In this document: positions 1-64,000 of the stretch, in pieces
How positions within the stretch are numbered: the first letter of the stretch is position 1
Layout: each line of letters opens with the position of its first letter
From: Coffea arabica
Lineage: Eukaryota > Streptophyta > Magnoliopsida > Gentianales > Rubiaceae
Assembly (NCBI RefSeq): GCF_036785885.1
Contig: NC_092320.1
Coordinates: forward strand, 12,463,557-12,527,556
Direction of reading: 5' to 3'
DNA: 64,000 nt
Position numbers and translations under genes: made by a program
Notes under the pieces: generated by a model
Database searches by the model: none
What the model was told of the DNA's origin: nothing
Seen by the model: only the letters and a program-made list of their open reading frames with translations

Positions 1-906
1 ACACATGGTGCAGCTATCATCACAAGGACCAACTCATGATGAAATAGACTACGAATTCTTGGGAAACCTGAGTGGCGATCCTTATATTCTTCATACTAAT
101 GTATACGCTCAAGGCAAGGGTGGCCGGGAGCAACAATTCTACCTTTGGTTTGACCCCACTGCGGATTTCCACACCTATTCAATCCTTTGGAACCCACAAC
201 GCATCATGTAAGTACAACTACAAATGCAAGAAATTCTGTCACTTAAAAACTTGACCACATCAAAACATTCGCATATTGTTCTTTATTAGTTTAAACATAC
301 ACCCTGCAAAAATTTTAAAAATAATTTACGTTGCATACTTAAATTTACATATACTATAGTTTCCATAGTTAACGTAAAATCTATGGTTCTATCTATACTT
401 ACATGACATACAACTTATAGTTTTCTTCTTTTTTTTTTTCAATTAATTACTAGTCAGTAGAGTTTCAAAACATGCAAGTTTGTTTTGATCCTGAATTTTG
501 GCTCTATATTTTCAGCTTTTCCGTGGATGGCACACCTATCAGGGAATACAAGAATCCCGAGTCTCTGGGTGTTCCATACCCAAAGAACCAACCAATGAAG
601 ATGTACTCAAGCCTGTGGAATGCTGATGACTGGGCAACAAGAGGTGGACTTGTCAAGACAGACTGGTCCAGAGCTCCTTTCACTGCTTCCTACAGAAACC
701 TCAACCAAAATGCTTGTATTTGGTCGTCAGGAAAATCTTCGTGCAATTCAAATTCTCCTTCCAATAATGCATGGCTGAATCAGGAGTTGGATGCCACAAG
801 CCAACAGAGGCTACAATGGGTCCGGAAGAATTACATGATTTACAATTATTGCACTGATACAAAACGCTTTCCCCAAGGCTTTCCTGCCGAGTGTTCTCTT
901 CAATAA
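1..906 (+). CDS. XTH: Xyloglucan endotransglucosylase/hydrolase (XTH), 3' part
   Basis: This is the C-terminal part of a GH16 cell-wall enzyme that cuts and rejoins xyloglucan in the apoplast. Two exons are visible, up to 207 (5' end outside the window) and 516-906, joined by a GT-AG intron at 208-515; the split codon restores an Ile before [13 protein letters not shown]. The first exon contains the XTH catalytic motif [11 protein letters not shown], whose Glu residues are the nucleophile and acid/base. It is followed directly by the conserved NLS N-glycosylation site typical of group I/II XTHs. The second exon has the family blocks [20 protein letters not shown] and [13 protein letters not shown]. 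It ends in the cysteine-bearing C-terminus [18 protein letters not shown] and a TAA at 904-906. The reading frame is intact. The paralogue within the XTH family cannot be fixed because the signal peptide and N-terminal exon(s) lie outside the window. Confidence 0.95.
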
Positions 907-1014
907 TGGATCGTCATAAGAAACTGATCAGGGGCAAAATGTTTGCTGCATTTTATGCTTTTTGTGTATTGTGTTTGTTATAATTATTTATATATTCTTT
1001 CGTTTGTGTACCTG

Positions 1015-1020
1015 AATAAA
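1015..1020 (+). terminator. Polyadenylation signal of the XTH gene
   Basis: A canonical AATAAA lies about 110 bases after the XTH stop codon, in a T-rich 3' region with a TTTGTGTATTGTGTTTG-type far-upstream context. This is the expected place for a plant near-upstream element. The cleavage site itself cannot be read from sequence. Confidence 0.5.
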
Positions 1021-2183
1021 AGTTGAAATAGAATGAAAGCTAGAATATTTATATTGCAATATTCCAAAGATTCTTTAGCTTGTTATCATATTTAGTGGCT
1101 TTTTTTTTTTTATGTAGAAATTGCGAAAATGAGTTATATTACTAGATTGTTATGACAATTTGTGAATATATCTGTTTTACTTAATTCTTCTGATGTCATT
1201 TCTTTTGCCAAAATGAATATGAAAATTGGAGAACAAGTACTCTTTATATTTTAAAGTCTCAAAAGTGTTGGAGTACCTATAGTCAGCTAAATTTACTATT
1301 ATTCTTGATCACTCGAAGTTTATTAAAAGAAAAAGTAAACGAAGTGAGGTACTACGAAGTATTCGACTCTAATCTATAAAGAGTTAAAACACATCGTAGT
1401 AACAAGGAAATTTCGTCAAAAAAGCTTGAATCCAAAATTAAATTGGGTACCACTTTTTTCTTTTCTTTTTTTTTTTTTTGGGTTTTCGTTGCATATGAAA
1501 GTCCAAGATAATGATTGTGTGTAACTCCTGATTAAAATGCAAAGCTTGTCTAAACTTTAAAAGATATTAGACAAGGAAAAGATATTATTGGTAAAAAAGG
1601 GGGAAAAACTCAATGTATATAGAGATAAACCAATTTTAAGCAAATGATTAGACAAGTCTGAAATTTTGCAGGGGATTGAGTTGTGTTGGGTGGTAAAATG
1701 AGAGGTACTGTTAACCAAAAAAAGGGTCTAAAATCTTGCCTTGCAAAGAAGAGAATCAGTGGAGAAAAAGCTTTCCTCCCAACCAAGTACTTAGAGCCGT
1801 CATTTGACATGTAGCCTGTAGGATTCGGAGGTCAGAATTTAGGGTTAATTTCGTCCTTCATGGTCATTTTCAGAGAAACCTAGGGAAGAAAAGCCCTTCT
1901 TCTCTTCTCCCTGCCTGCATTTGGAAATATCTGCATGATCCCAAATACTTTCCACGGCAAATTAAACAATTCTATAGTTGTGTTAATCTCATGGAATCAT
2001 TGTGAAGCACCATGTGTTTTCAGAATTTATCACGAAGACATTGGAATGAAAAACCATTAATGGACGATAAATTCCCCCTACCTGAAAGAGTCTGCATCAG
2101 GTTAAAAGTCTCCAAGATGGAGAATTTATCTGTGCCACTTGGAAGTCTACTCTATCGAAACTCACAAGCTGATAACTTCCTCG

Positions 2184-2186
<3 letters not shown>

Positions 2187-2271
<85 letters not shown>
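2187..2271. repeat. Compound microsatellite (TA)n(GA)n
   Basis: About 40 bases of perfect TA dinucleotides run straight into about 40 bases of perfect GA dinucleotides. Such compound tracts are highly length-variable in plants and are prone to stutter in assembly, so the exact copy number is uncertain. Confidence 0.95.
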
Positions 2272-2275
<4 letters not shown>

Positions 2276-3065
2276 TGCTTGCAGTATTCCCAGAGCTGAA
2301 GCCCTCTTTTTTTTCACTTCAGAAAACAGGAATTGGGCAACCCGAGCAACGAACAATAGGGCATAAGTACTTGTACCAGCACCTTGTTGGCATGATCTTC
2401 TCCCTCAAAATCAAATGGTAAATGATATATTTCTGCAGCTATTTGTCCCGCGTTGCCGGAATTATCATACAGCTTATCTACATCCTTGCCACAAAAACGG
2501 TAAGACCCTAATTATCTATAGACATCTTTGCAAGTAAATGTGCCTCATGACCCACAACTGGCTAATTGGTAAGTCCCAAGCGATTCAATTTCTATAATCT
2601 CATGCAAAATAAAGGGCGTATAGAATTCGAAAGCTTTTGTCGGGTATGAACCAGCCCTGCAATCAAAACAACGTTCCGCACATTAAGATGATTAGCACCA
2701 TCTTACAGAAAGTTACAGAAGAAATAACTGTCAATATGACATTAAGTATGCTTAAATTGTACAAATATTGCCCAAATGTCTACATCAGGAAGGATAGAAC
2801 CAGACATAAAACTCAGGATAAGTCAAACCCATAGCCCTTACAAATTTAAACGCAGAGTCAGAAACAATCAAGTCAATTATGAGTCCAATGCCAACTTCTT
2901 ACTGTACAAGAGAATGTACATCTAGATGCCTGTTACAGAACCAGACATGGTCATTGAGACTCCTGAGAGAATCTAAGTCTGCACAGTCCTGAATCCTAAA
3001 ACATCTACCTGCATTGCCAAGTATCAGCAACTTTGCACAGGCAATTGTTTATCTCCAACACGATT

Positions 3066-6000
3066 TTATTCATCCTCCAGCTCCACAATCTGTGCCCTCC
3101 TCTCAGCTGCTTTCTTCCTGATGAAAAAGCCCCATCTCATTGCAGCCTTAATTTTTAGCCAGCCAACAACTGCTTTCCCAGAACGGGTGCGATCCTCCTC
3201 ATAACTGTAGTTTGGAGATGGCGATGGCATGTAAGATTGGAAAGCAAAATTATCATCAGGCACATTAACAGCTGCATGGCCTCCCATGCTGAAAAGTCTA
3301 AGTAGGTGTTGCATATCTTCATTCTCGAGCATCTCATGGCTTCTCAAACGAATTTCCTCCTCCGACAAGAAGTCATCCACACTCTTGTCACGATTTTGAG
3401 TCCAGTCTTCAAAAGGATTGAGGTTGGATGGCTGAACAGATGACCCAACTGTCTGGAATGATGATGATGACTGTGGAGGAGCAAGGGCCAATGCTGCCCT
3501 ATTATCATATCTTGTGTTCTGAATTTGGTGAGAATTGCTGATTTGCTGGTCAGGTAAACCATATGAAGTACTACCATACTGATTGCGGGAACTTGAATTC
3601 AGAATTTGAGACTGGTTAGCATATCTGGTAGCCATATTATCATTATAACCTGAACACGAGATAGTAGTAGTAAAGGTTACAGTAAGATGTAAAGTGGCCA
3701 ACAAAAGTAACATTGCATAACCACAAAACATACCGGTAAATGTGTATATGTAAATGAAGTTGAGAGAAGATACTACACAATGTAAATGGAAAAATCATAG
3801 GGAGGAAAAGGTAATTAGCCCCCAGTTTTGTACCACTAGAAACCAAGAGATCAGAAAAGAAAACATCCCTAATGAAATGCATTCAAATCTCCTGTCTTTA
3901 CTTACCCCTTTTCAAATAGAAGATAAACTCATAAGCAACAAAGGAAGAGGATTTCTCAATCCCAAAGGAGATATATAAGCAAGCATCAGTCTTGGCACAT
4001 ATTGCCTCCATCTCATATGAATGTTTCACATTGACTACTCACTAGGGTTCAGAAAAAGTTCAAGATACAAAAAAACATAAAAAGAAAAGGGGAAACAAGT
4101 TGTTCCATACACCAGATCATGTCCATGCACTATATCCTCTAATACATCCTTCCCTAGGTATTCTTGATATCATGATTGATGGTATCCAATCTTCTCACTC
4201 CAAACCACAAGCGTCGGATCCTTTTCACCAAATTCTGCTACAATGCCTCAACCCTTAGGGTGGAACATATCAGAGAGAGCAAAGCCATATTATCCTACCC
4301 AACCGGAAACATTACCCAAGTTTTCTGATAAATGCATATACTTCAATGTTCAGGACGGAAAAGAAATGCAATAAGAAAAAGAAAAGAAAACATATGGATC
4401 TTACATGGCAAAGGACGAGAAGCTGGGAACAAGTTCAACAACATGGAAAACAATCATGTTGACCTGATATTATAGTTTACCCAACTCAAATAAAAGTAAA
4501 AGGTGCCTATGCTAGGTCCAAGAGGTTAATATGAAATGTTAATAGTTTACCTAACTGAAATGTTACTATGGCTTCATTACTTTAGAATATGATGCATCTT
4601 CCCCTTTAATTGTATGTGTTGTTTGAGAAAACATTTGGGAAAATGGGGTTGACATTAGGAGATTACAGATGCATATATCTTGTACAAAAAGCAAACCAGT
4701 CATCCACTGCATGCTCAAAAGGTAGCAAACCAGATAGCAGTTCATTTGATATTCTATAAGTTGACTTTACCTCCAATCAGCATGTTTGGATCCACTGGAG
4801 ATGGCTCAGATGGAACTGGTACTGGTAATCGGGGCGGATCTGAAAGCTGATTATCCAAAGCATTAGGATAATCCACTGGCCCAACTGGAAGTTCATCCCG
4901 GGATGCACTTGATTTCTTATTTTGCTTGAAGTTCAGAAGAGACTTGCCATCATACTCTATAACTAGGTTCCAGTTGTCATATGCTTTCTTTACCAAACCA
5001 TCAACATATAGCTACAGGTAGAAGAAATGAAAATTCTGTTAATATGCACAACTTTTGCTATGCCAATGAAATTTAGATATTGGTAATTTTGGGAGCTTCC
5101 CCAACCAAATTTAGTACAGACCTTCTGGCTGTCAGAAAGTGAATCTGCTGGAAAATACTGTTCACTAGCTATAAGGCCACTCAGCTCATAGATGTTATTG
5201 AAGACAACACCAACATTTCTTGAATCATCAGAATAGTATACATAAAGCTTCCCACTTAGGACACAAGTCTTTGCATGCTCTATGAGGGCGTCCCACATTT
5301 TATTTGACATACCACTGCCAAGAATCTGCTCTAACACCAAAAGAATATGTCAAATACCAATAAGGCATGTTTCTCTTATACTGGAAGCAGGGATAGTATA
5401 GTAGACTTACAGTTCGCAGCTTCTGAGGGTCTGTGACCACAAGCCTAAGGAAGTGTTCAACTGAAAATATCCCTGCATTGTTTAGTCTTTTATGGAATGA
5501 TCCATCCTTGCCAATCTTCTCCAATCTCCATACATCATCATTCAACGCAGGTGGATAATGCTTTTTGTACACTGCAACAAGGAAAGAAAACTTTTTAACC
5601 AATTATCAAAGTTAACAAGCAAATAAGTCAACCAACAAGTATCATCAAGCAGCCTACATTCCCCTCTGTGATCTTTGACAGTGAAAGCCTCAGTCTTTGC
5701 TTCACGAACTCGTATGCCTTCACAATATCCTGATGCAACCTTGAGGCCAAGTCTGAACTTCCTACTCCTTATCCAACTTGAATTATCAGTGAAGGTAAGC
5801 TCTCCTAAAGTTCCCACACCTTCCTTGAGTGTCACTTGTAGATCGCCAGTCAACAATGGTCTCTTTCCTTCCCGCTCTTTCACAACATGGCTTTCAAATT
5901 CTTCTTGAGTCCAGCTTTCATTATCTTCAGTGTTAAAATCACCTTCTAGCACAATAACATCCAGCTTAACACACGATTCAGGTCCAGAAGTGACAACATG

Positions 6001-9000
6001 CCCTGTATTTGCGTCAATCAAGACAACATGAATTGCAGCTCCCTGCTCCCCTTCTACTTTACCCCCAGTAAAGAGAGGCAGTGAAAGTCTGGACCTAAAA
6101 TGCAGCTGTAAATTTCTTCCATCTGGCCCTTCAATTCGTTTAGGTGACGATGACCTGAAAATTCCAAACTTTCAGGAAGCAAATTTCCAATTTAAAAAGT
6201 ACTTGATTCAAGAGATCAGCAAGTTCATCAATAGAAAACAAAAGCAAGGAAGAAAAACATTTTGTGCAAAGGATTTCAGCCACACTGAAAAGTTGTAATT
6301 TGTGCATATGTGCATCCATCAATGCAGCATACACAGCTGTACATTTATCACTTAGGTAGTGAAAGTGTAGAGACAGCCTGAGAGCAAGAAGTAAATACTA
6401 CTTAAACCAAAAATGCAGATAGCCCACAAATGTGCTACAAGGAAAAAGTACCATGCATACTTTAAACCATATATGAGACGTAAACCTCTAACTACTTCAC
6501 CATTACAATTCTACATAACCAAATCTACCCTGCAATAAAAGTAATTATTCACATACAAATCCGAAGAGGTTTGAAAAAGTGGAAAAAGCTATGCACTGAC
6601 ATAAAAAATAACTAGAATTTCAAATTATAGCCAGAAATTAACCTTCCAGTGAGTTTGGCAGGACCAAGCTTTGCCAAAGCACGTTCAACTTCTTCGCTAA
6701 CCTGTCAGCAACAATTTTGAACATAAGACAAAAGAAGCTTGAGACTCCATTAAGCAAACAAAAAGCTACTGGGTAACATAAACATAAGAAAAATATAGTC
6801 ATGGTAAAGATGCAGCTTTTGTCTGCTATCATACAGTTGTTTGAAGAATTTATACCACAAAAACAGGGTGAAATGTTCAGTTACATTATCAATAAAAAAT
6901 CATACAACACTGAAGAGGAAGAAGCAGCAGCAGTTAAACTACCTGATCTAGCATGAAGATACACATACTTGTTTCGAACATAATGTAGATTTAGTTGATG
7001 GGACAAAGTTTCAATTTCAGTAAGCTTGTAGACAAAACTGTTCTCTTTCACGGATGGATATCTAAGTCATATTATCACTCCCAACATATGATAAAACCAG
7101 TTTAACAAAGAAGCATCTTTGTGTACTCAACTAAGGCAGAAAAATATACGAAAATATATGTTATCACAGACAAAAACTGAACAAGTGCAAAACAATACAA
7201 AATTGCAGGCAAAAAAAAAAAGATTAAAACTTTAGACTTGAAAGGTTAATCTAAATGCATATATGTGGTTGCAAATGTTAGCTTTCATATGGAAGTATTG
7301 AAATTACTCCCCCCCCAACCCCCCAAAATATATATATATATATATGTATATATTTAAAAAACCAGCAGAGCATTTATAAAGCATCAGCGTTGGGCTTACA
7401 ACTCTACGAAGGATTGGCTCCAAGGATGAGCAGAGTTTCTGAAGACTATCCACCTTTAGCGCTTCCACAATGACACTGCATGAAGATTGTATTCTTAAAC
7501 AGTGTGAAACCATGATGTAACAAGTCAACCGGAAACCAATTTAGAAAGGCAAACTTAGAGATAGAGATACAAATGACATGTTTCTGGCAGTTATGAAAAG
7601 TATTAATAAGCAGCAATTAAAGGAAAACAATTTGAATTACACTTTCTCAAAAATTTCACAGACCATTAGATTAAGATTTCTTTTATAGCATGCCATATCA
7701 TCATAAAAGCGAGAATTCTTTCATAAAAAGCTTTAATGTCTCACAGGGCCTGATTCTTTGAATCATCTACAGGCCATTTCCATATTAACAAGGGTGCAAA
7801 AACCACATATATCTTTTTAGACCTTGAGAAATTTATAAATTGCACCCTTTGGCAGGAAATATATGATTTCCAAATTAAACTTCATATTTTGTTCTCCATC
7901 TTTCTCTGTTCTCAATCCAACATACAGAATTTTCCAACTAAAGTAGCTAATGTTAATGCAATCTCTGAAATTGAAATACAATTATATGTCCTTGAAAGAC
8001 AGGATCAAAGCCGTGAATGTTCTTGGTCAAAGTGAAATGAAATGTAGAAGATAAGACAAGTTCCCTTAATAAAACCACAAAGTACCCATGTCATAGGACA
8101 TGACACCGGTGCAGGTATGTAATATGTGTCAAATTTGGTCAAATATTTAGTTGGCATTACGACTTTAGATGAGGCCTCTTGGACCTTATTAATCCCTGCT
8201 CAGAACTACTTTACAGCAGTGGCAGGTACATGACCCTAGGTAAGGGGGCGCAATTTATGACTATTACGTGCAACATAATAACACTGGCCAATAAACATCT
8301 GTCTTACATGTACTGTTAATTTTAAATACGACTTAAATTAGTAATAATAAATTTAGCAATAACTTAATTCTATCTATCAGAAATTTTTCTTCTAAAAAAT
8401 GTTTAACATTATATAACTTGAGGTAGGTCCAACACTCTTGTGAAAGGTAATGCATGAAATATTAATTGTTACGGGTGGCAATGCAGCCATAAAAGGGAAT
8501 ATCACAAAATTTGGGGGAGCAATAATGATACATTTTTACAAACTTTTCAAATTTCCCAAATCTAGGTTGTGATTTTACCAAATATCTCCCCAGGGGAGGG
8601 GAGGCAGGGCAATTGTCCATCTTGAACTATATTTGGCTCTGCCAGTGCTTACAGCCTATTCTAAAGAACCTTAGTGTTAATCAGCACCTACAAGAAGTAA
8701 AGGAGACTACAATGGTGAAAGTTTGGTAGCATCCTTCAGGGTATCTAGCTTCCATCAGCAAACGCCCAATTCAATAATACCCAATCTGGTATTACAATAT
8801 GCACACAGAGATTCTTAGAACCCCAAGTTTAAAATTAGGGACAATGTTATGCGTTGCGCCATATCCAAATACTCCCTGCATATTTTTCTTCTTGTCCTGG
8901 TATCTTCTATTTTGGCAATTGGCCAACCTTGTGTCCACTACAATACACAAACCTAGGTACAAACTCATGTCCGCTACTAAAACCAAGCAGAAAAGCTCAG

Positions 9001-10938
9001 CATATTACATGCCAGCTGTCTTCATGCATTATATGCCAGCTTAATATCAACATTGGCACGTGGGTTGCAAAGTAATGACGCCAGATATCTTTAACTTCTT
9101 GTCATATCTTGTATTTTGGAAATTGGCCAACCTTGTGTCCACTACAATACACAAACCTTATCAACATTGGCACATGGGTTGCAAAGTAATGACGCCAATG
9201 GCGCCAGATATCTTTAACTTCTTGCCGCATCTTGTATTTTGGGAATTGGCCAACCTTGTGTCCGCCAGAATACACAAACTCGTGTCCACTACTAGAACCA
9301 TGCAGAAAAGCTCAACATCTTACATGCCAGCTATCTTCATGCATTATATGCCAGCTTAATATCAACATTGGCACGTGGGTTGCAAAGTAATGACGCCAGC
9401 TATCTTTAACTTCTTGTCGTATCTTGTATTTTGGAAGTTGGCCAACCTCCCCACTACAATACACAAACTCACGTCCACTACTAAAACCACGCATAAAAAC
9501 TTAACACCTTACATACCAGCTGTCTTCATGCATTATATGCCAGCTTAATATCAACATTGGCATGTGGATTGCAAAATAATGACGCCCACTATCTTTAACA
9601 TTAGAAATTGAACACGGTGAACTACCGATGTCATCCATTGGTTCCCTCTATCCAACTTTAGGAATTATTAGACCCACCTAACTTGAAATTCTCCTAGGAT
9701 GCTGCTCCATGCAAAAGATCGGAGAACTCCTAATAATAACACTGATCCAAAGTATACTCTCAAAATTAAGAATTAAAAATTGAACTATTATAATTGCTCC
9801 TGATGATCACTGGGTAAACTACTTGTCCTTCTAGTTCACTTGCCTTAACATCACCACATCAAACTCGTGTTTTGCCAAAAACAAATTATTTTTAAAGGTG
9901 AATTGTGTGACATTGAAACAGTTCTTTTCTTAGAGCCAGAAAAAGACTCGGTTTCATATGGGAGGGGGAAAGTGGGAGCCAGAGAGCAAAAAGGAAAACG
10001 TGAACTGGAAAGAGACGTTAAAGTTAAGTAGCACTGCCAGATGTTTCAGCTTTACGTGTTTTAAATGTATACCACTACTGAATCCTACATCCTCCAAAAC
10101 ATCCTCTTCAATCATGTATAGTACAGGAGAGAGAATCAATGGTTCAAGAAATGAGGCCCACAATCACTATACATATTCTACATGTATACGTCGTATATAC
10201 ACATATACATACATTAATAAAGTAAAAGAGATATTGTAGCTAACACTTGAACATATGTGGTCCACCATTGCTCCAGCATACATATATGTATCATACATAC
10301 AAATAGCTACATAGACATAGAGAATGCGTGACTGAGTTTGCTTGTCTGTTGATTCCTAGGTCTTAAATTGATAGAAAATCACCAATTTTGCTATCACTGT
10401 CAAATTTGTAACCTGCTACTCAATTTTGAATCTTGAACAATAATTTTCACCTAAATTCCGAACTTTCAGTGATCCTAAGACTAAACCCAACTACATATAC
10501 CCGTGATAAATCATACAGCATAACAAACTATGAAATCAATAGTATCCAACACAGCTACAAAATTTCCCTTACAAATAATTGAAACTCCCAAAATGAACAA
10601 CCAAATTTCAACCACATTAGCCTCCAAGACTAACTCAAATTTCAAATTGCCCCAAACCAAAATAACATCAACTAATTCGCAACCAGATTCAGAACAGGAA
10701 CACAACTATGTATTTAAGTTCCAAAAATGCCACTCCACACAATCTCAAATCCACAAGAATTCAACCAAATCCCACAACCAGCCAAAGTCAATCTTCAACC
10801 AAATAAAATTAAATAAATTAGAAAACACAAATTGACAAAATCAGCCCAAAGTTAGAACTTATACCTAGCCAGAGCAGGCCGTTTTCGCTCCTGCTGTTGG
10901 TCATCCTCACCGTCCAAAATCCTCTTCCTAGTCTGCAT
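3066..10938 (-). CDS. CBP60: CBP60-family calmodulin-binding transcription factor (CBP60B/C/D type)
   Basis: This is a complete gene with eight coding exons: 10938-10865, 7475-7400, 6701-6643, 6154-5658, 5571-5411, 5325-5122, 5011-4771 and 3649-3066. All boundaries are GT-AG, and the phases close to 1896 nt, giving 631 aa. The start [13 protein letters not shown] is the usual CBP60 N-terminus, with a basic RKR...ERKR putative nuclear signal at residues 4-20. The conserved CBP60 DNA-binding region follows, roughly residues 25-360 ([81 protein letters not shown]). A Ser/Asn/Gln-rich middle leads to the basic amphipathic C-terminus starting at Trp601 ([20 protein letters not shown]), which is the calmodulin-binding segment in CBP60a-f. 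CBP60 proteins act in the nucleus; in Arabidopsis they control salicylic-acid immunity genes. Length and C-terminus fit the B/C/D clade and not CBP60g or SARD1. The 3.4 kb first coding intron carries repeats. Confidence 0.95.
8870..9600. repeat. Degenerate tandem repeat array inside CBP60 intron 1
   Basis: Imperfect copies share the blocks ATCAACATTGGCACRTGGGT, GCAAAGTAATGACGCC, TATCTTTAACTTCTTG, TTGGCCAACC, CAATACACAAAC and TTCATGCATTATATGCCAGC. The block starting ATCAACATTGGCA recurs at 9046, 9160, 9361 and 9550, giving steps of 114, 201 and 189 bases. The 114-base copy lacks the second half of the unit. A further partial copy begins near 8878. There is no coding potential and no spacer/repeat regularity like CRISPR. 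It looks like local tandem amplification followed by decay. Confidence 0.85.
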
Positions 10939-10958
10939 TTCCACAAATACCGCAAACC

Positions 10959-11169
10959 CTACAATAAAAAAAAAAAAAAAATCAGCCGATCAACAAAACA
11001 AACAGATCTTATAAATAGACCCAAATTCAGCACAACAAAAGTCTAGCACCCCCCATCTCCCGCCACAAACATTCCCAAAACCAATTAATCAGCTAAAAAC
11101 CCTAATTCGCCAAACTTACTTATTTACAAATAGATAAATACGAAGACGTGTAGTCTACATATCCTTTAC
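10959..11169 (-). other. Probable 5' UTR intron of CBP60
   Basis: On the minus strand a good donor (ATCAG|GTAAAGG, boundary at 11170/11169) is followed by a poly-T tract and an acceptor TTGTAG just 20 nt upstream of the CBP60 ATG at 10938. Removing this segment would join a leader exon upstream of 11170 to the short leader 10958-10939. Leader introns are common in this family. This is inferred from splice signals only. Confidence 0.55.
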
Positions 11170-11391
11170 CTGATTGACAGTTGAAATGAGTTTACAAGAC
11201 TTAATACTTTGTCCGAACGAGGATGAAGCTGAAGCTCGGGCGGGATTCGACCGACTGGGTGTTTCTAGGTGAAGTGGGTGTAGTCTACTCTGACGACTAT
11301 GTGGTAAGAAGGGGGATCTTAGCTGCTCGCCTACTTGTATCAGCCAAGTACAGTGTTTCAGATATGTGGAGGATTTGTGCATTTGGTCCTT

Positions 11392-11771
11392 GAGTTTTTA
11401 GTCTACTTATGCTTTTGTACAGCCAAAAATTAAATTGACTCAAAATCTTTTACTTTTATGGAATTTTTGTTTTTGGTAAACTTGACCACTAAACATTGTT
11501 TTGATTTTTAGAATAAGTTGTGCGTTCTTCATGAGTGAATATATTTTCTAATATTCTATAAGTCTGGTTCAATGTGTCTGTGAGTTTTTAGTCTAATTAT
11601 GCTTTTGTACAATCAAAAAATTAAATGGGCTCAAAATCTTTACTTTCATGAAATTTTTTGTTTTTCGTGTACTTGATTACTAAACATGGATCTTGATTTT
11701 TAGGATAAGTCGTGCGTTTTTCATGAGTGAATATATTTTCTAATATTCTATAAGTCTGATTCAATGTGTCA
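11392..11771. repeat. Direct tandem duplication, unit about 190 bp
   Basis: The segment beginning GAGTTTTTAGTCTA at 11392 recurs at 11582, and both copies end with ATTCTATAAGTCTG.TTCAATGTGTC. The copies differ by scattered substitutions and small indels, so the duplication is not recent. No reading frame is conserved between them. It lies just upstream of the CBP60 leader. Confidence 0.85.
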
Positions 11772-11786
11772 AATTTTACTTATGTA

Positions 11787-12035
11787 AATTTTCTGACAAT
11801 AAATGTCGGTTGTATTCAGAAGATACTTTTGCTAAAAATAGAGATAAATTGAGCATCATCATTTCAAATGAATAAAAAATAATTTTCAAGAAAATACGTT
11901 AAGAAAATTTTTTCATGTTAATTTTCTGACAGTATGTGTCAGTTGTATTCATTAAATACTTTTACTGAATGTAAAGATAAACTAAGTGTCATCATTTCAA
12001 GTGAATAAGAAATAATTTTCAAGAAAATGGATAAA
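11787..12035. repeat. Direct tandem duplication, unit about 133 bp
   Basis: AATTTTCTGACA at 11787 recurs at 11920, followed in both copies by a GTTGTATTCA block, GATACTTTT/AATACTTTT, ATCATTTCAA and AATAATTTTCAAGAAAAT. It abuts the preceding 190 bp duplication, so 11392-12035 is a patch of two nested local duplication events with no coding content. Confidence 0.8.
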
Positions 12036-12672
12036 GAATTTTTGACAAAAAATCATCGAAATTCAAAGCGATACAATTTATGTGCTCATTTGATCTTCTC
12101 ATCTTGGATAACTTCAAATCCTTTATCTCATTTCTTGTGCCAATTTTGTGCTATCCTATTTATTGTATAATGTATTTACAATATACCATAACAATCTTAT
12201 AAGTGAAATTGTGTATGTAGAAAAAATTAGAAAAATGTGGATAGAAATTAATATGAGAAGGCAAATTGAGAATATAAATTCATTAATACACCACACGTTA
12301 ATACAAAAAAGATTTCAAATTCTAGTTGGCAAGCTATCTACGATTGCATATTCATTCCAACTATTAAATTTATTTACTTTTCAAGTTCTATTACATTTTT
12401 AGATTTTGCCGAGTGCAATGAAAATGAAACATCAAAATACTGAGCGCCGTTTTACAATTATTGGGCTCTTAAGGGTTGAAAAAGGATAATTGCAAACTTA
12501 CCAAGATCTTTTTCGTTTTTGCTTCCTTTTGGACTTCTCGGCTTGATGACGGGATGCAGTTGGATGCTACGTTTTGTGAAATCTAGGCCGTCAGTTTGCA
12601 GTTGTGTGACGGCTGTGGATAAAAAGGTTATCTCGTCAGAATTTGTCATCTTTCCTCCATTTTTTACTTTTA

Positions 12673-13028
12673 TTCCTCCGTCTCACCACCACTTTGATAG
12701 TCCTTACTTTTTTCACACTTTGATAGTTCTGATTTTTTTTACATAATTTAAAAAAAGATAGTTAACTTTATTACAACAATCAATTTAGATAACTATTTTC
12801 CTAAAATACCCTCACATTAATTAGAGTATCACTTATAAGAACTTGAATTGATGGTAAAAAAAATATAAACTCTTATTAAGTGAGATAGATTTATAGTAAC
12901 AATAACTTACATTGAATAAAGATATTTTAGAAAAATTAAAATATAACTATATTCTTCAATTGAAAAGTAAACTATAATTTGGGACAGACGAAAAAGGAAA
13001 ACAGGACTATCAAAGTGAGACGGGGGAA
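12673..13028. mobile_element. Stowaway-like (Tc1/mariner) MITE
   Basis: The left end TTCCTCCGTCTCAC and the right end GTGAGACGGGGGAA form terminal inverted repeats close to the Stowaway CTCCCTCCGTYCC consensus. Both are flanked by a TA dinucleotide (12671-12672 and 13029-13030), the expected target duplication. The inverted similarity extends inward on both sides (CTTTGATAGTCC against GGACTATCAAAG). The 356 bp interior is AT-rich and non-coding, so this is a non-autonomous element. Confidence 0.8.
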
Positions 13029-13139
13029 TAATTTTTTCCTCTTTTTTTCCAAAGCCAGAAATTGACTTTTTGGCATTTTACAAACCTAATTTCACAGGAA
13101 ATCACAAAAGCCGGCAACTCTTGTGGTTCCTGAGGAGAC

Positions 13140-13184
13140 TTATAAACTACCCAAAGCCCCCCTCCCAAACCTTCGATGTGGGAT
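13140..13184 (-). promoter_or_regulatory. snRNA-type USE plus TATA motif, copy 1
   Basis: On the minus strand ATCCCACATCG (13184-13174) matches the plant snRNA upstream sequence element RTCCCACATCG exactly. It is followed after about 27 nt by TTTATAA. The known spacings are about 24 nt for Pol III and about 34 nt for Pol II snRNA genes, so this one is intermediate. No recognisable snRNA follows. Promoter function is inference only. Confidence 0.35.
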
Positions 13185-13351
13185 AACAACTTAAACAGGC
13201 GAGCTGCTGTTAAGACCTAAAGAGACCTCACTCAACCTGGTACAGGCTATTGTCTTTTTTTCCAAACCTAATTCTGGTCTTTTGGCATTTTACAAACCTA
13301 ATTCCACAGGAAATCACAAAAGCCGACAACTCTTGTGGTTCCTGAGGAGAC

Positions 13352-13400
13352 TTATAAACTACCCAAAACTCCCCCTCCACCCAAACCTTCGATGTGGGAT
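13352..13400 (-). promoter_or_regulatory. snRNA-type USE plus TATA motif, copy 2
   Basis: This is the second copy of the USE (minus strand, 13400-13390, exact ATCCCACATCG). It is followed after about 31 nt of G-rich spacer by TTTATAA. The spacer is 4 bases longer than in copy 1, but the motifs themselves are unchanged. The downstream sequence resembles none of U1, U2, U3, U4, U5, U6 or 7SL that I could recognise. Confidence 0.35.
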
Positions 13401-13465
13401 AACAACCTAAGCAAGCGAGCTGCTGCTAAGACTTAAAAAGACCTCGCTCAACCCGGTACAAGCTG

Positions 13466-15285
13466 TAATTTTTGTCCTCGCCTGCACAGCTTTTGCACCT
13501 TTCTTTTTACTTTTCTCTTTAACTACGTTTCAATTTTCATATGGTGTGGCCCGTGTGGGGTATAGAAATATTCTGTGTAAACTGTAAAGGGTATATGAAT
13601 CATCATTTCCATTTTGACCCTTTTGTTGATTTTATTCCATACTAGATTCTATTTCATTTACTATAAAATAACCCTTTATTTAACTATGCCATTTTTGCAT
13701 CAAGGTTCAATCCATAAGAGGAATAAATCTATCTTTTGATTGTTTTCTTTTCGTATTTATTTGCCCGTGTTTGATATAATCGAAGAAATGGCACATTTAA
13801 AGCTTGTTACTATAAAGAAGCTTAAGTACTTTCATTTTAAGTACATTTCTTTGTGATCAAAGCTTAAAGATCTTTTTTTGCTTCATCCACTTATATTTGT
13901 TAGTCTAGCTAAAGCAAAAGAAAAAATTTTTACAAAAAAGAAACTTTGTTGTGTTAATTATTAAGTGACTTTTTAAGTAAAATTTAAGAAGTATGGAGAG
14001 GACTTAGGGGATTAAAATTTAGAACCTCTAAATTCTAGGATTTCAACCTTAATCACAAGGAAAAAATTAAAAAAAGTGACTTTTTGGTATGATCTACATT
14101 TTAGATGCTCTTAACAAACAACAAATATCTACAGATGTGATTCATAATTACCTTATAAACCAATATTGCCTATCACTATACCTTAGTTTTTTTAACTCTT
14201 TTTTTTTTGAAACAAGATTTGTCTTGCAGGCATGTATATATGTACATATGTATGTAATACACACATAAATATACATATACATACATATGTATATATATCT
14301 TGCACACACGCGACATGCATGTATTTATGTACATATGTATGTAATTCATACATAACTATACATACACATGTATTCATACATATATACATATATATATATA
14401 TATGTCTCGCACGCACCCGACATGCACGTATGTGTGTACATATGTATGTAATACATACATAAATACATACATATGTATGTATATATAGAGAGAGAGAGAC
14501 ATGTGTATAAACACACATACAAATATTTGCAAGTATTTAGTGTATATACTCAATAACTCTGTCCATACTTTGGCATAAAGGACAAGATGTAAATTTAGAG
14601 CTATGGAATTTAGAATAATTTTGAACTGTAAGTCATTTTCATTAATCGTAACAGATGGTAGTCACTAACGACAATAAATACATAATCGAGTATTTTTCTA
14701 CTGCATTATGTAGTAAGTAATCAATTGAACTGGACAAACATAGTTAGAGTGAAGTAAATTTGTTTCTAATTTGACGGCAAAATTTTGGAAATGATTTTGG
14801 ATTATAACTTGAAATTCGATTATTTGGAGAAGACTTTTACGATTAAACCTTTTTTTTTTTTATATTTTCATTTCTCTTTTTATGTTTGTTTGTCTACCAT
14901 GAGCATGGAGTAAAAAAAGAAACACTGCTTCACGTAAATAATATGGACATTGTATGATGGGGCTAGATTCGCTACTGAGAATTCATATGTGCTATAGCTA
15001 TGTGGACGTCTTGAATGAATAATTTACTACCTAATTAAGTAATTAACCCCTTTCAATGTGCTTGCTCTGGCAATTCTTTTCTCTTGCATGGGTATAATTT
15101 CTAAAAATTGAAAAAGAGCAAATTAGAAAGAAGAGAGGAGTAAAAGCGTGAGATGAAATGCAAGAGGCTGATCTTCAACCTAGACTGCCACGTTAAAAGT
15201 ACTCCGTGGATGCACACGTCCATTTGTCAAAACTAGCTCATGCATCCTGTACTGGTGCCACCTAAGGAAATCGTGACTTAGCCCA
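13466..15285. other. Intergenic, upstream of the F-box gene
   Basis: AT-rich DNA without a recognisable gene. Apart from the minisatellite at 14225-14505 I see only homopolymer runs and, near the end, the probable F-box promoter. Confidence 0.6.
14225..14505. repeat. TA/CA-rich minisatellite
   Basis: The block GTACATATGTATGTAAT recurs at 14242, 14329 and 14436. The spacers contain TA/CA runs plus a CTTGCACACACGCGACATGC or TCTCGCACGCACCCGACATG segment. The array ends in a short GA tract. Overlapping frames on both strands (MYICTYVCNTHIN-like) are translations of this repeat and not genes. Confidence 0.85.
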
Positions 15286-15293
15286 TATAAATT
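15286..15293 (+). promoter_or_regulatory. Probable TATA box of the F-box gene
   Basis: TATAAATT in the context CCCATATAAATTCC is followed by a CT-rich leader (CACTCCCTTCTTCACC) typical of plant 5' UTRs. Transcription would start near 15312-15320, which is after the first in-frame ATG at 15300. This favours the ATG at 15384. Confidence 0.5.
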
Positions 15294-15383
15294 CCATTCA
15301 TGGAGCCACATTTCCTTCACTCCCTTCTTCACCAAAATCCAAAACAAATCTCTATACTCTATCCTCCCTTTCTCGTTGTCCTC

Positions 15384-16721
15384 ATGGCTCACATAAACTT
15401 TGTGTACGGTTTAGTGATCATGATGATGAGCCTGTCCAGCAGTGCTAGCACCACCGCTGGTGCTGGTGCTAGTACGAGTGTTGCTACTGCTGAAGGTAGT
15501 ACTAGTACCACTACTAGTGCTGAAGAAGTTGGCGAGACTGATGATTTGCTTATCCAAATTCTCTTCCGTTTGCCTGTGAAATCTCTACTTAGATTCAAAT
15601 GCGTTTCCAAGAGATGGAAGAGCATTATTTCTACTCCCTACTTCTCCATCAATCACACTCGTAGAAATTCAAAACCCATATCATCCAGCCTGCTGATGCT
15701 CAATGATCGATCTTTAATCCTTCTTTCACTTGGGAACCATGAGAATAATACTAATGCTGATTATCGAATCCCATCATTTAGCTTCTTCAACATCACCGCA
15801 GACGTAACCATGAGGATTCTGGGGATGTGCAGTGGCTTGATGCTATGTTTCATAACCTCAGCCTTCAAAGAACACGAGTACGCTTATTGCGTTGGCAACA
15901 TCACAACTAAGCAGCTCAGGAAACTTCCTCCCCCGAGCATGCTCGCGACCAACCTGATTATCGGTATGAATTTGGCTTTTGACCCATCAAACTCACCTCA
16001 TTTTAAAGTCATCTGCGTTGGCCAACACTTCATGCAGGACGCTGGAAGTTGTGAAATTGAGATTTACTCATCAGAAACCGACGAATGGAAACTCTGGAAC
16101 GGCTCCTTCTGCAATCCTTTCGATATTCTGGAAGTTTTTGATCGCGGGGTTTTTTGCAATGGTGCAATGCACTGGCTTAATTTTGGGGGCGACTCATTTT
16201 ACTTTGTTCTTGAGAACGAGGTCATGAAAATTATGCCAATGCCTCCCATGCATAGCGATATTTATACTACCAAGAGGCTAAGGTTTTTAGGGCAGTCTGG
16301 AGGGTACCTACATTTGGTTGATTTTGAATCAAACCTTTATCATAATCCACCGATGGATATATATGAGATGAGGACGGATTATTCAGGATGGATTTTGAAG
16401 CACAGATTTGATCCCAATAACATAGCAATGGAATTCCCAGAAATGACTAGAGAAATCCGGGTGAATACTCAATACACTGATGATGAAAACGACACTAGTA
16501 TTCATACGGCCAGGTACTATTTGTGCTCAATCATGAGTACTAGAAGGGCTCCAGATGGGGAGAGTATAGAGGTTATACTTCTTCTACCCAGCCGTATTAT
16601 CGCATACAATCCTAAGGATAACAGCAGCAGGACGCTCCTGTTGTTGAAAAAAAGAGTAGCGGTTCAAGATCACAAGTGGTATGATGTGCATCAGTTCACT
16701 GAGACCCTCTCTTGGCTTTAG
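15384..16721 (+). CDS. F-box protein, single exon
   Basis: F-box proteins are the substrate-recognition subunits of SCF E3 ubiquitin ligases. The frame is open from 15300 (473 aa), but the TATA box at 15286 and the CT-rich leader point to the ATG at 15384 (context CTCATGGCTC), giving 445 aa. Another in-frame ATG cluster lies at 15420. A Ser/Thr/Ala/Gly-rich stretch precedes the F-box, which reads ETDDLLIQILFRLPVKSLLR then CVSKRWKSIISTPYF. It covers about residues 51-94 from the chosen start and carries the SKP1-binding LP.KSLLR and C..W...I positions. The rest resembles the F-box-associated interaction domain found in large plant F-box families (for example FNITADVTMRILGMCSGLML and SETDEWKLWNGSF). 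There are no introns and no disruption. The substrate is unknown and cannot be inferred from context. Confidence 0.85.
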   Translation: MAHINFVYGLVIMMMSLSSSASTTAGAGASTSVATAEGSTSTTTSAEEVGETDDLLIQILFRLPVKSLLRFKCVSKRWKSIISTPYFSINHTRRNSKPISSSLLMLNDRSLILLSLGNHENNTNADYRIPSFSFFNITADVTMRILGMCSGLMLCFITSAFKEHEYAYCVGNITTKQLRKLPPPSMLATNLIIGMNLAFDPSNSPHFKVICVGQHFMQDAGSCEIEIYSSETDEWKLWNGSFCNPFDILEVFDRGVFCNGAMHWLNFGGDSFYFVLENEVMKIMPMPPMHSDIYTTKRLRFLGQSGGYLHLVDFESNLYHNPPMDIYEMRTDYSGWILKHRFDPNNIAMEFPEMTREIRVNTQYTDDENDTSIHTARYYLCSIMSTRRAPDGESIEVILLLPSRIIAYNPKDNSSRTLLLLKKRVAVQDHKWYDVHQFTETLSWL

Positions 16722-17453
16722 TTTGCTGATGCATTGTGGAAATCTATCCTGCTGTTGTAAGCCGATATTTGTATCATTTGTTGTGGTGAAAATGGATAGG
16801 AATAATGCAATGCATTGCATGCAATAGTCCTCCTGTTTGTAAGCCGTAGTTTGCAGTGCCATGCATTTCCAGGCTGGTGGTCAGGAAATGGTGTCCAACT
16901 TGGCTTTGTTTGTAAGATATATTTATGAATTAAAGAGTTTCTGTATTATAGAGAATGGTCTTTGTACTTTTTCAGAAGCAGACAGTCTCAACCGCATGCT
17001 TCATTAAATTTGCACTAGTTCAGGATTACTACGTCTGAGACATTTGAACTTTTCAGTTGCCACCTGGCCGGGATATATTGTACGGTTGTATTCATTATTT
17101 GAGACCAAAGGCAGGACCCCCAAAAAAAAAAACCTGGAGTAGTAGTAAGCAATGGGTTATCAACGGAACACCAATAAATCATTACTGCAATAGTGTAAAT
17201 TCATCTACTCTGCTGAACTCAAGATCTCGAGAAATAAGTCAGGAAAGCTCAAACGGAAGAAAAAAGTAGCAAAATTTGTCGCTGAACTACAATAAAATGG
17301 AATACCACAGAACAATAAATAGTAGCAAGTTTTCTTTTTTGTTCTTTCCCTCCTAAAATTTGTCATAGATCAACCAGCAAACTGAGAAAGACAAAATTCC
17401 AACCAAAAAACTGGAGTAGACATAACAACTGCAGCATTTCATAACTAGAATTC
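16722..17453. other. Intergenic, between F-box and BIO3-BIO1 3' ends
   Basis: Converging 3' regions. The short frames here have no family resemblance. No repeat or RNA gene was recognised. Confidence 0.6.
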
Positions 17454-20400
17454 CTAAGGTTGACAGGCCTCAACGTTCTTCACTTCGCTGAATTCGTCAA
17501 GCCTTCTAATAAGTTTATTCATTATTTGGCTGCAGACTTGAGGAGAAGTGCAAGGTCCGCACATGAGATATATGACATTTCCCAGAGGTCTCGTATAAAT
17601 GCCATCCTCGCGAATCTTCTTGAGAAGAGAAGTTGCATACAACGACGCATACCTGCAGTTATTCAGCAGGCATTTATCAGTTCTGGTGGAATAAGGATAG
17701 TCTAGATTCTGGAGTAAATAATACCAGGAAAGGAAAAAGGCATATATTTGGAGCAAAATGCTCGATATTTCTCCCAGGAAAAAGATGTTCGAATATTTTA
17801 AGTCATGAACTTACATATTCGAACATAATCTTTAATTTTTGACTACAAATATATTTTGAAAAAAGATTTTACAGAGGGTAAATTGCTGGAATCACAGATA
17901 TGTCTAATGAACAGGAAACCAGAATAAATGTGTAAATACCCAGCATTGCAGCCTTCAGCTCTGAGTTCCAGGGCACACACAGTCCCGATTGTAACTACTC
18001 TTTTGACTGCTGGATGTGAGGATAACTGGTGAACCAATTCTGTGTCCCATAACTGCAAGCACCAAAACAAGTCGGACATTTACCATTGTCTAGTTGCAGG
18101 AAAGAAATACATAAGTTGCAGCTAGTTCCGGCTATTTGATGACAGTGCCCTACATGGGTACACCATTGTGTTCAACTTTCTTCAAGAATATCTTATGTGC
18201 CAGGCTTCATATAATCAAATACCAAATGAAAATGACATAGGATAGTATTTCAATGTATCATCTTGGACTTGCAGTGCAGCCATCATTCATTATTTTTTCT
18301 TCAACTTGCTGTACCTTTCTTGATAAATTTCAAGTGAAAATCAGTGTATAACTATTCTCAAATTATAAAATACAAATGTTAGTTACTGCATTTTTCAGGA
18401 TGTTTGGCACTGGATTTCATGCTTTGTGAATACCTGTGAGACATGAATATAAGTAACATAACTAGTTTAAGTGTATTAGTGAATCCAAACCGAAAACTGA
18501 CTCAAGCATTTCCAACATGAGAGTGGACAGAACAAAAAACAGAGATTTCAAGCATGTTTCCCAGAGGATATACAAACAGAGATGCAGGAAAATGCTAGTA
18601 GAAGACAACAGTAGATTTACCCTGCCAAATTATGACAAAATCAAGAATCTATGGTACAAAATGCATGAAAGATATAAAAAAGATGATCTCTTGCCCCAGT
18701 ATTATAGAGTATCTAGACTTCAAGTGGAACAAAGGTGAGGAGAGCAGATATTAGAGTATTTAAACAATGCAAATGCATCATATGACCTACCTCTCGAAGC
18801 AAATCTGCTCCAGGTATCAAATTAACATTCCTTTGGGAATTCTTGAACCATTTAATGGACTGAACAGCAGCAGAACATCCAATAGCATGTGCAGAGTAGG
18901 AATGCCCATGCAAAAGGGCTTTGAGCTGCAACCAGGGAAATTCAGACGTGAACATTCAAAACTTACAAAAGTGATGATGCTTTCTTAAGCAACTAAAAAC
19001 ATATTTACCAAAACCAACTCTGCAAATCAAAAGATACAGAATTGTCACCAGACATGACAAAATCTAAATATGAGCTTCTCCGGATCAAACTAAATTTTTA
19101 CTGTCAGACCCTGGGCATGAGTTTCCTCATAAAAATTGAACCCAAGACACACCAAGCATCCACGTAACTAGGATGCAGTAGGGAAACTGATCATTAACAA
19201 GTTCATACATGTGAAGGTATCATTTGACAGATTCCACAATACTTTAACCATCATAAACAGTAAAGGATATAGCTCAAGAGTAACTTCTCCATCCAAAGTC
19301 ATTCAGAGCCATTAAGATCAATGCTTACATTGCTGTGATTTGACACTGAGTTACGAGATCATTTTTCAAGTCAACAGTTGAATACAAATAACCACTTCCT
19401 TGTAGTAAGATAATTGAACAAAATGATCTACCTTTGATTCCCCAACAAATGCTTCAAAAACAGCCTCTGATGCTAAAGTAACAGCCAAGGGCACAACGCC
19501 ACCAGTCATTAACTTTGCAAAGCAGCTTATATCTGGCTGACAGCAGAGTAGTTTCGCAGCAGACTGACAAAGGGAAGTGTTAACATCACACATAAACAAA
19601 AAGAACAGAAGCAGAAGAATTTCACACCAACCTCTACTCCAAGGCGCCAAAATCCAGTAAAAACCTCATCGAAGATAACGGGAATCTTTCGGCTTTGGCA
19701 TTCTTTAACGAGTATGCGCTGAAATAGGGGATCAATCATTTCCATTCCACCAGCTCCATGTATCACTACAAAACAATACAACTTCATCACTCAACTACCC
19801 AGAAATCTACTACAGTAGCCTTCAAATAAGAGATCTCAAATAATCCTTCACCAATTTAAGTGGTCACCCGGAAAAGAATGCTCTATTGACATTTCGAAGA
19901 AATAGTTTAAATTGGAATTTCTGTGTTTGTCCAGATCAGTCCAAGTCACAACCTTAGCAACACATATGCAGTAGTTCTAAGCCCTTTGGAAAATCAATTT
20001 TTCTTTCTTAACTTAAAATCTATCATATCTTAATTGGGTCCAAGAAACTCAATTAGTACTCCCTTAAGACATATGTATAAGGAACAGATAAATGGAGTGA
20101 CCAACAAAAGATGGTCCAGGAATGAGCTACTCCTCCAATGAGTTTAATCAGTCAATTTAACAGCAAACATAAAGCCAGAAGAATATAGAAATTTAGACCC
20201 AGCACAAGGCTGGAAGTTAACTAAGATGATTCATCAAGTGCCAGTGGAAGATGGGTCAAAATAAACTCACTAAATAACAATAACAAGGAATTTGCTTGAT
20301 TTTAATATAAACAAAAATGCAGTCAGAGCAATATCTTGCCTGGTTCAATGATTAAAGCTCCAATGTCAGTGTATGGTGTAGAATTAACATGTGATAACTC

Positions 20401-23400
20401 CTTTGAAATGTATGATGAATAGATACTGGCAAATAATGAGGCATCTCTGGTCTCCTGAAAAATTTCGTCACGCAAGTTAAAACCTGCAAAGAATTTTAAC
20501 AAATTCATTAATGAGAACTGAATAATAAATTATGGTGGAAAAGTACAACTTAGATATGGTGTACTTCACTTACAGAAGTCATCCATTTTCACATTTTCAA
20601 CCTGAATCTTCTTGGGAAGTTGGAGTTTCCAAATGCCATTGCAAAGGAAAACTGTTGGAGGATCAAGAAAAATACCTCTTCCTGAGTACCTGAAAGATTT
20701 TTCTTGATTTAATAACCACCATTCTGAACCATATTGACCTAATTTTTGCTATACAATTACTAGTTAGTCGAAGAAGTTTTCTTAAAGTTGGAGCAATGAC
20801 AAGCCACAAATCTCTGACTGTTTAGCTTTCTTCTGAACAAAATGACATCCAAGAATACGACTGTTTGAGCATAGCACTAAGCCAGTTTTCCTAATTAGCA
20901 ACAAATTTGCAATAATAGGATATCTACTTGTGGCAAGGAATTCACAACATAGACTCTTCCACAATGTCAAGTTCACCAACTATAAGTAACAAAAAAATAA
21001 CACAGAAAGCAACATGATGCTCCCAAGATGTATCAGCCAATAAGGCAGTAACATAAAGAACTGAAGATGAACTTCCAGAAACCCTCTCCACAAAATAATT
21101 GGTAAAAGACTAAAAAGAAGCATGTCTTGCCCTAGTTTATGTCCTGATTATGCAATTTAGACTATTAATTGTCATCAAAGTGCACACATAAGCGTTTACA
21201 ACAAATATGGTAATTCCTCCTAGCACCAGAAAGATTTACTTCTTTACCGTCAGCCCCATCCACACAAGTCCACCACAATAATTGCTTTTATGCCTCATCA
21301 AAGGAAGGTAACCAGTTGACAATGTATTGAAGAAGCATATGGCCTTCTTGTAAGAGGATAAGCTAATGCTTATCAAGAAAAACTGAGGAAGTGGAAGTGC
21401 CAAAATTAGATTAGTCATTGAGGCATGCAAAAATTTTCAGTCATAAATCTTCTACAGCAAAGAATTGGGCTCTTCCTAATTTATGTCTGGTCCTCAGCTC
21501 AAAAAAGCTTTTCTCCAGATTGTTTTGTTATTTTTAGTACTTTACGCTCGTTTGTACACACATTTACCTTATAAACATATGATTGCTGTTATTTATACTT
21601 TTACTTTTTACCATCTAAGTGCAGCTTGTATGACCACAATCCAAACATTGTCACACTTGTGAGAATGTTTTATCATTATTCTAGTATCTAACACAAGTGA
21701 AAAAGTGAAATATCCGTACCAAGGTTGCTGGTAAACGCCAGTATAAGGAGATGGTGCCTGTGCTTCCATAGCTCCCAAAGTATCACCATGATAAGATCCT
21801 TTGAGAGCTAATACCTGATTTTGAAAACAAAATCTCCACATTAGTCCAGTGTAAGTAAATATAAAATAGAAACTAAAATAGTCATACAAATGTATTAAAT
21901 AGACATACATAATCCAATATTTCATGGCTTTGAACAAAAAAAAAGAAGAAGCACAAACTAGCATATAATGATAGCCAGTACTCAAATTCTTGTCCAAACA
22001 GTAAAGGTAAACCACAAGACAAGAAAAGAAGGTACTATGAAGATCATTCTTGAAATGAAACACACATAAGAGACAAAAAATCCAATCACTAACTGAAAAT
22101 AAGGTTAAAGGTCAAATAATAAGCAACCTTGATTTCTGACTAAAAGTTAAAAAGTAAATCACACCACGTGTCCGATAAGAAGATCATGCAACAGCAAGTG
22201 TATAATCCCTCTGAGAGAGAGAGAGAGGACTCCTATACAAGATTCTTGTTTCTCAAAATACAGCTAGTAACTTGCAAATTTGATAATGTACCTAAAATTG
22301 TCAGCTAAAATGAGCCACTTTAATCATTTCTCTACTTCATGATATAGCATGGAACCAATTTCATCTAGAGGACCCAAATAGCAAAAGAAAATAAAACAAT
22401 TCACCTTCAGATTGATATATCTTTCAGAGGCATTGACTTTAAGCTGGTCAAACTGGATTCCACGGTCAAGCAAGAATTTTCTAAATGCCATTTTGAGAGC
22501 AATTTCAACTGCTGTTGATCCATTATCTGAGAAATATGTTCGAGAAGCCCATCCTGACAAGGAGTTTTTCCAAGCTCAGAAATACAAAAAAAAAGGAAGT
22601 AGAATTGATATATGCATCAAATATCTGTTGTCTTTTACAAATTATTCATTTTTATGAGTTCTTTTTGTAAGATTTGATTCTCAATATTTAAGCTCAAATT
22701 CAAAAATTGCAAGATGAGAAGTAAAAGATTCAGTAATTACAACTTTCTGTAAAGCATTAAAAAAAAATCTCTAGCATGGGTACACATACAATTGCCCATT
22801 ACATTGTATACATATATGCTCCAGTTGTGCAGAATAAATTCTAGAAAACAGAACAGAAGTCCCAGATTCAGGGCAGCTAATTTGTTCATGTAGCCCATAC
22901 AGGGTATGTAAAGATTAATATGCCAGTGATGGCTGTGCTGATTGACCGTAAGTCAAACATATAGAGCTAGGTCAAATTTTTTTATCAATTACACTTTTTC
23001 AACTTAGGTGTCCTTACAAGTTAACATAGATGATGGCAGTCCTATTATACAAGAGATAGAGCTTGACTTGGGAACTGCTAGATAAGTGGGAAAAAGTAAG
23101 TGGAAAGGCATCAGATTAGCCAGGGGAAAGAAGTTTTAGTACAGAAGAAACAGGGTAGCTGGTATTTATACTTGCAATAATATGGAAAAAGAAATCTGAG
23201 AGGAATAATTGGTTGCTTTGCTTTTGCAGATAGGATCATTAAAAAGACAGAAGTATGAATTCCCATATGTTTAACTAGGACAGTATCTGTTTCATATTCC
23301 AAATTATGAAGACATCCACTCAGGCTAATCAAATGAAGAGGGCTAGGGTCTTGTATAGTACCCAAATAATAGATACGTGAACTATGACTATGTCATTAAA

Positions 23401-26400
23401 TGGTAATTCAACATAATTCACAATGTTATCCACGTTACAGGAAAAAAGAGAGAGAGAGGGAGAGAGAAAGGCAAACAAGCCGCTTCTAAGTAATAACCAA
23501 AAGCTTGAAAACTCCACCTATGCGGTACATGAAGTAAGGAATTGGAACATAAAACATTCAACTTTTCAGGAAAACCAAGCATGACATATTGCTTATTGTG
23601 GTGGAAATGACATTTAAACCTCCATCCACAACTAGAAGATGAATATAGTTTACTGTAGAATGGCACTTATGCAAAGCTGCAAAGTCTTACCCTTTCCAAC
23701 ACCTTCCAGCAAAAGTTCAGCACATTCAAGAACTGGCTCGTAAACATTCTCGGGAAACATTACATGACCATAACGACCAATAGTATAGCCAACAATCCTT
23801 GCCAACTCAATCTGAAATCACCTAAAAACAAAAATGCAGCAAAGAATCTTACAGATATGCTTTGCAACATATGACAGAGAGGGTCTGAAGTTTTTGCCAA
23901 TTAGTACTACAATGCAAATAGAAAATTGAAGGAATAAATATGGACCATTTTGATACCATTTATCCATGACCAAGTAAAAACCAATGAAAACAAGAACAAA
24001 TTTGCAGTCTTCAAAAGAACCAAGGAACAATCGAAAGGTAAAAAAGCACGGAAAATACGTGAGACTCAATGCCATGCATTATCAGCAAGTGATCCAGAAA
24101 GCTGTAGTTGACACTAATGGGCCGGTATCATGTCCTATCTTAGCAAATGCTGCCACATTCCAAGTGCTGGTATCAAGGACCAGTACCCATCTACCAGATC
24201 CCACGGCTATGCCGCAGACCAAGCCACCGTGAACAAGTTTGGAAAACTATTTCTCTGAACCAAGCCACAGAACCAAGTTCCGGGACTCCATGCAGCCTCA
24301 TCAAGCCACTGAACCACATCTGCAGGCCATGTTGCAGAACCACGTCCATTGACCAAGACACAGAACCAAAGGCATTTTTTCCTTATTCAATGATTTACTC
24401 ATTCGATTGTTCAAAGACATCAAAATTCATGAAAGCTTCATTAATTGTTCAAAGACATCTTCTGCTGGTTCCAAAAGGATCACTTAGACCAAAAAACCAT
24501 ACACAAAATAAAAACAAAACATGGAAGAAAGTACTAGGCATATATTACTAGGTTGCAGTTCATGCCATCAGAGACCAAGGCAACTTCATTCAAGAGAATC
24601 TAAACATTAAATTGATGGATCAAAGAAAGGAAGAACCGACTGAAACAGTTTTGGGAAGTAGAATTGTACAATATGAAACTAGACACGACATGCTTTGTTG
24701 TTGTCTTTCAAATTTGTTTCGTGCGAAGTACAGTAGTTAGATAAATCATCCCAGTTGCAAGTATGCATTGTTATCCAAGTTAATTGAATTGGTTTCTTAT
24801 TCGACAATTCTATCCCAACCTATTTTCTTCCCTGCCTCCAACAGCAGCTATTTAATGCTTGCATTCCATTTAAGATGATGCATTAGCTTTTCCCAGACAA
24901 ATAAAATTTATGCCCTAATCTATCTAAACTTTACTCTATGCAACCATTCAATAAAAGTATGGAGGAAGATTACAAGTATTATGGTAAGTTAGCACTGACC
25001 TGTAAATTAGCATCAGGTCCCTGTGTCCACCAGCTTGCACAAGCATCAAATTGTTGAGTAATTGTTTCCAAGTTGCTGGTCTATATCATAATCAGATAAC
25101 AAAATAAGCACATAATATGATTGCAATGACAAATATTATGTTCGTGGCACTTGTAGAGAAACTCCTACCAAGACAAAGAAATTTATGTTATCGATGAAAC
25201 TCAAAAGCATTACAAATCTGAGATACCCGATCTGCTTTAAGTTCTCAAGCAAGATTTCCAACAGTACCAAGACAAAAAAAAAAAAAAAAAACACTTGCGC
25301 ATCTATAAAATATGGGAAACTAGCTCACCTTATGAACTGCAAAGTTCTCCCCACAGCGTGAATCTATAACAGTAACATTTCCTTCAGATACAAATTCATG
25401 CTGAGTGAAAGGCCACCACAGAATATCACAAGCCTTCTTTCTCATGTGCTGTAATTTCCGCACTCTTCTTAGAAATGCAGACAACATTACGTCCTTTAGA
25501 GAACTAAAAACAGTTTGAGACTTCTCGAACCATTCAACCAGGTCATTTGACATATCTTGTGGAACAGGTGGAAGCACAAACAGTGGGATCCTGAGATGAG
25601 GCAGAACAACTTCATAACCAAGAGCATAAAAAAGAAGATACAGCTAAGTAGCCAGAGGTGGAAATCACAATGTCCACGAAATAAACCTGTCTGTAATGAA
25701 GACAAAATTTGCCATGACAGAAACAAGTGCACATAATCACAATGCAAAACAAGGTTACACAAAAATTAAGCTTGTGCTTCACAAAATAGTTCACAATCAT
25801 GGCTGCTTGACTGCACAGGCTTGATACTTGTTGAAAATGATACAGAAAGATCAAATCCGTGAGATAAATGTACAGGTCTCATACCTATTTTGTAAGTAAG
25901 AAGACAATGGCACCTCATTTGTAAGACCATGGTCTTCAAACACTATGGCAACAACATCATAACCGCGAAGTTTCAAACTTTCATAAGCTGAAATGGTTCC
26001 AGAAATACCACCTAATCGTCCATCCCCCACCAAAATGGCCGGCAACCGTAAAGGCCTGCGGAGAAAAATCATAGGCGCTTATATCACCAAAGAGATGTCA
26101 CACTTCAATAGGCAAATTTAGAAACTTTGTCAAGGTGCTAAGAGAAACCTGTCTTAAGAGTACCTAAGAAGAAGTTTAACTCAGCTAAATTGCAACTCTA
26201 GCCAATTTTAGTGGCCAAAGTTTCAAACATGATTCAGCTCAAATCATCAGGAAAGAAATATAGATCAATTTAACTAACTTGATAGGTCCGATATTATTGG
26301 CCTCCAAAACTAGGTGATCACGGATTAACCATCACAAATCGACCAAAACAAAATCAGTGATTTGCAGTCATTTCTTTTGTACAGTGCAAATTAACCTCGG

Positions 26401-27400
26401 TTCCAACTTATGGATCCTTAAACTGTTTCACTTAGATTGCTATAATCAAGTAAAATTAACAATATTAGGCATTAGCTTCATATTTGCAATAGACTCAACA
26501 ACTGCACTAGCGAGAAATACTAGGCCAGAAACCATCCCGCACTCATCTTTGTGGGAAAAAAAATACAACAGAATTCATCGTTCTGTCGAGGACGAGTAAC
26601 ATCACATACCGGTATAAATCGCATTGTAGAGTACCAGATGGGCCAGGGCTTGCGACTCCACCAGCAGTCTCAATCACACACATTACGTCTACATTTCGAT
26701 CACCACCTTCTTCATCCCCACTTTGCACACCCCTCATCAACACTTCTAACAACTCAGAGTCTTCTACTCTTGCCCCTTCTCTCTCAGAGGCTAAATGAGG
26801 CGAAATTGGCTCCTTCCACCCATAAATTGTCTTACAAATCAATTCAGAACACAACCCCACCCCCTTTGCTTCATCATTTTCAGCCCCTTCTAATTTCGTT
26901 TCCTCGTACCACCCCAAATTCTCAAAGGCACCCCCAAAGTTCCCAACTTTTTCACTGCCAAAGTTCCCATATTTGGAGTCTTCTCCCAAAAGGGCTTTCA
27001 ATGCCGGGAACGAAGTATTGATAACATGATTCGAAGCAAAAACGGATAACTTGGGACGGTTCTGGAGGGAAAACTGAGAGAATTTGCAGTACACGAAGCG
27101 GGAATCAGAGTCTTCCGGAAAACCCGTTTGGACTGGCTTGAGATAGACAAATTTCTTGGACGTAGAAGAGCAGGAGGAGTTGAGAAAAGCGATAGAAAGG
27201 CCGGCGGAGACGAGGGTCTTGCCGAGTGAAGTGTTAGCAGCCCAAATGGCGTAAATGGGATGACTCAAAGGGTATTCAATAGTGGGTGGGGGAGGAGGTG
27301 CTGGTGGTGGTTGTGCGTGGATGTTGCGGTGGTGCAGTAGACATATAGGGAGTAAACGGCGGCGGACTGGTGGTCTGGATAAAGTTGCAAGTAGAAGCAT
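17454..27400 (-). CDS. BIO3-BIO1: Bifunctional dethiobiotin synthetase / 7,8-diaminopelargonate aminotransferase
   Basis: This is a mitochondrial biotin-synthesis enzyme catalysing two consecutive steps, KAPA to DAPA and DAPA to dethiobiotin. It has fourteen exons: 27400-26610, 26055-25885, 25590-25329, 25080-25000, 23811-23691, 22553-22405, 21814-21720, 20689-20574, 20483-20340, 19765-19632, 19563-19432, 18925-18791, 18052-17940 and 17652-17454. Phases close to 2643 nt, giving 880 aa. The N-terminus ([20 protein letters not shown]) is an Arg-rich, acid-free mitochondrial presequence. The dethiobiotin synthetase half follows, with P-loop ANTSLGKT (55-62), KPVQTGF and [21 protein letters not shown]. 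The class-III aminotransferase half carries [46 protein letters not shown] (Asp676 for the PLP ring) and CFAKLMTGG (probable PLP Lys705). Intron 9 uses a GC donor. The frame is intact throughout. The Arabidopsis BIO3-BIO1 fusion has the same order. Confidence 0.96.
24213..24370. repeat. Degenerate CCAAGCCACNGAACC-type minisatellite in BIO3-BIO1 intron 4
   Basis: Variants of an AACCAAGCCACAGAACCA motif recur irregularly (ACCAAGCCACCGTGAACAAG, AACCAAGCCACAGAACCAAG, TCAAGCCACTGAACCACA, ACCAAGACACAGAACCAAA). The copies are strongly diverged. The frame crossing it has no domain. Confidence 0.5.
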
Positions 27401-28879
27401 AATATATTTTCAGCGACGACGTTGAGAGGAGTACGTAGAGCAGGTGGACGATGGACAGGACATTTAAATGAGCAAGAGTTGGCTACATTTACCCCTCTAT
27501 AATTGCCCGCGTCTCATTTGTTGACCTCCGAGGTTTTCTTCTGTCCCCTGACTTCTTAAGGTTTTGGGGCCCCTGCTGAAATTCAACTTTAACTTCCAAA
27601 GGTTTTGGTGACATCCGTTATTCACTTAAATTCAACTTTTTTTTTTTATCATCCAAAATATAATTAGCTTGCCTTAGGTAAGTTAATCACGTAGCACACA
27701 AAAATATAATCCTAGCCTTAGATATTGAAGATTGACAAAAAAAAAAAAAAAAAATTGACTCAAAATACCTTTTATTTCGAGAAAATGCAAATTCTTGTAG
27801 TAAATGAATGTGACTAATGGAATAATCACTCGTACCGCCAAAATCCCCTCTATTGTGGAAGGATTTTAAAATCTTCAATAAATTCGGGATTCTCCTCTAG
27901 TAATTTTGTTAGACATAAAAATAATTGACAAATTGACATAAGCTGAATTTTACAGTTTGAGTATGAAATTATTGATTGAATCGCGTTTGTACCCAAAATT
28001 GATTTGCTTATGATTTATACTAAATTTTTAGCTAATTAAGCATTCAATGAGATGTGAAAAACTAATGTTGAATTATTTCACGCTCAATAAGTTTATCTTC
28101 TTATCTTGTCTTTAGCTTGTTTGTGTATTCAAAATACATAGAGTTCACGTCTAATTTTATAAAGTTTTTGAGTATGCTTTCTTAAAATAGTAATCAGTCG
28201 TAATCAAGTGGTATTATTATAAAATTTTTTGGTTTCTGTTCATTATCGATCAAATTAGATCAATCTAAAAATAATGTGGTATTAAAACCCATCAAAATGT
28301 AGTATGCATTGCTCATTTCCTCCTACCATCCAAATCTACTGTCAAACCTGGTCCATACGTCTTTACTTTAGTAGTAGCCAAATTTTGAGCACCACTTACC
28401 ATTGCCCTGGCTTGTAGCGATTCTTGAATGCTGACAAGCACAAAAAAACAGGCACAAAAAAAAAAAGGAAAAGACCAAAAATCAAATCACAACTGGCAAC
28501 TGGGCAATTATTGATTATAAAAAAATGGCAACCACCAAGCAACGAAAAAAGAGGAACATAATGAAAGGTGAAAAGGGACAGCCAGAGATGATCAAGAATG
28601 AGCAGAGTTTTTGATGGACATTAATCTCACATCAAAATTCAAAATTCCGGTTTAGATTTCCATTAAATTGTAAAACACTACTGTTAGAATTTGGATAGAT
28701 AACTAGAAATTACCAGTAATCCGATAGCAATAATTAATACAGTGTTTGGATGGCAATATAAAATGTCTGGCCCAAGACATTCATATTCTGATACCACACC
28801 ACTCTTAAAACAACATCATCACGACGACGACCATCACCACCACCACCACCGCTTCTCTTCTCATCCTGCCGCCATCGAA
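27401..28879. promoter_or_regulatory. Divergent intergenic region between BIO3-BIO1 and the FGGY kinase
   Basis: This 1.5 kb separates two head-to-head genes, so it must hold both promoters. Visible features are poly-A/T runs and an AATATAAAA box at about 28754-28762 that could be the TATA box of the kinase gene. A CAC-rich segment at 28818-28850 would be leader sequence (or a His-rich N-terminus) of the kinase. I saw no repeat or RNA gene. Confidence 0.5.
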
Positions 28880-30102
28880 ATGACCACACCTCCTCCGCCT
28901 CGCCGCACAGTCTACCTTGGCGTCGATGTTGGCACCGGGAGTGCTCGCGCAGGTACCTCTCTCTCCACTATTTTTCTCTCTTTTCCCAATGACGTGAGTT
29001 TTCTTGGTCTTTTTGTGTATACAGTAGTTAAAATTGGCGGTCTTGGTTTTGATTATCTTCTGCTGGCTTTATTGGAAATCGGTTTTGGTAGGTTTTTATT
29101 TTTTTCACTGTTTTTTCCGTGGCATATTTTACTCTTTATCTCCTCAGACATAAGCGTACTTAGAAGGATAGTGCCAGCATTGGTGATGGGTCAGCATGCC
29201 AAGGAGTCATTTAGCAAATGAATGTGTAGCTGGTTTAGGTGGTGTAACCCTTGTATCATAGCTATATGTGCAAACCTTTAAGGATGGAAATAAAGACCTA
29301 GTGTTGCATAGACTAAAAACTACATGATTTTCTTTAAAGATTAAGATGGACCTTCTTGTAAGCCGAAATGATTCAGCTTTCAGTGGGTATGGTGAAGAAA
29401 ATGTCAGGAATGATTTCTGAGAAGCTAGGATTATCCCATTGTTCAAACTGGGGTTCAAACTATAGATACTACAAGCTCCAAATTTGTTCTTTGAAGCCAT
29501 GTTTTCATGTTACTGATCTTTACTTGAGATTTCAAGGAAATTCTTCATCTTGAAGTTCAAGCCGTCATGCGAAGTAACTACCTTATTTTCTGTCTATGAA
29601 AATGAATGCGCATTCTACCTGTTGCTATTCCTGATCTATTAATTCACTTGCAGGACTCTTCGACGGGGATGGCAAACTTTTGGGTTCTGCCAGTAGCCCA
29701 ATTCAGATTTGGAAAGAAGGTGACTGCATCGAGGTAATTTTGAAAGCGATGATTATTAATCTGGAGAATAGTATGCAGATGCTTGAACATTGCGTATAAT
29801 CATATGACTTCTCCTCATAACTATTCCATGTTAGAATAAGTGAAAAGTGTAAGGAAACAAATGTAGTATACATTTTACTTTTACTTTTCCTCTCTCTCAT
29901 CTGTCTCTATCTCTCTTGTTTTGGAAGTCTGATGTTTGAATATTCTATTTTGAAAGCGAAGATTGTGAATATGGAGATTATATATGCTTGGATATTCTAT
30001 ATAATCACATAACTTCTCCTGATTACCTATTCCTTTTACATGTTAGAATAGGTCAAACATGTAAGGAAACAAACTTACAAAATGTTTTCCTTTTCCTTTC
30101 CC

Positions 30103-30137
<35 letters not shown>

Positions 30138-33100
30138 TCTTTGTAGGTCTGATGCTTGCTTTATCTTATGATCGACAAGCAAAGCGGCAAACTGATTTAA
30201 AATTTGTCTTTAGATCATTGATAGACCTCTGACATGCCTAATCTAACTTTGGCATCCAGCAATCTTCAACTGATATTTGGCTTGCCGTCTGCACTGCTGT
30301 AAAAGCAGCATGCTCCCTTGCAAATGTTGCCGGGGAAGAAGTAACAAGTTTGGGATTTGCTGCCACTTGTTCCCTTGGTATAACCTAACTCAGTTCTCAG
30401 TAAGGAAATTGTTCAAGTGCTTTCATTACCTCTTATCTGTATTGATGCCTAGAAATAAGTTGGGTGAAGTGATTTTGAAGTGCAGTTGCTGTGGATTCTG
30501 ATGGTGAGCCGGTATCTGTTTCTTGGAGTGGTGATACTAGGAGGAATATCATAGTTTGGATGGACCATAGAGCAGTAAAGCAAGCTGAACGGATAAATTC
30601 CTCCAACTCACCTGTTCTGCAGTATTGTGGTGGAGCTGTATTTCCAGAAATGGAACCACCAAAGGTATCTAGGAAACTCAAAATAATGTTCAGTTTCGTT
30701 TGCTGCTAGGTTATGCTGCTTAGATCAGATCTTCACTAAATAGCATATCTCAGAGCCTGCCTGTGTCTTTTGCTTGACATGTCCTCTGTTTTGAACATAG
30801 TACTTTGCACCTTGAACCATGTCTGTCAATGGAGAAAGATATTTGTAAGTGTTAGAAGTCTAAAATCTTGTCCAAACATGTGGTGGTTTCTTGGATTACT
30901 GTGTCAATCTAATATGGCATAAACAATTGTTGCAGCTTTTGTGGGTGAAAGATAATCTGAAAGAATCTTGGTCAATGGCATTTCGTTGGATGGACCTTAG
31001 TGATTGGTTGTCTTATAAGTAAGCCTTTATGCATTTGGTTTACACAGCTTGAGTTTCATATCCTATGGGCTCTCATGAGTTATCCTCAATTCTTGTAGAG
31101 CAACAGGAGATGACACTAGGAGCTTGTGCTCTACTGTTTGCAAATGGACCTATCTGGGTCATGCACACATGCATCAAGCCTCTGAAGAAGACTCTCGGGA
31201 CATGGAAGCTTGTGGATGGGATGATCAATTCTGGGAGGAGATTGGCTTAGGTGATCTTGTTGATGGCCATCATGCCAAGATAGGTATGCTTGTAAGTTTC
31301 TTCGAACTTTTACTAATGCTTGATGATGTTGTTTTTGGTTTGCCTCTGTATTCACTCTGAAAATGGATGAAATGGCTTTCCCTCTTTGAAAATGGTTAAG
31401 GCTTCTGGTTAGATTAGTGAATGAGCTTGCAGTGAAATTTATGAAATGTACGACCTATAGTTAATTTTTCAGATTATAAAACAAGAGAATTTCATCTTAT
31501 TTGCATGGATGGATTCCAGACTCTGTCCATTTGTACTTGTGTATATTAGCGTTTAGCTTTATCTCTGCAGAATTTGAGAATCCATGTGGTCATTTGTGAA
31601 AAAGAATTTCATGAGCTAGTTTCTCATGAACAAACTCAGCCATTAGACTCTTCTTGTTGATGAGTTAATTTTCTAGACCATGGGACCAATATTGCTGGTA
31701 CACTTAGTTGTTAAATCTAAAATTTCAAATGTAGTTGACTGGCCATGAGAGTGCACGGTTTTCAAAGTTAAATTTGCACAATGCTTCTTATAATTACTGA
31801 AAGTTTTATCATCCAGGCTTATTTTATGTTCCACATTAGATCATCTTGACAAGGGAGAAAAGATGATTAGTGAAAATCCTACCAAGAAAAATAGCCAAAA
31901 AGTAAAAGAAGAAGAAGAAGAAGAGATAAAGAGTTATTTATGGACTAAATCTTGTAGAGTGGTGTGGAAAAAGTTTCTTGCTTATCCCTCCTACAATTCT
32001 TTAAATACAGAAACTCATTGAGTAGTTTGAGTGTAAAGCATGTGAGTTCTAGAAGCTCCAGATGATCATTTGCTTCTCTACAAGTTACGCTTGTTATGTA
32101 CTTTAATCAGTTTGTTTGTTACTTCGAATCAGCAGTATTGGGCTTTTGTATTGTTATCGAGCAAGATAGAAATTTTGTGCTTATTTGAAGATACAAATAT
32201 AAAATATCCATTTGAAGCTGATCTGAATATTCTGTCTCCTGGAAGACTTCTGTTAGTTCAATATGGAGTTTTCTACTATTGTCGGTTCTCTGTAGTATAG
32301 TCACTTGCATAGGCAATTGTCAGTATGAAGTTTTCTACTATTTTCAGTTCTCCTCGAAGCCTTCTGTTTGTTCAATATGGAGTTTTGTACTATTGTATCT
32401 GTGTTCTTAAAGGTAATCTTTCCTATAGCATGAGCTCTGGGAATTATTTTGGTACACCTCCTTTGATACCCACGAACATGGATATTAAAGTTTCTTTCGT
32501 TGTTTCCTAAGTGTGATCTTTGAAAACTTACATACTTTCTTTCTATGCAAAATTTTTGTGTCTTACTTTCATCCTTTTCTCCTGCATTCTGTCATCTAAG
32601 TTGAAATAAAATTTTGAACTATATGATCAACTGGGATTCAGTCATTGCATCGAAGAGACATGATGTTGCTTTCAACTTCTTGGTTGCCTTATGAGATGAG
32701 TGTCTTTGTGCACAGGACGGAGTGTAGCTTTCCCTGGTCATGCTCTGGGTTGTGGTTTAACAATAGATTCTGCAAAGGCAAGATCTCATTCAGTGGAATT
32801 TGTATCGTTTAAAGTGCCTTCCCCTTGAGGTCTATCAATTTTGGTCAAACAATGCGAGTTTACTTTCCAAGGGGTGCACATGTTGCTGAATAATTGTGCT
32901 CAGTTAGTGTTTCCGTGTCTGTGCTAAGCTGCCGTATCTGTTTACAGGAATTGGGCCTTCTGGCTGGGACACCTGTGGGTACTTCAATGATAGATGCCCA
33001 TGCTGGTGGTGTTGGTGTGATGGAAAGCAAGGCTGGTTCAGATCCTGAATCAAAAGGTTCTTGTTACTTGTGGATAAAAAATGGGATTGGATATTCTGAT

Positions 33101-36100
33101 TTGACTTCAATTTATTTTTCATTGTTAGTGACTCATTTTTGTGCTTGTAGAGACTGATGTGGAAGCTATATGTCGTCGCATGGTGTTAGTATGTGGAACA
33201 TCCACTTGCCATATGGCAGTATCACATACAAAACTGTTCATTCCAGGAGTTTGGGGACCATTTTGGTCTGGTATGGTAATGGTCCATGTTTTATTCTAAT
33301 AAGTTCATGTCTTCACTTTTGTATTTTCAAGGCCTGATGACAAGAGGCGCATGTTAATTGTCATCTGGGTTGCCAATGTACACAATAACTGGACTAGTTA
33401 AACTGTTGGCTCATCCTCTTGGTGCCATTTTTTTACCTTTTCCTTAATCCCTTTCTTCATTAAACTAAGCCACTAAGATAGCTACTGCGCCAGCATTCTA
33501 CTGGATGGTGGTTTAGGAACTCAATGCTCCTGGAGGCTGTCTGTCTTAATGAAGTTTGTCAAACCGATATTATAGTTGCTAAGAAGAAATAGGGACCTTT
33601 TTTGGCTTGAAATATTGAACCTGTTGTTAAATGCAGTTTCGACTGCTTCACTAAATAAGACTGATCTGTTCGTGGTGTTTGGATCCTTTATTCCCTAATA
33701 AGTTCTATATGGAGGAAGATAATTGAGCCTCTGAGCTCTCATTTTGTGCTACCATTTTGTGTTTTGAGCAACAGTGAATGGCCTGTATCTGATGATTTTA
33801 TTTGTTTTGCATCACTCTATTTTAGTGAGCTAGTGTTTCTTTTCTCTTTTTTTTTTTTCTTTTTAAATATCTGAAGGTATGGTGCCTGAGTATTGGCTCA
33901 CTGAGGGCGGCCAGAGTGCCACAGGGGCATTATTGGATTATGTAATTGAAAATCATGTTGCCTCACCCCACCTTGTAAAATCTGCCGCTTCACGAAGTAA
34001 GTAATTTTTTGTTTGTTGCATTATTTTATTGAACAATTTTATTTCTTTACAAGTCTGTCCTGGTATGCAATGAAGTTGGATGTTGTCTTAATTCATTATA
34101 ACTTCTAGGAATCTCAATTTTCGAGCTGTTGAATGAGATACTGGAGACAATGAGGCATGAGCTGGGTTCTCCATTTCTTGCTGCTTTGACTAATGATACA
34201 CATGTTCTTCCCGACTTTCATGGTAACAGGTGATTTTCAAAGATGAGTAATGCCTTTCACATACAGTATGTTGGGCAATTTTGAGAAAATATCTACTAAC
34301 ACTTTGGTATAGATCTCCCATTGCAGACCCTAAATCGAAAGGAATGCTGTGTGGCTTAACTCTTGACGCTAGTGAAAAACAACTAGCTCTTCTATACCTT
34401 GCCACAGTACAAGCTATTGCATATGGCACACGTCACATTGTAGAGCACTGCAATGCCCATGGACACAAAGTAAGAGTGCCATGTTATTGTTGATATTGCA
34501 ATAAATTCTTGTCCTATCTATGCGGAGTCCAAAATTCACTCGAAATGTGATGTTGCTACATGATAATAACACATTAAAATCAATATAATTATTTATGTAT
34601 ATTAACCATTCTGAACAAGAAGGAAGTTGTAAAAACTCATTTAATATATCCCCTCATTGAACTTCAGCTTTTTACTTTCCAGTAAGGTCCATCCCTGTTG
34701 TCATCTGATACTAGCAAAAGTTTCTGCCTTTGTGGGTGATTAATTTTATCCATCTTTAAATTCAAAATTTGAAAAATTTGAGCACTTATTTTAGACTCTG
34801 ATTTATATGGGAGGAACTCCCAGATACATATCTAGAATGTGCAGAATAAGAAGACGACTTTGTTGTGCATATTCTTGGGATATTTCATGTGAACTTGTGC
34901 GAATCCACTGTGATCATGACCAAGAATTCTTATGAGCTTTCAATTTAATGAAATTGATTGCATTTGCCAAGACCTTACTGTGAAGCTTTCTGCTATGTTT
35001 TAATTTCAATTATATACTGTAAACCCAAAGGTGTTTTGTAAACTGGGTTATGAAGAGCAGCCCATGAACTAGGATGCTGTTTACTAAAGATCATGTGTAC
35101 TCCTTTTTTGGCGAGAAGCCAGGGGATGTTATATCATACCATGCTTAAGTTGTCCTATTTAGCATTATTTTAACAATTGGTACTGATTGTCAGGATTTAT
35201 TTTTGTCTGGAGTCTATTGTAACAGAAGAATTGGACTGTGCAATTGACTGAGTTAAAAACATGTCTGTGTGTATTCCCGCTGTTGATGTAATATAATTAT
35301 TTTATTTTTCTGGACTTTTGACTGTACTGTATTATACTAGAGCTATTTTTCTCCAATGGGGTACCTATTGTCCAGTCTCGCATTTCATGAGTTTTTGCTG
35401 TTAAATTATCATATTTAGATAGTGAAAGGAAATGCAATATAGGTTTGTGCCTGTTGGGGGTTTTTTGTTTTAAGAGGGGGAGGGGGGGATAGAGAGAGTT
35501 CACCACTTCAGTTGCTCCATTTTCATGGTAGTAGTATAAGTTGTGGTAAATTAAGTTGAATCCATGTTAACCCTGTACATAGATCAATAAAGTTGCTCTC
35601 CCTATGCAATTTTGCTCAACAGTAGTTCATTCCGAGTCATTTATATGATTTTGCTCGCAGGTTGATACATTGCTCGCTTGTGGAGGACTTGCAAAGAACC
35701 CACTTTATATCCAAGAACATGCAGATATAATCGGTCTCTCTCTCTCTCCCCTCCCCCCAACCCTCCGCCCCCCCCCCCCAATTTCTGTGTTGTTTTCTTT
35801 TTCTCTGTGTGCATTTCTCACTTATCCTCCTATCCAAAAATGTTCAGTTTTATGAGTAAAGATGTTTAGTCAACCCGCAGCATTCAAAGTATGTGGAATC
35901 GTAACATATTTAAGTAAACTTCATGAAATTTTATCAGGTTATCCTATAATTTTACCACGGGAAAATGAATCAGTGCTTTTGGGAGCTGCAATTCTGGGGG
36001 CTGTTGCTTCAAAGAAATACATTACAATCCGACACGCCATGAAGGCATTGAATGCAGCTGGTCAGGTATATGAACCTTGTTAACATCTGTTTGGTGATAA

Positions 36101-37134
36101 ATTCTTGCTTGGAAGGGGAGGGGAACCAGCTGTAGTTTATTTATTTTGGGAAGGTATGATAAACCAATGTGATGGTGAGTTGCATGTTATGAGATGTATG
36201 ACATGGGACGTTACAGTAAAATAGTTTGGAAGATTCTTCAACTCCTGGAATTTTCCAAAGAAAAATAGGAGTTTTCAAGTTTTGACAGAATGAACAACTA
36301 AAGCATCTGATGCATGAGATTTGCGTGTTTATGTATGTCTACTTTACTGTAAATTAACCCCAGCAACTGATTGCGTTTGGATTAGCGAGTACCTTACATA
36401 TATGTCCGTTTATTGCAACTGTACTGGAATGTGTAAACTTCATGAAATGTTTATGTTATAATCCTATTTTAACAATGTTTATCCTCGAAAAGGAACAGAT
36501 GAAAAATCTCATTGAAGATTTAGACCGGTCATGCAAATTTAGGTTGCTTGACTTGAGCAAGAATTTGATGAGTGAATACTATTCAAACTGAAAGTTAATA
36601 CTTTATCAAGCTTTTATCCGGTCTACCATTTCTATCTTCAGTTGCATCTATTTTACTAGGTGAGGCAAACTTGAGGTTTAAAATTATGGTGATTATGTTG
36701 GTCTAGAGGTAAGTTAGATTGGTTTAGTTTGAAATGCATTTATTTTTTCAGTGTGGGTGCTTAGAGTTTGCCATAACACAATCTGGGTCCATTAAGTTGA
36801 ATGAACAATTATACAGAACAAAGTACGAAAACTAAACTGATATAAATTTCTAGCAGCTGAAAAATGACTACCACTCGGGAGACTCAAATGTGCCAGATTG
36901 ATTATAATTTGTCAACCCTTGAATTTCTTTTCTTAAATCCTTTGTTCTTTCATTTATTTTCGCTTTTTGTTTCTATTTTTTGGTCCAAATTGCATGCTTC
37001 TATGCTGGCAGGTTGTCTACCCTTCCCAAGATCCTAAGGTGAAGAATTACCATAATGCTAAATATCATATCTTCCGTGGACTTTATGAGCAACAACTGGA
37101 GCATCGTTCAATCATGGCTAAAGCTTTAGCATAG
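28880..37134 (+). CDS. FGGY-family carbohydrate kinase (D-ribulokinase type)
   Basis: Fifteen exons: 28880-28952, 29654-29733, 30260-30377, 30486-30664, 30936-31018, 31099-31283, 32716-32777, 32948-33056, 33151-33270, 33877-33996, 34109-34229, 34313-34469, 35661-35733, 35938-36065 and 37012-37134. Phases close to 1731 nt, giving 576 aa. The start [20 protein letters not shown] puts the phosphate-binding DVGTGS at residues 16-21, as in the family. In-frame ATGs at 28763 and 28742 would add a His-rich 39-46 aa extension (H/D runs). The box AATATAAAA lies directly before 28763, so I prefer 28880. Later motifs are [23 protein letters not shown], the FGGY signature region [34 protein letters not shown] and the C-terminal [15 protein letters not shown]. 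The closest characterised relatives I know are yeast YDR109C and human FGGY, which phosphorylate D-ribulose; the substrate here is inferred. Intron 7 (32778-32947) has a GC donor. Confidence 0.93.
29737..30164. repeat. Tandem duplication inside FGGY kinase intron 2
   Basis: ATTTTGAAAGCGA at 29737 recurs at 29947 (210 bp step). The following blocks also recur: a TTAGAATA block, GTAAGGAAACAAA, a CT-rich tract and AAGTCTGATG/AGGTCTGATG. The first copy starts 3 bases after the exon 2 donor. The second copy has acquired a (CA)n tract at about 30115-30137. Confidence 0.8.
32250..32400. repeat. Short direct repeats in FGGY kinase intron 6
   Basis: The block TTCAATATGGAGTTTTCTAC occurs near 32258. 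It recurs as a shorter CAGTATGAAGTTTTCTACTA near 32321 and as TTCAATATGGAGTTTTGTAC near 32371. The interleaved CTTCTGTTAGTTC and CTTCTGTTTGTTC are also duplicated. This is non-coding local duplication. Confidence 0.6.
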
Positions 37135-38536
37135 GAGGCATTTTCGTCGCAGCTACAAAAAGCCCAAGCAACATGTTATAGAGAAGCAAATCAGGTAGAT
37201 GAATGCAACTTTGATTTATAAATGGTACTTTCTATTTGTAAACCGTAGTGGAGTGATATGCCTCAATATACCTCTCAGCCTTTTGGATGGCATGAAATTT
37301 AAGCAAGCTATACTGTTACAGGTCTTTTGGATGCTTATTGCGTTTACTTTTACTAAGTTAACTTCTTATAATTTGAAGAATGAAAGTAATTCCTAAGTTG
37401 GTTGAACCAATATTTATTTTTACTACAAAATCGGACTCTATTGAAATACTATTAAAAAAAGGAGGGGAAAAAAAAAAGAACAGGAGTCAATCTCATGGAA
37501 GCTGAATTACCCAAACCACCCATTGTCGTCCTCCAATCCTTTGCTTTACTACTACATTGTTGTCTCCAACCCACCGTCTCTGGGGCACTATTATGCAACT
37601 GTAAAATGAATGGCAAAGAGGATGTATGGGTCAAACCTCTCAATCTGGACAGTATATGGGCTTCAGAAAGAGAGTGATCTTAGGGACGGAATTATCTGCT
37701 TAAACTAGGAATGAGGTAGCATGCTAGCTGGATTCTGCATGCATGTATAAGACTTTGCAGGCTTCGTTCGCGAAGTATGTGCACGTTTATTGTTAATTTT
37801 GATTTCTCTATTGTCCAAAAGCCATGAGATCTTAATCAGGTCTGTGGTGCAAGGCGCCAGAGATGGTCCGTAGTTCAATTAATATTCGATCAATTTCACA
37901 TGGGAGGAAATATTCCTCAACTGGGAAAGCTGCCAAATTTGCAAGTTCTGGGATCTGACCTTATTATGTTTGTGGTGAGATTGATAGTAGCGTTTCTGGG
38001 CATGCTGCAAACGCAGGTCTTCAGCTTCCGAAGCATGAAGTAATACTTTAACAGACAATGTGCTTGAAGGGGGCAATATAGATTGTGCGGTATTCCTGCA
38101 AAATTTGGTCTCATTCAAAGAATTGATATAATGTGTTGGTGCCACTTAAATGTTTGATCATGGTTTGGGTGAGCCTGTGATTCATTGTAATTTAAAGCTG
38201 GCCAAAATCCACAGAATGAAGCAACTGTACTAGGTCGATCTTGATCTAAGACCATATGCATTGGGAACTGATTGATCACAATAATCAGATAGCATACAGA
38301 GGACAAGCTGTGCTTCTTTCTTGCTTTTGGAATAGCTTGTACGTTGTACAAAATCTTTGTAGTAAACGATGAGATAACTGAGAGCAGTCGAGCAAAAACA
38401 AATTTCTTTTCATTCCAAATTTATTTTGCATTCTGCGAGGATGTCATCTCCAGAAGAGTAGTGAGAGGAACAGTCAAGATTTGAGGAAGCTGTTCAATTT
38501 ATCATATAAAGAGTCCAAGTCAGTACATAGTTCTGA
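37135..38536. other. Region between FGGY kinase and GGT pseudogene
   Basis: The kinase 3' end and the pseudogene 3' end converge here. Short frames at 37495-37677 (+) and 37879-38145 (-) lack recognisable domains, so I do not call them genes. Confidence 0.5.
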
Positions 38537-40859
38537 TTAATAACCAGCTGGAAAGCCACCCTTTCCCTTGGGTCGCTTACAGCTGCTAGGACATGGCCGT
38601 TCTCTTGAACAATAAATTGATATATTGATCCCCCGCCAAGGCTCGTTAGGTTATGGCCCTTCTTTTCTGGAAGTTCGAAGTGGTCTTCAATTACGTACCG
38701 TGGTCCAGTTTCCATATTGCAGTATGTTAGGGTGCAACTGCATGAGCATGACCAGATCATATTGTTATCATCCTTCTTGCTGCTGCTACGAGCCTATGAC
38801 CACAACTGGTTTTGCTGCTACTTGCATGAAAGTATGAAAATTGTGTACATAGTAGTATGGAAGTGCATGATAACCTGATGATAATATCTTGGAGCCATGA
38901 CTGCTGAGAGTGGATCCATCCTATTGGCAAAATGACTCAGAAACACCTCCGTGGTTCCAGGAATTATCTTTGCTCCTCTCTCTTGCTCCTACTATTGCTG
39001 TCAACTGCTCATCCTAGTTAGTGTGCAGTGACAAGTAGATCAAATGAGTTTGGCTGTTGAACTTCAGCTGAATTACTAGAAAATATTCGACAATTACAAG
39101 CAAAGAGGAAGGAAGCAGTACCTTGAGGACAATGGTGGGAGTCTTGGATGACAATGGCCGTTTAAAGGGACAGATGAAGTTAGGAGGAGCAGGTGGTGCA
39201 CCATCTCCGGTGACATTTTCGAGGATGGAGAAGTCGACCATCTCATTGTTGAGGACAATTCCTGTACTCGGGGAGAGATACAGTGCCCCAAAATATGAAT
39301 TTATGGTAGTTGTCATGGAAACTGCATTTCTTTCACTATCTACGATTGATAAGTGACTGGTTCCATGGTCAAGCATCGGTTTCCACTCGTAAATATCAGC
39401 AACTCCATAAGAAATATAAGAGGAAGGATATCAGCGCAGAGGTTCAGATTTTGAAGATATAAAAAGTCAGGCGAGAATGCTACTGAGAATTTGGGAATTA
39501 CTGACTTGATAAATTATTCTTAGTACATTAGTGCCCTTCAAGATATTAGCAAACCTAACGAGTAATTGGTTTCTTTGAGGTCCGGATTCCTTGAGACGCC
39601 AAAATCATGTTTTTCGTCTGGTTAGTTACCTGCCATCATAATAATTTGAGTCGAAAGTCATGTTATCATATATGGTTTTCTTCAGCTCAGCTGCAAATTC
39701 ATGAGATTGCACATCTGATAGAACTTTCTTCACATCAACAAAATCAGGATCCCCAAGATTCATTCTCACAGGAAATGCATGTTTTAGAGATTCAATTTCT
39801 CGATGAATCTGAAGTGACGAGGAAATATTTGAAGTATCTTCATATTGAATAGGATATTTAGAATCTGCCAGCAGACAAGCAAAAGTACCTTTTTCCTTTA
39901 TCCACATTTCATGTTCATGCTAGAAGGACAGTGTGACTAGTGAAACTTACAAGAATCACAGCGGTACCACCGGAAGACGGAGGTGGCATACCAAGTATTT
40001 TGAGGCCCTTTAACTTCATTAACCAAAGGTTCTCTAAGTTCGACTTACATTGCTTCAGGTCATTCATTTTCAGGATTCCTCCAGCCCCCATTATGTCTGT
40101 AACAAGATCAACTGCAATTGATCCATTGTAAAACGCAGCCACACCATATTCTGAGATTTGTTTTGACGTTCTAGACAGATTCTCATTTCGACAGATTTGG
40201 CCTGCTTCCAATAGCCTCCCTGCTGGTGCAAATATTTTGCTCAGTCCTTCATCAGCTGAAATTCCTGATTCCTTACTTTCCATCTGCGTGGGAGATATTT
40301 TGATACTTCGAATCCCTCTCGAGCAAGTCTCTCTACTGGCTTCACCAGCCTCTTCCAGGGAAGCCTTCTGTATCTTTGCCAAGCATTGTAAAGGCCTGCA
40401 AGCTCCCCTGGAACTGCAATAGACAGTACACCTTCTGCTTTCCCATTAGGATTTTGTGCATACAAACCCTAATGCAAATATGGTCTAGTATTGCAAATAT
40501 GTGTACCTCAGAAGCTAATCCTGGTGCAATTTCTCCCGTGTCAAATGCTTTTACCTCGCCATCATGCGATCTTACACGCATAAATGCACCTCTACCTATT
40601 CCACCGGAAGCAGGTTTACAACACAAAAGCAAAGAGCAGCAGCTACTGAAGCATCAACAGCATGGCCTCCTTCAAGCAGAATACGCCTCCCAGTTTTGGA
40701 ACATCGTCCACCATCCATTGCAACAGCACCATGATGTAGTCCGCCTAGATTCGATGGAAGTAATAGTAGTAGTACAAGCACCAATTGTTGGTATCGTGAA
40801 TACCAAAAGAAAGAGAAACGCAATAACTGGCCTTGATGATACAACTGGAGCTGAAACAA
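38537..40859 (-). pseudogene. Gamma-glutamyltranspeptidase pseudogene (GGT1-like)
   Basis: GGT enzymes hydrolyse glutathione and its conjugates in the apoplast. Most of the family sequence is recognisable in order on the minus strand: an N-terminal hydrophobic stretch (LVLVLLLLLP), LEGGHAVDASVAAAL, SGGIGRGAFMRVRS, VLSIAVPGELAGLYNAW, LPWKRLVKPVERLAREGF, ILGMPPPSSGGTAVIL, FPVRMNLGDPDFVDV, DHGTSHLSIVDSERNAVSM (catalytic Thr of HGTSH near 39360), SPSTGIVLNNEM, NRMDPLSAVMAPRYYHQ and FELPEKKGH. The coding frame is broken repeatedly. It shifts by one base near 40613 (between CFCVV and PASGG), near 40290 (after VSKYL), near 39855, near 38980, and in the C-terminal SDPR/GFPAGY end near 38565. A compensating -1/+1 pair lies at about 40045/40010. 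The normal stop would be 38537-38539. Neighbouring genes have clean frames, so a decayed gene is more likely than poor sequence. Confidence 0.85.
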
Positions 40860-43438
40860 ATTGAGATGATCTCGTTAGTTTGTTTGGCAGTCAAATCAGT
40901 TCAACTCAGATCAATTGATCAAACACTATCCTAACGTTCCTTGATCATCAGGATGGACTTTTTGTTTCCAAACCTTTTGGACATCCCTAGACAGGAAATA
41001 AACTGCGACAGCGGGGTATATATCTAAGTTACCGACTTCAGTAAACATCAGGTAATCAAAATTAAGCATCATTTTGAAAAGAAAAATCAAGGCATTCCAA
41101 GCTTTTCCGATGACATATACAGAATCAAGTTTGTAAGTATAGTATACTACAAACATCGGACTTTAAAGGCTAAAAAGGATGTATGCAGTACTAGAACAAT
41201 TAACAAAGTGAAGAAACTCAAAACACTTGAAAATTTCAACGATAAAATCACTATTTGCATGGCTTATCCCAATGGTCTGTATAATACATGTGTCTTGATG
41301 CAATAAATGAAAAATAAGGCAATAAAAGGAAAGAAATATGTGGAAACCAAGTACCATGTCACTTCTCATCACAAAATGAATAGTAAGACGGTAAAAAAAG
41401 AAAGAAATATGAAAACAGGATGTCATATTACTGACATGACATTCTCGTCCTTTTCTCTTTTGTCTTCTATTTCTTTTTTCTACTTGTTTCTAATGCAAGA
41501 AACTTGCCATTTATAACAGAAATTAGTCCATGTGACAATTTTTGAACGATCTTAATATATCAATATCGCAGCTTTTTTGTCCCTAGTCAATTGTAATCGA
41601 AATCCTTCCTTTGGGCATTAAAATATGTAAAAAAAAAAAAAAAAGAAAAAAAAAAGAAATTGGGTGATTTGTCATTACAGATCTCAAGATGTCAAGTTCT
41701 TCATTGCTTGACTTCGAAAATGGGGTACCACGAAATATTTGGGGCAGTGCCCTGTTCATAAGATGAGTAGACACCACTTAAAAAGGCTGCAGATAGTTCA
41801 ATAAACATGCCATGATTATACTCCTGGGGAGTGCCTGGTTCTTATTTTTTTTTCAGTTTCATGTACAGTGTGTCAATTGTTGTATTCCATAGAAAAACCC
41901 AACGTCAATCTCTCTACTTCGGGTCATTATGACGTCTGGAGCTTCCTCCACAAGAATCAGCAGGAGCCAGGAGTATTACTACCATCTTTGTACGCAGGGT
42001 TGAAATCAACAGAACTAAAACTAGTAGAAAGTGCTATATAATCAACTGAATAAAATGTCCAAGAGGTGCCAAATATTTTTATCCTCTTGTGGGGTCTTTG
42101 ATTCTCCTAGTCTACTGATAATGGCGAGAGCATCACTTTCCAGGATAATACATACGGGACATGAATACCTCCTACACAACCAATACCCTTCTAAAATATA
42201 GCACAAATTTCAGCGTGCTCAGAGCCAATCAATCCCCTTAGGTAATAATACTATGATTATTCAAGTGGGATGAATTTTGTCCCCCTCTCAACTTGACCAC
42301 ACTTTCAATTTCCAAATACGAAGTAAAAATAGAACTAATCACCATTTGAAACTTGCAAGTGAGGAAATTTGGTCCTAACACAGCACCCTTTGGTAATGCA
42401 TGCATGCAAAATTACAAATACCACTGGACATTAGCTGTGATCTGTTCTTGGTAATTAATTGTAGTTTTGGCCCTCCACTCTTCTATTGCCCATGCAAAGA
42501 AAAGCATTGAACTTCTCCCGATCGATGTCTCACAACACACACACACACACACACACACAAATAGGTGCTGGTTACCTGCTATTTTTGCCCAGTGTCACCT
42601 TAAACTCATGGTTACATCATTCTTTGATTTCAACCATTAGATCCTCCTCACATTGTTGTTGTTTTTTTTTTCCCCAAAAAAAAAAAAAAAAAAAAAAAGA
42701 ACTGCAGTGTGATCAGGTAGTATATTGTATTGATCAAACGACGATAAATTAATTTCATCTCTATTTATGTGCACGGATGCATGATGCACATAATTAAGGA
42801 GTTCCATACGAAGCATATTTTTAATTAAGGAGTTCCATTAGTTTCTTCCTTATCGTTATAGCTTAGCATATTCCATTGATAGGGATAGAAGATACAACAA
42901 CAGACAACTTGACAGCTGAGCCTATTAACTGTTCTTCTTGACGGAAAAATGATAACAACGCGAAAATGAAAAAATTGTTCTAATATAAAATACATGTTGG
43001 ATTTTTGTGAATGAAAAGAAACTTAGAACTTAATGCGTAAAACGTACGATTGTGTGAATTCACAGAATTCATGGACTTGCTTCTCCTTAGGGCGTGTTTG
43101 GCACCCCATAGAATTGGACCAATTAGAATTCCAATTCTTGTGTTTGGATGTGACATTTTTCGTAGAATTAGCATTGAATTCTAATGCTAAATATCAACAA
43201 CGCGTAATATTTCGGTATCGCTGTGGTTTCCATCATAGTCGAAGAATGGAGTTTCAGTTGGAGTTTCTTGGACTTGATAGTACAAATCATGACAAAGAAA
43301 TTTACTCATGCAAACTGTATCCACATGGACATGATTAACAATTTGGTACTGGACAAAATGCATAATATCTGCAGAAAAGAAAGATAGTTAATGAAAAGAC
43401 GTTAAAAAAAAAAAAAAAGTGGTCCAGAAAACGAAGGG
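40860..43438. other. Intergenic, upstream of the GGT pseudogene
   Basis: No gene recognised. It holds A/T homopolymers, a (CA)n tract at about 42530-42559 and a 23-base poly-A at 42676-42698. A GGCGTGTTTGG stretch near 43091 resembles hAT-type element ends, but no matching opposite end was found. Confidence 0.55.
42530..42559. repeat. (CA)n microsatellite
   Basis: About 13 perfect CA dinucleotides in an intergenic setting. Length is likely variable. Confidence 0.9.
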
Positions 43439-43447
43439 GGATATTAT

Positions 43448-43845
43448 CGCAACGGATCTTCTGTCTCACACTCTATGCCATTCTCGGTCCCACTTTTAAT
43501 TATATTGCTATTTCTCCTTCATAAACATCATGTTTTAGTTCTATTTTTGTTTTCTTAAGATCCAATAACTATTAATGCAGTAATACACAAAATTTAACAA
43601 ACTCAAAAAATCAAAATGCATAAAAAAAATGAGATTTTTTATGCATTTTCTGCTGTATTTTTTAATTTTCTATTATATATTACTTTTTTGAAGCTGTTGT
43701 ATTTATTTTTTACTGAATTAATAGTTATTGAATCATAAGGAAACAAAAATAGAACTAAAACATGATATTTATGAAGGAGAAATAGCAATATAATTAAAAG
43801 TGTGACAGAGAATGGCACAAAATATGGGACAGAAGATCCGTTGCG
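43448..43845. mobile_element. Mutator-type foldback MITE with 9 bp target duplication
   Basis: The left end CGCAACGGATCTTCTGTC and the right end GACAGAAGATCCGTTGCG are perfect inverted copies. Inverted similarity continues for about 140-150 bases on each side (for example AATTATATTGCTATTTCTCC against GGAGAAATAGCAATATAATT). The centre also folds (AAAATGCATAAAAAA against TTTTTTATGCATTTT). The element is flanked by the identical 9-mer GGATATTAT at 43439-43447 and 43846-43854. Long terminal inverted repeats with a 9 bp target duplication are the mark of Mutator-like elements. There is no coding capacity, so it is non-autonomous. Confidence 0.92.
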
Positions 43846-43854
43846 GGATATTAT

Positions 43855-45930
43855 ACTTCATTTTCATGGGGGCATAAAAATGTACATTTAGGTAAAAGCA
43901 ACCTCAGCGTGGTAGTGTTCGGCTTTTGTTTAACATAATAAAAATCATTTCTAAGTTTTGGCAGACATATATATCAATGAATGTTACAAAAAGCATCTCT
44001 CAATATCTTGCATGATCCCATCATATATTACTTACTCCCTTTTCGAGCAAAATCATCTCTTATCAGGACTTCACAAAAGCTCATGGTCTTATGTGGAAAA
44101 TCATTTCTTATTAAGAGGAAGTTCAAGTGATGTATTTTTCCTTTCTTTTTTTTTTAGCAGGTAAATTTTCATAAATCACAATATATTGGTATGGCCATAT
44201 GCTGTAAATTCTGGCACTTTTGCTTTTTTCCTCGGAACCAGACAAACAGTGCAAGCACTTTGGATTTTTTTTTTTTTTTTTTTGCATTTACATTTCTTCA
44301 GAAACTTCTTTTCTTTGCGAATGAAGATGGGACAGTAGCTAGGGTATTGCCTCCATATTCACCCGATACCACAGAAGATTTCAGGACTTCAATTGCATGA
44401 TAGCTATTTAGTATTGTTAACTGATTAAATAGACAATAAAATTGGGATTAATATCCAAATCACAATTTACGAACTTTTATCGAATCAAATTCCATATGAA
44501 TATGAACTTGAAAGTTTATTAAGTTTTAGATTTCATTTATCTATGCTTGAATCGCATACCAAACCAAGAGCATCTAACAAAAAGGATCTATGACTTTTGA
44601 AATTGCTAACATCAATTGCATGATATAAAAAATAACGTAGACATTGAACTAAAACAACGTAGACACTAAGACAACGGTATGTAAAATTATACAACTTTTG
44701 TCACTTACAAGGGGCTCCGGTTGGATTAGCCGTTTTTGGAGGTGTTTTTGAAAAATTTTATTGTAGCAGAGTTTTCAGAGTATATTTTGGGATATTTTTA
44801 GAAAATATTTTGAAATATTTAAGAGTAGTAGAGTTTTTAAAATATATTTTAAACATTAAAAAAATTTAGATTATATTTTAGAGTATTTTTAAAAATTTTT
44901 ATAGTATTTTAGAAAAACGGAAGGAATGTGCAAATTTAATCCAAATTATCCAATTTTAAATCAATCCATCTGCTGCCATAAATTGTCCTTTATGATCAAT
45001 GCTGTGTGTGGGCTGCTGAGCCAGGGTCTGGATCCGGATCCCTGTCAATGGGTCAATTCGATCGGTGTTCCAATCCCATCCTTTATTATGGCGAGCTGGT
45101 GACTCGAACATTTCGGTCTTCCCACGCTCTTTTTGGGCGAGTTGGAAACGAATATGCCCGAGTGGAGATAAATAGATTCCTAAATTTGGAGAACTCATCT
45201 GCTGCCACGTGTCCTCCTTACCTGGCAACCTCGGCATCGCCACAGCCCAACCGAAAGCATCTTCCATCAATACCCTTGCCTTGCCACTGCCCTCCCACCT
45301 CGTCACGCCTGTCCCCCTCCTCCCCTCAAATGGCGCTCGTCTCTTCTGGAACATGAAATCTCACACACCCCAGAATCACACGCAGACAAACTCCAGATAT
45401 GCTCTTGCACCTTTTTGCATGCACAATTGTTTCTTTTCTTTTTAATCTTTTTTCCTTGAATTAAATCGGTGAGGAGCTTGGTGGAAGTTTGTAGAAGAGG
45501 CAAACTGATTCAGCAAAGGGTTTTCTCAATTGGGTTTTTTATTCCTTCTTGGGTGAATTCAAGGCTTTGTTGGCTTCAGAATTATCAGAATCACCAATTT
45601 TAGGTACTGTTTGATTGTCGCATTTTTGTTTGCGTGTCATTTCGTTTTTTTTTTTTTTTTTATTGAAGATTTTGATTGGTTTTTTGTTTAAGTTTCAATC
45701 TTTGCTTGATCAATAGGGATTCCGTGGATGAATTTTGGATTAATTGGGGTAAGTACTTTTCAAATGGTTTAATCTGTTGGGAATAGTTTAGAATTTTATG
45801 TTGGAAAAGGTGTGATTTTTGTCCTCTTTTTGTGGGTTTGATGAAAGTTGTGGGAGTGGTGTTGGGGTGCGTTATAGGGTAAATGGGAGTGACGCAATTA
45901 GTTTTTGAGCTTTAGGAACAAGACAAATTC
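43855..45930. other. Intergenic and probable promoter/leader of the RAF-like kinase
   Basis: AT-rich to about 44950, then GC-richer with CT-rich blocks (45190-45360), which probably mark the 5' leader of the kinase gene. An AG|GTACTG donor-like site near 45604 suggests a leader intron, but the acceptor is not certain. Overlapping frames at 45006-45356 (+) and 44956-45354 (-) shadow each other and show no domain. Confidence 0.45.
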
Positions 45931-48900
45931 ATGTGTAATAAAGGGACTGTGGTTTTGAGTGAATCAGAATTGGAATCTGAGTGTCCCATTAATCAAGAAC
46001 AGCAGCAGCATCAAGCTGTGTACTTGATGGACAGCCCGACTGTGGCTTCTGGTTCTGCGCCAAACTTGAATGATGAGAACCCGCGTATTAAGTTCTTGTG
46101 TAGCTTTGGAGGTAGCATATTGCCTAGGCCTCATGATGGGAAGCTTAGGTATGTGGGTGGGGAGACGAGAATTGTGAGCGTTCCACGTGATATTACATAT
46201 GAGGAGCTTATGGCAAAAATGAGGGAGCTTTTCGAGGGGGCTATGATTTTGAAGTATCAGCAACCGGATGAAGATCTTGATGCTCTTGTCTCTGTTGTGA
46301 ATGATGATGATGTGACCAATATGATGGAGGAGTATGATAAGTTGGGTGCTGGTGATGGGTTCACTAGGCTGCGGATTTTTTTGTTTTCACACTCTGATCA
46401 AGATGGAACTATGCATTTCATTGACGGGGATGAGAGGGACCATGAGAAGAGGTATGTGGATGCTTTAAACAGCCTTAATGAATCCCCTGAATATAGAAGG
46501 AATCATCTTATGGACAACCAATTTGTTGGTCCATTAGATGATGCCCATGTTGTTGCGGAGCAGTTTTTAAGCCAACTGAATCTTGAAGCTGTGGTCCAAA
46601 ACCAGCGGAACACTGAGATGCCTATGCCACAAATGAATCTTCGACAACTGACAATACCTACTTTAGTTTCAGGACAGCCTCAGCAAACAGCTAGTCAGCG
46701 TTACAATGAGATGGATGCTCCATGGAGTCCTGCTTACTACTCCCCTAGGCAACATGGGCACCAGGACCCAAGACAGGTGGCAGAATTTCCAACTTCACCT
46801 TCGTCGGGACGCTACCGGGCCCAGTATAATGAGTTCTCGGACAAGAGTTTTGATAGGATGCCTGAGGTTCAAATGAACCATCAATCCCTGTATGAACACC
46901 AGCCTCAATATTCAGAGAATTTAGCCTTGTACACCAGTGACAAGGCTGGTTTCCCTGGTAACATACTTCATGGTGCAAATGTCTTTGAAGGAAACAGTGT
47001 TTGTGATCATTGTCGAGTTCCTTTCCAGAGAAATCAAGTTTATAATGATGCTCCTTGGAAGCCTGGGGAACATCAACATTTAGAGCCACCTGGGAATGGG
47101 TTTCATCAAGCCACTAACCCATGTGCTGAGTGCCCTCCAAATAGGGAAATTCTCATGTTGAACACAGATCCAAACATGCATCATATATACTATCCTAGGG
47201 ACCAGGATCCTCGACAACTCTATAGTGAAAGTCAGAGTCATGATAGAGGATGGCTTTTGCCACATCAGTCGAATACCAGGCCTGAGGAACCAAGACCACA
47301 TGTTTCTGTTGCTGGAAGGTTGAGTGATCACTACATTGTTGATAACAACGTGAGTATCTCGCATGGGCATGTAAATGTGTCTGATTCTCTATACATTCCA
47401 TCACATTTTGTCCATCCAGATGACCCTCGCTATATCCGATCTGGTCCAGAGATGAGCCAAATCTTTCATGACTCAACTGTTGCAACAGGATCTCATATAC
47501 ATGGTCAACCCTCAGATGAAAGAGGAGTTCGGTATGCGAATCCACCTTATGCTTATGCTCCTGATAGTCATTACCCTGTTGCAGGACATACACCTGCGCA
47601 TGCTTTATGGAGAAACATTCATGGCCCAATGCATGGGGGTCTTTCTTATGAAGGATCCAGTTCCCCTCAGTTGCCTGGTGGTTTGGTCAGTCCTGGATAT
47701 ATTAGAGTGGAAGGCAGTCCTAGTTTGCGAGCTGGGTTAGAGAACCAGAATCCTTGGGTAGACTCCTCTCAGAAAGTAGTGGGTAATGATGGGTCTCTAC
47801 TATCTGACTATCCTAATGGCCACGCACTAAAATTGGTGCCCACTACTTACAATCAGGAGAGCCAGCTTCTATATAACACAGAACCTGTCAGATCTAACAT
47901 TGATGTGCTAAATATTGCTACTCCAACAGATCCTTTTATGAGATCTGATTCAGCACCAGCTGTAAATGACAAGCTGTTTTCATCAGCCACTTCTAGAGGA
48001 GAACCAAGAATTGAGACTGATGTTTTGAGACCAGTTTGGGTGGATAACACTGTTGAAGGAGGGCATAAAGAAGCAATTCATCTGGAGAAGGCTGAAGATA
48101 TAGGTGTTTTATCCCATCCTAAGGGAAGTAAAGACTCTGATAATGTCCAATTTCCTGAATCCATCACTTCTGGTCCGATGGTGCATGGTGCAAGAAGCAA
48201 TGGCACTACAAAACCTGAAGAAAAGGATACTTGCTTCCCTCTTGAAAGGGAACAGTCTGATGACCGTTTAAGCTGCTTACCTGAATTGATTGCATCTGCA
48301 AAAAAGGCGACCTTAGATAGTATTGAAGAGGTGAAAGCTAAAGTTCAAGATATTACTGATCCGCATGTTGAGCATGATGCAGCAGTAAAAGAAGAACATC
48401 AAAATGAGGCAGATGCGTCGGTGAGTCATTTGCATGCTTTGCCTTACATTGTCTCTGGTTTCAAGCAAAGCAAATAAATTTCCCCATTTTTGGTAGGATG
48501 CTCAAGGTGACTTGGAGGTAGATTCTGACAATGAAAATTCAAATAGTCCCAAGATTGAGCTAACTAAAGCTGAGGAAGAAGCTATCAATCGTGGATTGCA
48601 GGTAGACAAATAAAACATTTGTGTTTTATAAATTACTGATCTATTGTCCTTCAGTTATTTGGGACACTTTTTTTTCCCCAACATAAGAAGATAAAAACTT
48701 CTTTGTTTAATAAAACAATTGAGAGTTCCCATCAATCACCATATTCTTTTTGAGAAAGAATTGATAGCTGAAAATGTAATTGTATCCTAACCCTATCTCT
48801 ATGAATGGAGTTTTGAGAAGAATTCATTTATTTACTTTAGTATGACCATTTATGCCATGTGATTTTCCACATAGACAATAAAAAATGAAGATCTGGAGGA

Positions 48901-51900
48901 GATCCGTGAATTAGGCTCGGGCACGTATGGTGCTGTTTTCCATGGGAAATGGAAAGGATCTGATGTAGCAATAAAGAGGATAAAGGCCAGCTGCTTTGCT
49001 GGAAGGCCATCTGAAAGAGAACGTTTGGTATGCTTTCTTTTACATTTTGTTTATTAATTTCTTTTCTTTTCTTTTTTTTCCCTAGATGGAAAAACTCTCC
49101 TGGATGACCCTGTATTCCCTTTTAACATCATTACTTTCCTAAGAAATGTGTTGTTTCTTTTTGTCATTTTTGTTAGTGGGTCTGTGTAGATACAAAAGAT
49201 TTCTTTTTTTTTTTCATGCAACGCTACAGAAAAATTTTAATTTTGATAATTTCATATGGTAGCATGTCTCGTGAATTTCTTTGCAATCAGCTATTACGTG
49301 TGGTGCAATGGCTAGAGTGGGTAAAAACTATTTAACCCTGAATATTATCTCAGATAGAGGAGAAATTTCATCTTTTTGTTTCATTTTACTAATTTCCTAC
49401 TACTTGGTAGTTTTCAATCTTTCTTCTAGTTCTTCTGCAGTCGTCATTTTAATACTAGCATTTGCATAGACTACTGTGATTAGGTAGTACGTTGCTTGTC
49501 TAGAGCTATTTCATTGATTATCTTGGGGCTTCTGTCAGCTGAAGCATGTGGTGGTTTTGATATGGGTTTCGATACGGTTGGTCATCTAAAACAGTTGGCT
49601 TGCTCTTCCAGTTTCTCAAGTCTTGCAAATTTACCTAAAATTTTGTGAATGCTTGAGCAATGTAAATTTTTTTTTATTCGTCAAAGTACAAATGTGACAA
49701 GGATTATTTCCTTCCTTTCTGTTGTAAACCTATCTTAATTTTGGTAGGCATGGATTGTAAACCTATCAATTTCAATGATTGATATTGTTAAAGTGATTCA
49801 TGTGCATGTCAGGCACTAACATGAAAGGTAGGTCATAGTAAGTGTATTTTTCTTTCACAGTTGTGGACATTAGCATCTCACATGCTATATTGATGCATAG
49901 CTGATGTATTTTAATTGTATTGAATATTCTTCCATTTTTACTTTTTATTTCCTTAATTTCTTTAAGGTTTTCTTGTGCTTTGTAAATGAAAGTCTGTTGC
50001 TTTTGTTTAATATTTTTCTGGTGAAATATGGGAGCTAGCAAATTATATTTAGTTTTGCATCCTTGAGAATAGCTGAAATGATAGATTCACATCATGTTTT
50101 AAAAGTGTAAGCACTGTAATATAAGGAGTGAGCTTGAAATTGAAGGATGAATGGAAACAAGGATTTGTTTTCTAGTGGCTTCTCTGCTTTTGGAGGAGAG
50201 ATGATATTTCAAGAATCTTGGTCTGGGTACTTAATTAGTTGAAAAATTCAAATCTTTAGAACTGACATGCATAGGTATGTAAATTCACAACTACAGCATT
50301 GTAGTCAAACATTTTGCTATAATCCTAATTTTTCTTCTTGTCTATTTTCTTAACAATGAGCTTCTAAGTTTTCCATTGTGTTTTTTACCTGAATAATGTG
50401 GTTAGCAGTTTGAAATCATGGCCCATTAATATATGTATATTCTTGCAATGAAGGCCATCTGTTAACCACCATCAACAGCTAGTATATTGGGTAGTACTCC
50501 ATTTTTCCCTCCAGTGCTGTTCTATAGGTCCACCGTTGGCTTGGGTCATGATGCTTGTCTCCATTATGGCAAAACTAACAAGCGTTCTTTGAACTGTGGC
50601 AGCATGATTTTACATATTCCTTTTGCACTATGAAGTGCTGGGTAGATGAAATTTTTGAAGTTTGACAAATTAGCTTCTTTTAGGAAATGCCAGTTATTAT
50701 CATGTTTTGAGCGACAGAATTTGTAGTTTCCCTTCCTTCCTTTAGTGTTTCTCCACCACAAGCCCCTGTATGCTTTCCCACATTATTTATATCCATAAGT
50801 ACTGCTGTCGCAAAAGGTTAATCACTTTGGGTCAATTTTCGTTTGGATTGCTTAGAATTTTATGTGTCAGTTGATTACTGTTAATATTGAGTCACCTGAA
50901 GAAATCCTGACTGGCTGTGTTTCATGGCATTTAGGAGTGGTTTGTTCTTGGTTGACAATTTCATTTGAAGAGATGCTCTAGTTCTCATGAGTTTAACAAT
51001 ACTAGTAACCTAAGGAAGTAGTGAATTCACTAGCACTTTAGGCTCTTTTAACTCCAATCTCCCCACATTTCAAAATAAAAATTAACAAATTGTGGAGAGT
51101 TACCTTGGATGACATAATTATACTTTTCGCTCTACTTTTTTCTTTTTTTTTTTTTTTTTCCTTTTACTAGCTAGAGAAAGGTCTAGTTGTTACTGTCTCT
51201 CTGCTAGTTCTGACAACATTGGCATATGTGCTGTCTTGTGAGGTTTCTGTGACTGCCTATAAGCAGGATGTTGCTATATTTTCTGTTACAATAGGTTTTA
51301 AGTAGGTTTTGGCTGGAACATTAAAGAGTCAAATCGAGCTGCACACTTAACCTGCGATTTAAAACATGCAGTGTCCAAGACTCTTAGAATTCCTAGTCTT
51401 CTATTAACTGCTATTTGTAAGTTGTGTGTAGTGTGGCCTTTTGTCCTTCTCATATAGTAGGTTCAGTATGAGTAGTTTACTTCTGAGTCAGGTCTGATCT
51501 GTTGATTTGTTCTGTTTATCTAGATTTCAGATTTCTGGAAAGAGGCTCTGATATTAAGCTCACTACACCATCCAAATGTTGTTTCTTTCTATGGTGTCGT
51601 CCGTGATGGCCCCGGTGGATCCTTGGCCACTGTGACAGAGTTCATGGTCAATGGATCTCTAAAGCAGTTCCTACAGAAAAAAGACAGGTATGTTTAACAT
51701 TTTTTTGCTCGTCTTTGCTATTTACTATCTAGAATTTGCTTTTGCATGTAAAAGTTACATTGTTGTTTCATGGGGGAAATCTAAATTAATTATTGATTTG
51801 ATGGTTCTCTTGTTCATGTTCAACAGAACAATTGACCGTCGGAAGAGACTTATGATTGCTATGGATACTGCATTTGGCATGGAATATCTTCATGGAAAAA

Positions 51901-52916
51901 ATATTGTGCATTTTGATCTAAAATGTGAAAATCTGTTGGTCAATATGAGAGATCCACATCGACCAGTGTGCAAGGTATGTTGAATATGCTTAATCTGACA
52001 ATCAATCTATCTTTGATTCAACTATCTACAGGGCTGAGTTTTGTAATTTGATTAGCTGTACAAACTATTGCTGTTTTACAGTAGGAATCCTGTTGAATAA
52101 TCTGATAATATATGTCTTGCGTTTTATTTGGCTCTTTTGGTCATTTATGGCTGATTTTTCTTGTAGATTGGTGATCTTGGCTTATCAAAAGTAAAACAAC
52201 ATACTCTGGTATCGGGAGGGGTTCGTGGGACATTGCCGTGGATGGCACCTGAGCTCCTTAGTGGTAAAAGCAATATGGTATCTGAAAAGGTAACATTTGT
52301 CCAACGTAATTGATGAAATTTATGGCCACCATAATCATTTTTTTTCTTTTTTTGTTCTTTTTTTCCCTGTTCCTTTTAGTATAATTAACTTTCTTTTCTG
52401 CTCTGCAGATTGATGTCTATTCATTTGGTGTTGTTATGTGGGAGCTGCTAACTGGTGACGAGCCATATAAAGAAATGCATTGTGCTTCCATAATTGGTAT
52501 CTGCTATATTCTGACATGGCATTCTTTTTATCTTTTGTATATAAACTGTGTTCTTCTGGGTTTCTAGGGGTTTTGTGTATCATATGATCAAAGTTTAGAA
52601 AAGAAATGCATTACCCTGTAGCAGCAGTTTTGGGTCTTTAATATACATATCTGGCCACAATGTGCAAAGATACTTCAATGCCTTCGACCTTATCTGGCTA
52701 CACCCTTCAAAGTTCCTCTCTTTTCATTATTTATCCATAATTTGAGCAGGTGGGATTGTAAACAACACGTTGCGTCCACAAATACCAACTTGGTGCGATC
52801 CTGAATGGAAATCATTGATGGAAAGTTGCTGGGCGGCTGATCCAGCAGAGAGGCCATCATTCTCAGAAATATCCCAGAAGTTGAGAAGCATGGCAGCAGC
52901 AATGAATCTGAAATGA
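45931..52916 (+). CDS. PB1-domain RAF-like MAPKKK (group B)
   Basis: Eight coding exons: 45931-48420, 48497-48601, 48875-49027, 51524-51687, 51827-51974, 52167-52289, 52409-52496 and 52750-52916. Phases close to 3438 nt, giving 1145 aa. The start is the first ATG of the long open exon 1. A PB1 interaction domain lies at about residues 52-145 ([38 protein letters not shown]). A long Pro/His/Ser-rich, probably disordered middle follows. The C-terminal kinase domain starts near 870. Its glycine loop is GSGTYG (879-884), the catalytic Lys is K899 in VAIK, and the catalytic loop is HFDLKCEN (Asp1001). The metal-binding motif is DLG (1023-1025) where most kinases have DFG, then [11 protein letters not shown]. 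The HFDLK and DLG variants occur in plant B-group RAFs. Arabidopsis B4 RAFs activate SnRK2 kinases under osmotic stress; assignment to B4 is inferred from architecture. Intron 3 is 2.5 kb and shows no gene. Confidence 0.95.
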
Positions 52917-55900
52917 TAATGAATATATTGCAGCAACCATTTGCTTGTTTTGTACGATTTTGTTCATTTTTGAGAGGAACAGTAAGTTGATATGAAGCAG
53001 GCAAACATCTGCAACTCTCATCCTTGCCGCTCCCTAACTCTCATTAATCTAGTAATGCAGTATTATTAGCTTGCTTCTCCATCACCTTTATTTTGTCAAC
53101 ACATCTTCATGAAGTAAAACAGTATGCTCTGTGGTCTTGCTATTGCTAGGATATACTTCAACAAAGCCTGAGGAGAGACGTAATTGCATGATCAGACTGT
53201 AAGTGCTCACAAAAGACATTTTTTTTTTAATGTATTCTAACCCTGTATGTCAAATGCTTTTTTTTTTTTTTTTTTTTGGTTGATCGTAATTTGCTTGCTT
53301 ACACTTTGACGTGCAGGTTGTCGAACATAGTGGTGTTAAGATGGCAAGGCTGTTCTTCCAATATGGAAGCCTTTTTTTTATCTCCGTCTTGAGGTTGAAT
53401 TGTCTTGCTACTGTACATAGTTTTAGTTGCTTTAAATAGGGAACCACTCCTCTGCTCCAAAGATTTAGTTCCAAAACTTCGAGCTATATTTACACTCCTG
53501 TTTTTGACAATATAATTTACCCAAATTTCCAATTAGGAATTGCGTTTGCACCATCAATGTGGAAAGTATACAACGTAATTGATCAACTTTTCCGCTCTCT
53601 CTCTCTCTCAACTTTGTTCAAGAATGATGCAAAACTGGCCAGAATCAAGTGCGAGTCCCCAGTGGGTTTGTTGTGTTGGAAATCTGTGTCTTTTATTTTC
53701 TTCTTCTCCTTTTTTGTGGTGAGTAGAAAATCTGTTTCAAGTATGAACGACTGTGACAGAACAAAAACTGCCTGTACTTTTCATTAGACCCACCCTTTTA
53801 CCAACTTGATTAGATGATTGTGTGTGTTTTCGTGTGTGTTTGTGTGTGCCGTTGACCTGATTGTCTTCCCCTGCATGAAACGGCGTTGATAGCTGGGTGG
53901 ACTTTTGAGGCTTGCTAATTATTGAAGCAACCAACCAAGTTAAAATTATCCTAAGGTCAAATTCGCTGATGCCAGCACCCATATATATATATGTCTGGGC
54001 CTTTCACTTGCCGACTATTCTTGTATACCTAATACGCGGGGTATGACTTTTCATTTGAAAGTCAACATTCTTACTTGCCGCTTGACTTCACGCCACGTGC
54101 CAGGTGAACACAAAACACACCTGCTTGAGCATTGTTTGTTTCGAGGTTTTAGCCTCGACTACTGTCAGGAATGAAGAATATCAACATTTTGAGCTTTCAT
54201 CTACTTTCGTCCAATCTTTGTAGCTTGTGCATGATCACCTTGTGCGATTCCCTTGGGTAGGAGAATTCTTGTGGGGGGGGGGGGGGGGGGGATGGGTATG
54301 GTTTAGATGAATATATCTTTAAGCTACAATAGGGAAACTCGAGGAAATAAGTAAATAAATGTATTTTATAGCTCAATTATATAAAAACATGAGATGTTTA
54401 TACGATAAACATGGACTTGAGAATGGTTTTGAAACAAAATCAAGAGATGGGTTATCTTTTACTCTACTTTATGACGAGTTGGGTGTCTCATAAAATATCA
54501 ATTTAAACTTTATAAAAAGGACAGATTCGTGTCAGAATAATAGTCTATCATATATTGAATCATTTTTAAAATATAAAGGAAATGAGATCAAATTGAACTT
54601 TGAAGAGAGGGATAAAAGAGGCGCATGTGCATGGTAACCGGCTTACTTGTAGGATGGCAAGTGATAAGGCACAAGTCAATTTCTTGGATGCCATAAAGTG
54701 ATGGATTTGTTAAACGATGGAGTTGACGATGATATAGAAAACATGTTATTGGAGGGATTAGGACTCACAATTGAGCTCAGCAACTGCGTCCGCTTGCAGC
54801 GTCTTTGCTTGATCATTTACAAAAAGTGCATGGCGACAATAACAGCTTGATTAATCTACATGCTACTTTAATTAAATTAAACAAAAGTCATTAGTGTCTC
54901 ATTCTAGGAATAATTAATCTAGATTAGTCCCCTGTTAGCATGTTTGCCAACCCCTTTGCAGAGGGGACTCTTTCAGTTTCGTAGAGTTTGCTGCCTTAAT
55001 GTAATACATACATCGGCAGTACGCCTAAGAAAAACATATTTGCACTCCTCTTCGGCTTAAACATCCTAATCACTTTTTATTAGTATATTACGATAAAATG
55101 GAGGTGTATTGTGCCTACCACTTTCTTGTACACAAAATATAAAGAAATATAAGGTCTATTTTCCATTATTTAGAGGAGTGACAACTGGCATGGAGCAAGT
55201 CGAGTATATATCCATGAAGATATGTTTTGTTGCCAAGAAATAATCATTAATTAACTAATCAAGCATTACCTCAACTGATACGTATCATCTTTTTCTTGTC
55301 TTTTTTTTTTTAAAAAAAAAATCTTTTTCTTATCTTATCCATGCTTTTATTCATGCATGATCTTGGTAGTCAATAGTGAAAAAATAGTAGTATTGCTAAC
55401 CGGTGGAATATGAGATTTGAGATGCAACAATTCAGTATTACGGATAAATTCACAGGGCAACACATTGAGTGAAGTAGCATGCAAAATGTACTCAACTTAT
55501 ACATACTTAATCTACATAGTAAATTACTTGATGTATACAGATTTTTTTTTTCTTGTAAGTGAAAAATCTTGAATTCAAACCCTCTACTTATGATCCCTCT
55601 CCTCTTACCGTCCAATTCAGCGGTCCCTCCTCCCCCCACCCCCTGCCTTAATAACCCACTTTACATGCATGTGATGATTTAAATGTCAAGTGGCTCATTA
55701 AGCTTCTAACTCGTCAGGTGGGAGATAGCTAGTTAAGCTAGAATCGGATTAAAGTTTTTAGAAAACATTTGTCCTGCATGGGGAGGAAATAATTATGAAA
55801 AGTATTTCTAACGAGTGCAAGCTGAAAATAAGGGACTTTATGTAGAATTTTGGCTCAATGAAAATGACTTCTCATTTTATATATCAAGTAGACTAAGAGA

Positions 55901-58900
55901 ATGACACACATTTCGCGGGCTAATTACTCTTATGTTGAAGTTTGAGAGACATCAATTTTCTTAGTAGAAGATCCCGTGTGTTCTCTCGCATGCTACCTCT
56001 ATCATCATCTTTCGTTCCTTCTTTCAGCTAATCTTTTTGACACGAACTTCCTTTTTACACTCTTTTTGTATACCTAATTAGTTATTGGTTTCTCTTCTGA
56101 TCCAGTGCTACCAACTTCTTGCTGAACCTTGACCACTAATCTCCTGTTCTTCTTTTCTAAAACATAAGGAATAAAAGTCACATCTAACGAACAAATAGCA
56201 CTTAGGCGGTCGCATCAACTAAACTAGAAATTAACCCTTAGGTTAGCTTTAACCCGCATAATGTATTTTAATCTTACAGTCAACCTGGATAGAGTTTCAA
56301 TTCTGCAAACGTAATAAGCAAGATTTTCAGCAGAACAATTTGAACATGACCCTGCACAAAGTTGCTCTGCGTGGATCTAGAACGTCTTATGACCAATGAT
56401 GCATCGAGCTGGTTCATTTAACCGTTGCTTTCTATCTTAAATCTGGGTATTATACCCTATAAAAGAAACTTAAATTACTGTTTTTCTTTGACACCCTCTT
56501 CCAAAGATCTGCTTACGAGGATGATATCCGTGTTGAAAAAATGAATAGATAGAGACAGTTTTAGGATATGGAATTAAAGAATTTGGTTTCTTTCACAACA
56601 TTCAGAAATCCTTATCCGTAGCTACGCACTAGATTTCTTTCTTCCATTCTGCTTGAATTAAATGTCTTCTTCTACTGATTTTAGACGACGAGATTCATGT
56701 TTTCAAGAAAACTCCTACACAGCCACATTTAATGTGAAACAACAGATACATCATAATTCATTCATGTACATGTACTTTTGAAGCTCGAGCAAGTGTACGG
56801 TTGTTGTGACTTGTGAAGTCACCGACTTGTACTTTGGGAGCGGTTTTTCTTTTGTCTCAGAGAGAGAGAGAGTTTAATATGCAAATGATCCAGAGAAGTA
56901 AATTAGGTTAGCAACAATCATTCCGTATTATTTTGGTAATTAGGCCATTGTGGCCCGTTCTTATCTTCTCATCAAGAAAACCTTCACCAGCTCTCATATT
57001 TAAAGAATTAAACCTACCCAAAAAAAAAAATCTTTAAGATAGCTGGTCTTCTTTGATGATGCATGAAATGCAGTGTCAATGGAGAGAGAGAGATTCTAGC
57101 CGCGAGAGAAAGACAAGCAGAAGCATGTTTTCTTCGTCCCAAAGATCTGAGTCCATTTGCCCATTAAGATATTAATATCTCAAAGAATCCCTTTTTGAAA
57201 TTTGATAGTTTTCTGCTTGTTATTTCTACGCTAAGTGCGGTCCTGGACCTCCTTGTTCTTTTTAAATTTTCATTCATTAGCCCTAACCGTAGCAAAAATA
57301 TTAATCTAGGGAACCAAGGTCAATCAATGGGCCTGCTGCCCAAAAAGCTCTTGAATATTTTATACTCAGAATCATGCATTGGCTTTTTAGTTTCCAGTAA
57401 TATCTAAGAAAATCCTAGCTTGACAACTTGTAGCTCTTGAGGTGTAAAGGCCAAAAGGAATGACTAAAAAAAACCAAGGTGTATCATCAATCATGATGCC
57501 GTAATTAGCTACCAAATGACAAGAAATTCATTTCACGCACCAGAAATTCAACTTGCGTCTATGATGAGAGGTTGAGTTGAAAATTTACAATGCTTTTATG
57601 CTTTGTCTGAATCCTAGCTACCTTATTACTTAGGCTCATTCGTATTTGTTTGCAGCTCGAGGAAACTGTGGAAGGCTGAAAAGCGATGCTTTTGCTGGTG
57701 AAATTCATGGAAACTTTCTTGTACTTACACGTACATAACCAATACCTTTGTGGACATTCATGAATGTTAACAACATAAATATTTAGTATCTAAAATGTAA
57801 CTTTTCAAGCCAATCAAATAAGTACGTAGACATCAGCATTTATTTCCAGCTTATAAATATTGTAGTTTCTGTCAACTCAAGAAAAAAAAAACATTAATTT
57901 CCTCATCTACTTTACAGTTTACATATGCTGAAGCTGAAACCTTTTAACCCTTGAAATTAACCTAAGGTGAAGCTGAAACCTTTACCATGATGAGTATGGA
58001 TTGGGCTCCTCCACGATACACACTTTTTCCCATTTCTCCTCAATACCCACTCAAACATTTGACAACCGCAGTGGTGTACTATTACTTAATTATGAATGGC
58101 TCAGATTAGTCTTCCTTCCTTTTAATCTTAGCAAACAATAATTAAACTTGACATTTCAACCAGCTTTAAGTGCAAAAGGATGCTAAAACTTCTACTACCC
58201 TTTTGGTTGTCTAAAATCTTAGTTATTGACATTCACTTATATAAAGTAGTTTTTTTTTTTTTTATCACTACCTGAAGTTGTTTGACATCTTAAAGTACAC
58301 CTAAATTCCAATTCTCTGCAATGTTAAAAGTTTATATATTCGCCTTCAATTTTCCTTCCTTTATTTATTTCTGGTTTGGCTTGTGTTTTTCTCCTTTTAT
58401 GTGGCCATACGAAGAACACAGAATTATTAACCTCACCAAAGAAGTTCAGCAATATGCCCTAGAATAACACAAATAGCATTTTTTTTCTGTAGTTCTAAAG
58501 CCTACTATGGTGCATTAACTTTTTTTACCCTCTCCAAGGCACTATTTTCCCTTCACATTCTCACCGAAGTAAGGTGCAAGAAAATAGAGTAGTGTGGTAT
58601 CAAATTAATTTTAGCATAATTAGGGGGTTTTCCTAACTAGTTGAGAGCAAATTGAGGAAGTTTTCTTGCATTTAGCTCAGGTTAAAGAACTTGGTTAGAA
58701 CACAACAATCTAGGCTTCAATTATCTAAATGTGTGTTGAGCATTATCCATATATTAGAACTGACTTTTTAGGCATTACATCTCTTAGGGTTGATTCGCTT
58801 GAGTTTTCATTAAGAGAGAGAGAGAGAGTGAGAGATTAGATTGGCTCAGGTGATAAGTTTGGGACATCCAGCTTGAAAATGAATATACTCCGTAAGTTCT

Positions 58901-60085
58901 TTAGAAACATGAAAAGTCCCGGTTTATTTCAGGAATTAAGAACAGAAAAACAATTCATAGAACTGCTTTTTCTGTGAAGACAATACACCTCTGCTTTGAA
59001 AAGTTAATGCCAACTAGAAGTCTAGAAGGACAAAAGCCGTAGGAAACAGATCAAATTTCAAGCCATCTGATTGGTGGTGAACAAGTATTATGGTTGCCCC
59101 CCTTTTCTCCCATCTTTTTTCTTTTCCGTGTTGGTCCTTTTTCAACAAAGAAACCTTTCGAAGGATTGAATTTCTGTTTCTTGGTAGAATTTTGAGGCAT
59201 TGTTCACGTAATCTTGTTAAAGCCAGACGACCCACCACCCTTCAGGCCTTCACTATCACATCACTCCCATTCTCTTGAGTTTTACAAGCTAAAGCTGCGA
59301 TGGCCGTTATCTTGATCAAACTAATTTTCCCTTTTGTTCTTCCAGTACGTAAAACACTTCAGAACCATTTCCTGCCCAATCTAAACTTTGTGGAAAGAAC
59401 TGCATGATTAATTCTTAGTTTAGAAACATTAATGACTAAACTCTGGATATCATTTGTTATCTCGTTGCTTGCAGCGTTGTTATATCTCAAGTCTCAAATC
59501 TCTATCTTCGTGACAAAATGTTTTAGTATCCCTAAACCGTGTTTTTCAGAAAACTTTTATTAATAGCATCTACTGAGAATAGCTTCTACATGAAGTTTTT
59601 GACTAATGAGTAATGACTGCAAAGCAAATTGGGATATTTTGGAATGGAAAAATCGGAATACTGAAAAATCTTTTGTGATAGTTTCTCATCACCACAATCA
59701 TGTCAGACCACTTTCACGGAACGTTTTATCTCTAGTGAGACGTAAAAACGAAAAGAAGCCCAATAATAGTCGAACTTTTGAAGAGAGGTTGGTGACAAAT
59801 TAAAATGATGGAGTCTTCTTTCTTGATTTTAGCTGTAATAGCATTGCCTCCACATAATAAACTAATCGGTAATTCAAAAAGCAACCTGATTATTATAATT
59901 GACTTGAGAGAAATTTGTGTAGTAATTTGTCGGATTACAACACAAATTAATTGTCAAGGAATAAAAAACGCTGACTGAACTAATCCAAATGTACGTGTTT
60001 CCGTGTGAGAGAGATGCAGAAACCCTAGAAGAAATGTGAAGACTTTTTGCTTCTCATAAGCATCACATCACCCACAGTCTTCCTA
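52917..60085. other. Long intergenic region between RAF-like kinase and MYB
   Basis: More than 7 kb of AT-rich DNA without a recognisable gene, RNA or complete transposon. Present are a TA tract near 53983-53990, a 19-base G run at 54273-54291, GA tracts near 56862, 57086 and 58815, and T/A homopolymers. The few frames over 60 codons (for example 53557-53787, 59014-59238) have no family resemblance. The last 1-2 kb should hold the MYB promoter. Confidence 0.6.
54273..54291. repeat. Homopolymer run of 19 G
   Basis: An uninterrupted poly-G tract, rare in this AT-rich setting. It could form a G-quadruplex on the plus strand and is a likely place for sequencing length error. Confidence 0.95.
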
Positions 60086-60093
60086 CTATAAAG
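60086..60093 (+). promoter_or_regulatory. Probable TATA box of the MYB gene
   Basis: CTATAAAG lies 141-148 bases before the MYB ATG, followed by a CT-rich leader (GGTCTTCTCTTCTAACATC). Transcription would be expected to start near 60117. Confidence 0.6.
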
Positions 60094-60233
60094 CCCGGTC
60101 TTCTCTTCTAACATCTTCCATCAAACACTTTCTATCAAAAATCAAAGATAGCTTCTATCTGTTCAGAAAACTTGTCCCGAAAAAAAAAAGAAGAAAATAT
60201 ACAGGCAAACTCGTAAGCTGAACAAAGATAAAG

Positions 60234-61570
60234 ATGGGCAGAGCTCCATGCTGTGACAAAGCTAACGTGAAGAAAGGTCCATGGTCTCCTGAAGAAGATG
60301 CTAAGCTTAAGGCATATATTGAGAAACATGGAACTGGTGGAAATTGGATTGCTCTTCCCCAGAAGATCGGTATGTTTTCACGTGATGATTGAATGCTTGA
60401 TCTCACCCTAGGCTTGATTTTTTCAATAGTATACGTAGAAAATATATGACCTGATGAATTTGGTCTTCAGGGCTTAAGCGGTGTGGAAAAAGTTGTAGGC
60501 TTAGATGGTTAAACTATCTCCGACCCAACATCAAGCATGGGGGATTCACTGAAGAAGAAGACAATATCATCTGCAGCCTCTATATTAGTATTGGCAGCAG
60601 GTTAGTACTTGCTTGTCCTTTTGCCCTTGTCAACTATGCTTTTGTCTGTAGAACAAATTCTTCATCCTTGGACATAAATCCTAATTTGTACAAATTTTTT
60701 CATGTTCTTTCCTGTTGATCTTCAATATTATTACCAAAAATCTGATTGTGTGAAGTGCATGTTCGCCATGTTAGGTGGTCAATCATCGCAGCCCAGTTGC
60801 CTGGAAGAACGGACAATGATATCAAAAATTATTGGAACACCAGACTGAAAAAGAAGTTGCTGGGAAGGCGTAAACAATCCCAAATGAACAGACTTTCGGG
60901 TTCAGGCCAGGACCAAAAGGATGCACATGGTGGTATCGAAGAAAACACCTTGCAAAACTTGAGCAGCTCAGCTCTTGAGAGGCTTCAACTCCATATGCAA
61001 CTTCAGAGCCTACAAAACCCTTTTTCTTTTTACAATAATCCAGCACTTTGGCCCAAGTTAAATCCCCTTCAAGAGAAGATGATCCAAAGCCTCCAAAATC
61101 TGACTGAATCCCAGAATCCATCAATGCAACAAGTTTCTCCTAGCCCTCAATCTGGATTGGGCCAAAATATTGAATTCCTCGAGCAATCTGCTATTTCTTC
61201 TAGGCTTCAACAAGAGCTGGAGAACTCTATTAACCCTTTGAATCCCGGAAACAATCCCATAGACTCAACTTTGGCTCCAAAATCAAACGTTATGCAACAG
61301 CCTGGTTCAGAATATCAGCCCATTTCGACTTTTACACCAGCTGAAATTGAAAATCTTCTCAGCAGCAAAACCGCTGGTTTTCTATCATCAGATAATCAGA
61401 TGGCTGAATTTGATTGCTTCAAAGAGATAGACGGTGTGAGGGACGCCCTGATGTGGTGGTCTAATGACATGGATACAAATTCAGCATCCTCGAACTCTTG
61501 GGATTCTGCTTCTCTTCTTCAACAATCCGGAGGAATGTATCAGGATTATGCAGTAGGGTACAATATGTAA
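60234..61570 (+). CDS. R2R3-MYB transcription factor, MYB68/MYB84 type (subgroup 14)
   Basis: Three exons, 60234-60369, 60471-60600 and 60775-61570, all GT-AG, give 353 aa. This is the standard exon pattern of plant R2R3-MYB genes. The N-terminus [20 protein letters not shown] opens the R2 repeat (about 14-64). R3 (about 67-116) runs from [20 protein letters not shown] to [20 protein letters not shown], with the usual Phe in place of the first R3 Trp. [12 protein letters not shown] is the subgroup 14 form. Outside the DNA-binding domain, [19 protein letters not shown] (151-169) plus a Pro/Phe/Trp-containing [14 protein letters not shown] and the C-terminal [11 protein letters not shown] match the Arabidopsis MYB68/MYB84 branch, not MYB36 or MYB87. 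Subgroup 14 genes act in endodermal/suberin differentiation and axillary meristems; which role applies here is not shown by the sequence. Confidence 0.95.
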
Positions 61571-62410
61571 GCAAGCCTAGTAGCTAGGCTAGTCCAAGTC
61601 ATATGAACTTCTAGGAGAATATTGTTTTACTCATAAGAAGGAGAAGATGGAAAAACTGATGGCTGAGTTGTTGTAAATTGTGTGAATAATGTTATGTCCT
61701 TGTATTCTTGCAAATATGTATTCGATATGACTGTTGATCGACAGAACAGTTTTATATGAATTTGAGCGTCGTGTTAAAGTTCCCGTCCCATTGCATTGAC
61801 ATTTTTCGGTCATGTTCATACAAACCAGCCAAGGCGCTAAGTAGCTTGAAGCTTAGAGACAAAACATTGGAATGAAAAAGGTGCAGAACATACAATATTT
61901 AAGGAATTATTTTGATGAAATGTGTTCATAACTGGAATTAGAAGGTGGAAAATATCTACCAAAAGAGATACATGAAAAGGGAATAATATTCACAATTAGC
62001 AAGAAATAACAGAGTTATATCAATCTGCTTCAAGATTCAGATTTTTAAGAAGCAGGAGGTTATACGCTTCATTTAACGGTTCATTCCCCGCACCTTTACA
62101 TTACTAGTTCCATTTTGTCTTTTCAAATTCTTCCACTTCAAACTCCGGTGCAGATTTCACATGTTTACCCGCAAGTTGAGCAAAATGGCTAAACTAAAGT
62201 CGCTAAATGCTGATACCTTAAGGTATACCCACCCCATCCACAGCCTTTTTCCCCCGGCCACCAAAAGAGAAGGAAAAGAAGAAAAGATAGGGAGGAGCAT
62301 CTGAAGTGCTCAAGTGAAAATTTATAATGGAGTGTAGGCTCTCCAGTTAGCATTTTGGGTTTGACCGTAAATTGGTTTTAGTTGGGGTTCGGATTTTTAC
62401 GTATCCTATA
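61571..62410. other. Downstream flank of the MYB gene
   Basis: The MYB 3' region followed by AT-rich intergenic DNA up to the proposed Helitron 5' end. I saw no gene or structured RNA. Confidence 0.5.
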
Positions 62411-64000
62411 TCCTATATATATATAAAAAGGAGTTGGTATTTGACTGTTCGTTGTTTTTCATCCGACTTTTTTAGGGGTAATTTAGGTAACATGTTGGCA
62501 TAGTACAACTGATCCAGTTTCGAGTGCAAGCATACTATGCTTATTGCTATGTGAGTTGATAAGCGTACCCTTGGTGGCATGATGATTACATTCTCAAATT
62601 AAGCTTATGTAGCAGTAGTGACAACTCTACCCTTTTAACCATCCATTAAATCTGTTTTTAAGACAAAGAGGTAGTTGGGTGAATTTGAAATTTAAACTTG
62701 TGCAAAGAGTAGGATTAATTGAATTCAGTAACTGAAGTATCATTAAGACCATATGAATGCATCAAGATGATGATTAATTGACTACTCTATAGTGGAGGTG
62801 TAACTGTAGACGTTTTCCTCTCTTGAACTTCTGCATGTGCAATTGAACTCATACAAAGAGTGGGATGATCAAAATGAGCAATTATGACATCTTAAACATA
62901 GGAGTAATGCATGAGAGATGAGGAATCTCTTGGAAAGCATCTTTAAAGTGTAACTGTAAAACTCTTCCTCTTCAGTAGCATTTGTTGAGCAAATTTTTGA
63001 GGTAGTTGGAATAATGAGGGTTGTTAATATAAAACCTCATTGGTTCAACTGGTTATGGTTCATACCACATGTTGTTACTCTTTTTCTTTCCTTTCCTTGT
63101 GATTTCCATTTCAACCCTTCGTGAAGGTATGCTTATTTTGCTACCCTTCTCCTTCTTATATTCCTTGATTAGATTTGAAAAGTTTGTTTTTTGTTATTTA
63201 AGTTCTTTGATTCAAAAATCCGATGTTCTTTTTTCCATATTAGCATTGTTATATATGTATGATAAGATATCAATGGGTTGTATCTTTTTTTTTTTTTGGA
63301 ATCTGCTTTTGTTTAATTGTTTCAGTCCTGGTAGACGCAGGTTTAACTAATCATTGGATCTGATGATCCCACTATTAAGGTTTGCTTTTCATATCCTTAT
63401 ATACTTAAGATCCATTAAATAGTTTAAATTTATATACAATTCTGATCTCCTTTTCATGTCTTACTCCAATCAGCTGTGGGATGATCAAGCCAAAAGTTGT
63501 CTCCGAATGCTTGAAGGCCATGGTATTTGAGCCATGTGTTTTCATCCTAAATTTCCTATTATAATCATTGGTTCAGCTGATGATATTGTTCCAGGTATGG
63601 TGTGCAACTACTTACAGGTAATTTATACATTTGAAAACTCAACTTATTATTATTCATCTTATGAGAGTGCGATGCACCTGTTTCACTTTTGTAGCCTTGA
63701 TCTCCTCTATTTTTTTTCGGTACTAGGTTCCCTCATTTTTAAGAAAATAATATTTTTTATTCTATACAAAATCATGCTTTATTTCACGGTGAATTTACCG
63801 ATTAAACCACTCACTTGTTATGAATGATGAGTTCTATATATTTAGAAGACTAAATTTAGAGTATTACATATTGACAGTTCTTTTTTACTTTGTCCCATGT
63901 TCTTTTCAACTGAATATTACAAATTTATTAATTGCTACTCTAACTACTTATTCACAACATAGGTATCAACTCCCACGCGTTGCGTGGGACTCTTTGCTAG
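62411..64000 (+). mobile_element. Probable non-autonomous Helitron carrying a COPB2 gene fragment
   Basis: The 3' end has the Helitron signature: an 8 bp hairpin (TCCCACGC, loop GTT, GCGTGGGA at 63971-63989), then 7 bases, then CTAG at 63997-64000. The 5' end proposed at 62411 begins TCCTATATATATATAAAAAG, preceded by A at 62410. That is the A|TC... start with a TATATAAAAGG-like run common in plant Helitrons. A second TCC start at 62404 is possible. Helitrons insert between A and T; the base after 64000 is not in the window. No Rep/helicase coding is present, so it would be non-autonomous. The interior contains a broken coatomer beta-prime fragment with intron remnants, consistent with DNA-level gene capture. 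Confidence 0.7.
63326..63598 (+). pseudogene. Coatomer subunit beta-prime (COPB2) WD40 fragment
   Basis: Two exon-like pieces match consecutive parts of the COPB2 WD40 propeller. The first (about 63326-63379) ends IIGSDDPTIK, where COPB2 has an ITGSDDHT-type strand. After an apparent intron (63380-63473) the second (63474-63598) reads LWDDQAKSCLRMLEGH and then CFHPKFPIIIIGSADD. Stops and a two-base gap disrupt the first piece, and a small deletion plus frameshift lies between EGH and CFHP. The retained intron argues against a processed pseudogene. Only about 40 codons of some 900 are present. It lies inside the probable Helitron. Confidence 0.75.

What the first reader, a model, noticed from the sequence alone, without database searches (positions are those of the whole stretch)
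62411..64000. Helitron with captured coatomer beta-prime exons, ending exactly at the window edge
Seen: a hairpin 7 bases before a terminal CTAG, an A|TC 5' start with a TATATAAAAAGG run, and between them a decayed two-exon piece of COPB2 that keeps its intron. Known: Helitrons end in a hairpin plus CTRR, insert between A and T, and capture genomic gene pieces with introns. Inferred: this is a gene-capturing non-autonomous element beside a MYB gene, not a dead local COPB2 copy.
Basis: partly seen in the sequence, partly recalled or inferred. Interest (0 to 1): 0.75.

Follow-up and report, generated by a model that had tools for sequence, protein, structure and literature searches.

The report
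Helitron carrying old COPB2 gene piece
A short parasitic DNA element of a well-known rolling-circle type, carrying a decayed piece of a vesicle-coat gene, sits next to a MYB-like gene in what is most likely the Arabica coffee genome; it is a clear but ordinary example of its kind.

Summary
The base after 64000 is T. The last 100 bases match 29 places in the window's own 1.2-Gb genome; 22 of these 29 share both ends. The partner contig carries the same locus without the element: similarity breaks at 62404 and resumes at 64001. It is a non-autonomous Helitron. One correction: the insertion runs from 62404, not 62411, because the terminal TCCTATA stands twice in this copy. Window 63343-63631 matches the genome's own multi-exon COPB2-type gene at 74% through an exon end, a whole intron and the whole next exon. 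The captured exons vary about as much as the rest, so no selection shows. The genome is most likely Coffea arabica, inferred from 14 contig lengths against a published table. All 10 young copies lie on odd-numbered contigs, most likely the canephora set (suggestive, P 0.03), while four older insertions are shared by partner contigs. The matching autonomous partner was not identified, though Helitron Rep genes abound. A new, well-delimited member of a known kind.

The parts
62404..64000 (+). whole non-autonomous Helitron as inserted (1597 bp); the family's start corresponds to TCC at 62411
   Evidence: partner contig C12 aligns up to 62404 and again from 64001; copies
62404..62417 (+). 5' terminus, with TCCTATA standing twice (62404-62410 and 62411-62417)
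   Evidence: the empty site has neither; the other 9 young copies have one
62411..62434 (+). conserved 5' end TCCTATATATATATAAAAAGGAGT
   Evidence: identical in 7 of the 9 other young copies, L014 and L015 vary; the 100-base 5' query gave 40 scored matches of 104 candidates
63343..63379 (+). captured end of a COPB2-type exon (LITGSDDHTAK stretch of the parent)
   Evidence: alignment to L039
63380..63473 (+). captured intron, GT...AG kept
   Evidence: colinear alignment to the parental intron
63474..63617 (+). captured whole next exon (VWDYQTKSC...ATTYR in the parent), with a 6-base deletion and an in-frame stop
   Evidence: WD40 by Pfam for the translated piece
63618..63631 (+). first bases of the following parental intron, where similarity ends
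63684..63685 (.). site of a roughly 79-base stretch that is missing in 7 of the 10 young copies, this one included, and present in the other 3 and in the older copies of this build
   Evidence: a deletion by inference
63971..63989 (+). 3' terminal hairpin, 8-bp stem, 3-base loop
63997..64000 (+). 3' terminal CTAG
60234..61570 (+). neighbouring R2R3-MYB-like gene, not part of the element; ends 833 bases before it
   Evidence: sequence and ORF; the name rests on recall, no family search was made

Best explanation
It is a non-autonomous Helitron of about 1.6 kb. An ancestor picked up a piece of a COPB2 gene (end of one exon, the intron, the next exon), most likely during rolling-circle transposition. 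The composite was then copied around the genome by a Rep-helicase supplied in trans by an autonomous Helitron, inserting between A and T without target-site duplication. Shown: ends, copies, one empty site, gene piece with intron, Rep genes in the genome. Inferred: the capture route and which autonomous element drives it.
For: Next base T. 29 matches to the last 100 bases, 22 of 29 (window copy included) with both ends. Of 10 young copies, 8 have A before the TC start and 10 have T after CTAG. In the 29 fetched regions the script picked a CTAG end in 27, followed by T in 24; of the 3 with G, L025 and L034 are mis-picks of the script and L024 is real. Empty site on partner contig C12. Exon-intron-exon colinear with the COPB2-type gene at 74%. 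21 of 29 fetched regions carry at least 230 bases of the captured piece. L035 and L036 share only about 66 bases of the 5' end and 80 to 130 of the 3' end, with another interior: same ends, different cargo. PF14214 Rep: 150 of 763 candidates scored, all 150 over the cut-off, many in open frames above 1100 aa.
Against: No autonomous element with these very ends was found; the 3'-end pattern search for it did not complete. L011 and L012 have G, not A, before the 5' end. Hairpin covariation is moderate: 2 pairs with changes on both sides, reached in 10 of 500 shuffles; paired cells 92.9%, reached in 51 of 500. Only one of the ten young insertions was tested for its empty site.
Confidence: 0.96

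Rival explanations
1. A dead local partial duplicate of COPB2 that merely resembles a Helitron at its edges.
For: The gene piece is decayed and stands near an ordinary gene.
Against: Many copies at other places with the same ends and the same piece; clean empty site; the multi-exon parent genes lie on C7 and C8, not here.
Confidence: 0.01
2. Another kind of gene-carrying DNA transposon (Pack-MULE, CACTA, hAT).
For: Such elements also carry gene pieces (PMC8903248, seen only in a search listing).
Against: None of the 9 inverted-repeat pairs reported for 61600-64000 has both arms at the termini; the nearest, 12 bases, joins 62550-62561 with 63964-63975. No target-site duplication at the empty site. 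Hairpin plus CTAG followed by T.
Confidence: 0.01
3. A Helitron, but the COPB2 resemblance comes from another WD40 gene.
For: The translated piece alone fits many WD40 proteins, others better than coatomer beta-prime.
Against: The nucleotide match runs through the intron of the multi-exon gene that also holds PF04053 (B-prop_COPA_B_2nd) exons.
Confidence: 0.02

Closest known systems
Plant non-autonomous Helitrons with captured gene fragments (maize, rice, Arabidopsis)
   Same: 5' TC, 3' hairpin plus CTAG, AT target, captured gene piece, many copies (PMC2575219 passages; PMC6591975 passages).
   Different: Different family and different captured gene. Two papers of the library hold both 'Helitron' and 'coatomer' (listing only), each with one mention of Helitron; none holds Helitron, WD40, captured and gene fragment together.
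Helraiser / Helibat of bats
   Same: 3' hairpin as terminator; read-through or bypass as a route to capture (PMC4778049 passages).
   Different: Animal element whose activity was tested; ours was not.
Helitrons annotated in Coffea arabica assemblies
   Same: 87,867 Helitron annotations, 2.68% of the Kona Typica genome (PMC12307819 passages); one homoeologous exchange falls within a Helitron (PMC10805892 passages).
   Different: The passages seen name no family and no captured gene.

Membership tests
Helitron | 5' TC and 3' CTRR (mostly CTAG) ends shared by dispersed copies | tested here: met
Helitron | GC-rich hairpin a few bases before the 3' end | tested here: met
Helitron | insertion between A and T without target-site duplication | tested here: met
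   one empty site; T after CTAG in 10 of 10 young copies, A before TC in 8 of 10
Helitron | no terminal inverted repeats | tested here: met
   none of the 9 inverted-repeat pairs reported for 61600-64000 joins the two termini
autonomous Helitron | Rep-helicase encoded by the element | tested here: not met
   longest stop-free frame in the element 105 codons; hence filed as non-autonomous. Rep genes exist elsewhere in the genome
Helitron | an autonomous relative with the same ends | tested here: inconclusive
   read by eye, none of the 150 scored Rep places lies within 100 kb of the 29 end matches; 613 candidates unscored, end search unanswered
gene-capturing Helitron | piece of a host gene, intron kept, with a parent elsewhere in the genome | tested here: met

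The most novel reading that the evidence does not exclude
A COPB2-carrying Helitron subfamily burst within one progenitor lineage of an allotetraploid (most likely Coffea canephora within C. arabica), so its insertions are clean presence/absence markers between subgenomes; and this copy shows a doubled 5' terminus (TCCTATA twice), a possible trace of a stutter when the 5' end was joined.
Probability: 0.4. Interest if true: 0.35.

Novelty: new member of a known kind. Interest (0 to 1): 0.22.

Why it matters
It is a well-documented case of gene-fragment capture by a plant Helitron, with the parent gene's present copies, relatives with other cargo, and an empty site in one genome. Young copies that may be confined to one chromosome set could serve as subgenome markers. 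It changes no general view of Helitrons.

Tried and rejected
Local dead COPB2 copy and other transposon types were considered and rejected (see rivals). Selection on the captured exons: not seen. The guess that an ORF of L035 is the start of a Helitron Rep-helicase (recalled resemblance) found no Pfam match and no match to two Rep ORFs of this genome, which may not reach far enough N-terminal; dropped. The first hairpin scan had a fault for stems of 8 and was redone. The first alignment of 3' ends (18 rows) used wrong coordinates for minus-strand copies and was redone with 14 of the 29 ends, picked by hand for readable ends and variety, so the covariation count is on those 14 only. The alignment and tree hold 24 of the 29 copies; L031, L032, L035, L036 and L037 were left out as fragmentary or of another build. 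The divergence table uses 10 young and 10 of the 14 older copies of that alignment; L025, L026, L030 and L034 were left out. The PDB search with the piece showed only that it is a WD40 stretch. Not answered: empty sites of nine further young copies, the 3'-end pattern search (14 calls, named in the Against line), and donors for 62520-63340.

Full report
What was checked. The window lies at C11:12463557-12527556 of a held genome of 1,197,963,845 bases in 131 contigs. The hairpin folds far better than shuffles (z -4.15; 0 of 200), and it is the only GC-rich stem of 8 or more before CTAG on either strand of the window, against 1 in 100 shuffled windows.

Copies and ends. The last 100 bases match 29 places, the 5' 100 bases 40 scored places of 104 candidates (the counts are lower bounds by the tool's own words). 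All 29 regions were fetched and compared with 62001-64000: in 22 of 29, the window copy included, the match begins at 62407-62414 (in the window copy it runs on into its own flank) and ends at 64000. L026, L035 and L036 have both ends with a weaker last stretch, L025, L031 and L037 show only the 3' side, and L034 lacks the 3' end. The base after 64000 is T. Among the ten young copies (96% or more over the last 100 bases) T follows CTAG in 10 of 10 and A precedes the TC in 8 of 10, G in L011 and L012. Over all 29, the script picked a CTAG in 27, followed by T in 24; of the other three, L025 and L034 are mis-picks and L024 is real.

Empty site. The joined flanks match the partner contig C12:11173415-11173808 without a break at 95%. 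The alignment shows TTTTTACGTA^TATAAATAAAA on C12; the longer loci align up to window 62404 (97%) and again from 64001 (96%), sharing one base of C12. So the insertion is 62404-64000, between A and T, without target-site duplication. The terminal TCCTATA stands twice in this copy and once in the other nine young copies; whether this is a duplication at insertion or a target polymorphism is open.

The captured piece. A family search with PF04053 (B-prop_COPA_B_2nd) gave ten matches: long-frame genes on C19 and C20, relatives with an in-frame stop near them, and multi-exon genes on C7 and C8. I take the last two for COPB2 (the protein stretch VWDYQTKSC...ATTYR as COPB2 is recalled). The two loci, L038 and L039, agree at 5131 of 5185 aligned bases. 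Window 63343-63631 aligns to L039:3086-3377 over 298 columns at 74%, through an exon end, the intron with its GT and AG, and the whole next exon, stopping a few bases into the next intron. The best of 200 shuffled parents gave 32.8 bits against 173. A Pfam scan of the piece gives WD40, 33.1 bits against a cut-off of 27. The piece has an in-frame stop and a 6-base deletion. 21 of the 29 regions hold at least 230 bases of it, 3 only about 50 (L026, L030, L032), and 5 give no match in that search, of which L034 shows the first exon piece in the alignment.

No sign of function. Mean differences among ten young copies are 3.6% in exon A (37 bases), 1.9% in exon B, 1.2% in the intron and 2.1% overall; among ten older copies 7.2, 11.9, 6.8 and 7.9% (the intron and exon limits used there are a few bases off the exact joints). 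The exons are not held back more than the rest. The longest stop-free frame in the element is 105 codons.

Relatives with other cargo. L035 and L036 share about 66 bases of the 5' end and 80-130 of the 3' end with this family and, by BLAST, next to nothing between. Hairpin stems on 14 chosen ends: 92.9% of cells paired (51 of 500 shuffles reach that), 2 pairs changed on both sides (10 of 500), covariation score 0.172 (12 of 500): suggestive only.

Which genome, and when. I saw the lengths of 14 contigs. They fit the chromosome table of Coffea arabica 'Kona Typica' (PMC12307819, passages) if C1/C2 are chromosome 1, C3/C4 chromosome 2 and so on: C1 59.0 against Chr01C 58.5 Mb, C7 52.3 against Chr04C 51.9, C8 48.8 against Chr04E 48.9, C11 63.7 against Chr06C 64.3, C13 40.5 against Chr07C 40.0, C17 44.3 against Chr09C 44.6, C3 and C4 76.9 and 77.3 against 75.9 and 74.2. 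Less good: C2 57.7 against 54.6, C9 55.0 against 49.1, C10 49.2 against 50.5, C12 63.2 against 61.3, C14 50.5 against 43.5, C19 48.9 against 52.5 (Chr10E is 47.0). I infer Coffea arabica with odd contigs as the canephora set; no tool names the genome. All 10 young copies by the 3' end and all 11 matches of 96% or more by the 5' end lie on odd contigs; of the 19 other 3' matches 12 do. Given 22 of 29 odd, ten of ten has a probability of 0.03 (a test chosen after seeing the pattern), so the confinement is suggestive. Four older pairs share 3' flanks across partner contigs at 90-95% (L019/L033, L028/L029, L030/L032, L035/L036) and so predate the split of the two sets. Three of these pairs carry all or part of the captured piece, so the capture is older than that split.

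How it works. A 3' hairpin as terminator and capture by read-through were shown for Helraiser (PMC4778049, passages). Here the Rep-helicase must come from elsewhere: PF14214 gives 763 candidates, 150 scored, all 150 over the cut-off, many in frames above 1100 aa. Read by eye, none of the 150 lies within 100 kb of a match to these ends; the targeted end search did not complete. The capture route is inferred.

Verdict. A real, precisely bounded, non-autonomous Helitron with a captured COPB2 piece. New member of a known kind; ordinary for plants.

Noticed in passing
62404-62417: The element's terminal TCCTATA stands twice, while the other nine young copies show it once and the empty site not at all; possible stutter at the 5' join or a target polymorphism.
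   Followed up: partly
L018, 5' flank, about 70 bases before the element (5334, element orientation): A second Helitron-like 5' end (TATATTATATAAAAAGGAGTTTG...) lies just before the element, and CCATCTAATATAATCTGCA stands before each of the two ends.
   Followed up: no
L036, 1947-7012, element orientation: A 5.1-kb relative holds a 342-codon open stretch that looks, by recall, like the end of a LINE reverse-transcriptase gene; its C9 counterpart L035 lacks about 1.1 kb there, so it is probably a nested insertion.
   Followed up: partly
G000 C20:3133759-3134304 and C19:1648257-1648712: PF04053 matches with an in-frame stop near the long-frame genes on both partner contigs, possibly damaged COPA-like copies.
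   Followed up: no
G000 C8:523936, 540862 and 557788: Three Rep-domain matches with equal scores at an exact spacing of 16,926 bases, which looks like a tandem array of Helitron Rep copies.
   Followed up: no
window 26543-27400 (-): ORF of 285 aa that looks, by recall, like the N-terminal part of a plant biotin-synthesis gene.
   Followed up: no
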